Of a stretch of 64,000 bases of DNA, positions 1 to 64,000 are shown in pieces. The notes under the pieces were generated by a model that was given only the letters and a program-made list of their open reading frames with translations, searched no databases and had not been told where the DNA came from. How positions within the stretch are numbered: the first letter of the stretch is position 1; each line of letters opens with the position of its first letter. The translations under genes and the position numbers were made by a program. Source of the stretch: Chlorops oryzae (taxonomy: Eukaryota > Arthropoda > Insecta > Diptera > Chloropidae); NCBI GenBank assembly GCA_020466095.1, contig CM035807.1, positions 9,484,697 to 9,548,696 on the forward strand. The letters run 5' to 3'.

Positions 1-3000
1 TCCTAAAGGTTTCAATCCTAGAAAATTCCTGGAAAAATTTCCGTATTTAACCTTTTTCTTTTTAAGCAAATTTAAATTTTTTCTGGAAAATTTAAAATAA
101 AATTGCAAATTGGGGAAGGTTTCAAAAAAGAACTTTAGTTTCAAAAACTTTATCCCAGAAAATCATATCCAAAAATCTTTCAATTACCAAACCGAAAACA
201 GCGAAGGAAAACAAATATGCCAAAATTTCAAATGAATTTTCGGGTTGGGAAAATTTTGGGTTTTTTTTTTTTTTTTGGTTTTTTTTGGAATTTTTTTTGG
301 AATTTTATTTTGGGGAAAAATTTCCTTTTCGGGTTTAACTGTCTCAAAATGACATTTCCTACAGGGTTTTTGAAAATTTTTTTTTTCTAAATGGTTCCTC
401 AGATCCTAAAGAAAATTCCATGAGAGAAAATTCCTGGAAAAATTTACGCTTTCCCCTATTTGAAGCACTTTTTGCATTTTCCTTACCCGTGGAAATATTA
501 AAATTTTATTCATTGCAAAGTGTGATGGAGGCTCAAAAGATTGCATACTTACCGCCGAAGTTTCAAAAAAGACTTTAGTTATCGAGAAAATCATATGCCC
601 AAGAAATGCGGATTTCAATACCAAAATTCTTCTGATTCACAGGCGACCAGGAAAAACAGAAGGTGGATGCCAAAATTTCAAATGCTTATATCTCGGCAAC
701 TACTGGGAATTTTCGGGTTTTGAAAATTTTGGTTTTTTTTGATTTTTTGAAGTTTTTTTGGAATTTTCATTTTGGCGGAAAATAAAGCCGTTATATGTTT
801 TTGAATAAAGTTTCTTTTTCGGGTTTAACTGTCTTCAAAAGACATTTCCTACAGGGTTTTTGAAAATTTTTTTTTTCTAAATGGTTCCTCAGATCCTAAA
901 GAAAATTCTCATGGAGAAAATTCCTGGAAAATTTCACCTTTCCCCTATTTGAAGCACATTTTGCATTTTCCTTACCCGTGGAAATTAAATTTATCTTATT
1001 GCAAAGTGTGATGGACGGCTCAAAAGATTGCATACTTACCGCCGAAGTTTCAAAAAAGACTTTAGTTATCGAGAAAATATTGCCCAAGAAATGATTTCAA
1101 TACCAAAATTCTTCTGATTCACCAGGCGACCAGAAAAAAGAAGGTGATGCCAAAATTTTATGCTTATATCTCGGAAACTACTGGGAATTTTCGATTTTGA
1201 AAATTTTGGTTTTTTTGTTATTTTTTGGAAGTTTTTTTTGAAATTTTATTTTGGCGGGAAAATAAAGCCGTTAATTTTTTTGAATAAAGTTTCTTTTTCG
1301 GGTTTAACTGTCTCAAAATGACATTTCCTACAGGATTTTTTGAAAGTTTTTTTTTTTCAAAGGTTCCTCAGATCCTAAGGAAAATTCCCATGGAGAAAAT
1401 TCTGGAAAATTTCACGCTTTCCCCCTATTTGAAGCACTTTTTGCATTTTCCTTACCCGTGGAAATATTAAAATTTTATTCATTGCAAAGTGTGATGGAGG
1501 CTCAAAAGATTGCATACTTACCGCCGAAGTTTCAAAAAAGACTTTAGTTATCGGAAAATCATATGCCCAAGAAATGCGGAATTTCATACCAAAATTCTTC
1601 TGATTCACCAGGCGACCAGGAAAAACAGAAGGTGGATGCCAAAATTTCAAATGCTTATATCTCGGGAACTACTGGGAATTTTCGGGTTTTGAAAATTTTG
1701 TTTTTTGGATATGGGATTTTTGAGTTTTTAAATTTGTTTTTTTTTTTTTTATTTTTTTGGAATTTTCATTTTGGCGGGAAAATAAAGCCGTTATATGTTT
1801 TTGAATAAAGTTTCTTTTTCGGGTTTAACTGTCTCAAAAAGACATTTCCTACAGGATTTTTGAAAATTTTTTTTTTCTAAATGGTTCCTCAGATCCTAAA
1901 GAAAATTCCCATGGAGAAAATTCGTGGAAAATTTCACGCTTTCCTCTATTTGAAGCACTTTTTGCATTTTCCTTACCCGTGGAAATATTAAAATTTTATT
2001 CATTGCAAAGTGTGATGGAGGCTCAAAAGATTGCATACTTACCGCCGAAGTTTCAAAAAAGACTTTAGTTATCGAGAAAATCATATGCCCAAGAAATGCG
2101 GATTTCAATACCAAAATTCTTCTGATTCACCAGGCGACCAGGAAAAACAGAAGGTGGATGCCAAAATTTCAAATGCTTATATCTCGGGAACTACTGGGAA
2201 TTTTCGGGTTTTGAAAATTTTGGTTTTTTTGTTATTTTTTGAAGTTTTTTTGGAATTTTTCATTTTGGCGGGAAAATAAAGCCGTTATATGTTTTTGAAT
2301 AAAGTTTCTTTTTCGGGTTTAACTGTCTCAAAATGACATTTCCTACAGGGTTTTTGAAAATTTTTTTTTTCTAAATGGTTCCTCAGATCCTAAAGAAAAT
2401 TCCCATGGAGAAAATTCCTGGAAAATTTCACGCTTTCCTCCTATTTGAAGCACTTTTTGCATTTTCCTTACCCGTGGAAATATTAAAATTTTATTCATTG
2501 CAAAGTGTGATGGAGGCTCAAAAGATTGCATACTTACCGCCGAAGTTTCAAAAAAGACTTTAGTTATCGAGAAAATCATATGCCCAAGAAATGCGGATTT
2601 CAATACCAAAATTCTTCTGATTCACCAGGCGACCAGGAAAAACAGAAGGTGGATGCCAAAATTTCAAATGCTTATATCTCGGGAACTACTGGGAATTTTC
2701 GGGTTTTGAAAATTTTGGTTTTTTTGTTATTTTTTGAAGTTTTTTTGGAATTTTCATTTTGGCGGGAAAATAAAGCCGTTATATGTTTTTGAATAAAGTT
2801 TCTTTTTCGGGTTTAACTGTCTCAAAAAGACATTTCCTACAGGATTTTTGAAATTTTTTTTTTTCTAAATGGTTCCTCAGATCCTAAGGAAAATTCCCAT
2901 GGAGAAAATTCGTGGAAAATTTGACGCTTTCCCCCTATTTGAAGCACTTTTTGCATTTTCCTTACCCGTGGAAATATTAAAATTTTATTCATTGCAAAGT

Positions 3001-3740
3001 GTGATGGAGGCTCAAAAGATTGCATACTTACCGCCGAAGTTTCAAAAAAGACTTTAGTTATCGAGAAAATCATATGCCCAAGAAATGCGGATTTCAATAC
3101 CAAAATTCTTCTGATTCACCAGGCGACCAGGAAAAACAGAAGGTGGATGCCAAAATTTCAAATGCTTATATCTCGGGAACTACTGGGAATTTTCGGGTTT
3201 TGAAAATTTTGGTTTTTTTGTTATTTTTTGAAGTTTTTTTGGAATTTTCATTTTGGCGGGAAAATAAAGCCGTTATATGTTTTTGAATAAAGTTTCTTTT
3301 TCGGGTTTAACTGTCTCAAAAAGACATTTCCTACAGGATTTTTGAAATTTTTTTTTTTCTAAATGGTTCCTCAGATCCTAAAGAAAATTCCCATGGAGAA
3401 AATTCGTGGAAAATTTGACGCTTTCCCCCTATTTGAAGCACTTTTTGCATTTTCCTTACCCGTGGAAATATTAAAATTTTATTCATTGCAAAGTGTGATG
3501 GAGGCTCAAAAGATTGCATACTTACCGCCGAAGTTTCAAAAAAGACTTTAGTTATCGAGAAAATCATATGCCCAAGAAATGCGGATTTCAATACCAAAAT
3601 TCTTCTGATTCACCAGGCGACCAGGAAAAACAGAAGGTGGATGCCAAAATTTCAAATGCTTATATCTCAGGAACTACTGGGAATTTTTGGGTTTTGAAAA
3701 TTTTGGTTTTTTTGTTATTTTTTGAAGTTTTTTATTATCT
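1..3740. repeat. Tandem satellite array, unit about 494 bp, array end
   Basis: Head-to-tail array. The landmark GGTTCCTCAGATCCTAA recurs near 391, 881, 1360, 1881, 2375, 2869 and 3363, so unit lengths are about 490, 480, 521, 494, 494 and 494. The last three units are nearly identical, while the upstream ones carry many small indels, often in homopolymers. The window begins inside the array, so its full length is unknown. It ends at about 3735, where the unit breaks into a degenerate TATTATCTATTTTTT stretch. Each unit contains the same short open frames on both strands (60-94 codons). They have no recognisable domain, are truncated by single-base indels in sister units, and overlap antisense frames, so I read them as non-coding. 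The family is not one I can name. Confidence 0.93.
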
Positions 3741-4582
3741 ATTTTTTATTATCTATTTTTTTATTATCTATTTATTTTTATTAGTTTTTGAAATATAAAA
3801 TTTTGAAGAAAGGCGAGCTTAAAAAGGGGTGTTCAAGGATATCTTAAGGACACTAAAAATATGTTCGTAGAGTGTAAAAAAATAGTAAAAGTTAAAATCT
3901 ATTGTTCACATAATCCACATAGACTGACTGTTAATTTTTTGATTTTTTTTTTTTAACTTTGCTTCTCTTTACTGAACCTTCCTTTAAGTGGCAACCAACA
4001 GTAAAAATTCAAATCTTATTTCGAAAATATAACTTAACTATTTATACAGAGAATATAATATAAATAGTTTTGATTTCAATGGGCCGCAGTTTGAGAAACT
4101 GGGCTGCTCAGTGAATCCTTGGTTGGATAAACGTACGGCGCACACGAGGTGCGTAAAATTGATTGGCTGGAACGGTTTCTCTGATGGTAGTGAAGAGCAC
4201 TGAGCGTTGAGCATGCACGAGCGAGGTGCCTCAATATGTGTGATTCCTTGATTTGGTGAGCGTCTGACATGCACGAGCGAGGTGCAGATAACAGAGCACC
4301 GGTGTTATACTTCCAAAACAATAGATGCGGACGGACTGTCCTTTCTTCTTAACCGTGTTCGACTTATTGTATTATTAAGGCTTCTTACCAACTAATTCAA
4401 GTGATTCCTTAGCTTCTCCTTGTAGGATAATTTTAGGCGTATGATTTCGTCCTTAACCAGTGGGACTTGTAGATCACGGCGAATGCTTTTATTACGTATG
4501 TACCATGGAGCATCTGTAATGATTGTAAGAAGACAGACTCTTTATAGAAAAGTTTTTGTAAAGTATAAAAGGGAAAGTGAAC
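3741..4582. other. Unique-looking spacer between satellite and copia element
   Basis: No gene seen. It has an AT-rich first half with poly-T tracts, then a GC-richer block at about 4040-4330 in which an 18-base word (CATGCACGAGCGAGGTGC) occurs twice, at about 4212 and 4270. Short open frames here show no domain. The copia-like element inserted at its right edge, just after TGAAC. Confidence 0.5.
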
Positions 4583-4745
4583 TGTTAGCTATATGGCAAC
4601 ATTACAATCCAATTACGAATCTACCTTTCTAAAAACGTTGTAAATTAATATGTGGCAACACTTAAAGCTTTGAAACTTCACTTCAATAAAATCAGTTATA
4701 GAAAACGGACGTGTCATAATTCTACTGCGTTATATTTATCTAACA
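4583..4745 (+). repeat. 5' LTR of copia-like element (163 bp)
   Basis: Begins TGTTAG and ends CTAACA, a 6-bp terminal inverted repeat of TG...CA type. It matches the 3' LTR at 162 of 163 positions. In LTR elements it carries the promoter and RNA 5' end. No strong TATA box is evident, but AATAAAAT (4684-4691) could serve as a polyadenylation signal when the same sequence is used as the 3' LTR. Confidence 0.96.
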
Positions 4746-4746
4746 A

Positions 4747-4761
4747 TGGTTATGGGTACAG
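4747..4761 (+). promoter_or_regulatory. Primer-binding site, half-tRNA (initiator Met) type
   Basis: The sequence directly after the 5' LTR reads TGGTTATGGGTACAG. GGTTATGGG is complementary to the CCCATAACC anticodon-loop segment of fly initiator tRNA-Met. Drosophila copia and 1731 prime from the same internal tRNA site rather than from the 3' CCA end. The element type is seen; the priming mechanism is inferred from those relatives. Confidence 0.75.
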
Positions 4762-4803
4762 TTTACTTAAAAAAGTGACACGGTTTTTTGAAGTCGGTTA
4801 AAA

Positions 4804-6645
4804 ATGGCAAATTACGCGAATCAAATCGAAAAGTTAAATAGCGAAAATTACGCTACGTGGGTGATCCAAATGAAAAGTCTCTTAGTGACTTTGGATTACT
4901 GGAATGTAGTGGAAAAACGGTGCACTTCGAATGAACCGGCGGAAAAGGCGTTGTGGTTGGCGCTTGACCAAAAGACATTAGCAACAATATTACTTTGTGT
5001 TAAACCGTCTGAATTGGTGCATGTAAAAAATTGTGCGTCGGCAAAGCAAGCTTGGGAGACTTTGCGTTCCCTGTACAAGACACAAGGTCCTGCACGGAAG
5101 GTTTCTTTGTTCAAGAAACTTGTGAAATTTAAGTTCGACAGATCGCAGAAATTCGCGCCTCAATTAAATGCATATAGTGCAATTATTGATGACTTAAAAG
5201 AAATTGATATAGAGCTATCGGACGATTTTTTGGTAATAATGCTATTGTGTAGTTTACCCGAAGAAATGGAAAATTTCGTTGTCGCGATGGAAAGCAGGGG
5301 TAGTTTACCGTTATTGAATCAGCTAGTCTCTAGAATTGTCGACGAAGAACGCCGCTTGAGCGAAAAAAATCAAAGCGAGCAAGAAACGGTACTCTCAGTA
5401 AATTCGCAAAATAAGAACAATCAAAACAACAAGAAAAACGAAAAGAGTGAAAACAAGAAACCGCGAAAATCCAATAAGAAAAATATGTCGTGTTTTGCGT
5501 GCGGGAAAAAGGGACATATTCGTTCGGAGTGTAAAGCAAACGTAAATACCGTAGTTCTTAATGCGGCAGTTAATGAGAGTGACAAGGATGACTGGATTTT
5601 AGACAGTGGAGCATCCTCTCACTTCTGCAGAGATAAAAAATATTTTGTTTCAATTTCTCCGAAAACGATTAATATAACATTGGCGTCGGGTGAACTCGTT
5701 AAAGCACAAGGTATTGGAACAGTGCAATTAACTTCAAAGTTCTGCGAAGTGGTCGTGTGTGACGTATTATTCGTTCCAAATCTACATTCTAATTTCATCT
5801 CGGTCAGTAAGATCGTTGAAAAAGGCCATAAAGTATTTTTTGGAAAAAACGAAACAGTCGTAACGGCGAAAGACGGTAGAAAAGCGTTTTCGGCAAAAAT
5901 TCGAAACGGTACATTTTTCGTGGAAGTTGCGAATATCGAAAGTGAGAAAAGTGAGATGAAGAGCGATGAATACGCAAGTGCAGGAACAGAAAAAGACAAA
6001 AATTTTAAAATGTGGCACAAACGGTTTGGACACTTAAACGCAAAAGACTTGTATGCGCTTTCGAATAAACAGCTCGTGCGCGGTTTAAATGTAAACATTC
6101 CGCAAGATTTTAAATGTATAACGTGCGCGCTATGCAAAATTAAGGAAAAACCGTATAAATCAAACTCAACCATTTCGTCGAAAGATATTTTGCAGCTCGT
6201 TCATACTGACGTATGTGGTCCAATGAGGGTGACATCTCAAGGCGGAGCTGTGTATTATATCACTTTCATTGATGATTTCTCCAGATATATAGAGGTGAAA
6301 TTTCTCCGCAAGAAGTCAGACGCGTTCAATGCTTTCAAAGAATTCGTCATAAGAGCAGAAAATCAGTCTGGGAAAAAACTGAAGGCAGTAAGGAGCGACA
6401 ACGGCCGTGAGTATATTAATTCGAGTTTCACAAATTTTTTGAATCAGAAAGGAATAGAGCATCAAACAACGGTAAGCTACTCACCGCAACAAAATGGTGT
6501 CGCAGAGCGTGCAAACCGAACGCTGACAGAAATGGCACGTTGCATGCTTAAAGATGCTGATCTTCCTCAAAATTTATGGGCGGAGGCGGTGAAAACGTCC
6601 GCTTATATACGGAATCGATCATCAACGAAAATCTTAAATGGATGA
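4804..6645 (+). CDS. Copia-like Gag, protease and integrase portion of polyprotein (ends at premature TGA)
   Basis: 613 codons from the first ATG after the primer site to an in-frame TGA at 6643-6645. The N-terminal part looks like copia Gag (UBN2 type). It is followed by a CCHC zinc knuckle, CFACGKKGHIRSEC, at residues 230-243 for RNA packaging. The aspartic protease signature DSGASSH begins at residue 267 and should release the mature proteins. A GAG-pre-integrase block starts near MWHKRFGHLN (residue 403). The integrase core has D469, D532 (DNGREY) and E568, a D,D-35-E triad. The frame after the TGA continues in the same phase into the reverse transcriptase half, and full-length copia polyproteins are about 1400 residues, so the TGA is a nonsense substitution rather than a natural gag/pol boundary. 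It falls in the linker between integrase and reverse transcriptase. Confidence 0.94.
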   Translation: MANYANQIEKLNSENYATWVIQMKSLLVTLDYWNVVEKRCTSNEPAEKALWLALDQKTLATILLCVKPSELVHVKNCASAKQAWETLRSLYKTQGPARKVSLFKKLVKFKFDRSQKFAPQLNAYSAIIDDLKEIDIELSDDFLVIMLLCSLPEEMENFVVAMESRGSLPLLNQLVSRIVDEERRLSEKNQSEQETVLSVNSQNKNNQNNKKNEKSENKKPRKSNKKNMSCFACGKKGHIRSECKANVNTVVLNAAVNESDKDDWILDSGASSHFCRDKKYFVSISPKTINITLASGELVKAQGIGTVQLTSKFCEVVVCDVLFVPNLHSNFISVSKIVEKGHKVFFGKNETVVTAKDGRKAFSAKIRNGTFFVEVANIESEKSEMKSDEYASAGTEKDKNFKMWHKRFGHLNAKDLYALSNKQLVRGLNVNIPQDFKCITCALCKIKEKPYKSNSTISSKDILQLVHTDVCGPMRVTSQGGAVYYITFIDDFSRYIEVKFLRKKSDAFNAFKEFVIRAENQSGKKLKAVRSDNGREYINSSFTNFLNQKGIEHQTTVSYSPQQNGVAERANRTLTEMARCMLKDADLPQNLWAEAVKTSAYIRNRSSTKILNG

Positions 6646-8790
6646 ACGCCGTACGAAAAATGGGTAGGAAGGAAACCATCAGTGGCTCACTTTAAGACTT
6701 TCGGATGCGATGTTGTTGTGCTGCGGAAAGGACCGAAGCGAGGAAAATTTGAACCGAAAGGCGATAAACTGACCTTTATTGGCTACGCTGATATGACAAA
6801 AGGCTACAGGCTCTACGATAAGCAACGCAAAACAGTTATTGTTGGAAGAGACGTTTTATGTTTCGAAGATGATCTGGATAAAGAAACTGCTGAACGAATT
6901 TCCGATGAGAGGCAGGATGACTTCTTCTATGCAGCGGTACCAACAGCTGTAAGCAGTGGTGATGAGCGTCACATTGGCTCTCCTAACGAAGAGGGAGCGG
7001 ACCATCCCAACGACGAAGGCGATGATCCAGTTGAATCAGAAGTTGAGGAATATGAATCTGCAGACAGCGACAGTGATGAAATTTCTTCAACAGAAAATGA
7101 AGGAATTGATTCTCATTCAGTAGGTGTGAACGCGGACGGACGTTTACCTGGAAGACCTAGAATTGAGCGGACTGGCAGACGAGGCAGACCAAAAAAGATT
7201 TATAGAACTGCGACGTTGAATGGACTATCGGAGGCTCCACGGACCATAACAGAAGCAATGAATTCCAAAGAAGCAAATCAGTGGAAAATGGCAATGAAGA
7301 CGGAGTACGATTCGTTGGTACGAAATAAGACTTGGGAATTGGTCGATAAACCACAAACTGGAAATTGCATTGGTTGTAAATGGGTCTACACTATCAAAAG
7401 AAATGCAGATGGTTCGGTGGAACGCTACAAGGCGCGACTGGTGGCCCACGGATGTGCTCAGAAGTTTAATATTGACTACACGGAGACGTTCTCTCCCGTT
7501 GTCCGGCACTCGACTATTAGACTAATTTTGGCGCTTTCAGCGAAATATGAGTTATTGGTAAACCACGTCGACGTAGTTGCTGCCTACTTAAATGGCGATT
7601 TGAGTGAGGTAATATACATGAACCAACCTCCGATGTTCGAAAGTGGATCGAATTCAGGCAAAGTATGCAGACTTAAGAAGGCACTCTATGGACTGAAACA
7701 GGCTGGACGTGAGTGGAACAAAAAGGCGACGGAGATACTCATCCAAATGGGATTTGTCAGATGCAAATCAGACAATTGTGTTTACGTAAAAAGGAGCGAC
7801 AGCAATGTTAACGTGATTGCTTTGTATGTCGACGATATTCTGTTGGCTTGTTCATCGGAAAAGGAAATGAATCGGATCATTAACGATTTGAACAAACATG
7901 TTGAAGCAGTGGATCGTGGAGCCGTTTCGTTTTATTTGGGGATGCAAGTCGAGCGCGAAGGTGTTCGTGGAGCAATCTCAATTCATCAAAACCAATATGT
8001 TGAGCAGCTATTGAAGCAGTTCAACATGTGTGACTGTAAGGCGGCAGCAACTCCTTGGGCAAGCGGCACTGTTTTGACTAAATGCGAAAATCAGTGTAAT
8101 CCTGGAGAAATGGATCAAAAGGCTTATCAATCTTTGATAGGCAGTTTAATGTATCTGGTTGTTATATCGAGGCCGGATATTGCTCATGTCGTCGCTAAAT
8201 TATCGCAATTCAATTCACATCCACATAAGGAACATTATACTGCAGCAAAACATGTGTTGCGTTACTTAAAAGGCGCACCTAAAGGTATAATTAACTATCA
8301 TTCCCATAAAAAATCCTTTGTATGTTTCACAGATTCCGACTGGGGCACTGATGCAAGTGATCGCAAATCTTTTAGCGGTTATGTGATGTTTTTGGCTGGC
8401 GGTGCCGTTGCTTGGGAATCTAAAAAACAGCACGTGGTCTCGCTCAGCTCAATGGAAGCAGAATATGTGGCTTTGTGTCAGGGCGCAAAGGAAATCGCAT
8501 TTCATCGTTATCTTTTGGCTGAAATGGGGTTTACTGAACTCCTACGTGATCCGACCAAGATTATGTGCGACAATCAAGGAGCTCAATTCTTGGTAAAAAA
8601 TCAAGCTGTACAAAAACGCAGCAAACATATTGACATAAAGATGCATTATATTCGGGACCAATATGAGGCTAAGAAAATTGATGTCGAATACGTCGAAACG
8701 TCTGAAAATGCGGCTGACATATTAACCAAATGTCTTACTAAAGAAAAACATAAGAATGGTTGTAATATGCTGAAATTAAAACTAAATTGA
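6646..8790 (+). pseudogene. Copia-like reverse transcriptase and RNase H portion, cut off from Gag by upstream TGA
   Basis: Same frame as the upstream portion. The first internal ATG is at 6682 (702 codons), but the natural protein is part of the larger polyprotein. An acidic, repeat-poor linker (about residues 80-150 counted from 6682) precedes the reverse transcriptase. The palm catalytic box YVDD is at 7825-7836, about residue 382. An RNase H domain follows, with FTDSDWGTD near 8326-8352, then SSMEAEYVAL and CDNQGA as the other acidic residues. It converts element RNA to double-stranded DNA in virus-like particles. No other frameshift or stop is visible, so one substitution separates this copy from an open polyprotein. 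It ends with TGA at 8788-8790, 50 bp before the 3' LTR. Confidence 0.9.
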
Positions 8791-8840
8791 TTAAATTTTT
8801 GTAATTTTTGTAAAGATCGTACTTGAATTGAGGCAAAGTT

Positions 8841-9003
8841 TGTTAGCTATATGGCAACATTACAATCCAATTACGAATCTACCTTTCTAAAAACGTTGTA
8901 AATTAATATGTGGCAACACTTAAAGCTTTGAAACTTGACTTCAATAAAATCAGTTATAGAAAACGGACGTGTCATAATTCTACTGCGTTATATTTATCTA
9001 ACA
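8841..9003 (+). repeat. 3' LTR of copia-like element (163 bp)
   Basis: Same length and ends as the 5' LTR, with one mismatch. The purine-rich GAGGCAAAG immediately upstream (8830-8838) is the likely polypurine primer for plus-strand synthesis. The 3' flank TGAAC repeats the 5' flank. Confidence 0.96.
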
Positions 9004-11209
9004 TGAACTATTTACTAGATCAATTCAGTTAGAAAACATGAGAGCCCCATTTTGTTTCATAATTCGTACCGCACCATCCACATTTTCAATTCGATCTCAA
9101 GAAATTCAGCTTGGAGACCTAAGTAGTGTTAAGAAGCGCCTTCTAAGAATATTTTAAAAAACTTCTCTCATGTCACAACAGGGCAATTAAACTCTAAAAA
9201 TCGAGGAAAACATGAAAAATTTCCCATTTTTCACAATTGCGAAGGACATTCCTCTAAAACTACAAGCTTTTATTTTCTTGAAAAATGCATCATTCGATAG
9301 ATAATGGCATTGGCACTCAACCCAAATAAGTTATTAAAGCGCTTATATCTATTTTTTTTCTGTAAAAGTTAAAAAACTGACGATTTTTCACAAAAAAAAG
9401 AAAGTTAAATTTTGTAAGCTAGTGTAATTTTCCTTACCTCATCTATTTATAAAAACGAGAATATTCAGAATCGGGCTGATACACTCACACAAACACAAGA
9501 AAAGCCCCTCCTGGTATCAAAAAGGCCGGTAAACGGGCTAAGTGGCAGCCATAACATATACTTCAATTTATGAATGGGTTTCAACAAGGGTAAAAAATTT
9601 GGCATAAGCTCCCAAAACACCGATGATATGTTATGAATTTTTAGCGGTTTTATTGACTCGACTGGGTCTTGAAGTCGTAACCAACCTGTGAGTTAGAACT
9701 GGTACTGTCTTGTTTTGGTCCTGTTGTCGATGATATAAAATTACTTTTTTTTTGGAAAAATAAATATTTCCAGCCCGATGATAAATATTCCCAGGGAATT
9801 TTTCCCTGCGGATTTGAAAAAATATTCCATTTTATAGAAATTAGGTAGAGAATATAAAGGGAGCAAGAATCGTAAATATTTTTAAGATAAGGTCATAAAA
9901 TCTTTCATTTTTTTGACGCCTAGAATACTTCATTTTTTCACGCGAAAAAAAATTTTAGGAAAAATTCCCGGGGAATATTTATTTAGAATAGGACTGTGCA
10001 TGTATGTACCTATGTATGTATATAGTTTGCCTTGTTCATCTTTTTGGATTATTGTTGTTAGATGATATCGAATCCAGACACTCAGGTAATCAATTTTGCT
10101 CACCACTGAAGGAAAAGCAAAATTTTCACTTATTCTATTCACTTATAAATATTCATCGAAATCGGACGAAATGAATTTTTCGGATTTTTTGAGTTTTTGG
10201 TCCACAACTTTCTAAGCTTCCTCTATCCCCCCAAAATGTTTTTGGGTTAATGTCTTATAATTGTTCAATATACCACAGTGAAAAATATAAGTACTCTTTC
10301 TCTGGACACGCCACTGGTAATTGGTAGGTATATGAGCATAGTCGGCGTTTCGGTAGGACGCTGTGGAGCAACCACCCAAGGCGCCGGATATAGAGGGGCA
10401 CCACATCATTTTTTTGGTATGCATTTTATTTTCATTTACAGGGCACAGAATAAATGTCGCCCAGGGCGCTGGCAGTGCTAAAACCGACGCTCTGTATGGG
10501 AGTTAATCATAAAAAATTTCATTACTAGCTCTCCACGAAAAATTTTTGTTTGTTTGTTAATTTATACAAATTAAAATACCCAAAAAAAAACAAAAACTGT
10601 TGAAATTTTCCGAAGTATGGCAACTCCATGCTTTTCTTATCGGTCATTGGTTTTAACATTTCAAATAGATGAAAAGAGAACTAAAGAGTCAAAACGACTT
10701 TTCTCACTGAAGAGAAAACAGATGGTTTCTCTTATTTTTCAATCAAAGTTCCACTGTCGTATGTGCACTTTTGACAGGAATATGCGATAATTTACGAGGC
10801 ACTTGAACGGCACTGAACAAAATGCCAAGACAAACGCGTTGAATAAAATGGTACAAAATGAAGTACAAAGCCTGCGAGCCTCGAATGCCTTCAGTGTGCT
10901 TTCATGCAGACACTTGAACACTTTTATTAAAAGCCATACTCCGCACGATTTTATGCAATAAAACTTTTCAAATAACTCATCGAGGGAGCGTGATTGTTTG
11001 TGTTTGCACGTAAACATTCTTGAAATGGTCCTTTCCACGAAAGGAGATTAAAAATTTTTATTGGCAAAGTGTAAGAAAATGAAAATTGCGGCTTTAGTTT
11101 TTATACCCTGAAGTTTTGAATGGCCTTTAGTGTTTCACTTTTTTTTTTTTATGGGCAAATTATAGAGGAAGTAATTGTGCGATTTATTTGGAGAATGAAA
11201 ATGTTTCAA
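9004..11209. other. Intergenic stretch, no gene recognised
   Basis: AT-rich DNA with only short, domain-free open frames. It contains the 9781-9982 inverted repeat and, at 9413-9424, a lone copy of the word TGTAAGCTAGTG that also ends the 59933-61774 element. A GC-richer patch at 10300-10500 and frames around 10740-11040 look exon-like in composition, but I recognise nothing in them. Confidence 0.5.
9781..9982. repeat. Short inverted-repeat element (hairpin-type MITE candidate)
   Basis: The arm at 9781-9805 (ATAAATATTCCCAGGGAA and following) is an imperfect reverse complement of 9957-9982 (about 24 of 26 bases). Each arm is itself centred on a CCCGGG/CCCAGGG palindrome. About 150 bp of AT-rich sequence lie between them. 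No target duplication was found, so this may be a decayed MITE or only a hairpin. Confidence 0.5.
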
Positions 11210-11811
11210 ATACCTGGCACACTCTGTGTCGAGGGTACATGGTGTTGGTGTGGTTGTGCCTTACACACAGAACCAGTCGATATAGAAAAAAAGCATTAAA
11301 ATGATCATCGTCACCAGGAGATTCGATTTAGCCATGTCCGTCTGTCTGTCTGTCCGTCTGTTTGTATACAGTTTTCTTATCGAAGGAGTTGAGCTATCTT
11401 TACAAAATTTTATATGCGTGCTCACGGGGACATGAGTAAGAACGAGTTCGAGAATGGACCCGATCGGACCATTTTTAGGGGTACCTCTAGTACTAGGGTC
11501 TGTCACGAAAATCACAAAAGCTGCCCAAAAAGCTGACCTTTTCGAAATATTTTAATGAAGTTTAGAACTTGAGCGAATATTTAAGCCTCCGATTAGAATT
11601 CAAAATAATTGAAAAAGTGGGCGTGGAAAAGGGGCGGATTTCAAAAAGAAATTGAACAAAAGTCGGTCTATAGGGCCCCTTATGGCCTGAAAAATTTCTT
11701 GAATATTCTTTCTCAATGGTCCTGTTTTCTTGGACGCATTTTAAAAACTATTTAAACATGTGTGTCTTTGTGTGATTGTCCAGGCTCGCTTGACTATAAC
11801 AGCCTTACTTG
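11210..11811 (+). mobile_element. Dispersed ATACCC-type non-coding repeat, copy 1
   Basis: Collinear with the minus strand of 60369-61219 and, more distantly, with 38587-39517. Shared landmarks in order: a hairpin start (GGCACACTCTGTGTCGAGGG), ACCAGTCGA, a GTCTGTCTGTCCGTCTG microsatellite, TTATCGAAGGAGTTGAGCTA, GGGGACATGAGTAAG, TAGTACTAGGGTCTGTC, GTGGGCGTGG and an end near CTTACTTG. It has no coding capacity. Repeats of this style are common in fly genomes. The superfamily is not decided by anything I can see. Confidence 0.8.
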
Positions 11812-11989
11812 TTTTCATTGAAGAAATCCAAGAAAGGGACGCTTTTTTCACGAAAACTTAAAGCTATTGAATTGGAAAAAAATTGAAAGAAGAAGTAAAT
11901 AAATTAATAAGTTATGGCTGTCTCAATTTTGGACCCTCTACTCGAAATTGAATTACGTTTATATCAAGTTGTAGTTTTAATAATTTATA

Positions 11990-12420
11990 ATTAACCCTTT
12001 ATTGCATGCAATATTAATTAATTGAAAAACAAATTTTTTTTTCTGTAAATATTTTTTAACCCTTTACTGCATGATACATTAAATAAACGAAAAAATTGGT
12101 TTTCGCTGTTAATGGTTTTTTAACCCTTTACTACATGATATACATAAGTATTAAATATGGGGGAACATTTTTTCATGGTAAATGGTTTTATTAACCCTTT
12201 ACTGCATGATATATTAAATATGGGGAAATTTTTTTTTCATGGTAAATGGTTTTATTAACCCTTCACTGCATGATACAATAAATAAGTGGAATTTTTTTTC
12301 GCTTTAAATTGTTTTTTTTTTAAACAATAGTGCATAATACTACTTCAAATATGTGTTAATATATTTTTTTCGCTATAAATGGTTATATTAACCCTTCACT
12401 GCATGATAAATCAAAAAAGG
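11990..12420. repeat. Degenerate minisatellite, unit about 65-70 bp
   Basis: The motif TTAACCCTTTACTGCATGAT recurs with variations near 11992, 12057, 12119, 12190, 12256 and 12390, with a decayed unit near 12320. Between copies lies a poly-T run and ATGGTTTTA. No open frame passes through it. Confidence 0.85.
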
Positions 12421-12949
12421 TACACGACAATTTTTTTCGTAGTACCACCATTTATTAACGCTTGAAAAATAATAAACAAAAATAATATTCGTACACGGTC
12501 AAGGGTTAAATGTATGCCTATAATAATAAAAAATGTTTCGAAATTTTAATAAGTTCATAAATTTAATGTTAAAAAATCACAAAATAACGGAATCACGTCC
12601 TATTTCAAACTTCATTTTCACTGCCATTCCCACATCCCGCGTCAATTCAAACATCGCAAATCTATCAACGGCAATCTCATTACTACTCGAAATCGCAAAA
12701 CGCATTAAAATTCCCTCTCTTAGATTCCTTTGCCAATTTTACGTATTTAAGAGAAAACTTTGAACATTCATCTCCAGAAAAATTACTCTTAGTGCGAAGC
12801 ATAAGCCCCACAAAAATCTCTTTCGCATTCACATTCAAGCTTTGCTAGCTTCGTATCCTTCTGCATTTCATGCTACTCTAATGTATACCCGAAACCGTCT
12901 CTAAAACAAGCTAACTGGGAGTTTTTTTCGTTTTGTTTTTGTTTGTGTT
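12421..12949. other. Upstream flank of the candidate promoter
   Basis: No gene recognised. A 76-codon open frame (12533-12763) is domain-free. Sequence becomes less AT-rich towards 12780-12950. Regulatory elements for the promoter at 12980 would be expected here, but none can be named from sequence alone. Confidence 0.4.
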
Positions 12950-12974
12950 TCTTGACTAGAGCCGAGTCCGTTTC

Positions 12975-13012
12975 GAGTCAGTCGTTCGAAGCCAACCGTG
13001 CGGATAAGTTCG
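12975..13012 (+). promoter_or_regulatory. Candidate Inr+DPE core promoter (TSS about 12980)
   Basis: TCAGTC at 12978-12983 is an exact match to the fly initiator consensus TCAGTY, setting +1 at 12980. With that start, position +24 is G and +28 to +33 reads AGTTCG, which fits the downstream promoter element RGWYV. No TATA box is needed in this promoter class. It is followed by 5'-UTR-like, stop-rich sequence and by GTAAGT donors. It faces the same way as Calx and no other plus-strand gene lies between, so it may be a distal Calx promoter. That link is inference. Confidence 0.5.
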
Positions 13013-14655
13013 TTAACGGTTAAGCGTGGCGTTAAGCTCGCACACAACTCAGCCTCAACAACATTCAGTTCATTTCCATTTTTAAAAGTGTCGGCCCAAC
13101 TTTCGACTATAGAACCCTTTTACTAATACTACGACCACAACGACTGCTCGCACGCTGTGCGTTATTGCTACGTTTTCGGCTACTACTCACACTGATCCTA
13201 CATAAACATATACATGTGTGTACATATAAACAAATAAATATATATATTCATATATAAACATTTATTTAAATCCTGAAATACCGTTGCGTATGACCAAAAA
13301 TTGCAAATTGCCGCAATAGAAAAAAAAAAAATCAAAGTGATCGAAAAATACTTTTCAATTCTTGACATTCTGAGGGATTGAAATGCTTGGAATTTTTTTT
13401 TGCAAAAACTCTAATTGGAATTAAAGAATGCTAAAATCTAATTTTTGTGCATGTGCGTGTGTGTGTGTTTGTGTATGCGAAGTCAAAAAACTAGTGGAGT
13501 GCATTCATGTCAGTGTGTTAGTTTAGTATATTTTGGGTGTCTGAATTTGGTGCAATCGTCCTCGGCGTCGTCGATGTCGTCTCGCTGTGTTTGGCTTCGT
13601 CGTCACTCCCAAAAATTTCTCACAATCGTGCAACTACCGAAATTAAATATATATATATACATATATATGTAAATATATTTATACAAATCTATATGTTTGT
13701 CTATATACAATCTATAATAACTCCTTGAAGTCTTCGGTAATGCTCTAGCGTGTAAAACAGTGCCAACAAAATTTCGTTCGAAGAAGTTTGTGCTTTTGAA
13801 AAGAAATCAACAAGAAAAAAAGCACAAAACTCTTACGTTTATCTATGGTCTTTAAAAGAGAAAAACAATAAAAAAAAAATAATAATAAAAATAAATGCGA
13901 AATAAGACGTTTTATAGGTTGCACACAATTCAGACCGTAAGTCAAATCATTGCGGCCCACAAAATATCAGCGCTTTTTGAATGAAGTGGTTATCGTTGTC
14001 GTTGTTGCTTCTGTTTGTGCTACCGAAAAAGTCTCTTAGTACCATCGTAGACAAAAAAAAAAAAAAATTGCAAAAATTCTGAAACGAGTTCCAGTTGCAC
14101 GCGGATCAAAAGTTCAATAGCCTTGCGGGAAAAATCGGCAAAAGGAAGCACAAAAAAACAGAATTTTTTTGTTTGTTTTTTTTTTTTGGTCAAAAAAGGA
14201 GAAATATCTCAAACACAAACTGTAACCGTGAGCAGTCACACTGGCGCTCATAGAATGGTATCGTAGGCATTTATGTCAGACACCATTCTTTTTTTTTTAC
14301 TTATTCGACTGCAGCAGGATCTCTCAATGCTTTTGGGTTTTTTTAATATTTTTTATTATTTTTTTTTTTTTGATTTTCTTATATTTTTTATTTTGATTTC
14401 CTTTTGAGGCCAACACACCGCAGTGGAGCTAAACGACCGAGAAAGTGTGTCAGCTGCATTAGCATCAGTAGCTGCAGCAGCTTCAGTGGTTTGGACACAC
14501 AAAAAAAAGAACAACAAAAAGAACACGAAAACTACCAGATAGAAGGAGAACAAAAAAGACGGCACTGCAAGGAACGCCTTTGTTTGCATAAAATTTTACG
14601 CATCCTGCAGCTGATCTACTCATTTGGATGTGGATGCAGTCAGCGTTTCTGGCAT
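12980..14655 (+). other. Candidate non-coding 5' UTR exon region, possibly of Calx
   Basis: Non-coding sequence downstream of the Inr/DPE match, with a CA/GT and AT microsatellite portion (13200-13260, 13450-13480, 13640-13680). Two plausible donors are seen: GACC|GTAAGTCAA at 13937 and GGCAT|GTAAGTGTA at 14656. The stretch 14409-14655 is less AT-rich than its surroundings and is preceded by a long pyrimidine tract ending TTTTGAG, so it might be a separate exon, although GAG is a weak acceptor. RNA evidence would be needed to choose. No long open frame. Confidence 0.3.
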
Positions 14656-15420
14656 GTAAGTGTAATTTATAGTTAATCATTGAAGGCTTTTGGTGTTCTA
14701 AGAATTTTGAATTCTTTTCATTTTCATTTAATTTTGCAAAAAAGTATATCAAATATTCAGCCAGAAAGTATGCTTCAAATTTTTGTTTTTAGTTTTAAAC
14801 ACAAATTCTATCATAAATGTGAATGGGAAGGAAAATTGCAATGATCCAGACGTTAAAAGAGAGGATTTATCATCTAGTCAGAGGTTTATAAGACAAAATT
14901 TTCGATTGATTGTCGATTAAACTCTTTAGTTTTAATAAAGGAATTCTGGAATTGGATTTTTTCGACATTTGGAGTCTTTGAAGTGGAATAAGTTATCTCT
15001 CAATGACATCTTGAACTAAAAAAAAAAAAATAAAAAAAATGAAGTTGAATACATTGACTAGATGAGAAATTAAAACTGAGAGAGAATAGTTGGGCAACTC
15101 AACGCAAAGCGGTCCTACAGTTCACACTCGTCACAGCCATTCTGAGATGAAATTAGGTAATTTCATTGCTTAACTGTTGTTCAAAGTTTTCATTATTGTA
15201 AATCCTTGAGAATCACATCCCGTTTGTTTTAAATATTATGAGCTTAAACCAAAAAAAAAAAAAAGTGATTGTGACGGGTGTGACTAAATGGAATTTCCCA
15301 GTTATGGTACATTTGAGCCAATTCGGCGAATAGTTATGAAGTCATTTATTCTTCTATTTTTAAAAAAGAATAATTTCTTACAGTTTGAATACTCCTTCCT
15401 CTCATGCATTGAAGAATTTA

Positions 15421-15672
15421 TTCATAAATTTAGCTCAGATTTTGTTGACTTTTATAAATTTAAAGCATACTTTATGGCGAGTAATTTTTCTCAACAACAT
15501 TTTGCGATTAATTTTAGCGAAGTTGAACTTCAAACCGCGTTTCTATCTTTAAAAGAATTGAAGTTAAGAATCGATTTGAATCTTAACTTTATGTGAGTTA
15601 AAAAAAATTTGTACTCCATAAAGTATGCTTTACATTTTTTAAAGTAAACGAAATCTGAGCCCTGTTCATAAA
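15421..15672. repeat. Inverted-repeat (hairpin) element, about 250-300 bp
   Basis: The arm 15421-15477 (TTCATAAATTTAGCTCAGAT through AAGTATGCTTTA in reverse) is the imperfect reverse complement of 15616-15672. Similarity fades out over another 20-30 bp on the outside. The loop contains a second palindrome, GTTAAGAATCGA...TTGAATCTTAAC. A 102-codon open frame (15288-15596) runs across one arm and is a by-product. MITE-like, with no target duplication identified. Confidence 0.65.
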
Positions 15673-17216
15673 TATTCTTCCCTTTTGTGCATCACGAACT
15701 GAGACATTTAAAGAGGTTTTTTGTTCTTTGATTCTATTACAGTGCCCAAAGAGTATTATAGCGCTTACACCATAACCATCATTAAGACAGCAATCCTTGT
15801 GGTCATTCTATGCTATCCTATTGACTATGAATTTGCCAATTTGTCTTTCACAGGCAAATGTTCTTAAAGAAAATTGACTTTTCCGGTATTAGCTTCCACC
15901 GCCCGAGGTTTTTGTCTTTAGAGAGGCGAAAATCCTTCTTGATCACGTCATAAACCTTTTTACTTTGGAAAATCATTAGAGGCTTCACAATCAGAGCAGA
16001 GAACGGAAACGTCACATTCAGCTCCCATATTTCTTAGTAAATTATTTTGCAGCCATTATTTTGCCAAACACGGAAAAAACAAAACGACTTTCTTTCGAAA
16101 AGGGAATCAAGCAAAGGAATCTTTTTGTTTTCGCATACGCACAATCAGCTCGGTAACATGGCCAAGCTGGCAAAACTTTCTAACATTCAAACGATTTCGA
16201 TACACATTAAAATCCATTTATAAATAATGTTAAAATATCGCTATGGAAATCCACATGCAGTCATTAGGAAGACACTCTCATCGGTCTTTATGTATGACTG
16301 CGTCTGTGTATCTGATTCGCTTTGTTAACTTGAGCGGAAATAATTTGCGAAGTCGTTAGCACTAATGTCTGTGCAAATATATCTGAACATACATATACCC
16401 AAGCGTACTTTAATGCAAAAACAACGTCACATTAATAGATACTGACTTCGTTACTTTTCTTTTTTTTTTTTTTTTGTTTATTTGTTTTGTAAATTTTTTT
16501 TTGTCTTTTCTGTGATTTGCTTTTGTATACAAGTTTTCCTATACTCCTGATTATGGTCCTCGCATTTGGCTGGGTTATGATCAACTTGCTATGACTGTGC
16601 ATTAAAATTGTGTGCCAAAATGTCTGCTGACGCGTGTTGTGTGCGGTGCTAACGTCTATCAATCCTGGTATGTCAAACACTAAGACCGCACATACGCACA
16701 CACACACACAAACATATTTGTGTGTTCATCATCAGTATCAACAAAATTTCATTGAATAAAGCAACACATTATCCTCGCAGTGAATCTGACGGCTCGAAAC
16801 TATGTCATTTGATGACTGTGCGGGAAAGTTTGCCATCGATTAACAAGTGTGCATTTACAGACATATTTATTTATTTATGTTTGTCTGTCAGTGAGAAATG
16901 AAGAACATTTTCTTTTCATGCGGGTACGGAGAACGCCTTCGTTACTCCCACAATATTCGTTGTTTTTTGGATTTTTACTCAGACAATTTTGATTCGTTGA
17001 GCTCGTGATTGATGGAATCAATTCAAACATTTTTATTAGAAAATTCATACGTGACCGTATTATTTTTTCGTCGCTTCTTCTGTCTGCTTCACAAGGGGGA
17101 AATAACCGTTTAAAGAGTATTCATTAAAAATGGAATAATTTGAACCTTAAAGAATTCATTCGAGTTATTTAAAGTATGTATATGAAATTGAAATGAAAGG
17201 ATAGAAAATTTTCTCA

Positions 17217-17808
17217 GAAATACATTCCTTAATACGGGTGGTAGGGGGATTTCAAGATGAACAAAAAATTAAATATCTAAATCAACTTATTAGTTTTACT
17301 GTATCAAATCTAAAAAGTTCGACTTCATTGATAGCAGTCGGATAGATGTTCATTTAGAAATTTAATTTTCTCATCTTATTTTCCAAAAATTTATTAGACA
17401 TATATGGTACCAAATTAAAGAAAATCGATCCAGCATTTGGAATCAAATAAAAAATTTGATCCTTTATTGGACACTTTTCATACCAAAATGGCTTCCAAAG
17501 TAAAAAAAACTTGAATTTTTCTGAATTTTTAACTTTGACCGTTTATTTTGCCCTCAATGGATCAAATTTTTACCATCAATAAAATTTTGCCTAAAAGCAC
17601 ATACAATTGACTTTCAAACTGCAATTAAGCTTTTTTTCTACAATGAACCATTATCGTGGGAGAATTATTTTTCTCGACTTACTGCCTAAAAACATTAAGG
17701 CCCCATAACTCCTCAGGGGTGCATTTGGGATCGCCCCTCACATACAATTTTTTGTTCATCTTGGACCGCTCCTTTTAAGTAATGTACTTCCCAACGGGAC
17801 ACCCTGTA
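17217..17808. mobile_element. Inverted-repeat element ending CGGGACACCCTGTA, longer copy
   Basis: The left end 17217-17269 and right end 17745-17797 are imperfect inverted repeats that include an exact 18-base match (CAAGATGAACAAAAAATT and its complement). The right boundary carries CGGGACACCCTGTA, a terminal word seen in many arthropod repeats. The right two-thirds (17416-17808) is about 80% identical to 28284-28682. No open frame; a non-autonomous DNA element by inference. Confidence 0.65.
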
Positions 17809-18812
17809 AATCCAACAACAATTCCACTTTCCATTTTGATTTTCCTTGAGATGGCACCATGGCCTTTAAATCAATTGACTGGATGTCTATGAATATGATA
17901 GAGTATTGGTATTGACTTGTTGCATTTCGAATCAGACATTCACAACGATGGCAATGTCTTTTCAAACAGAAAATTTCATTCGGACAGACAAAAGGACATG
18001 CATTTTAGTAATGTTCGAATATTTTATGATCAATTTGTTGTGGCCTTGGATATTTGCGTTCGAAATATGAAATCAATATACCATCAGAGTGTTTTGAGAA
18101 TGGTCTTCAGGTCTTCAAGGTATTGGGGGATGAGATTTAGATAATAGAATAAACTTACAACTGTTCCTCTGTCAAGTTCAATGCTTCATAATATTCCTAT
18201 TAGTTAGTGATTTTGAGAGATTATCATTGCTATGAGAGCCATTCAATGACATTCATTCCTCTTCAAATTTAATCAAAATACAAAATTCATCCTAGCGTTA
18301 AGGCTCATTGTATCATGATGGAAAGTAAATAAGCTTAAGAGTTTGTAGCTTGGAATTTGAACTTGAGTCAATTTGCAATAAATAATTCGATGGAAATCGT
18401 CCTAAGAACTCAAGTCTTATTAATTTAAGCCTAAGCTGAAGGGTCTTGAAAATCAGCTTAGTGGAAGCATTCAAGAATTGAAGATCCTGCGTAATTTCAT
18501 TCAACGAATTTTCTCGAGTGTTCTCGCAAATTTGCATCGGAGTTCGTCTCCTCGTTTGATGCTTTCTTATTTAACTAGTTCACCCAAAATGAAATCCATA
18601 TCTTCCATATGGGAAGAAATTCAACATTTCGTAAAGAATGATGTAATCAGCTGCAATAATGCTTTAATAACTCTGGCCACAAAATAAGTAGGTACCAAAT
18701 CTCATAAAAAGGAAAAAGATAATTTGATAAATTACAATTCTTTCCAATAAATTATATGACTTGATTATTTATGCTTCATGTCTTTCATATATTGTTAAGC
18801 ATTCCTTTTGAA

Positions 18813-18842
18813 GATAGAGAGAGAGAAAGAGAGAGGAGAGAG
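18813..18842. repeat. GA microsatellite
   Basis: Short GAGAGAGA-rich run of about 30 bp, imperfect. Confidence 0.8.
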
Positions 18843-19989
18843 TCGAAGCAATTATGTTTATTTCCTTTTGGGACTCATAAAATCCACATTTAATTCGTAT
18901 AGCTTTCCCAAATTTCTCCTTTGAGGCCATTTCGTATGCGCTTTGTGCGTTAAGCTCTATTTCCTATTTTGTATCGATTAAGCTTTCGCATTGTATCCAT
19001 TCTTCCTCTTTCTTTTTCCACATAAGTTTTATTCTTTTTTTTTTTTTCTAAATCCCTTTTGTTTCCATTTCAATGCCATCGTTAATTGGCGTGTCTCGTG
19101 TTTTCGCTGACATAAAATTAGCAACTTTTTCAGTCTTGTTTTTCTTTCTCCTTCTCCTTCCGCTTGCCCTTTTCCACATTCATTTCTGTTTTCGATTCGG
19201 CTACTAACACAACAAATATTTATTCTCCTTTCATTTGTTTATGTAGTTCTTTTAATAAGCATTTCGTTTAAGCCAAAAACGATACGAAAATTCGCTCATC
19301 GATATTCGGATATCGATATTGCGTGAGTGCCTTTCCTCGTGAATTCGACAGTGAACAAAAAAAAAAAAAAAAAAAAAATCAAATGAATGAAAAATGGAAA
19401 CAATATATTTTCCAATATTGTAAAAGTGCCTATCACGGCCGCACGACAGGAAGATAGCCGACTGTGTCGGATTGATGGACGGCTGAAGTATCTTTTCTGG
19501 AACGCGTTGTTTCATGTTCCATTTTCCTATTGACAGCTTTACGCACATTCGAGACTGTGATTTTCCCATTAGAACGCAAAAGCTCATAAAATGTCCTGTC
19601 AAGAGTGCCTACTCTACTTAAATTCAATTATATTCTTTTGTAGTCAACTCGATTTACCTGACAATTCAATCGAATCGGAGAAGGCCAACAACAGCCAAAC
19701 AGCCCAACAGTCGAATGACTCTTTCTTTATGCAATTTTCAGCAATTTTCAATGCTTTTCTGGATCAAAATAGATTGGCTAAAGCTTTTTCATACAAGAAC
19801 GAGCACGATTTGCAGAAGGAAAACGGGAAGTGGAAAGTCAATTGGTTTAATATTCTCTGATTGGGTTTCAAGATAAAATTTTTCGAATAAATGAAAAGCA
19901 AAAGAAATTAAAATGGAATATTAGAACATTCGATTATCAAGATAATTCAAGTAGAAATCAGAATTTCAAATCAAACATCTGGATTTCTA

Positions 19990-21033
19990 CGTTGCACAGT
20001 GAGATTTCAGCGGCAAAAATAGGATTTTTTGACCATCCTAATTTTATGATTTTTCGATTTAATCTAACTTTTATCTAGATAAGAATAATTCAAAACTGTT
20101 TTTTCAAAAAACATAATTTTTTTATATAAAAAATTAAGCTAAAGATAGAAAATGTTTTTTTCTTCGAAAAATTGAAAAAAAAAATTTCAAATTGGTTCCC
20201 ATTTTTTTCGGATTAAATCTACCACTGTTGCTATAAAGGTGAGTTTTTATTAAAATTTAGAGTTTGATTTTTAAAAGGAATTAAAAATTGTGGCATTTTA
20301 TTGAATATCGAAGAGGAGGTGGGCTATCAAAAATTCTACCTCGAAAATGACGCCTTTCCTTTTTTCAATGGACAAAAAGTTTATATGCTTTGTCGTGCTT
20401 TGTCTTCTAGTTGATAAAAAATAAAAGTCTGGAGTCTGTTCTAACGATCTATGAAAAAAAATTTACCGCCCACTTACGATTGTCTCGATAAAGTCCATTT
20501 TTATGTTAAAAATCACCGCGCAAATGTCTGGATATTACGAAAAAAAATCATTGCATATGTTAAGGATGATCAGTATTCATTAACGCTTTATTATAATTTC
20601 TGATGGCAATGTTTATAAGAAATTAAGAACTAACTAAGAAATTGCAAAAACAAAACATTATATTAAAATTTTTGTTTACGAATGTGAGAACATACGAAAC
20701 TATGATGATATTCATACTGAAAAGGCAGTTATCCAGTGGAAGTACCCCTAGGGACTCTCAGATTTGAACCATTTTTTGTATATATTCGTTTTTGAGTATA
20801 AACAACATTCTGACAAAGTTTCATTAAAATCGGTTGAGTTTTAGATGTAGCTGCCATACAAAACTGCATGTAGGGGTCTATGGGGGGTACCCAAAGAGGT
20901 GAACCGATTTCGATAAATTTTAGTTTATATCTTAATGACCTCAATTTACATCCGCATACCAATTTTCATTGTGATAGGACTATTCCTTCTATTTTTTGCC
21001 GCACGATGTATGGGACAATCCCACTGTGCGTTG
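19990..21033. mobile_element. Non-autonomous Transib-like element with RSS-like ends
   Basis: The element proper is 19995-21028 (1034 bp) between 5-bp direct repeats CGTTG (19990-19994 and 21029-21033). Both ends start CACAGTG read inwards, then RGATT. Transib elements make GC-rich 5-bp duplications and have CACWRTG ends, and RAG recombination signals share the CACAGTG heptamer. Inside each end lies the same block GCGGCAAAAAATAG (left GCGGCAAAAATAG, with one A fewer). At the left, 12 bases separate the heptamer from CAAAAATAG (20002-20013). At the right, 23 bases separate it from CAAAAAATAG (20999-21021, minus strand). The interior has no transposase, only short frames, so mobilisation would need an enzyme in trans. 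Assignment to Transib rests on ends and duplication only. Confidence 0.75.
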
Positions 21034-22975
21034 CTTCGAATCGAGATATTGGACGAATAGGGGAAAAAACAATCGTAATTAATTGCTTTCATGCAATATG
21101 AAATCCTTTGGGTACCTTAAAACCAAGTAAAACCTTCAGGATTCAACACTAGGGTTCAATTTAAATGTTTTAATTGTTCTTCTTATAATATTCTTCATTA
21201 AAGACGCGGCCCTTAAAAGCATGCTAGACCTATTTGTTTGAACTTGACATGTCATTGCTGCAATATATTTACTCATCCTTTCGATAAAATCAGAATTTTT
21301 CATTTCGAAATTTCATCAACACCTTCAAAATCTCCTCATTTTATTTTCATTCATTTCGCAGAACTGCAGCTTTTGTCAACCATTTCTGCCAAATATTTCG
21401 CTTAAACTCTCAAATGTCCTTAGACAAGTTTAATTAAATTTTTACCGATTCGTTGAAATTTTCCTAAATTTATTACTCGCATCCGCGATACCGTCTTGCA
21501 AAAAAGAAAAACTCCCTAAAAATTGAGCGCAACAGCAAAAGTCGTCAAATTCTTGCTAGCTTCCTTCGAATACACACGTACATGCGTGCGTGCAACGCGC
21601 GAAGGATCTTAATGTTGAGCATAAAACTGGGAGAACCCCTGAAGCAGATGAAGTCTCACCATGACCGCAGCTTAATTTCATATTCAACCAACACTGTAGT
21701 CGGTTTCTACGCGAAAAAAGCGTGAAATTTTGCAAAGCTCACAAAAAAAAAAAAAAGAATATGAAAAAAAATAATTGAAATATAAAGATTAAAATAAAAA
21801 AGCATTTGAAGACGAAGGCGAGACCGAGACGACGAGATAGCGAAAAAGAGAAAGAGAGAAAAAGAATGCACAATGAATCGCATCAGCACTGACATAATTA
21901 AGTTTTCTGCTGACGTTCCCACGAAAAACCACCTCCGCTGCGGCTTAATGACATCTCATCACATCATCACGCCCTCCAAGGAGCTTTGTTCATTTTATAG
22001 CGCGCCGCCGAGAGACACGAGTGTCTGCAACAATGTGTGAACAGAAGACAAATCGTAATGAAATGGAATGTCACCACCATTGTGGGTAGGACCCACATAA
22101 AAGCCAAAAACCCTCAATAGCAAAAACTCTGGTAGATCTGTTGAAAACGCTGATAGGGAACCTTTTTCCAATTGCACGATATCGAATCGTCGTATGAAAG
22201 TGGCTTCAAAAGATTGTGCCACATTCACAAGAATCCTTCGTGTTAATCAGAACTAACAAAAAAAAAAAAAAAAAAAAAAAACCAGAGCTTCAAAGAAGAA
22301 TGGAAATGGTGAGTTAGAGGTCAAGACATCATGTTTAAATTATCAATTTGAGTGTCCTTTTTTTTGTGTGGAAAGGATAAAATTCGGTTTTTTTTTTTCT
22401 TCTGTTTGGAATACATTCGCAATAATCAAACTAACTGGCATGTCACAGAAATTGAAATCGTCAAAAATTGACCCTTAAAACCGTTTCCACAGCATTTCTA
22501 CTCAATCATTATAAATCGAGACTGAACATATATTCTTATCTTCAAATGAGAAAAGAAAAACCAATTCAAAACTAGATTATCATGACTTTTGGACCAATTT
22601 AAATTCCAGACGATTTTTCAATTTATTTCAGTGACATCCGTATGGCCTCTTAAGGTTTCATATAGAGAAATATTTGTGATATAGAGGAAGGAATTTATGA
22701 AGTAAAGATTGTGATTAAATATCCTTTTTTAGGTGTTGGATTTGATATTTAAGGAAAAGGTATAGCCGACTGAAGATCGCTGAAAAGAATTCCAAATTAC
22801 TGTTGATTTTTTAATGTTCAGGTTACAACGAGAATCTTTCTATTGCACAGTGTCCTTGAAAAGCCCTTGAAAAATTCTTTTGAGATAGCACTTTTTCAAA
22901 ATTGTATATCTAAAAAACAACCTAGCGGCCAACAGTGCCTACCACCTACAAAGAATACAAGATTGTAGGCAGCGT

Positions 22976-23151
22976 ACCGGATGAACACCACACAACCCCA
23001 ATTACTTTGTGTTGTGGTGGCAGGCGTTCACCCTATAAAACGGCCATGCTCGAACAAAAGTATAGAAGGATTGTATATGAGGTCATGTGCATTAATACCT
23101 ACCAAGTGTATTGCGGTTCATCGCTTCTGTAAGCAGCATATTGGCCGCTGC
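22976..23151 (+). repeat. Dispersed 175-bp repeat, copy 1 (partner at 29388)
   Basis: Matches 29388-29566 in the same orientation at roughly 80% identity. Shared words include ATTACTTTGTGTTGT, AAAACGGC, AAAAGTATAG, AGGATTGTATATGAGGTC and GTTCATCGC. No ends resembling a known transposon. Short overlapping frames are not conserved between copies, so it is not coding. Confidence 0.75.
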
Positions 23152-24326
23152 GTAATTAAGATAGAAAGATGAAACCAATGCTGACTGATAGCTAATAAAG
23201 CATGGAATCTACACTAAGAAAAATTTTTACGAAAAAAAAAAATTAAAGTTGAATAAATTTTTTCAGTCTAATACCGCTTTTGTACCACTTTCTGGCTTTT
23301 TCTTTTTAATTTCTCCAAGTATTTTCCTTCATAAAAAAAAATTTTGTCCAAAACAAAAGGTAGCTCCTTGAGATATTAACAAAAAGATAAATGCACATAA
23401 ATATCGAAAGTATTAAAATATCCCCTTGAGCTATGCCACATTTACGATTTTGTCAAAACCTCTTTCAAATTATTTACTATTACTGTTTTTAATCATAAAA
23501 TGCCTCGCCTCTTCAGGTCCAGGATTTAACAGTGAAAGCTACTTTCGAAATTTGGACTAAAGAGAATAGAAAACCAGAAGGATATAAGTACTTAAATCAC
23601 TCTTTGATTCTGAGAAAGCGTTTGAAGTGTTACGTTTTTTTATTAGCATCAAAACTTATAATCTCTAGATCCTCTAATAAAGCTTCGCTATTGATGTATG
23701 TACATAAATATGTTCCTTTGAGCAAAAGGAATATATCATTCGTGCAACCTTCATAAATACAAGGACAAGGTCGGAAATGGAAAGCACGATGAAATTCAAT
23801 TATGTCTTCTATACATTTGTGCAATTTTACGCTGTTGCAATAAAATGGAATTCAACATTCATAGTCCTTAGAGCAAAAACAGACACACAAGCAAATTCAA
23901 TCTCCAATCTCCCACAAGAATGACAACATAAAATGTACAATCTCAAGAAAATATTCAGTTGACTTCACACGATGTGCTGTGGGCTACGTCCGGTCCCGGC
24001 TCGGTCCTATAATTCATATCGAAGAGGATGTAAGTAAGTACATGGTGTAGGGAAATCGAGTTGAGGAAATGCTTTCACATTGAGTTAGTTGGCAATTCCA
24101 TTTTCATTACTACATCGTTAAAATTAATTACGTTCAGTGAAGTCAACGTATTGGAACCGCCATTAAAGTATAAAATCCTTCAGATGTTCCGCCTAAGCAA
24201 TGGGATGCAATTTTCCTTAAGGGTCGTGGCTGAAGTAGTTTAAGCCTTTCATTTTTAACACGCTCACTTCATGACGAGATGACTGTTCAGCTGAAGTGAT
24301 AAGCACACTTAAAGGACTTAAGCATT

Positions 24327-24350
24327 ATTATTATTATTATTATTTTTTAT
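24327..24350. repeat. (ATT)n microsatellite
   Basis: Seven or so ATT units in a T-rich context; a similar short run lies at about 35017-35040. Confidence 0.85.
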
Positions 24351-25220
24351 TACTTTAACTGTTGATGGCTGGGTATTTTATTCTTGAATGATGGCACTGA
24401 TAAAAAAAGGGACTTTTTTTTCTTGAATTGAAGGAATGTGTGAGAGAACATTTATCAATTTATTGCGTGATTGTTCATTTAAGTCAAACGTCCTTTTTTG
24501 CTGCTTCTTTTGAAAAATAAACGAAAAAAGCAAACGGAAAAAGTTTTCGTGTAGTCAATAAAAAGTTTCCGATATCGCCATTCCGAAGGACGAGATATTT
24601 TCCGCTGGCTAATATTTGAACAAAATGAAATACGAGCTAAACTCGGACGTGCTAAAATATTTATCTTCACCGATTGATGAGTTTTCGAAGAGAATGTAAA
24701 GAGATTGTTGAGAATTTTTCATGTTCGCGTGATATTAAAGTGATGTGTTCACACAGCTAAGGATAACACACAGCAAGGGATTAGATTATTAATTGGGGAA
24801 ACCGTTTTTAGGTGATACGGATTATATTCATGGTCTTCGTAATTGGATATACGGAAATATTTGGATAATGAATTGCATTATAAAAATATAATTTCTGATC
24901 CTTGGAAGTCTTCTTCCTTTGGCTCCCAATAACACTAGTTTACAGAGCATTTTTTTCTCGTCACATCAAAATGCATCTTTCTTACGAAAATAATGGCAAA
25001 ATAATCCAGCCAACCATATTAGGAGTGTAAGAGGACTGCTGTTCAACTCCTCGAGATAGTGCTTTCCAAAGGCCACAAAAAACCACCGTCTGAGATATAC
25101 GACTGAAAGAGAGTCCAAACAGACTCTTAAGGAGCATTCTAGCAATCGAGAAAGATCAATTTTGAGAAAATAAAAAAACCATAATTTTTTATTTAAAAAT
25201 TTTATATCAAAATAAATGAG

Positions 25221-25559
25221 TTAGGGGCTATTTCCACTACACCGCATTTAGCATTTCCATCTTTAAAGATGCTAGACCCGTTTCCACTGCGTTTCGCATT
25301 TAGCATTTTGTGAAAATTTGAATTTTTGTTCGGAAAAATATTTGAATTCTTTGAAGTAGGCTTTGAAATGTTAAAAATTTGAAGAAAATATCAATGAAAA
25401 CTAGACGGTTTTTAGCATTTTTATCGCATTTTCTCAAGATGCTGAAAAATGCTGTTTTAAGAACAACAACAATTACATGTAATTCAAAGCCGCATTTTTG
25501 AGCATTTTTTAAAAATGCTGAAAAATGCTAAATGCGTCTGTAGTGGAAACAGCCCCTTA
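25221..25559. mobile_element. PIF/Harbinger-type MITE, 333 bp, with TTA target duplication
   Basis: The element 25224-25556 starts GGGGCTATTTCCACTAC and ends with the complement of GGGGCTGTTTCCACTAC. The inverted ends extend about 30 bp through GCATTTAGCATTT. TTA sits on both sides (25221-25223, 25557-25559), the 3-bp TWA duplication and G-rich start typical of PIF/Harbinger. The interior is AT-rich with more copies of GCATTT/AAATGC and no coding capacity. Confidence 0.85.
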
Positions 25560-28283
25560 GTCGTTTTGATTGCGTATACATAATATACGTATAACATTGC
25601 TCATACGTCGGGTGGGAAGGTCTGGTATTTTATAGGTTTTTGTATATAAAAAGTGTGTTGAGTTGCTTGAAATGGCAAAAATATTGCATAATGTATCGTG
25701 AAAAAAGAAAACCGCTAAGAACTATGTCGATAAATTTGCGCAAGAACTACAAAAAAGGGCATAAAACAGCAAAAAGTGGCGAAAATCTATGAAAAATGGG
25801 GAAAAAAATCATGAAAATAGGCTAAAATGTTGATTTTCTCAGTTGAAATGTATGTTGCGATGGTCGAAATAGTAATTCCGAGCCGTGTAAATATAACAAA
25901 AAAAGTTTTGAATACAGGAAAAGCGACTGAAATGGGTTTAGATGGGCTGAAAATTGTCAAAAATCGACAAATTGACCGATTCAAACAAAACGCTATAAAT
26001 TTTTCCCAATGAGCCAATTTGGCACTTTCATGGATGCAGTAATAGTAGTCAGGGGGCTCACCCAAACACATACATATATGGTTTTCACGTTAGTATCATT
26101 TTACAACTTCCACAGTGTAATTATTTGTAAGCTAGTGTAATTGATTGCGATTACCATGATCCCTCTAGTTTTCCCCTTAAATGTTTTCGAATTAATTTTT
26201 CTACACTGTTCTTAACATTCACTTTCGCATATCACTTCCAAGCCATCAAAATCACGTTTCGGCAGGTACATAGAAATATTACATCACTTGTGACATCAAA
26301 AAGCTGAAACCATAGCTTTATGTGCGCCCCGGGAAGTATGCAATACATTGTTGAGAAAAGTTTGCGCTTTCTTCTTCATACACATGTACATACGTATGTT
26401 TGTGCGGTGTCAGGTAGAAAATTTGTAATCCCAACAGGAATTGTTACATTACCACCTTAACACTATCTAAATAAAGAATTAAGGCACTTATTTTAAGGGA
26501 TATTTACAAGTTAAATCACAAGTCAAATGGCAAGAGATACCACTCAAGTGCTTTCTTCGAAAAAGGTAATGTTGACTCAGGACCTGATGGAGACATTTCC
26601 TGTTAAGGTTTTTATTTTGTTTACGCATACAGATGAGCGTTGACATTGCTCTATGGGGTTATTCGAAGCTAAATTGAGTTCGAAAATAATCATGAAAGTA
26701 AATCATGCATGTAAAATGTGTCTCGGCACGAGACAAGATGGAGAAGATGTGGATAAGATATGTCCTTTTATTTATCATCGATCGGATTTTCTTTCGAGTA
26801 ACCTGAATGTGTTAAATTCGGTATTACGATTAAATCTGATTTGGGCAAAAGGACAAAAAAGTCGATCGAACCTCTTTAAGCCTCTTAAGCTTATATGTGT
26901 ATAAGCTTGAGCTTATCGGAAACTCCCATCTTGACGAAATGGCGGGAATCCCACTTAAATCGTTTAAATTGAATAATGAAGTTCTATTTAAGAGGGTTTA
27001 GTTTTTTTTATATTTTTTTTATGCACCTTTAATAGGCAGATGATAGAAACTGAAAGGATATTATATATATTAAATCATATCCTTTATTTCTTCTTCTTAT
27101 TTATTTGTGATTTTGTCTGCTAAGGAAATGGAAAATGTGTTTTTCTGACACCCAAGACAACAAGTTAACCTTGTCTTTTGCAAGTCATGCGCGGTGTATA
27201 AGACAAGTTGAATTTCAGCCCCATTCGCCTTGACTGAGAACATTAATTGCTAGAAAACACAAGCGAAAAACCATAACAACAGCCACAAAACTTGCAATAA
27301 AAAAAAATAATAAAAAAATAAATAAATAGAGAAAATAATAATAATACGGGAAAATGAACACTTTTATCGATTCATCGCACGTAAATTGTTGGGTGAAAAT
27401 CTTACGCTTCTTTGAGTGAAAATGTCTTATCTAAAAGTGGATTCAGCAAGGAATCAATTTGAAAAACAAAAAGTTTACTTAATTCTTGAAGTTGTTGCAA
27501 TGCAAAAGGGAAATGGAAAATGTTTCTTTTTTTGAGAAATTGAAGCAAAAATATATCATACACAATCCCTCATTCGATATCCATGAGTCTCTTTTGCATT
27601 GCTATCCTGTTTAATGGAATCGTTTATCTCGGAAAATATTTTATGCAAAAACGATGCTTTATCCCATATCCGGGGGTTTTTTTTTTTGTTTTTTGTTTTA
27701 TTTTGTACGTCCACAATACACAGAGCTATGCTTATATACGTATGAACGTGTTCTGAATGCATAAAAAGGAATTTAAATCAATAAGGCAACTGAAGGGAAA
27801 TCGTTGCGGAGATAGTTTGGGTTCTGTTTGGGAGGGGGCCCGTAGGAGTCCTGCTTGCTTATAAGCTTGAAACAATTTTCCAAGGTGCTGTATGTAATTT
27901 TGAATTGAATATGTCCTCTCAGTACCCCATCATTCTACGTCTCTGGCAGGGAATATTAAAGTAGTTCGAGTGCTCGGAAACTGTAAGCAACAAAAAATAT
28001 GCTTTAGGGAAATGAAAATTTTTCGAAGGTATGATCAAAGAAAATTTACATTTCTATTTTTTTTTCTGGTTATTAAGTAGTTGCTTTAATTCAATAGAAG
28101 CAGTTTGAATTCTAAAATGTGAAAGGAGTGCTCGAAATGAGCAGTATTGCGTTATTAGGGGCAGGGGAATTTGGTGATCCAAATAGGGTTTTAATATAGG
28201 TAAATGGATCATCAAAGAATGAAAATCCCATTTTTTGATGGTTAAACCGAAATTAAGGTATAGCATATGTGCTACGGTTTTAA

Positions 28284-28682
28284 GAGAAATCGACTGGAGA
28301 TTCGGAAAAAAATTAGAAAACCATGTGCTAATAGGACATTTTTCATACCAAAATGGTTCTCAAAGTATAAAAAATTAAATTTTTTTCAGAAATTTTGAAT
28401 TTGACCGTTTATTTTTCCCTTAATGGCTCAAATTTCTATCATCAATTAAATTTTTCCTAAAAGCCCATACAATTGGCTTTCAAACCTCATTAAAATTTTT
28501 TCTCTACGATAAACCATTATAGTGGGAGAATTTTTTTCTCGAACTTCCTGCTTAAAAACTTTAAGGCCCTATAACTCCTCAGGAGGGCATTTGCAACCCC
28601 CATCTCCGATACGATTTTTTGTTCATCTTGGCCTCCTCTACCATTCCTATAAAAAAAGCATTTCCGCACGGGACACCCTGTA
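28284..28682. mobile_element. Second copy of the CGGGACACCCTGTA-ended repeat (left-truncated)
   Basis: Collinear with 17416-17808, same strand, including CATACCAAAATGG, TTTGACCGTTTATTTT, GTGGGAGAATT, CATAACTCCTCAGG and TTTTTTGTTCATCTTGG, and ending CGGGACACCCTGTA. The inverted left end present at 17217 is missing here. Confidence 0.75.
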
Positions 28683-29387
28683 TAGATAGTGTCGTTAAAA
28701 AAATTCTTGAAATCAATTGTAAAGACATAAACAAACTCTCATTATTTGTGTGTACGTCAGAAAAATTGCATTTTTTCATACACTTTTCTGAACTCTTTGT
28801 TGAAATCCTTCCGGCGAAAAGGAAATCTAGTCAAGCTCTGATTGATTTAACGAAATTATTTCACTTCTGAAATCAACTTGTGACCATCAGTATATAAATG
28901 GAATGAATATTGACCACAATGGAATAAAGAACGTTCGCTTTACTCGTGCTCGCTTCCCACAATAAATAATGACATTTCGAAGGATATCCATTCAGCAGAG
29001 ATAAGTCCTTGCCAGAAATAAAACTTTTCAGAGCGATAATGCGTAAACTTGCATCTTTTTTTTCATTCAACTTTCGATATAAAAAGATTTTGCAGGCTAC
29101 AAGGACAATTCTTATGGATAAATAGAGACTGTAACTTTCGGTTTTATGGCGCACTGTAAAAAGAAGGATAATTTAAGGATAATTGAATGAATTTTCCGAA
29201 ATGGAATTCAATTTATATCAAATAAAAAGATCTAAAAAAAAAGGTATTAAATCCTCACAAATGCCACATTTTATCAACAAAAATGAAATTCGAACTAAGT
29301 AAATGGTGGATTTTAGGTCAGTTGGGACAGACATTTTGATACCCTAATTTTTTTAAATTCAATTCAGAAGTAATTATCTCTTTAATG

Positions 29388-29566
29388 GACCGAATGAACA
29401 GCACACAACCTCGATTACTTTGTGTTGTAGTGGTAGGCGTCCAACTCTACAAAACGGCTACGCTCGAATAAAAGTATAGTAGGATTGTATATGAGGTCGT
29501 GTGCGTTACCGCCTACGAAGTGTGTTACAGTTCATCGCCTCTGTTAACAGCATTTTCGCCGCTGGG
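29388..29566 (+). repeat. Dispersed 175-bp repeat, copy 2
   Basis: Partner of 22976-23151. The sequence on either side differs between the two copies, so the shared block is a mobile or duplicated unit rather than part of a longer local duplication. Confidence 0.75.
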
Positions 29567-29755
29567 ATCTTTGGAATAGCAGACGTTCCGTGGAGTTCTG
29601 AGTATGCCCAAGTGATACCTAATCTTATACTTTGTAGATATCTGGATATGACTGTAGATCAAGCCAGCAGACTGAAGGATTAATAGTTTCCGGAATAAAT
29701 ACTACTACCTACCAACCTACTGCGCACCTCAAATTGAGTAATCCTTTTTTTTCGG

Positions 29756-30047
29756 TACAGTAGTTTTGCTATATAAGAAACTCGTATATAAGAAAAACCC
29801 GCCTTTAAGAAACCAAAAACTCTTTTTGTATGGAAAAATTTTTTATATAAGCAGCTTGGTTTTTCTAAAAAATTTAACACCCCTATTTTCAAATATCGGT
29901 AGTTTATATAAGAAAAAATTTTCATACAAACGGTTATTTTTTTTATAAGAAAATATTTTCCTATAAACGGGTTCTTATATAAGAAAAAACCGGATATAAG
30001 AATGAATATCTTGAAAATCGACTTTCTCATATAGCCAAACTACTGTA
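29756..30047. mobile_element. Pogo/Tc1-type MITE, 288 bp, with TA target duplication
   Basis: The element 29758-30045 begins CAGTAGTTTTGCTATATAAG and ends in the complement of CAGTAGTTTGGCTATATGAG. TA flanks both sides. CAGT ends with a TA duplication are typical of the Tc1/mariner/pogo superfamily. The interior repeats TATATAAGAAAAA on both strands, so the whole unit can fold. No transposase. Confidence 0.82.
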
Positions 30048-32031
30048 TTGCTTTTAAATATATTTTTATCAGTTCTTACCAAGCGGCGCAAATGCTCATT
30101 ACAGAACTGAATACTTTTTAAATAAGTACCTATTTAGCAGTCAGTATGCCACAATGAATCGATTACAAACCTGATTACTTTCCATAAGCAAAGTTACTTG
30201 TAAACAAATAAGTATTCTACTGGTGAATACGTGTCGCACGTTTATTACATTGGAGTATACGAGTACCTATGCGGGATAAATCCATAGTCTCAAAAAACAC
30301 CTCAATACAACCCTGAATACAATAGCAGCGAAGGTAATCTATTACATGTATGCTTTCGGTTATGAACTTTGTAGGGGCAACCCATTAAGCAGTGCGCCGC
30401 TGCCTTTTCTACACGTACTCATATTCAGTAACGTGCTTTAGAAATTTTGAGAGCTAAGTATAATGAACAAGGTTTCACTTTAATGGAAATACAATTCAGT
30501 ATTCCTTCGTTACCTATTCCCCGTATATACCTAAGCATTCAAAAATACATATACCATTCTTCTGTGAACTCAGACCTATTCATTGTACCTAACCATTTCT
30601 CGCTTTCAAGCATGGAATTTGCCTTCATTTTCGATGGAATTTTGATCCGGAGAATGTTGTGCAGAAAATTTCGTCAAACAATTTAAATATTGTCTTTAGC
30701 CATCTTAAACGTCAATCCTCATCAAAAGTGTTGATAGTACTGCTTTTGAAATGTACCCTTTTCATGTGCATGTCGCACACAAAGTTGAAAAGCTTTATTC
30801 TTTTATTTATTTCTCAAAACAATTTTCGTCGCGATTGTGTATCCTCCAATTTGTTCACACTCTATTTTCCTGTTACACAGTTAACCCGACATCCCTGGCC
30901 TGAGAATCGGGACTCTAGTTCTATATCCGTCGGAAATGTTTTTGTCTTGATTTTATCGTCGCTTTTTTTTTCAAACTTTTCCTAGTTCACACACACACCC
31001 AGAGCCTATACAATCATGCACACACATTCACTCAAACGTTATCGTGTTATGTTGTGCAGAATTTTCATTGAAAAAAAAAAAAAAAATTATATATTTAACC
31101 ATTGAACAATTCATTGAACGTTATGTACCTATTCAACGTAAGCATATATATGGACAAACGTTTGTACATACATTCGTATGGAATTTAGGGAAAATTTTTT
31201 TCCCCTCGTAAGGAATGTCATAAGACGGGTGTTGGCTTCGCATATCCTTTATTTTTTTTTTTTTTTGCTCATCATTGACTGACAACGGCCATCTAAAACG
31301 TAGCTACGGATATAGATTTTTACTGAAGCATGCGTACGGGAATGTTGGTAAGATGGGAGGACATACTTTCAAATTTGCTATATCAGGTTGATTGACGTTA
31401 ATTTGATGCTTTCCGACGAAACAGAATACAAATACAAATGTGAAAAGGGTAGATTTTCGTATCGTTCGATAGAAGACATTTGATGTCCAGGCCAAAAGAT
31501 CAGGGAAAATCAAGTCATTTTCGTGTGTGTGCGTGTGGTTACAAATGTCAAGAATTTATATGAAGACATTTGCTTCGATTGAATTTAAATTGCATATGAA
31601 TCGAAGGCTCTGAGAATTGAGATTGTTTGCATAAAATTACATTAGTTATCCGAGAAAATTTATTCCATTTTAAATTGTATGTGTGTTAACGTTTCCTTTG
31701 TTACGCGATAGCTATCGCAGTTCCCTGGTCGAACGTGGGCGATTGATTTGACATTGAAGATGTGGGAAGACAACATCGAAAAGCCATTGGATTTTTCAGT
31801 GTAAACAACAGAATTGAGAGTTGAATCGAGAGCTTACTCTTTTTTATTCTCTTGTCGAACACAACAGACTGCGCATTTAATGGAATGGGGATTCGTTTAA
31901 GAAGACGGGAAAGGACCTTGAAACAAGGTCGACAGCTCTTTGCATTATTCCCGTATTGTATTTTAAAAACTTTATGAAGCACAATACGGGAAACGACTGT
32001 TTTAAGCCAATTATTATTTATATAATTACGA

Positions 32032-32425
32032 GAACGGGAGAGAAAGTGGTAGAGAGCGAGAGAGGGAGAGAGAGAGTGAAAGAAAGAGCGAGAGAGTGAA
32101 AAATAGAGCGAGAGAGTGAGCGAGAGAGTGAAAGAAAGAGAGATTGAGAGACAGTGAGAGAGAGTGAGAGAGAGAATGAGAGATAGAGAGATAGAGCGAG
32201 AGAGTGAGAGATAGAGCGAGAGAGTGAGAGATAGAGCGAGAGAGTGAGCGAGAGTGAGAAAAAGTGAGAGAGAGAATGAGAGATAGAGAGTGAGAGAGAG
32301 AGAGAGAGATAGAGTGAGAAAGAGTAAGAGAGAGAGTGAGAGATTGAGCGAGAGATAGAGCGAGAGTGTGACCTAGAGAAAAAGGGAGTGAGAAAAAGTA
32401 AGAGAGAGCGAGAGAGATTGCCAAA
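32032..32425. repeat. GA-rich minisatellite (purine strand is +)
   Basis: About 390 bp almost purely of GAGAGAGTGAGAGATAGAGCGAGAG-style units, with variable T and C interruptions. It produces Ser/Leu-rich open frames on the minus strand that should not be read as proteins. Such tracts can bind GAGA factor in flies, which is only a possibility here. Confidence 0.9.
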
Positions 32426-32721
32426 TGAAAACCTATAAGCCGCAAAGCCCACCAAATACTCTATGGTATAAATTATCTCCCACTTCTTAAGCATATCATA
32501 CTAAATGTCTAGTCGGATTTGAAATATACTTCATTTATTAATAACATATTTTCATAAAAAAACAAAAAAATTAAATTTAAGTTTAAAAATTGAAAACAAA
32601 TTAAAGTGAAATAGTGAAAGTTTGTGGCTCGTTGTATGCAAAATTGTTGTGAAGCTTTCTCGTTTATCTTCGCTGTTTTAAGAGGTGCGTACATACAAAC
32701 ATTGCGTATAGTATTTGGAAT

Positions 32722-32846
32722 AGTAGTGGTATTCAAGCAACAGTGCAAACGCAGTGTGCAATATTTGCACTTGTCAAATTGCGTACAAAAAAAGCAGTGC
32801 AAATATTGCACACTGCGATTTGCACTGTTGCTTGAATACCACTAGT
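32722..32846. mobile_element. 119-bp near-perfect hairpin MITE with AGT duplication
   Basis: 32725-32843 consists of two arms of about 48 bp (AGTGGTATTCAAGCAACAGT and on) separated by about 22 bp, nearly perfectly complementary. It is flanked by AGT on both sides (32722-32724, 32844-32846). The ends match those of the longer element 61359-61608. A 3-bp duplication points to a PIF/Harbinger-like mechanism, but the family is not identified. Confidence 0.85.
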
Positions 32847-32924
32847 ATGTCACTTTTGCAGCATTTGATCGGATTTACGGTTTTAATGTACAAGATTTTT
32901 CTCGTTGGGGAGGGACACGCTACG

Positions 32925-32965
32925 AGAGAGAGAGATATAGAGAGAGAGAGAGAGAGAGAAAGAAA
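32925..32965. repeat. GA microsatellite
   Basis: GAGAGAGAGATATAGAGAGAGAG-type run of about 40 bp, a short echo of the 32032-32425 tract 500 bp away. Confidence 0.85.
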
Positions 32966-35900
32966 AACACCCATCATTACCCGCACATCCCACGGCAGCA
33001 CTCATAATTTGTCCATTGTACTGACCCAAGATGGCATACACTTTTCAGAGACTTCCTCGTTCTATGATTAAACCTAATGAGGTCCCTGAAAGATAGGGAA
33101 AGAGAATTCTTTCCATACAAGTCGCTCGTACCGAAGACCCGCAGTCTGCTTCGCGTGAAAGCAGGACAGTGGAACCGGTAATGCTCCGCTGTCTCCTCAT
33201 CCTCTCTTCATCAAAGCTTACTTAATATATTTTTTTTTTTATTTATATAAAATTATTACAAAAATTATTCTGCAGACAAGGCGCATTTAAGGTTCATTTA
33301 GTCTAGACTCATCATTATTTAACTTTTATTTTTCTTCATTCTCTAGATTTTTTTTTGTACTTAATTTAATCTTTAAATTTTTATTTAATTTTTTTCTAAA
33401 AAATTGTTTTCTTGGATTGTCAATTTGCTTCGTATGCGGTAAATGCGTGTTCCTATCCCATTAAAGGGTAAGGGATATCAACTGTCTTCGCATTGTTCTA
33501 GAGAATATAAAGTAATCGTAATATTTTTTAGGAGTCTCTAGTCACAAAAGGATACAGCATTGATCTCCTTCACTATTAAAAACCTTCTTCCAGTATCCTA
33601 ATGCTGATGTCAAAATATCGTTTTTAGATAGATAGTCCCGCTTGTTGTAGCTTGATGTCGAGTTCGCTTAGGAGTTTTATTATTTTGTTCATTAATGGAA
33701 GTGAAATGAATATATCGTGCTTTGAAGAGATCTTGGCTCGTATGTATAAAGATGAGATCAGACCTTTTTCTTGAGTTTTTGAGCAATTGCTTAGTTTGAT
33801 ATGCAAGAAGAATAATTATCCTATGAGCTTCAAATTGGGTATTTAAGCTTTATCTCGATTGACTCAAGTCAGAGATCCATCTCATTTTTATGCATATGAG
33901 CCCTTGAGTGACTCGAACTTGTTGACGTAAATATTCTTCAACATCATGGCAATGTCGGGCCCCACTGACTAAATCAGTCATATGAACGTCATAAATTTGA
34001 TAAGCAATCGAAAATTATTTTTGTACAATTGAATCAAAATATAAAATAAATAATTTGTCAATGAAGTCTTATCAAATCTTATCGGAGTAATCGTCGTTAC
34101 GTTTAAACGATTCATTGGCATTGCATAAAGATAGCTAGAGCCAATGACATTGGGAAAATACGTCACCAGGCATATTTTTAGTAGTTCCATTGAGAATTCA
34201 CTTAGGTTTAGGTATCCACTATTTATTCTGTTTATCAAAAACGTTTTTACTCAGTCGCATCAAAGGGCTTCTTAAATCGTCACTGGTTCATAAATTTATT
34301 GTTTCTTAAGTTCGTTTTCACCGATTTTATAAAAATGAATAAAAAATTTAATTGTGCATAAAATTCCAACAAAGAACACGAGGTGAAAAGCTCAAAATCT
34401 TCAAGGTGTTTGCTTAGCCTGGAGTGATTTTTCCTTAATGAGTGCTTTAAAGTTCAAGGAGTTTATCTGAAGGATGGTTTTAGTGATCAAATTTTAGTGG
34501 TGCAAGAAATATAATAAAGTGTTTAAGATTTTAATTTGAAACATTCAAAGCCAATCAATTGTCGCATTGTGAAACAGGTCATCAATTGAAATAATATATT
34601 CCTTATTCCTTTGTCGTATAGATTGTCATAACGCTTGTCAAGTTTTGCCTCGTTTAAAAGAAATTTTGTATTTAATACAGTCAAACATCCGTAACACGAA
34701 TCACAATTATTATTAGAAGTCTATCATGTTAGGAAACAAACGATGTTAACTTCTGATTCAATGTCAAGTTTGTATTGATTTTTGAATTTAAATGAATAAA
34801 TTAAATCTCAATCTAAGTGAAGTAAGGAAAGACTGGCTATTTTACTTACATTTCCCTGTCAGAAATGTCAAAAATGAAAGAATTTTTTCAAATAAGAAAA
34901 CATTAATGTGACACATGTCACTTGCCGTGAAAGAGGAGTTTCCCACACCTTCGGTGTTCCTAACCTTTTTCAAAAACACGACCCAAGTCTTCCACTGTCC
35001 GACATTGTGCCTTTTTTATTATTATTATTATTATTATTTATTTACTCAGCTACAAGATATTATAAGGACCGTTTTCTCATCATTTTTTAATTGTAAGTTA
35101 AATTATCCTCATGATAATTTCATACAAATTTTTTTAATAAGTCAAAGAAATTGAATTTTAACTGGCAGATAGAGCTTAAAAGTAGGATGAGAAAACGGCC
35201 TTAAATCTATTAGCTAAGGACAAAAATTTCATTTGACTTCATTTCAAAAGAAATCTTCTCGCGTCTGAAGGAATCTTTTCTTCCTCCGACTCTGTTCAAA
35301 AATATTTCCTTTCTCGATTACATATTAAAAGATTTGATTATTCAAAAAAAAAATTCTTTTGGGCCCCTATGCCGAGTGTTAGAACGAAGAAATAACTATA
35401 TTTTTATTCAGATCAACTCTATCGCATTTATCAATGAAGCGAAATTAAAAGATTCCACTATCGCGCGGTTTGCCTTAGAGCCTCATTTCTATCGGATTTT
35501 CAAATTGTTTTTTTTTTATTGATATTTTACTTCAAAAGGTTTTAATTGCGAAGAGAAAACAATTTTAATTAAATTTTGTGGCTAGAATTGTTTTATCTAC
35601 TCGTTTACCAGCTAAAAAAATAAATAAAACTAATTGCTTACACTAATCAGTGTCTGGCACTTTAATTGAGAATACAAACGTCAACGAAATAACCAGGGGG
35701 ACGCGGGACGTAGTATGGTATGGTCTATGGGGCTTTTCCGAAACGTTAACTGATGTAGAAGGGAGATTTCGAAAAATTTATAGGGAACAGTTTCACTGGC
35801 TTGCAGCCATTTTTCTCAGTAGATGTTAATAAAATTTTCCCCATGGACTTAGGCCTTCCAAACACGAAAAAAATTTAAAAAAAATTTTTTTTTATGGAAT

Positions 35901-36002
35901 TGGTTTTTAAAATATTAGTTTAACAAAAAAGTGTTTTTAACCCTCTAACGCATAAGGGGAAAATTTTGTTCCCATATAAATGTTGTAAATAGTAGGTAGA
36001 GG

Positions 36003-36493
36003 CGAAATCGATTGTAACAGACCCGGTTATATTAGAGTGGACAAAGCCTCCGGTCCCTCCGAGTGTACTGGGAACAATGCATAGGAATTCGTATATAGCA
36101 GACATCGCTTCTAGTAGACATATCGCTTATAAAATACACGCTTGAAATTCCCCACAGCCCGACATATCCTTTGTAACAGACAAATGACTGATTCCTTTGC
36201 ATACGACGTATACAATGTACTGTTACATTTTGTTTTTGTGCACAATGGTTTTGTTGTGATCCATACATACCTACTTAATACTAACGTAAGGCGGCCAACT
36301 GTCCCAAATTCTGGGCCAAAAAAGTTTATCGGGCATAAATGCCAATAACAGAATGTCTGCTATAGATGATATATGTATCGAATCGTATATAGCAGACTGT
36401 CTTCTATATCCGATATATTCCTTTAATAGAAATCGTATACAACAGCCAGATTTTCCGGTCCCTTGAAGTCTGTTATAAACGATTTCAACTGTA
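36003..36493. mobile_element. Decayed pogo/Tigger-like MITE candidate
   Basis: GAAATCGATTGTAACAGAC at the left and the complement of GAAATCGTTTATAACAGAC at the right (36468-36488) form imperfect inverted ends. The right end closes with CAACTGTA. Internally GTATATAGCAGAC occurs at about 36091 and 36388. The left outer end is eroded, so the boundary and TA duplication are uncertain. Confidence 0.5.
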
Positions 36494-37446
36494 ATTTATA
36501 AATCGTTAAAATTATGTGAGGAAAAATGTTCCCCGTATGCTTTTCAAATTTTTTGCTTGATAATAAAACCGGTTCATCAGAATGGCCGGTAGCCTCCGAT
36601 GAGCACGATCGCCTATGCTCAGACTTCAAAGTCCATCCACGATATTTAAATAACCCTTTTGATAATTTTTCTCGTTTTGTTGTGACGTTAAGTTTTTCCC
36701 CCCTGGCCCGTAATTTCCCTACAACAATATGAGACAAAATTGTGCAGTGTCCAAGGAAAAATTGAGCTCCATTTAGTTCCGATAAAAATTTCTGTTCAAT
36801 AAAATTCTTGCCTTTTTTCTTGAACTTTAAATCTTAATAAAATTGAAGCAAACAAAAAACTTTTTCCATCTCTCGCATTTCATGATTGCCTTTGGGAGTC
36901 CCCGAGATCTTCGACTTCTGTCAGAAGAGTCATGATTTTAATATTTTAACTTTTGTCTTGCAATATCTTTGAAAGAGGGGCGAATACGCTAAAATATAGA
37001 GCAAAATAATATCCATCAAAGCTGCATAATGCACACAAAGCATTTTTTGTTTCTTTCTTTATTTTGGTTTTTTATTTTTTTTGACATAACCACGTTCCTT
37101 TCGCAGGGTTAAGATCTTTCGCTTTTCCATTTTGCCCATGGTAATCCCCAAGCTCAGATTTGTGTTATGCTCGTGTGTAAGCAGACTATCAATGCACATT
37201 GCATTGAACTCGAGTTTTGTTTTTTGCGTTCTCTATTTCCGAATGCAACTCTTGAACCAATGCACGCTACATTCAGCTATAAAGCATTTAACATCGATTG
37301 GGGATGACAGATTTTTTCATTTCGGTTGGATTCTTATTGAAGAATTCTTATTATGATTATTTTCTGTCTCTTAGTTCAAAACTAATATGTATATATTAAT
37401 TGAAAGAAAAAATTATAATATAATGATATTGTCAAGCTTTCATTTA

Positions 37447-37612
37447 GGGTATTCACAAAGGCGTCGGAAAGTAGGAAAGTCGGAAAATCGCAAAATTTTA
37501 AATGCTTAAAAAGCTATGCAAAATACAAAAAAAGTTTAAAAAGTTTTTAAGAAGTCGCAATTTTCCGATTTTCCGACTTTCCAACGTTTTTAACACGCCT
37601 TTGTGAATACCC
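37447..37612. mobile_element. 166-bp MITE with GGGTATTCACAAAGGCGT ends
   Basis: Ends GGGTATTCACAAAGGCGT and its exact complement, followed inwards by a second inverted block GGAAAGTCGGAAAATCG. The flanks are TTA at the left and CTA at the right, two of three matching. No coding sequence. Superfamily unresolved. Confidence 0.75.
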
Positions 37613-38586
37613 CTATTGAAAATTTTCTTGAACCAAATACAATCAACACACTTTACAACTCATCCCATGGGGAACTTATAATAATTTTTCGATATAGACG
37701 ATTCAATATAGAAAGAGCGAAAACAAAGGAGCCAGCAGGGAAAAGCTTTAATCGAACCTCTAAAGAAAAATTCGCTGTAGATGGGTGTAACGACTCTGTC
37801 TTGGATTATAAAGGGCGGATCAGCTCTCTCATATTGTGGGTATTTAAATTTTAAGGAGAACTCAGACATCAATGGAATGTGAATTGGGTCATCTTATGGA
37901 TATATAGGCTACATAAAACAAGGTCCTGTTATATCTCACAACCTAAGATCATGAACATCCAAAAAATTAGCTTCATCCAACTCAATTTACCACGGTTTTA
38001 TGTGTAAAAAAAACAAGCAAAAAAAAACTCGACCCTGCATTCTTTAAAAAGATTTTGCAAGCAAGTAAACCAACCACACCCAACGTAAGGTGACCTCAAA
38101 CCATGCACCATGCATTCCATTTGTTATGAATATTTTGTAAATACAATTCTCTGCTTGAAATCCGGTGCACAACATTAACGCAAAAATTCAAGAAAAAAAC
38201 GAACACCAAAGTGGTCGCTGGGATTATGTTTGGCCACCAACACCATCGGCACCGCCGCCACTTTCTCTTCGTTGATCTTTCAAGCAGCACCGTGACGTAT
38301 GAACGCATTTCTACAGTTCTTTCGAGGAATTATGGCTGAGAATTTAGTGCATTAGCGAGACGATGAATGGTGGACGGTGGCGCACAGTGCTGGATGGTGG
38401 TGGACACTGAAAAGTGATTGCAAGCTTTCTACCTTGTGGCTTTGCATTTCATTTTGCAGTTCGTTCTCACCTATTACTCTTGGTCCATTTGTCTTTCAAG
38501 TGCATGTTATTTTTGTACTTCTTCAAATTCTTTCTCTTTTTTCTTTTTCTTTTTCTGCTTTTCTTCAAATGTTGAGCTTTTTTTTT

Positions 38587-39517
38587 ATACCCAACATAGT
38601 TTTGTGTTGGGGGTATATTGCGTTTGTGCGTATGTGTGTAACATCTAGAGATAGATCATACAAAATGAATATAGAAATGATCAGCAGTCTGTCTGACTGT
38701 CTGTCTGTCTGTCTATCCATCTGTCTGTCCATCTGTCTGTCTGTCTGTCTGTCCATCTGTCTGTCCATCTGTCTGTCCATCTGTCTGTCCATCTGTCTGT
38801 CCATCTGTCTGTCCATCTGTCTGTCCGTCTGTCTGTCCGTCTGTTTGTCTACAGTTTTCTTATCGAAGGAGCTGAGCTATCTTGACAAAATTTGGTGTGC
38901 GTTCTAACGAGGACATGTTCAACGATGTACCGGATTGGACCACATTCAAAAAAATCTTTCTGTAACCTGAATTTTTAAAGATATGTGATTAAACTTAATA
39001 TGTGAGCACATTTTAGGGGAATAAGTGTAATTTTCAAAAATTTTAAAAGTGGGCGTGGCAAAAGGAGTTTTTAGAAAATTGTCTTTAACACCTATAACTC
39101 AAATGGGACTGGAACAAAACCTGACAGGAACCTCTATAGTCGTAAAAATTCTCCGAAAAAATTTCCGCCCATTGTTAAGGGTGTACCCTGTTTGAACTTG
39201 ACATAGGAAAGATTAGGACTTACTTAATAAAAACCGGAGTGATGCAAGCCCTTCGATCAAAATAGCATCGAGTATGGCACAAAAGTTCTCCTAATGAACG
39301 CAGTGCCACGAACAGTTAGTGTTCGAACCCTTACCGAATAATAATAATGGTAGCCCGAGTACTAGGGTCTGTCGAAAAAATCGCAAAAATTGTTCTAAAT
39401 TTCGAATTTTTCGACATATTTCAATAAAATTTTGAGTTTGAATTAGATTAGAATTTATTATACTCTGTGTGGGATATTGTATGGTTAGTTTCGACTAACT
39501 ATAACACCCTAACATGT
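38587..39517 (+). mobile_element. Dispersed ATACCC-type repeat, copy 2 (diverged, with 12-bp minisatellite)
   Basis: Begins with the hairpin ATACCCAACATAG...GTGTTGGGGGTAT, continues with ATGAATATAGAAATGATCAG, a long GTCTGTC tract, TTATCGAAGGAGCTGAGCTA, GTGGGCGTGGCAAAAGG and AGTACTAGGGTCTGTC, and ends near CTAACTATAACACCCTAACATG. It has the same order of landmarks as 11210-11811 but is older or of another subfamily. Confidence 0.78.
38688..38848. repeat. 12-bp minisatellite (TGTCTGTCCATC)n inside the ATACCC repeat
   Basis: About 160 bp of TGTC-based repeats that settle into a clean 12-bp unit from about 38740. Because 12 is a multiple of three it keeps frames open on both strands (Cys/Leu/Ser on plus, Asp/Arg/Gln/Met on minus). 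Not coding. Confidence 0.92.
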
Positions 39518-41068
39518 TTTTTTGTCTTTAAACATTAAAACTAATTTAAGCAACAAAAAAACAATGTAAGAAACTAAATTCAAAACAAAACAAAACAAAA
39601 CAAAATGTAAAAGAAATTAAAAGAAAAATTCGGAACGAAGATAACAAGCAAAATAAACGAAACAGAATAAAATAGAATATATTGGAATGGAATAGAAAAT
39701 AGTGGGTATAGAGGAAAATAGAAAACTGGCTAATTTTATTTGATAGTACCTTTTCGTTTTATATTCTTCTTCCAATATTGCCGAGAATATTTTTCTTTTC
39801 ACTCAGAGTCGTCTCAGTTTGAGTTTGTCGTTTCGTTGTCGGTGAGGTGTTTTTGGTTTCCGTCCGGCCGTTCGCGATATTCTCTTTGCTGGTCAGGGCC
39901 CGTATTTTCCTATTGTTCTTGTTGTTGTGGTTGATGCTCTTATTTTTATTATACATAGTATTATGGTTGTCAGAACCTTGAAAGGCGATCAAGGGCCGTT
40001 GGAGTGTAGAAATCGCTGAATTAAAATTATAACAATAAAGTGTGCCACAATTCAAATAACGCTGCCCGAAAATTCTATAACAAAAAAAAAAAAAATTTGT
40101 TAAAAAAATTTTTAATAATTAATTTCAAAAATTTAAAAAAAATTGTATTAAAATATAAGAAAATTCTTATAAAGGTCAAGTGAGCATATGATTGAATTAA
40201 ATATAAAAGAAGGATATTTCTCAAAGTGTTAAAAATAACCATTAAGTGCTGTGCCAAAAAATTTCTCACTTGATTTCGAAATATTCTGGTTTTTTTTTTT
40301 TTAATATTTTCTTCTCATCAAAAGCAGAAATCATACTTGATACTAAAATGCAATTTTATATTAAAATCGTAAAATCGCTAAGCACTCACGGTCAAGAGCT
40401 TGCAACGCAATGGATAAAACAATTGAAATGAAAAAGTGTAAGCATTCTTTTTTGTTTGTTTTTTTTTTTTTTTAATTGAGTTAACACGTTATGTGCGTAT
40501 TATTACGATAAGGCGAAAGAGGAATGAAACAATGAAAAGATAGCATAATTAAGAACGTGTTTGAAAGCTTAAAGAGGTTTTTCTCTCTTTTATATTACTA
40601 CATTCTTATAAATGATTATCACTTTAATAATATTCTGATGTAAGCGAATGAATTTTACCTCTTTTCTGGAAATTTTTTACAAAAGACAATAAAGTTCAAT
40701 AATTTTAAGTTTTTTTATATGATTTCATTCGTTACTTAAACTACATAAAGAATCTTTTTTTTACATCGTTAATATATTATTTTTAAGTCAAAAAAATACA
40801 CTATCAAAAAAAAAAAAAAAACGTACGGAAGCTACCAAAAATCGAAAATTTTGTGCGTGGCAGTGGGAAGCCCACAAACATTTTTCTCCTAAGCCTTTCA
40901 TTCGTCTTGATTCCCCTATGTTTCGAATTTGAAGCTTTACGATTTTAAAATCTGAAGTTACGAAAAATATCCTCCATTTTCACTTAGGATCATACTCAGT
41001 ATGATATATTAAGCTGTCTTCCGAATTTTGACGTGATTCGTCAAACCGTTTGGAAGGAGATCCGACCA

Positions 41069-41372
41069 CAGACGGACTGAAGGACGGACGTGCAAACGGA
41101 CAGATAGACGGACGGACAGATGGACGCACGAACGGACAGACGGACGGACGGACAGACGGACAGAAGGGCAGAAGGACGGACGGTCGGAAGGATGGAAGGA
41201 CGGACAGCAGAACGGACAGAAGGACGGACAGAAGAACGGACAGAAGAACGGACAGAAGAACGGACAGAAGAACGGACAGAAGAACGGACAGAAGAACGGA
41301 CAGAAGAACGGACAGAAGAACGGACAGAAGAACGGACAGAAGAACGGACAGAAGAACGGACAGACGGACTTG
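41069..41372. repeat. 12-bp minisatellite (ACGGACAGAAGA)n
   Basis: Irregular GACGGAC repeats from 41069 become a clean 12-bp array from about 41213 to 41365 (about 12 units). The flanks (GGAAGGAGATCCGACC before, TGTCTAAATCGATTC after) resemble the ATACCC-style dispersed repeats, into which the foldback element at 41418 then inserted. The open frames TDRR/TEER are artefacts of the period. Confidence 0.92.
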
Positions 41373-41411
41373 TCTAAATCGATTCAGTTTTCAAACTTGA
41401 TCAAGAATATA

Positions 41412-43550
41412 TGTATATTAGGGCTGCTCTTAACTCTATGGAGAAATTTTGTAGCGAGTTTCTGATCGGTCTCAGGGTCCAGAAGTGTTCCATTAGACAT
41501 GGAGGAGAAACGTGAGAAATTTGGAGGCAATCGGATAACGGGAACCCGTGGCAGTTTTCAATTGAAGTTTGGGAAATTGGCAAAAATAGAGAGGAAACGG
41601 CCCTTAACTCCCCACAAGGCGCCCCTACGGATATATAACGTATGGCCAACCCCCATTATTTTTTTACTCCGAACATTTTTTTCTGAACAAACCTACCCCC
41701 TATCTCCCCTCCTTAAGGGGGTCCCATACAAAAATATTTTTTAAAAACTTTTCCCCCCATTTCCTAACTAGCCCCAGAGTGCTCCTAGAGGAGTCAAATG
41801 TATGACCGACCCCCAAACTTTGTCCCCCTAACATTTTTCCGAACATCTTTAACCTCTATCTCCCCCCCTTAAGGGGGCTCCCATATAAAACTACCTTAAT
41901 TTGAGCAAAAATTCATACAAAATGGCCGTCACTACAGTCAAACCCCTCCTAGGGGGCTGAATAATGACCGACCCCCATTATTTTTTTTACCCCAAACATT
42001 TTCTTCAAACATACCTACCCTCTATCCCCCTCGTTGGGGGGTCCCCATACAAAATTAGGCTTAAATTAAAGAAAAATGCCTCACGAACTTCAATCTATAA
42101 TATAGATCCGTAGGAACAAGAAAGAGCATGTTCAGCATGCATATTCAAAAATTTACAAAATTACCTTTTAAACGAGCCTAATATGAAGAAATTGGATTAG
42201 TTTTTGGTGTGTTTTAATAATATATATATTTTATTACCTTTTTTTTTAAACGAATTTTGGTTTCCATCCCCTAAGGCCAAATAATGACCCTAGTAGAAAA
42301 AAAATATATTTTCGAGTCAAATGCCGCAAACCTCAATCTATGACGAGTTTTTTGAGACTATAACCATTAAAATCGGTTAGTTTTCTATTCAAAAAATTAA
42401 TTCAAAACAAATATTTTTTGAAACGCATTATTCACTGTTTTTACGTTCGTTTCTTAGGTCTTCGCATGGCTCTCTCGGTCTGTACGCATGCAAAGACTCA
42501 AGAAACGAACGTAAAAACAGTGAATAATGCGTTTCAAAAAATATTTGTTTTGAATTAATTTTATGAATAGAAACTACTAACCGATTTTAATGGTTATAGT
42601 CTCAAAAAACTCGTCATAGATTGAGGTTTGCGGCATTTGACTCGAAAATATATTTTTTTTCTACTAGGGTCATTATTTGGCCAGTTAGGGGATGGAACCC
42701 AAAATTCAGTTTAAAAAAAAAGGTAATAAAATATATCATATTATTAAAACACACCAAAAACTAATCCAATATTCCTCATATTAGGCTCGTTTAAAAGGTA
42801 ATTTTGTAAATTTTTCGAATATGCATGCTGAACATGCTCTTTCTTGTTCCTACGGCATCTATATTATAGATTGAAGTTCGTGAGGCATTTTTCTTTAATT
42901 TAAGCCTAATTTTGTATGGGGACCCCCCTAACGAGGGGAGATAGAGGGTAGGTATGTTTGAAGAAAATGTTTGGGGTAAAAAAATAATGGGGGTCGGTCA
43001 TATATATCAGCCCCCTAGGAGGGGTTTGACTGTAGTGACGGCCATTTTGTATGAATTTTTTGCTCAAATTAAGGTAGTTTTATATGGGAGCCCCCTTAAG
43101 GGGGGAGATAGAGGTAAAGTATGTTCGGAGAAAATGTTTAGGGGGACAAAGTTAATGGGGGTCGGTCATACATTTGACTCCTCTCGGAGCACTCTGGGGC
43201 TAGTTAGGAAGATGGGGGGAAAAGTTTTTAAAAAATTATTTTTGTATGGGAGCCCCCTTAAGGAGGGGAGATAGGGGGTAGGTTTGTTCAGAAAAAATGT
43301 TCGGAGTAAAAAAATAATGGGGGTTGGCCATACGTTATATATCCGTAGGGGCGCCTTGTGGGGAGTTAAGGGCCGTTTCCTCTCTATTTTTTGCCAATTT
43401 CCCAAACTTCAATTGAAAACTGCCACGGGTTCCCGTTATCCGATTGCTTCCAAATTTCTCACGTTTCTCCTCCATGTCCAATGGAACACTTCTGGACCCT
43501 GAGACCGATTGAAATTCCATTTCGGGAATTAAGAGCAGCCCTAATGTATA
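41412..43550. mobile_element. Foldback element with about 1-kb inverted arms and internal 160-bp units
   Basis: The left arm (about 41418-42465) and right arm (about 42490-43544) are reverse complements apart from scattered mismatches and small indels. They meet at a short spacer of roughly 15-25 bp near 42478. Both outer ends read TTAGGGCTGCTCTTAA. TGTATA lies immediately outside each end (41412-41417, 43545-43550), a possible 6-bp duplication, although the flank is itself TA-rich. Within each arm a unit of about 160 bp with GACCGACCCCCATTATTTTT and CTCCCATACAAAA is repeated three times (near 41645, 41803 and 41964). Long arms with internal tandem units are the hallmark of Drosophila FB elements. 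No transposase; the open frames inside mirror each other and are not coding. Confidence 0.88.
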
Positions 43551-45731
43551 TGTATTTGTCTATACCAAAAAAATATTAAGTAGGTCATTGGTCAACACGG
43601 TAGAGGCTGTTCATGGTGTCTGAAATAAAAAACCCGAATAGATTGTTGTTAAATAGACCTGTCCTTATAGTCTGTACCAGAATTTTATAAAAAAAATAAA
43701 CAAAGAAGATGGCGGAATGTCGAAAAAAATATTGAAAATCTAATTTTTTTTGTTTGTAAAAAAGTTTAGAAAAAAAGCAATTCTGGTGCCTGCGGGAACT
43801 ATTAATAAGTGGAAGAATATATGAAAGCTTCAAAGCAATCGGCTGGATAGTTTTTTCTGTAGGATATTGACCGTTCTCGAAAATGACGTCTCGAGAAAAG
43901 CGCCTTTAAAGTTTCAAAAGCTGAACAAATTGCATATGGCACGTCGGGGATTATGAGCTGTAAATTTTCTAATACAAGGAATTTTTTTCTGATTGTTTCA
44001 CAGAATATTCTTAATAGGTCTTACTAGCGAAATATGAAAGAAAAAAAATCGCTTTTTAAAAGTGGTTACACCATTTCAACCCCTTATGGGTTATATTGTT
44101 AAAAAAAAGGTTAATTTTCCAGAATTATTTTAAAGCATTCTGTTAACATAGATCTATATTGAACATTAAATTAAGCCACACTAACCTAACCTAACTTAAA
44201 TCTTTGAAAACATTCATTAAAAAAGGCAGTCATGAATATTGAAGAAGGTATAGAAAAGCAAGGAGTGTGAATGCTTTTTTTTTTTTAATATAAAGGTGGA
44301 TTACAAACAATCATTTAGTGTGACCTGCACTCATGTTGTTACGTATAAATAACCATTGCGTGCTCAGTACATTAGGGCAATGCATTTCGTGCAATCATGC
44401 AATATGATATTGGCTTCTTTTATTTAGACTCTTTAAGGGGCATTAAAATTTCTTTCGATTAAAATCGATCCATGAAGCTTTTGCACATGGATGCAACTCA
44501 ATATTCAAGCTGTCAACACATTCATTCGAGTGTTCGCACTGTGTCTGGCCTGCCTAAACTTTCCCCAAAAAATTAATATCCTTTTGTTCTGGAAATGCTA
44601 TGAATTTTTGAGTAAACATTTTCTCGAAATCTGATGAAATTTTCTGTGGAATATTTTTCTAACTAAGACGACAAAAGGACAAACACAAACTAACTTTAAG
44701 TAGACAATCAAAACAGATGATGCAAATGTTGTTATCTTTCCTTTGTTGTTGTTCTTATAAGTACATATTCCTGTGACTACTTTGTGACAGTTTGAATCAC
44801 TGTCATTAAATGTTCCAGTGCAGATATCTTAGTTTTCTACTATCGAAACTTTGTTTATTTCTGTTTTTTGTTTTGTTATTTTTATTGAAACGATTTTCTC
44901 TCGAAAAAATGGAATTTCGTGCTCTTTAACTTTGTTTATCAAAGAATCCAATTTGCACTTATGTTTCGGTTAGATTTTGAGATGATGTCTAAATATTTGC
45001 TTACTTCTTACTGGAGAAGAGGAAATCAGATAAAATAATATATAACAAGAAAAATAAATAAATATAAATAAATGAAATGAAAAGTAATAAATGCGAATGC
45101 AAGGAAGTCTAGGAAAATATCGAAGAAGGAAATTAGGACAACTAGGTCCTTTACTACTGCCACTATTACCTTTTTTTTTGCCCCGTGCGGCTTGAATTGC
45201 TCTCCTTAATAGGTGAATCTCTGTACAGATGTCTTCCTCCGAATATTGAGCTTCAGTTGGATCACTTTTGACTGCTCTTCGTCATGTGTGTAGTTCTTCT
45301 GTTGTCCGATGATATATATTCTTCACATTGAATTATTTCAAGATTAATATCCTTCAAAATCTGGATTGAATCTCGTCATCAAAGATACTATCAGCCGAGT
45401 TTTATGATGTCCCGACAGTGCTAGGGAAAGATTTATCGAAAAAAAATTAATAAGTCTTGACTTAACTTAAAATTTTTATAGTCATCCTTATTCAAAATTC
45501 ATCTTGACTCGAGAATATAGAGAACGAATTTTTAAGTTCAATTAATACCTGTGTATCAACATTTAGCCTTAACCCTTTCGACCCGGCTTTCAAACTTCTG
45601 TTGAGGTATTTCAAAAATATCAGTGAATGAAAATCTGAGAAACAGCAATTGGGTGACTTATAGGGTACCATACCATCCTGGTGTGTTATGCGGTACAAAT
45701 GTGTACCAACCGTCCAGAGGTTTAAACTTTA

Positions 45732-46134
45732 TGTGGTACATATCCCAGCCGGAAATGGCCCGGTGAAACAATCAATGATATCAGCATGACATAGAGCCGC
45801 GACTCCTCCTGATTATATACCAACTTTCTAATGAAATTAACACACAAGCGGCATTGGCAGTCATAAGAGCATATGTCACGAGTTGGTCATCGAAATTGGA
45901 GTAGATCCACTCCGTCGTATCGATACCTCTATCGATGACAGTGCCATTGGAGTTGCGATGAATGACATTTCCTCTCGATGACATTGCCATTGCAATTGCG
46001 ATAAAGAGCTCCTTCTCTCGATGGCAATGCCATTGTAATTGAGAAGTACTCAAATTTTCCCCTTGATATCCTTGGTGAAAAAATTAATGAATTGGTCATT
46101 TATGAGACAGTTTCCGGCTGGGATATGTACCACA
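45732..46134. mobile_element. 403-bp element with 24-bp perfect inverted ends
   Basis: The ends TGTGGTACATATCCCAGCCG (24 bp in all) are exact inverted repeats. The interior holds three degenerate tandem units of about 45 bp around TCGATGACATTGCCATTG (near 45935, 45978 and 46019). No clear target duplication and no transposase. Non-autonomous DNA transposon by inference, superfamily unknown. Confidence 0.7.
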
Positions 46135-47450
46135 GGGCTAAGACATATACATATGAAGTACTTTCAAATGGCATTTCACTTCAGTTCACAGCTGTGCCTT
46201 GTGTCATAAAAAGTCAATACCTTCAATTATCTATAATTACTATAGGCGATTATAAAGATTTAAAAAAAAAAACATTAAAATAATGAAGGTTCCACCTAAA
46301 GAACATTACAGCGCTTCTTGAAATGACATGCTTTAAAAATAAAATTGGAAAATCGCAACGAAACTTTGTCGTTATTAATTTCATTCCGTTTATTTATGGG
46401 CGGCAGAAATGTTTTTATTGCAGCTTAAATTTCCTTTATGGATTTTTTTTTTTTTTTGTTATGTGTTTTTCTTGAAAACAGTGGGAAGGCTATAACAAAA
46501 TATTTAGAAAATTTTCTATTGTGTTTGTATTTTGTTCCAAAAATAATAAATTCCAATAAAAACGAGTCACACATAAAATATTCACTCTGCCAGAATAATG
46601 CCCTTTCCGGGAAATACTTATTTTCCGAAAATTCTAAGTGTGCGTTTAATGGAGACTGGGTAATATTTAATTAATTTAATAAAAAAATAATTGCAATTGC
46701 CATGGCAATAAATTAATTACTAGATGATTAATTTCATAGCCTCATGTTGGTCAAGGTACGCATCCGTCTATGCTTTGAATTCTTCGATTAATTTTTGGCA
46801 TCAAAAGAAACTCATACCTGTTTTGATAAATTGAAGAAAAGAAAATGTTCGATTTTCTTGACCTTGATCTTAAAACGTGTTTTGTTTTCTTCTCTTTTTA
46901 AATTGAAATAAATTTTTTTTTGTTTATTCTACTAGTTCAAAGTACTTATTCGATAGCGAGAGGAATTATGTTGAAAATTCATAGGAACTATCGATTTGAG
47001 AATGATTCTCACACAGGCTTTGAAAAATTCTTCCCATGGTCTTTATACACCATTTTTAAATACTTTTAAAGGGTTTTCATACGTTGTTGTGGCTAATTAT
47101 ATTAACTCAAAGATGTGTATGGGAATAATTAGTGCCATCTTCTCCTTAAGAATGAGATTTTTAAGGGATAAGACTTGATCGCAGTGTTGCTCAAGAGATT
47201 GTTACAATATAAGTTCTTAGAAACTTCTCCATACGAAAAGCTCTGAATGTTTTCAATGCTAGCTGAGGATTAACCCCTGAATTGCCAAATTTCAAATTTT
47301 ACACGTGAATTATTTTTGTTAAAATCTCTGAATCCAGCCTAGGTATTACGGAGAAATTGTTTGCTACTTAGGCAGTATGTACGTCTTTTCACTTTCCATG
47401 GTTACGGTTAGGCTCCAGGTATGGTCAGGCTAGGTATCAGCTTGTCCAGG

Positions 47451-47741
47451 GCTCCACTTGGGCTCCACTTGGGCTCCACTTGGGCTCCACTTGGGCTCCA
47501 CTTGGGCTCCACTTGGGCTCCACTTGGGCTCCACTTGGGCTCCACTTGGGCTCCACTTGGGCTCCACTTGGGCTCCACTTGGGCTCCACTTGGGCTCCAC
47601 TTGGGCTCCACTTGGGCTCCACTTGGGCTCCACTTGGACTCCACTTGGACTCCACTTGGGCTCCACTTGGGCTCCACTTGGACTCCACTTGGGCTCCACT
47701 TGGGCTTCCCTTGGGCTCCACTTGGGCTCCACTTTGGCATC
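47451..47741. repeat. 11-bp minisatellite (CTTGGGCTCCA)n, about 26 copies
   Basis: Very regular array, with a few GGGCTCC to GGACTCC variants in the right part. Since 11 is not a multiple of three, three units (33 bp) read as 11 codons and every frame of a strand shows the same cyclic peptide (LGLHLGSTWAP on plus, SPSGAQVEPKW on minus). Frames of 104-129 codons are therefore open in five or six frames. This is an artefact of period and composition, not a gene. Confidence 0.97.
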
Positions 47742-48770
47742 CACTTTTTTTTCTAGTTATTTGCACCCAAGACAACCGTTTATTTCTTGTATTTCATTGA
47801 TAACTTCCTCCTTTGAAATAACTTTAATCTTTTCGGGACAGAATTAAAATAAAAAGTGAGCACAACTACAATTGGGGCAGTTTTCTTAAAAAGCAAGTAA
47901 AAACTTTATTTCCTCGACAACTTTCAATTCTGAGATCGTTCTCTTGTCATGGATTATCTAAGATCTCTGAAAGGCACTCTGCTCCATTGGAGTATTTACT
48001 AGAGTCCTAGGCCGACTTCAATCTTCAAACGATTGCACAAAGTTTTTTTTTTTTTAGATGTCACTGCCCTTTTCGGATGTTGTAAAAAAAAATATTACAC
48101 TCAGATATAATCCGCTTTCCCCTTTGGCAGAATTTTTATTAGAAAACTTATCAAACAGCCAAGAAGGCGTACACCTCAAGTACGTAAACACAATCATTTT
48201 TTGACAGAAGGCAAGAACCTCTTCGAGTGGTTCTGAATCCATGCGAATTGCTCATAAAGAGCTTCCATTCTTTCGTTTTTTATTTATTTAACAGCAAAAA
48301 AAAAAAAAAAAAATAGCAGCAATAAAAACACGAAACTGTCGACCAAAACGTCACAAATGTCTGCAAACTTTTGCAAAAAAAAAGAACAAAAATAAATAAA
48401 ATAAAAAACAGAACAAATAAAAAACATGTCGCGGAAACTTGGCAAGAATGGCAAATAGAACGAATAAATATGTGTGTCCAATAATATTGCCAGCTTTTGT
48501 GTTTTATTACCTTGCATTGATGAATCGTTTTGCGATTTCGTGTGCATAGATATGTGCATAAATATATAGGTTTTAGAGAGAAATCACACAAACGTGTTTT
48601 ACGCAACCATAGTCGTCGTGTCGCTAGTATTAAAATGACATTCAGAAGATTTTCATTGTGGATTATCCTGATCAAATTTTTTTGATTTCGTTTCAAAATT
48701 TGACTCTGTAAGCAAAATTTTATTGTTTGTTGAGATAGAGCTGTCTTTTTGAGAATTTTTTATTGTGAAA

Positions 48771-49818
48771 AAAATGGAAAAAAAGGAATTTCGTGATTTG
48801 ATAAAATACTGTTTTCTGAAGGGAAAAAATACAGTGGAAGCAAAAACTTGGCTTGATAATGAGTTTCCGGACTCTGCCCCAGGAAAATCAACAATAATTG
48901 ATTGGTATGCAAAATTCAAGCGTGGTGAAATGAGCACGGATGACGGTGAACGCAGTGGACGCCCGAAAGAGGTGGTTACCGACGAAAACATCAAAAAAAT
49001 TCAAAAATGATTTTGAATGACCGTAAAATGAAGTTGATCGAGATAGAAGAGGCCTTAAAGATATCAAAGGAACGTGTTGGTCATATCATTCATCAATATT
49101 TGGATATGAAAAAGCTCTGTGCAAAATGGGTGCCGCGCGAGCTCACATTTGACCAAAAACAACAACGTGTTGATGATTCTGAGCGGTGTTTGCAGCTGTT
49201 AACTCGCAATACACCCGAGTTTTTGCGTCGATATGTGACAATGGATGAAACATGGCTCTATCACTACACTCCTGAGTCCAATCGACAGTCGGCTGAGTGG
49301 ACAGCGATCGGTGAACCGTCTCCGAAGCGTGGAAAGACTCAAAAGTCCGCTGGCAAAGTAAAGGCCTCTGTTTTTTGGGATGGGCATGGAATAATTTTTA
49401 TCGATTATCTTGAGAAGGGAAAAACCATCAACAGTGACTATTATATGTCGTTATTGGAGCGTTTGAAGGTCGAAATCGCGGCAAAACGGCCCCATATGAA
49501 GAAGAAAAAAGTGTTGTTCCACCAAGACAACGCACCGTGCCACAAGTCATTGAGAACGATGGCAAAAATTCATGAATTAGGCTTCGAATTGCTTCCCCAC
49601 CCACCGTATTCTCCAGATCTGGCCCCAGCGACTTTTTCTTGTTCTCAGACCTCAAAAGGATGCTCGCAGGGAAAAAATTTTGCTGCAATGAAGAGGTGAT
49701 CGCCGAAACTGAGGCCTATTTTGAGGCAAAATCGAAGGAGTACTACCAAAATGGTATCAAAAAATTGGAAGGTCGTTATAATCGTTGTATCGCTCTTGAA
49801 GGGAACTATGTTGAATAA
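48771..49818 (+). pseudogene. Mariner transposase pseudogene (two 1-nt frameshifts)
   Basis: Starts MEKKEFRDLIKY, with a paired helix-turn-helix N-terminus (SGRPKEVVTDENIKK). Frame 1 stops near 49008 after a 1-nt loss at about 48999-49004. Frame 2 carries WVPREL, MDETW (first catalytic Asp) and FHQDNAPCH (second Asp), and is shifted again by a 1-nt loss at about 49625 in the run after SPDL. The third catalytic Asp (D34D spacing, APSD region) survives in the next frame, which runs to RCIALEGNYVE and TAA at 49816-49818. Length matches the family (about 348 residues). The protein would cut and paste mariner DNA at TA, but this copy cannot make a full product. Sequence is close to Himar1, so it is fairly young. 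Confidence 0.92.
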
Positions 49819-49857
49819 TAAAAACGAATTTTGACAAAAAATGTGTTTTTCTTTGTT

Positions 49858-49884
49858 AGACCGGGGACTTATCAGCCAACCTGT
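49858..49884 (-). repeat. Right terminal inverted repeat of mariner
   Basis: 27 bp with the irritans-group sequence GGTTGGCTGATAAGTCCC on the minus strand. It is the transposase binding and cleavage site, followed by TA at 49885-49886. Confidence 0.92.
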
Positions 49885-49896
49885 TATATAGAGGCC

Positions 49897-50090
49897 TAAT
49901 TTAGAGAGAAATCGACACAGAACAAGAATGTTTTACAAGCAACGCCCAGTAGTTCGCTCTGTGTCGTCTGTAAAGAAAACATTCAGAAGATTTTCAGTTG
50001 TGTGATTTCTGATCAATTTTTTTTATTTTTTTATTTTTTTTTTTAATTTTTGATTTCTGTTTAGACAAAATTTTATCTGATTTCAGTTGT
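49897..50090 (+). repeat. Direct repeat of the mariner upstream segment
   Basis: Imperfect copy of 48567-48765. Shared pieces are TTTAGAGAGAAATC, a CAAC...AGT.GT block, ACATTCAGAAGATTTTCA, CTGATCAA followed by a T-rich run, and CAAAATTTTAT. It has extra T runs. It is either the remains of a second, tandem mariner or duplicated host sequence around the insertion. Confidence 0.65.
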
Positions 50091-51344
50091 GATTTTATGC
50101 TTGGTTTATGATTTTTTTGTTACATTCTGTTTCGTGTGCTATAAACAGGAAAATTCTTATTTGGCCATCTGTTTTATAATGCGATGCAATTTTCCAGCTC
50201 ATTTCGCTTTGGATTCTTGGAATTATTTAGAGAAGAGAAACTTTTGCTTAATTAATTCGATTATTATTGTTATTTTGGGGGAGATAATTTGTTTCTTTTT
50301 AATTGATAATTATCATGAAATTATTAAAATTTTTTATTATTTGAAACATTTTTGTGTGATTTGCCTTTTGTTGGAGGACAAGAAAAATTTTTAACAGGAA
50401 ACACAGTGTTGTGTTACACTGTTCAACACAAAAAAAAATAACGGAGTTCTGACAACGGTTTATGGTAGAGGAGACCAAAAATAAGGATGCGTTTTGAAAG
50501 TTTACGTCTGAATTTTTTTTTAGGGCGGCTCAAAGTTTTTCCCCCTTGGCCTATTCTTGTAGCATATCGGCATATGAAACTATGTCCTCCTTACGTCTGA
50601 GGTATGTGGTGTGTTCAGTAAAGTTGTTGGAAATATCAAGACAAATAATTTTGTGGAACATATTAACCCTCTAACTACCATAAATAAGGCCCATTTTGTG
50701 ACATTTTTTTTTAAATACAAAAACCCCCCCTCAATGGGGGTGGGGAGCGTTAAAATATTCTACGAAAATGTGCGCCATAAAATTTTACTATAGGTCTCCG
50801 AACACTTCGGAAAGTAAAACTCAACACAAACACTGCCAAACACTCAAAATTGGAAGTGCTTTTAAAGGGTTAATTTCGCTATTATAATAAGTTAGTACGG
50901 AAAAGTCTACCAAAACAAAATTTTTTTCCATTACTTTCTATGAAGAAACAATTCTACATCAAATTTCACTATAGGTCACCAAACATGAAAAAAATTGCAA
51001 ATAGTTCGCTTTGATGCCTTAGGTAATATCTTAGACCCTTGGCGAAAATTTCGGGGTACAGTCAACTCAGTTTTCCCCCTAGAGCTGCCTGTTATTATTT
51101 AGAAAATTTTTATAGCGGGCTAATAGGTTTGTAATGCCCGGTACTTGCCAAGGAACGGTTTTTGAGAGTAGTATAAATGAATTCCTCAGATATATTTGTG
51201 ACAGCGAACCCACAACCGGACTCTATAGAGGGATTTTTTCTTCCAACAAAACTACTAATTTGATTGGGATGTTGCTAAGCCAACCTTCAGAAGTCTGCCA
51301 GATGTCATTGTTTAAATCAAATACACTGCATCAGACCCTTAAAA

Positions 51345-51550
51345 TCAGATTAGGTTAGTGTGGCTGCCACCAAGAATGATACACTAAGGCACCAAATGGC
51401 CCGTTGTGATACCAGGAATAATGGGAAAACAAAGAAAACAGTAAATGAAAAAACGACACAAACATCGACGACCTCAGGTGGGAGTTGAACCCAGAGCCTC
51501 TCACTTCGTAAATTGGCTTCACAGCCAACTACGGTACACAGGCCGATGAT
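51345..51550 (-). mobile_element. tRNA-derived SINE candidate (minus strand)
   Basis: On the minus strand a perfect pol III B box (GGTTCAACTCC, 51481-51491) lies downstream of an A-box-like TAGTTGGCTGTG (about 51522-51533) at tRNA spacing. T-arm pairing is 4 of 5 and a 7-bp acceptor can be drawn with mismatches, so the head (51474-51547) is a tRNA pseudogene at best. The anticodon arm is degenerate. Roughly 130 bp of unrelated tail follow, ending near CCACACTAACCTAATC, a word also found at 44174. This layout is typical of a SINE. No target duplication was identified. Confidence 0.45.
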
Positions 51551-51880
51551 CTGACCCTTGCTCTAGACTAAATCAGTAGAAGAGTAGAAGAGAAAAGAAA
51601 TTGGGTTATTTTATATCCATTAAGGTTTGTTGAAATCTCAAAGAAGAATGTATACCGCCATCAAGAATCATGAAATATTCCGAACGTTCGATCTTAAGGC
51701 TCCTCTCACTCCAAACTTCCGCAGAAGATGGCACTGAGTTGTGACAAATATCCAATAAAATTATATTTTTTTTTTTGTCTACCAATAAAGAGGAGAATTC
51801 CTTACCGATGATTATTTTGTTGTATCCCCATTTCGCCGAATGATTAATTTTTGTGTCATCTCATTCTGACTTTCTACGCT

Positions 51881-51928
51881 CTAATCAAATATTAATTAAA
51901 AAACTTTTTTCTATTGATTTCCTTCCAG
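51881..51928 (+). other. Splice acceptor upstream of Calx 5' UTR
   Basis: The fly branch-point consensus CTAAT (51881-51885), a T-rich tract and TTTCCTTCCAG ending at 51928. The next exon would start at 51929 and run without another good splice signal into the Calx ATG. Confidence 0.6.
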
Positions 51929-52958
51929 TTTCATTAATAACGTCGCAAATCAAATTCATCGTCTTCGAAGCAGAAATGGTCAAATTGTGAAACTTTATTG
52001 TTAAAATCAACGAATATTTTCTACCTTATCAACTTTATCGCAACGCACCCGAATCATCGAAGTATCAAAAGTCGAAATAAATAAAAAAAAAAAAACAAAA
52101 AAAAAAACAAAATTGGTTGAACAGAGAAGCGCGACACAAAGCACTTTTCGGAAATAAGAGAAAATTTATTGAACGCAAAAAAAAAAAAAACTATCCACAT
52201 CGTATACCACTAGCTTAAAGCCAAATGCCATCATCAAAAATAATATTTTATACCTCAGAGCACGGTTAAGGCAAGTCGTCACGTCACACCCATCACCCAA
52301 AATAGAGCTTGGTTCATACGAAATAACAAAGGAAAAGAATCGCACTTTAAGGCAACTTCAATAGAAAACAGAGCAAAAGGAAAAAAGTTCAATTCAATTA
52401 AACACATCACCCGATCCGATCATATAAGCACAATTGGAAAAAGTGAAATTGCAATTTCGCAAAATTAAGGAAATAAATCATTTTTTTTTTTTAAATCATA
52501 ACAATCCGCCATTAAAAGCTGCCATTGGCACGCACCGGAATCGAACACAAACGCACGCACGCACCCGCTTCAAAACCGTCCGCCTTTGAATAGCAAACAC
52601 ACACACATAAGCATACATACACTTCACTCACAGCTTTTTAATGCAACGTCCTGAGCAATAAAATTGATATATATATATACAAATAAAGGAAAATTTCAAA
52701 CATTCAAAAAAAATAAAAAATAAAAAAAAACAATTCAAAAACGCTTAAATTACCTCAAGACACACGTGCCAATCCTGCAAAACCGTTTGCAAATCAAACG
52801 CCATTCATATGCCCACTAAGCCTAAGACCATTCGCAAAGGCACGAATACCTCACCATCGATTCGCTCCGCTCCGCTCTGTTCCGCTCTGTTCCGGTCTGA
52901 GCCGCTTCGAATCAACGTTCGGTTGGTCTTAAAAACGAAGTCAAAGTAGCGCTACAAA
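51929..52958 (+). other. Calx: Probable Calx 5' UTR
   Basis: A-rich leader of about 1 kb with several poly-A and CA tracts and several upstream ATGs with very short frames, which may limit translation. The last 100 bp are C/T and G-rich (TCCGCTCCGCTCTGTTCCG repeats at 52863-52900), so a second, proximal promoter could also lie here; I see no clean Inr/DPE pair. The start context CTACAAAATG is good for flies. Confidence 0.5.
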
Positions 52959-54706
52959 ATGACTCAAAACCGCTGCCTGACGATTGAATTTTTATTTGAA
53001 TTTGTGCTTGTGGCACTGTTATCCTTGGCGGGCACAACAACGCTCACACTTGCGGCGCCAACAACAACAGCAACCGATTATTCAGTTGAACCGCAATCAT
53101 CACCCTTGAACGGCTCGACGAATGCTGCGCATGATGAGACACGATGTGTCGATGGCCTATTACTGCCAGTGTGGGAGCCGCAGGATAATCTCTCGCTTGG
53201 TGATCGTATTTCTCGGGGAATGATCTATTTCTTTGCGATGGTCTATCTATTCATTGGCGTTTCGATAGTCTCGGATCGCTTTATGGCGGCCATCGAAGTT
53301 ATAACTTCGAAGGAAAAGGAAGTGGTTATCAAAAAGAAGAACGGTGAGCGACAGATCGTTGTGGTGCGTGTCTGGAATGAAACGGTGGCAAATTTAACGC
53401 TCATGGCCCTGGGCTCGAGTGCTCCAGAGATTTTGCTATCGGTGATTGAAATGTTTGCAAAAGATTTTGAGGCCGGTGATCTGGGCCCAGGCACAATTGT
53501 TGGCTCAGCCGCGTATAATCTCTTCGTCATTATTGCGATTTGTATTGTCGTCATACCCAATGGAGAGTCGCGTAAGATTAAGCATTTGCGTGTGTTCTTC
53601 GTGACGGCGACATGGTCAGTTTTCGCCTATATTTGGCTTTATCTAATACTGGCACAGATAACACCCGGCCGCATCGAAGTGTGGGAGGGTCTACTCACGT
53701 TTATGTTCTTCCCAGCCACTGTGCTGACCGCCTATATTGCCGATAGGCGTTTACTTATCTATAAGTATCTGGATAAGAACTATCGTATGAACAAGCGTGG
53801 CGTTATTGTGAGCGCCGAGGGTGATCCCACATTAGAGATGAACCAGAAGGACGAAGGATTGAAGAAGCTCGGCGACGGTGACGAAGTTCGTGATTTCGAT
53901 GAGGCGCGTCGACAGTATATAACGCTGTTAAAAGATCTGCGCAAGAAATATCCGCAAATGAATTTGGAACAATTGGAAGCGATGGCACAGGAGCAAATGA
54001 TAAATCGCGGTCCGAAATCGCGTGCATTCTATCGGATACAGGCGACACGACGTATGGTCGGCAGCGGTAATATTTTGCGGAAAATTCAAGAACGTGCCCA
54101 GAGTGATCTGAGCGAAGTGAAGGCACAATTGCAACGCGCCGATGGCGATGACGATGACGATATGGATGCTGCTGTCCGTTTATGCTTCGAACCGGGTCAC
54201 TATACGGTCATGGAGAGTTGTGGTGAATTCGAATTGCGCGTTGTCCGTTTGGGCGATTTATCCGGTTATACGACCGTTGAATATCATACCGAAGATGGTT
54301 CGGCTGAGGCGGGAAGTGATTATGTTGGTAAGAAGGGGATTCTCAATTTTCCGCCCGGCGTGGACGAGCAACGCTTTAAAGTTGAAATCATCGACGATGA
54401 TGTATTCGAGCAGGATGAGCATTTCTATGTACGACTTTTGAATCCCTCAGAGCCAGCTGTACTAGTTCAACCGAGAGTGGCCACTGTCATGATTTTAGAT
54501 GATGATCACGCTGGTATATTCGCTTTTGCACAGAAAGATCATGAGCTTGTTGAATCGATTGGTACATATGAATTAAGATTACAACGATTTTCGGGTGCGC
54601 GCGGCAGAGTTGCGATACCATACTGGACGGAGGACGGTACGGCCAAGGCTGCCAAGGACTACGAAGAGACCCATGGAGAGATGGTCTTCGAGAATAACGA
54701 AACGGA
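52959..54706 (+). CDS. Calx: Na+/Ca2+ exchanger Calx, N-terminal coding exon (partial)
   Basis: 582 codons plus 2 nt of a sodium/calcium exchanger that expels Ca2+ across the plasma membrane in exchange for Na+ (3:1 in the family), for example in photoreceptors and muscle. An N-terminal hydrophobic segment (about residues 9-33) looks like a cleaved signal. A Thr/Ser-rich extracellular part and five membrane helices (about 87-110, 143-165, 178-200, 210-232 and 240-262) follow. The alpha-1 ion-binding repeat has GSSAPE at 152-157. A basic segment after helix 5 (RRLLIYKYLDKNYRMNKRG) corresponds to the XIP autoinhibitory region. The cytosolic loop carries calcium-binding domain 1 (about 400-516, acidic IIDDDVFEQDE from 477 and LDDDHAG from 513) and the beginning of domain 2. 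The exon closes in phase 2 at a donor GGA|GTGAGTATC (GT at 54707). The remaining domain 2, alpha-2 repeat and last helices must lie beyond 64000. Confidence 0.97.
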
Positions 54707-57700
54707 GTGAGTATCAAATGAAAGTAAAAAAAAAAAAAATACCCCTTTACATCAAATAGTATCATAGCAAATCTTTGAGTAGACGGTTGAGGGGTTTTTT
54801 TATTTTTGGAGGTATTTTACCACTATGTTAATTGCCTTGACCTCTCTCATTTAAACGCATTTTGTGGTTTCATCACTGCCGGGGCTGTGTTTCCGGTTTA
54901 GGTCATGCAATGCGCTTGCGGCTGACGGCGGTAATATGAAATTTGTTTACTTTGTAGGTATAATAAGCTAACGAGAGCCATTTAATTAAGAGGCTGCCGC
55001 TCGTCAGTGACTTTTGTTTCTCGTTTTATTGAGTAAATAAATAAAAGCGCTGCGAATTTGTAGCGTTCTTTTTAATTCATTCTCGGAAATGAAATCATTC
55101 TTTGGCTAGCATGGGCCAAAGCTCAAGCCCAAGTGTACTTCAATGGTTGTGCCTCTGAAGAGCCTCTTTTGCTTCAAGATGTTTCTTAATGATATTTACA
55201 AAGAAATGTAAATAATATGATACAAAGAACTCTTTTGGAATGTAGTATTTCCTCATGGCTGGAATTGTGAAAGCCTTAAGAGCTAATTGACTGTGATTTC
55301 ATCGTGGCTTTGTGAAGTTATTCGGCGGATTGTATTAATGATGATATTTGTTTTTTTTTTTTTCCTCCGAACTCATTTCGAGCCACATTATGGGTTTCGC
55401 ACGTGCCAAACGAAGACCAATGGACATAATATTTTTGATACGTTTTTCACTCGAAACTATTAAGCAAAATTAAAAGGATTAAAGAGAAACAAAAGAATCC
55501 TTTGAATGCCCTTCAGTTATGAAGAGGTCAGCTTACCTAAAAAGAGTGTACTCTGAAGCTACTCAATTTTATCATTATTCAAGTCAAAATTAATGCAGAT
55601 CTTTTATATCGATTATTATCTTATGAGAATTGACCTAGACCATTGAGTAGAGAATTAACGGTTTGATTGAACTGATCACAGTCATAGGACAATTTACCTC
55701 TAATATACCGCAGGAAGTCTAGGTGTTCACCTAGAAAGTTGAATGTTTGAGCGATTATTTTTCAATGACAGCTCAATGTTAAATAATTATTTTATAATAT
55801 TATTATTATATAATACCGTTTAAGGCAATAATGGTTGCCGATTAAAAGACTAGACAATAGTACTGACGCCATTACGTCAGCAGTCTCGACTCGACCAAAG
55901 ATTTCTGCGTGATTTCTGACATCAGTTAATAACATACCTCTAAGGCTTGGTTGGCGAAAAGTGTCAGTATGCCTTACTCTGAGTATCGACAAGATTTATG
56001 AATAATATTCATTCCACTCGTGCATTTTTCGTAGAATATTTTCATGAGTTTAGGATGGCTTTCCGAGTCGAACTTAAGGATAAGGCCTTTGGTATTTTTG
56101 TGACTAGTCGGCGATTGGTTGGAGAATAGTAGGAATTGCTTCAGGGTGTAAACAAGGCTATTTTAATGTTGTCTGAGTACAGTGGCAGCAAAAAGAGTAA
56201 TAAACATGTTAGCCTTAATAACTCTCCGGAGCATATTCGCCAATTGTACATTTATAAAAATAAAAAAAACAACAGCTGTGCTTTATTTTTATGGAGACAT
56301 AATTTTAATGAAGACATAAGTGACCAAATACGAGCTTTAATTTCTCTCAGAAAGAGCTCAGAAAATATATTATTGCTTGTTCTCTCTATTCCTTCAATAA
56401 AATTTCTAAGTCTTCGACATGAGCCTTCCAGTATATTTTGCAAAACTTCTTTCAGTGTCCTGTGCTCTAGATCCAAAATGGTATCAGTTCAGAGACTATG
56501 GGTAGATATTTCACTCTGATTTGATACAACATCTCCTCAAACCTGTATTACCTTTTTCATTCACCATCAACAATACTAGGAAAAACTATCCTTCAGTTCA
56601 CATCGTTCTAAGATTTATTACAAATTTCATAGCCTCTAACCATAACGATCAAACATTCGAAAAAGACATGAAAAAATCGAAAAAAATGAATCCCATAAAG
56701 CTAATCCATATTCTCCGTTCATTCAATTCATCCTTTGTTCGAGCAGTATGCCAAAGAAGAAACAAAAAACCAAAAACGCCCCGCCTCCTGTCAATTTCCG
56801 AATCCTATTTCGGCTCTCAAAGCCTTACATTCATCGAAACATAAATTTTAATATGCTTGCAATGCCAGTAAAACTCGTAATTAAGGGATTCTTATGAAAG
56901 GAACGACCAGAAACACTCTTATGAGCTCGCATTTATGCGTTGTTTTCACGTTGCCAGCACACAGCATAAAAGCGTAAGCACACCCATGCAGGCTTACACA
57001 GGCCGCGTACATACATACATACATACATACATACATGACCTACGTGCGAATATGTCGTAGTTTCTATGCAACGAGAATGTTTGTTTGCTTTTTATGCTCT
57101 TTCGCCTTTAGATCAGTTAGCGCTAAGCAACGGTCGGAAACCATAAAATTTGCCGAATGTCATGGGGATTTCAATTTGTTCCAATCGATACCATTGGCTA
57201 AGCACACACCAGGGTCTGACAATAGCGATGGTACCAAAACCGAAAAAACGAAAAAAACAAAAAAACAATTTTAAACAACAACACATTTTACCTCGTGCTC
57301 GTGTGCTACCTGTTCGTCTAGTACGATATTCTCTACCTAAAACGCTTTGAATTCAAGTGCATGTGTTACGTAGAAAATTTATGCACATATTCACTACTAG
57401 GTCGCCACTTAGGGCCTCCACCTCCATCACTCACATGCAAAAACAAACGAAAACAGCACACACACACACATACACTCGCACACAAACCATAACACATGTA
57501 TAGAGAGACGCTCGACTGTTCAGACATATTATCAAGCTGATGCATGGCGGGCACGACGGCCGTATGTGGTATCCCATTGAGCTAGTTGCTGCAGACAAAC
57601 CAAACAAATAAGCACATTGCCGCGCTGTCATTCAAACACTCGATTGCCAGTTAGGCTAGGCAAGGGTCTTCGAAACGGGCGTAGTTTTGTCGTATTCCGC

Positions 57701-58634
57701 CTGGTGAATATGGTGAATTTCGATGTTGCTGCTGCGGTCGAATTTCTTTACTTACCGCTTATGGTTTGACGTTGCTCATACGTTATGGTGGCCCGCCAAT
57801 ATTCGATGTGAATGCTAACGCGGATGTTTTTGGATCGCATTTAAGCTCATTTTTATAGAAGAGGTGGGAAAATTGCACATATTGCATATATATGCATACA
57901 AGCAGACACACCACACACGCATTAATAAATACTGATGAAGTGTGTCTCGGTGGGCCTGGGTGTTTGACATTGTTTTACACCGCTTTTAACGTTGCATTTT
58001 TGCGCTATGCTCTCACGATTCGAAGCGCACTCTAAGCACTTGTGAATGCTTTCCATTGTCAGCGAGCGAACCGAAAATGTAAAATCGTTTTAATATTTGG
58101 AAAATTTTTATTACCGACATATTGTGACAGCACAGCAGAACAGAGCACAACAGAGCAGAGCAGAGCAACAGCTCAGCAGAGTGAATGAACTTACGTTTGT
58201 GCGATTAGATGTGTTCATGTTTTCGCTAGTTTTATGCCCACTGTCAATTTGCGTACGTGTGTGTGTGCTTGTATGTGAAATCACACAAATCGTTAACATC
58301 GTTTTCATGATGTGGTTTCAGCGGTTGTGTTTTATTATATTTCATATTGTTTTCCTCATTGTGAGTTAATGCAATTATTTTCGATGTTTTTTTCTCTCTG
58401 TTCACATATATTTTGATTATTTTAATTAGTTGCAATTATTTAATGCGTTAATTACTTCACTGAGATTGTCCAATTAAATTTGGGTTTTCACAAAGTTTGT
58501 TAAAAAAAAAAAAATGGAAAATAATTTAAAATTTGAAATAAATAAAAAATAAACCGGCTGTATTCTCAAATTTCGAATGGACGAGTGAGAATTTTAGACT
58601 GAAATGGTTCTAACTAAGAACCTTAGAAATTTTA
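54707..58634 (+). other. Calx intron, first part; no exon seen
   Basis: Starts with the GTGAGT donor. AT-rich, with short domain-free frames, the longest being 56136-56519 and 56521-56844. Microsatellites: (ACAT)n at about 57010-57035, CA runs near 57460 and a CAGAG-rich run at 58128-58180. No further Calx exon was recognised. Confidence 0.6.
57010..57036. repeat. (ACAT)n microsatellite
   Basis: About seven ACAT units without interruption. Confidence 0.9.
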
Positions 58635-58865
58635 AAGGCTCATATTCTTTAACCTTGTTAAAGCTTTGTGAAGGTTTGAACTCTCAAATGGTAGTCTTCG
58701 AGAGAGTTTAAATATGGTTTATTATCTTTATATGAAAATTAAAAAAAAATTTAAATATAGCAAGAGCATTTGATTGAGTTAAACTGGCATGAAGACTAAA
58801 TCAATATATTCGTATGTTTAAATTTTCGAAGTTCTTAAACCGGGTAGAAAACCACGACCCTAAAT
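58635..58865 (+). repeat. Dispersed 230-bp repeat, copy 1 (inverted partner at 61996)
   Basis: Matches the minus strand of 61996-62226 at about 75-80%, with shared AAGGCTCATA, AAGGTTTGAACT/AAGGTTTAAACT, TAGTCTTC, GGTTTATTAT, CATGAAGACT, TTTAAA.TTTTCGAAG and ACGACCCTAAA. No open frame. The family is unidentified and its ends are not sharply defined. Confidence 0.7.
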
Positions 58866-59932
58866 CTGAATGTAATTTTCATTAGTGTCTACTCCATCCC
58901 ATCTATGAAAAAATCGTTCAAAATTTATATTTCCACGAAATAAAATCATCGACTCCATAACGAGAATTACTCAAAGTCAAATGAGATGAAGCCCCCATAG
59001 AGCAAAAAGTCATATCCTTTTAAGGATTTTGGTTGAAACCTTTTTCCTCATCACATTTATATAAACAGCCTCAATTTAGAATGCCAAAAAAAAAAATTCT
59101 CTACCTTTTTTTCCCTGTTAATGTAAATAAAGACTCGTCCCTAGTTAGAAGAAAATAACAAAAGTTATTAAAAACGCAAAGCAGAAAAGTCCTGATCCAA
59201 AAGTTGCTTAAAAAAATTTGTGAATCTTCATTGCGTGCTCTTTTTTTTTATTCTTTATCCATTCCGCAGAAATCACGCATTATCATCGTGGGTCCCATTA
59301 AATGTCCGCACTTTGGGTAAAACACAAAGCGTTGAGCTGCCCTTAAAACGACGACACTTAAGGGAGGCAAACAAAAAAAAGAAGACTGCCCTCGCATACA
59401 GAGTTATTTTCCATTTTCCTTCCCTTCATTCAAATAGAAAATGTTTCTTTTTGTGTTTGAAGCTGAAAAAGTTGCGTTTAAATTTTTATTTGTGCATACA
59501 TATATACACATTTATATAGGTATATATATTTTTTCTTTGAAGTACTAATTGTATTGTTCCATTTCTTGTTATTTATTTATTTTTTTCGGTAATCCTGTTT
59601 GCTTCTCGACAATTCTTGTCTGAAGAGTACTAATTTCGTTCTTTGTGTGTGTGGAGGAAAAAATGCCAACCAAAAAGCTTTAGAGAGCCCCTATTAAGAA
59701 AATGTAATTCGTTAGGCTTTTGTGTGCAGTTTTTTCTTTCTTTCTTTATTTTTGACGTCAATGAATAAAGACGTTCGAATTTCATAGCGATGCGGGATTA
59801 TTGTGAAATCGATTTTGAAAAATAATGGACTTTTTCGAGTTACAAAAAGGTTTTTATTTTTTTATTGAACCATTTAATTTGATTTTATTTTTGCTTTTCA
59901 ATAAGTAAGGCCTTAATTTTTTTGAAAACAAA
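58866..59932. other. Calx intron, middle part
   Basis: No gene recognised. AT-rich with poly-T and poly-A tracts. A 99-codon frame at 59220-59519 has no recognisable domain and no splice signal in a Calx-compatible phase that I can defend. Confidence 0.5.
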
Positions 59933-60368
59933 CACTAGCTTACAAGTAATTATTTTTGAAATGCTCAGGAGATATCAACGGATTTTTCGCATCAATATTG
60001 CCATTTGACGAGCAATTCTTTTTGCTATAGAAATAAAAGACGAAGGTAATTTAAGCTGAGGGTAAAAAAGGATTTTAGAAGAGTTTGTGAATTGGCGTTG
60101 ATATAAAAAAATTTTTTGTGATAATATTGCAGCAATTTCCAGCAGAACTCGACAATACATTACCCAATTATAACAAACTTTCTCTCAAATTAAATAAAAT
60201 TAACTCTTGTAATACTTTTTCTTACATAACTTTTAAATCGGTTGAGAAAATAATAATCCTTAGACCTTTAAACCAAAAAAAAAAAAAAAAAAAAAATAAT
60301 ATTTTTACAGAGAACTGCTAAAAATTTGTTCTTTCATCGGCATCGAAAAAACCGATCGCAAATTAAAA

Positions 60369-61219
60369 CAAGTAAGGGTGTTATAGTCAGCCTGACAATA
60401 GAATACCCGACACAGACACACATCTTCAAATAATTTTTAATATCAAGAGGTGTTTAAGGCCATTACGGGCCCCATATACCGACTTTTGTTGAATTTTTTA
60501 TGAAAACCGCCCTTTTGCCACGCCCTCTTTTCCAATTTTTTTGAATTCTAATCGGAGGCCTTAATATAGGTTCAAATTCTAAGTTTCAGTGGAATATCTC
60601 AAAAAAATCCCATTTTGGGGCAATTTTGAGCTTTTTTGACAGACCCTAGTACTGGAGGTACCCTTAATAATGGACTTATAAAAAAAAATTTTGGAAAGGA
60701 TGTTTATGGCTACAAAGGAAGCATAACTGCCAAATTTCGTTCAAGTCCCATTTGAATTTCGGGTGTAAGAGACAATATTCAAAAAACGCCCTTCTGCCAC
60801 GCCCACTTTTCAAATTTTTGAAATCATATTATTTGCCTTTAAACATGTTCAAATACCAAATTTCATCAAAATATCTTGAAAAACTCTGGTTTTAGAGCAG
60901 TTTTTGTGATTTTCGTAACAGACCCTAGTACTGGAGGTACCCCTAAAAATGGTCCGATCGGGTCCATTCTCGAACTTGTTCTTACTCATGTCCCCGTGAG
61001 CACGCATACCAAATTTTGTCAAGATAGCTCAACTCCTTCGATAAGATAACTGTATACAGACAGACGGACAGACGAGACAGACGGACATGTCTAAATCGAA
61101 TCTCCTGGTGACGCTGATCATTTCTATATATATTTTGTATGGTCTATCTCGACTGGTTCTGGGTGTTACACACAACCACACAAACGCAAAATACCCTCGA
61201 CACAGAGTGTGTCGGGTAT
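60369..61219 (-). mobile_element. Dispersed ATACCC-type repeat, copy 3 (minus strand, best preserved)
   Basis: On the minus strand it starts with the hairpin ATACCCGACACACTCTGTGT, then GTAACACCCAGAACCAGTCG, the GTCTGTC tract, TTATCGAAGGAGTTGAGCTA and two rounds of a block with TAGTACTAGGGTCTGT/GTGGGCGTGG, ending at CCCTTACTTG. Longer than copy 1 because the second block is retained. No coding capacity. Confidence 0.82.
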
Positions 61220-61358
61220 AAAAAAAGTTTTTTTTTTTTTGCTTTTTTATTTCAAGTTTGGATTCTTTTCAAATAAAATAATTTATTCAGGCATGCTCTG
61301 GAAATCGAATCCCCATTAAAAAATTCGAAATAGCTCAAATTTCTATTGAAATCACATA

Positions 61359-61608
61359 AGTGGTATTCAAGCAGTTGTGGAAATTGAAGTGTGCGCATTT
61401 TGCACCAGCAAATTTTTCAATTTTGTATGAACGACCCTGCGAAGAACGAGTGCAAAACTTGTGCGATAACATGGCGCAAATTTCGCCCATCAAAATCGAT
61501 GTGCAATATTTGCCCGGCCGCGGAATTTTTTTTTTTCCTTACAAACAAATTTGCAAAAACGCAAAATTTGCGAGGGTGCAAAAATTGCACACCTGCTTGA
61601 ATCCCACT
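61359..61608. mobile_element. 250-bp MITE of the AGTGGTATTCAAGCA family
   Basis: Starts AGTGGTATTCAAGCA and ends with the complement of AGTGGGATTCAAGCA, matching the 119-bp hairpin at 32725. Further inverted matches inside (GTGTGCGCATTTTGCACC against GGGTGCAAAAATTGCACAC). The flanks ATA/ATT agree at two of three bases. A 125-codon frame across it is not coding. Confidence 0.75.
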
Positions 61609-61995
61609 ATTGACTTCGGCGCTTTTTTTTATTCGGATTCGATTTCTAGAGCATACCTGATTTGTTTTCAAAATCTAACAATCATATTCATAAAATTACT
61701 CCTTAAAGTATGCAATGTATTTTTTGATAAGGACTAAATATGTATCTCCTGAGAAAAATGGCTGTAAGCTAGTGTAATTAAATTGGAGCATTAAGAAAAT
61801 AAAGCGACGAAAAAAATCAAATCAAATAAATGGAAAACAATTAAATGGTGGTCTAATTATATTGCCCATTGGCAAGTGTCCTAAGTTTTTCTTTGATAAA
61901 AAAATTTTTTTTTTATTTTGGGTGTTTTTGTTTGCAGAACACATTGTAAAAAGACGATAAGTAGCGAGAAGGCCAAAAAGCAATTTTTTATCTTA

Positions 61996-62226
61996 TTTTA
62001 GGGTCGTACTCTTCGAGTCGGTTTAAGCGCTTCGAAAGTTTAAATTCTCAAATACGAGTATATTTCTACAGTCTTCATGGCAGTTCAAGTCAAAAAATAC
62101 TTTGGCTATATTTGAAATATTGAAAAAGTTTTCTTATAAAAATAATAAACCTGGTTTAGACTCTCCGGAAGACTATCATTTGAAAGTTTAAACCTTCAAA
62201 TAGTTTAGAGACTATGAGCCTTAAAG
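61996..62226 (-). repeat. Dispersed 230-bp repeat, copy 2
   Basis: Inverted partner of 58635-58865, lying 3.1 kb away within the same presumed intron. The pair could form an intramolecular stem in the transcript. Confidence 0.7.
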
Positions 62227-64000
62227 TACAATCTTCAACTTAATTTTATTTGTATTTCATTCTCGACATGAAATGATCTTATATGAAACGATAAAATCCT
62301 TCATTTACATATGTAAGCTTTTTATTCCTTTACCCGGATCAGATCTCATTTATTGACGTACCTATCCAAATGTTTATTTACATACATGAGTGTACTAGCA
62401 CAACTTTTCGAAGAAATGAAAATACTTAATAAGCTTTTCAAGTGCTTCAAAAATGATAGTATTTTTCCATAGTGAATATATGAATCCCATAGTTGAGAGT
62501 TGAAATGTTGTGATTGTTTCTGATTGTTTTGGTTTTGCACTGCATGAATGTAAGCAATTGAGAATGGGAAATGAAATTTTTATATCCATTTCCTTATTTT
62601 TTGTTTGTTTGTTTGAAACGTGTAGGGGAAATTCGATCTTTTAGGAATGGCAATATTCATCACTTGGCGTTCATCACTTTCACAATGGCAAAGTGTTTTA
62701 TGTTTCTTTTGTTTTTCATTTTTTATTACAAAGCAATAATCAAGTCAGTTTTATTTCTATTAATCCCACGAGGAATGAATCGAAAGAAAGAACAAACATT
62801 TAAAGGGAAAAATATGAAGCACGAGTAAGGGCAATTTTTTTTTTATTCGCATTCATCACAATGTCATAATAATAAACGAAAACAGGCAGAGACTTTTCAA
62901 ATATCATTAATCTCCATATTCGAGATAGAGGTACCTACACAACAACACACACACACACACATACACATATTATCAGCAAAAAGCCCCTCAGAACAGATAG
63001 AAAAGAATTCATCGGCAACAAACAGTAAATTATGCTGACACGGACAACCCTCCTCGGGTCTGTTCCCAACTGTTGCTTGGCTGCCTGTCGAATAATATAT
63101 GAACAATTTATGAATAAAGTGCAGATATGATGGGCTAATGCAGACCGAATTTCCTCGCTTCGAATCGAAAGAGAATGGAAAAATGTGTATCATCATTTGC
63201 AGAGTAAAATAAGGAAAATAAGAAAAACTTGTAAAAAGAAAAAAAAAACGCACAAAAAATAGAAAGTATTAACACAGACATCAAGTATTTCTCGGCTGCT
63301 AAAATGGCAAAGCGCGTTCAAACGTTCAAGTCGAAAACGGATTATTCTCCTGGGAACGTTTTCGTTTTCGTTTCCTTTTCGTTTCATTTTCGTTTCCGTG
63401 TTTGTTTTATTTTTGTTTCGTTTTTGTTTCCTTAAAAACAAACAAGCAGGAAGGTGGAACAACTTATTTTTATCCTAGAAAGAAATACGGGAAAGTACTC
63501 ATTTTGAAGTTAGACTTTTAAAGTACCTACGCGCCTGAAGAGCATGCGTGTCGAGTGGTACGAGTGAATCTACGTGCTATGGAAAGTTTGTCGTGTAACG
63601 ACAAGATGCTCAGTATCGACAAGTCTATTTGGATGTTTCTATATATAGATATATATATATATGTATTAGGGGACAAATATTTTGTGCGGTTTTCTCTTTC
63701 GTTAGAAAAAGTATATTTTCAAGCGTCATGCTTGCTTAGGGGACCGACACATGATGCTCGAACACGTAGACGTTTATTTGGAAGAGTAACTAAAAATCCG
63801 AAGAACAAACGAACATACAAAGCTTACTACCTGTTCGTATAATGATGTAATCTGTTGCAATAGTTTCCGCACTGGAAATTATGAAAGGAAACGCAAAGCA
63901 CAAAGTATCGGAAAATGAAAACCTTGAGTGCAAAATGAAAGCGAAAAGAACAAAGAACAAAAAAAAGGGAAATTTTATGACAAAGCAAACAATCGTCGTC
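62227..64000. other. Calx intron, last part in window
   Basis: No gene recognised. Contains a short CA run near 62944-62962, TTTCGTTT repeats near 63360-63430 and an AT run near 63642-63662. The open frame 63555-63842 (95 codons) has no domain and overlaps the AT repeat. Confidence 0.5.

Follow-up and report, generated by a model that had tools for sequence, protein, structure and literature searches.

RAG1, the antibody-gene recombinase, is thought to descend from the Transib family of transposons, a superfamily that duplicates 5 bp of its target with a preference for CGNCG. The 12/23 rule of antibody-gene recombination has few known counterparts, of which asymmetric Transib ends are one, and the earlier description of such ends in insects reportedly goes back, as we presume, to Kapitonov and Jurka in 2005. 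Most Transib families are symmetric (PMC8289069), and Subgroup II contains both asymmetric and symmetric ends (PMC9435367). By definition, the asymmetric type separates heptamer and nonamer by spacers of 12 and 23, with a tolerance of 1 (PMC8355894), and insect Transibs with such 12/23-like ends have been published before (PMC8355894, PMC9435367). PMC identifiers, here and below, stand for those passages of the papers that bear on the point made.

Here we describe a transposon in the window, by which we mean the whole 64-kb stretch of DNA that was analyzed. A first-pass annotation of the window had singled it out as an asymmetric-spacer element. That description held for the 12/23-like ends in a non-autonomous Transib. 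The annotation did not say whether such ends had been seen before; asymmetry in insects had been published (PMC8355894). A search of the openly licensed literature turned up no paper that was evidently about the family in the window.

The element and its two ends

The element occupies positions 19995-21028 of the window (1034 bp) and is flanked on either side by CGTTG, with the left 5-bp target-site duplication (19990-19994) equal to the right one (21029-21033), in a family whose duplications are CGNCG-like. At the short-spacer end, which reads on the + strand, an RSS-like CACAGTG heptamer (19995-20001) is followed by an 8-bp gap to GCGGC (20002-20009) and by an A-rich, nonamer-like block, GCGGCAAAAATAGG (20010-20023). 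The long-spacer end reads on the - strand, where the same RSS-like CACAGTG heptamer (21022-21028) is followed by a 19-bp gap to GCGGC (21003-21021) and by the A-rich, nonamer-like block GCGGCAAAAAATAG (20989-21002). The distance from CACAGTG to GCGGCAAAAA is accordingly 8 bp at the left end and 19 bp at the right end. The duplications, the heptamers and the blocks were all exactly where the first-pass annotation had placed them.

The length of the two spacers depends on where the count stops. Counted to CAAAAA they are 12 bp at the left (12-type) end and 23 bp at the right (23-type) end, and counted to the best match to the nonamer ACAAAAACC they are 11 bp and 22 bp. That match is 6/9 at both ends and, because the block is A-rich, is partly compositional. 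Spacers of 12 and 23 had originally been claimed together with a nonamer match of 6 of 9; each figure is correct, but they come from different alignments, with the 6/9 match sitting at 11/22. The 11-bp difference between the ends, which had been claimed as well, holds under either count.

In the 64-kb window each strand holds a single GCGGCAAAAA, and the two lie precisely at the ends of the element. The number of heptamer-plus-block ends expected per window by base composition is 7e-5. A generic scan for an inverted repeat with a target duplication missed the element, because the block shared by its ends is a 10-mer and the scan required a common 11-mer; the scan gave 4 hits across 60 random control windows and was not counted as evidence. 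Elsewhere in the window are three other features whose identities we assume from resemblance: two adjacent long frames (4792-8790) that, by their motifs, we take to be a copia-type retrotransposon, a 249-aa frame (48950-49699) that is presumably a mariner-type transposase, and a 586-aa frame (52950-54710) that presumably encodes a Calx-like sodium/calcium exchanger.

Copies in the genome and the constancy of their ends

The window element has at least 43 matches in its own genome (442 Mb, 1044 contigs), a lower bound because 40 of 592 first-look candidates were scored. We took 39 stretches with flanks, which hold all 42 matches besides the window copy. Among these stretches and the window copy, 30 of 40 copies had identical 5-bp flanks (duplication letters C26 G24 N C23 G23), and the heptamer was exact in 34 of the 40 left ends and in the same number of the 40 right ends; among the exceptions, several were truncated. 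The best aligned stretches of the copies were 95.3–98.3% identical to the consensus of the family, and the A-rich block was present in that consensus, as the first-pass annotation had anticipated. One more diverged copy recovered in the genome search was 87% identical to the window copy.

Empty sites bore out the 5-bp duplication for three copies other than the one in the window (L014, L026 and L047), each with a paralogous place that has a single copy of the target and flanks that are 85–88% identical. The paralogue of the L026 place is located in L052 and that of L047 in L007. For L014 there are two, both in the window (22997-23150 and 29412-29566), and these two stretches are copies of one repeat. 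Copies at several nearby places on contig C2 (L066; L025 and L035) share the duplication CGGCG and resemble one another in their flanks, which suggests segmental duplication after insertion. In L067 (4937-6598) a 554-aa DDE_Tnp_1_7 transposase frame lies between two parts of a window-family copy, as if inserted there.

To follow the end geometry we scanned 83 loci, leaving the gap free at 4–30 bp and allowing mismatches. Besides the window and the 39 stretches, these comprised 43 at other end matches, and most of the 83 had been selected by their match to the window family or its ends. With L035, L041 and L066 left out as duplicates, the scan yielded 38 end pairs with identical 5-bp duplications (letters C33 G32 N C28 G30), of which 37 were 8/19 and one, in L095, was 8/20. 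No symmetric pair was found among those 38 from the 83 loci, in agreement with the prediction that other copies would also have unequal spacers. Five loci whose duplications had a one-base mismatch between them gave four pairs of 8/19 and one of 8/20. Of the 37 loci without a pair having matching duplications, six had a short end that faced a long one, and the others had one recognizable end, or one such end and an unrelated match.

The 38 pairs show stable inheritance of the geometry and not a rule: because the copies of a family descend from one another, they do not amount to 38 independent tests of pairing. The occurrence of one short and one long end in every pair is what a true 12/23-like pairing rule would produce if, in this Transib clade and without RAG2, productive synapsis needed one end of each kind, and the preference of ProtoRAG for asymmetric pairs (PMC8289069) points the same way. 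However, uniform pairing would follow just as well from shared descent, and mouse RAG1 alone does not favor 12/23 signals over 12/12 ones (PMC8355894), and we regard such a rule as possible but rather doubtful.

A genome-wide search in which the gap was left free (CACAGTG, 6–24 bases, then GCGGCARAAAWA) gave 107 matches, compared with 0 for the reversed control. In a hand tally from match lengths, the gaps in 100 of the 107 were 8 (78 matches), 9 (1), 19 (17) and 20 (4), with no other value, in a pattern that under-counts long ends, because the long end of the window family reads GCGGCAAAAAATAG and falls outside it. A looser block with gaps of 9–18 bp gave 4 matches in the genome versus 2 in the control; of the four, those with gaps of 18 and 9 resemble ends of related elements, unlike the two with a gap of 16. 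We rejected these matches as true intermediate spacers, as the control had also given two. Copy number and the free-gap search together rule out a chance origin of the ends.

Longer relatives and other Transib lineages

A longer element on contig C3, L068 (3228 bp, duplication CGTCG), has the 8/19 ends of the window family with transposase pieces inside. The family consensus aligns to both end regions of L068 and lacks ~2.1 kb between them, in addition to a smaller gap of ~0.17 kb. The large gap coincides with the position of the L068 transposase frames, a region that is missing from the non-coding interior of the window element (20024-20988). A 171-aa L068 frame matches the 6pqn transposase chain (6.7e-26), and the transposase aligns to that of another element, L071, and to database relatives; a Pfam search of two L068 pieces found no domain. 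L068 itself is not the active source, because stops and frame changes disrupt its transposase and because the residue aligned to the third catalytic residue, a Glu (numbering of PMC6941560), reads as Gln in the alignments when judged by eye. Another longer relative is L087 together with L097 (2578 bp, duplication CGTCC), which combines one short and one long window-family end with a transposase match that contains five stops. Thus, where the first-pass annotation had looked to an autonomous Transib with the same ends, we found the transposase pieces of L068, but they are broken, and among the loci examined no uninterrupted transposase had exactly these ends.

CGNCG-like 5-bp duplications, CACAGTG heptamers and RAG1-core-like transposase pieces between the same ends are features of the Transib superfamily, and L068 in particular upholds the Transib identity that had been proposed for the window element. 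The spacers are constant across copies, and both counts, 11/22 and 12/23, lie within one base of the 12 and 23 of the asymmetric class. We therefore consider the window element to be, very probably, a non-autonomous Transib DNA transposon that derives from a ~3.2-kb parent and is moved in trans by the RAG1-core-like transposase of that parent. A heptamer-like CA end, being short, could originate by chance in a single element, so one might suppose an element of another cut-and-paste superfamily whose resemblance to RSSs is coincidental; we rejected this reading, which is scarcely credible given that the duplications are CGNCG-like and that ends of this kind enclose pieces of a Transib transposase. 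Three observations that had been named in advance as fatal to the Transib interpretation, namely copies with equal spacers, a consensus lacking the block and a related element from another superfamily, were not made at any of the loci examined.

As a non-autonomous Transib, the window element would have arisen by internal deletion in a ~3.2-kb element whose RAG1-core-like transposase would move the family in trans. The heptamer would be the expected cutting site of this transposase, whose N-terminal nonamer-binding-like region may contact the A-rich block; the distance to that block would differ by one helical turn between the two ends. Insertion would take place at CGNCG-like sites with a 5-bp duplication. 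The transposase may also prefer to pair one short end with one long end, in which case the asymmetry would act as a pairing rule.

A related lineage is represented on contig C2 by L099 (3050 bp, duplication TGACG), with 8/19 ends, a 5/9 nonamer match at the short end and an uninterrupted frame of 551 aa, measured stop to stop. The L099 transposase is 45–61% identical to the aligned L068 pieces and, by eye from the translation, contains the three catalytic acidic residues. Among the matches listed, three further places in the genome score the same as L099 (140.7 bits) and have open frames of 387, 550 and 551 aa. For a midpoint-rooted tree we hand-picked 24 of the 120 database proteins listed and added three lineage proteins and the 171-aa L068 piece. 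L099 grouped with L068 (support 81/71), the placement of L068 being unsure with so short a piece; the two adjoined a group with a Helicoverpa protein, and L071 and L100 fell into other groups.

The genome has at least 150 Transib-like transposase matches to the L068 piece, which are not to be equated with whole elements (150 of 439 candidates were scored, and few matches were examined further). Many of those listed have open frames of 500–730 aa, and they represent several diverged lineages. Because autonomous Transibs typically occur in one or few copies (PMC4411706), this abundance is unusual. Pfam searches with three more frames located close to end matches gave a DDE_Tnp_1_7 transposase for one, a weak retroviral-protease-like match for another and no match for the third.

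A second family (L052-L056, with L057 similar) has 8/19 ends, and its alignment to the window family is confined to these ends and does not extend into the interior; L052, L053, L054 and L057 have Transib transposase remnants inside. A 1484-bp candidate, L062, has a short end, but its long end is less clear. For a further transposase lineage in L054, the left end was searched for and not found. CATACAT is present in the long spacer of the window family, and a CATACAT-like motif in the long ends of L052-L056, L054:4108, L061, L099 and L058 (in L058 as CATATAT), making this a recurrent motif in the long spacers of several diverged families.

Other lineages in the same genome have a different geometry. 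L071/L074 (G000:C1:80597073-80600129) is 3057 bp long, with duplication CGACG and a 654-aa open frame in which Pfam recognizes a RAG1 domain (PF12940) and which matches the 6pqn chain at 7.4e-106. Its ends are symmetric, with CCAAAAATG and TCAAAAATC each 22 bp from its own CACAGTG. L100 has a 730-aa frame and two ends that align without offset and contain no clear nonamer; these ends look symmetric, and its flanks differ and so lend no target-duplication support. Because symmetric Transibs such as L071 occur in the same genome, asymmetry is unnecessary for Transib mobility as such.

These lineages bear on whether the 11-bp difference has any function. It could simply be inherited, with the transposase reading the heptamer-proximal part alone, as has been proposed for invertebrate RAG-like transposons. 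Consistent with this idea, the copies share descent, the genome also contains the symmetric L071 and the apparently symmetric, nonamer-poor L100, and invertebrate RAGL recognition has been argued to work through the terminal ~15–17 bp and to be relatively insensitive to asymmetry (PMC7204232). However, the second family, despite its unalignable interior, and L099 both retain the block and the 11-bp difference, and between families with a clear block the letters of the spacer change while its length stays constant within one base. We consider functionless inheritance quite possible, if short of probable. A bolder proposal is that one Transib clade enforces 12/23-like pairing with a single transposase and no RAG2, next to other lineages in the same nucleus that are symmetric. 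We think this unlikely, but if it were true, the genome would offer a natural series for the origin of the 12/23 rule.

Comparison with described systems

The genome is unusual in the scale of its Transib content, and it brings together many asymmetric copies, the L099 frame between ends of matching geometry, and at least one symmetric lineage. With these three in one genome, it becomes possible to ask whether the transposase alone recognizes the asymmetry and whether asymmetry predates RAG2.

The window family is of the asymmetric insect Transib type that has already been described. The L068 piece and the L071 transposase both match PDB entry 6pqn, and five further entries are likewise titled 'DNA-mediated transposase'; we take all six to be HzTransib. 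Like the window family, HzTransib of Helicoverpa zea makes a 5-bp target duplication (PMC1852546), and unlike it, HzTransib has symmetric ends with little or no nonamer similarity (PMC8289069). Closer in geometry are Transib5 of Drosophila melanogaster and Transib2, N1, N2 and N3 of Anopheles gambiae, whose ends share the 12/23 asymmetry according to the legend of Figure 2 in PMC8355894; they are likened here by description alone, and some may be close relatives of the window family.

Among transposons with a RAG1-like transposase, ProtoRAG of amphioxus and AanRAGL of Aureococcus anophagefferens resemble the window family in having asymmetric bipartite ends but differ from it in their spacers, which are 27/31 in ProtoRAG and 4/13 in AanRAGL (PMC8289069, PMC9435367). 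Both also carry RAG2-like genes, and the likeness to the window family rests on the transposase and the ends (PMC8289069, PMC9435367). With the vertebrate 12RSS and 23RSS the window element shares the heptamer CACAGTG, an A-rich element and one end that is longer by about one helical turn, whereas its nonamer agrees at 6/9 positions, its best-match spacers are 11/22, and it marks the end of a transposon rather than a signal in a receptor gene.
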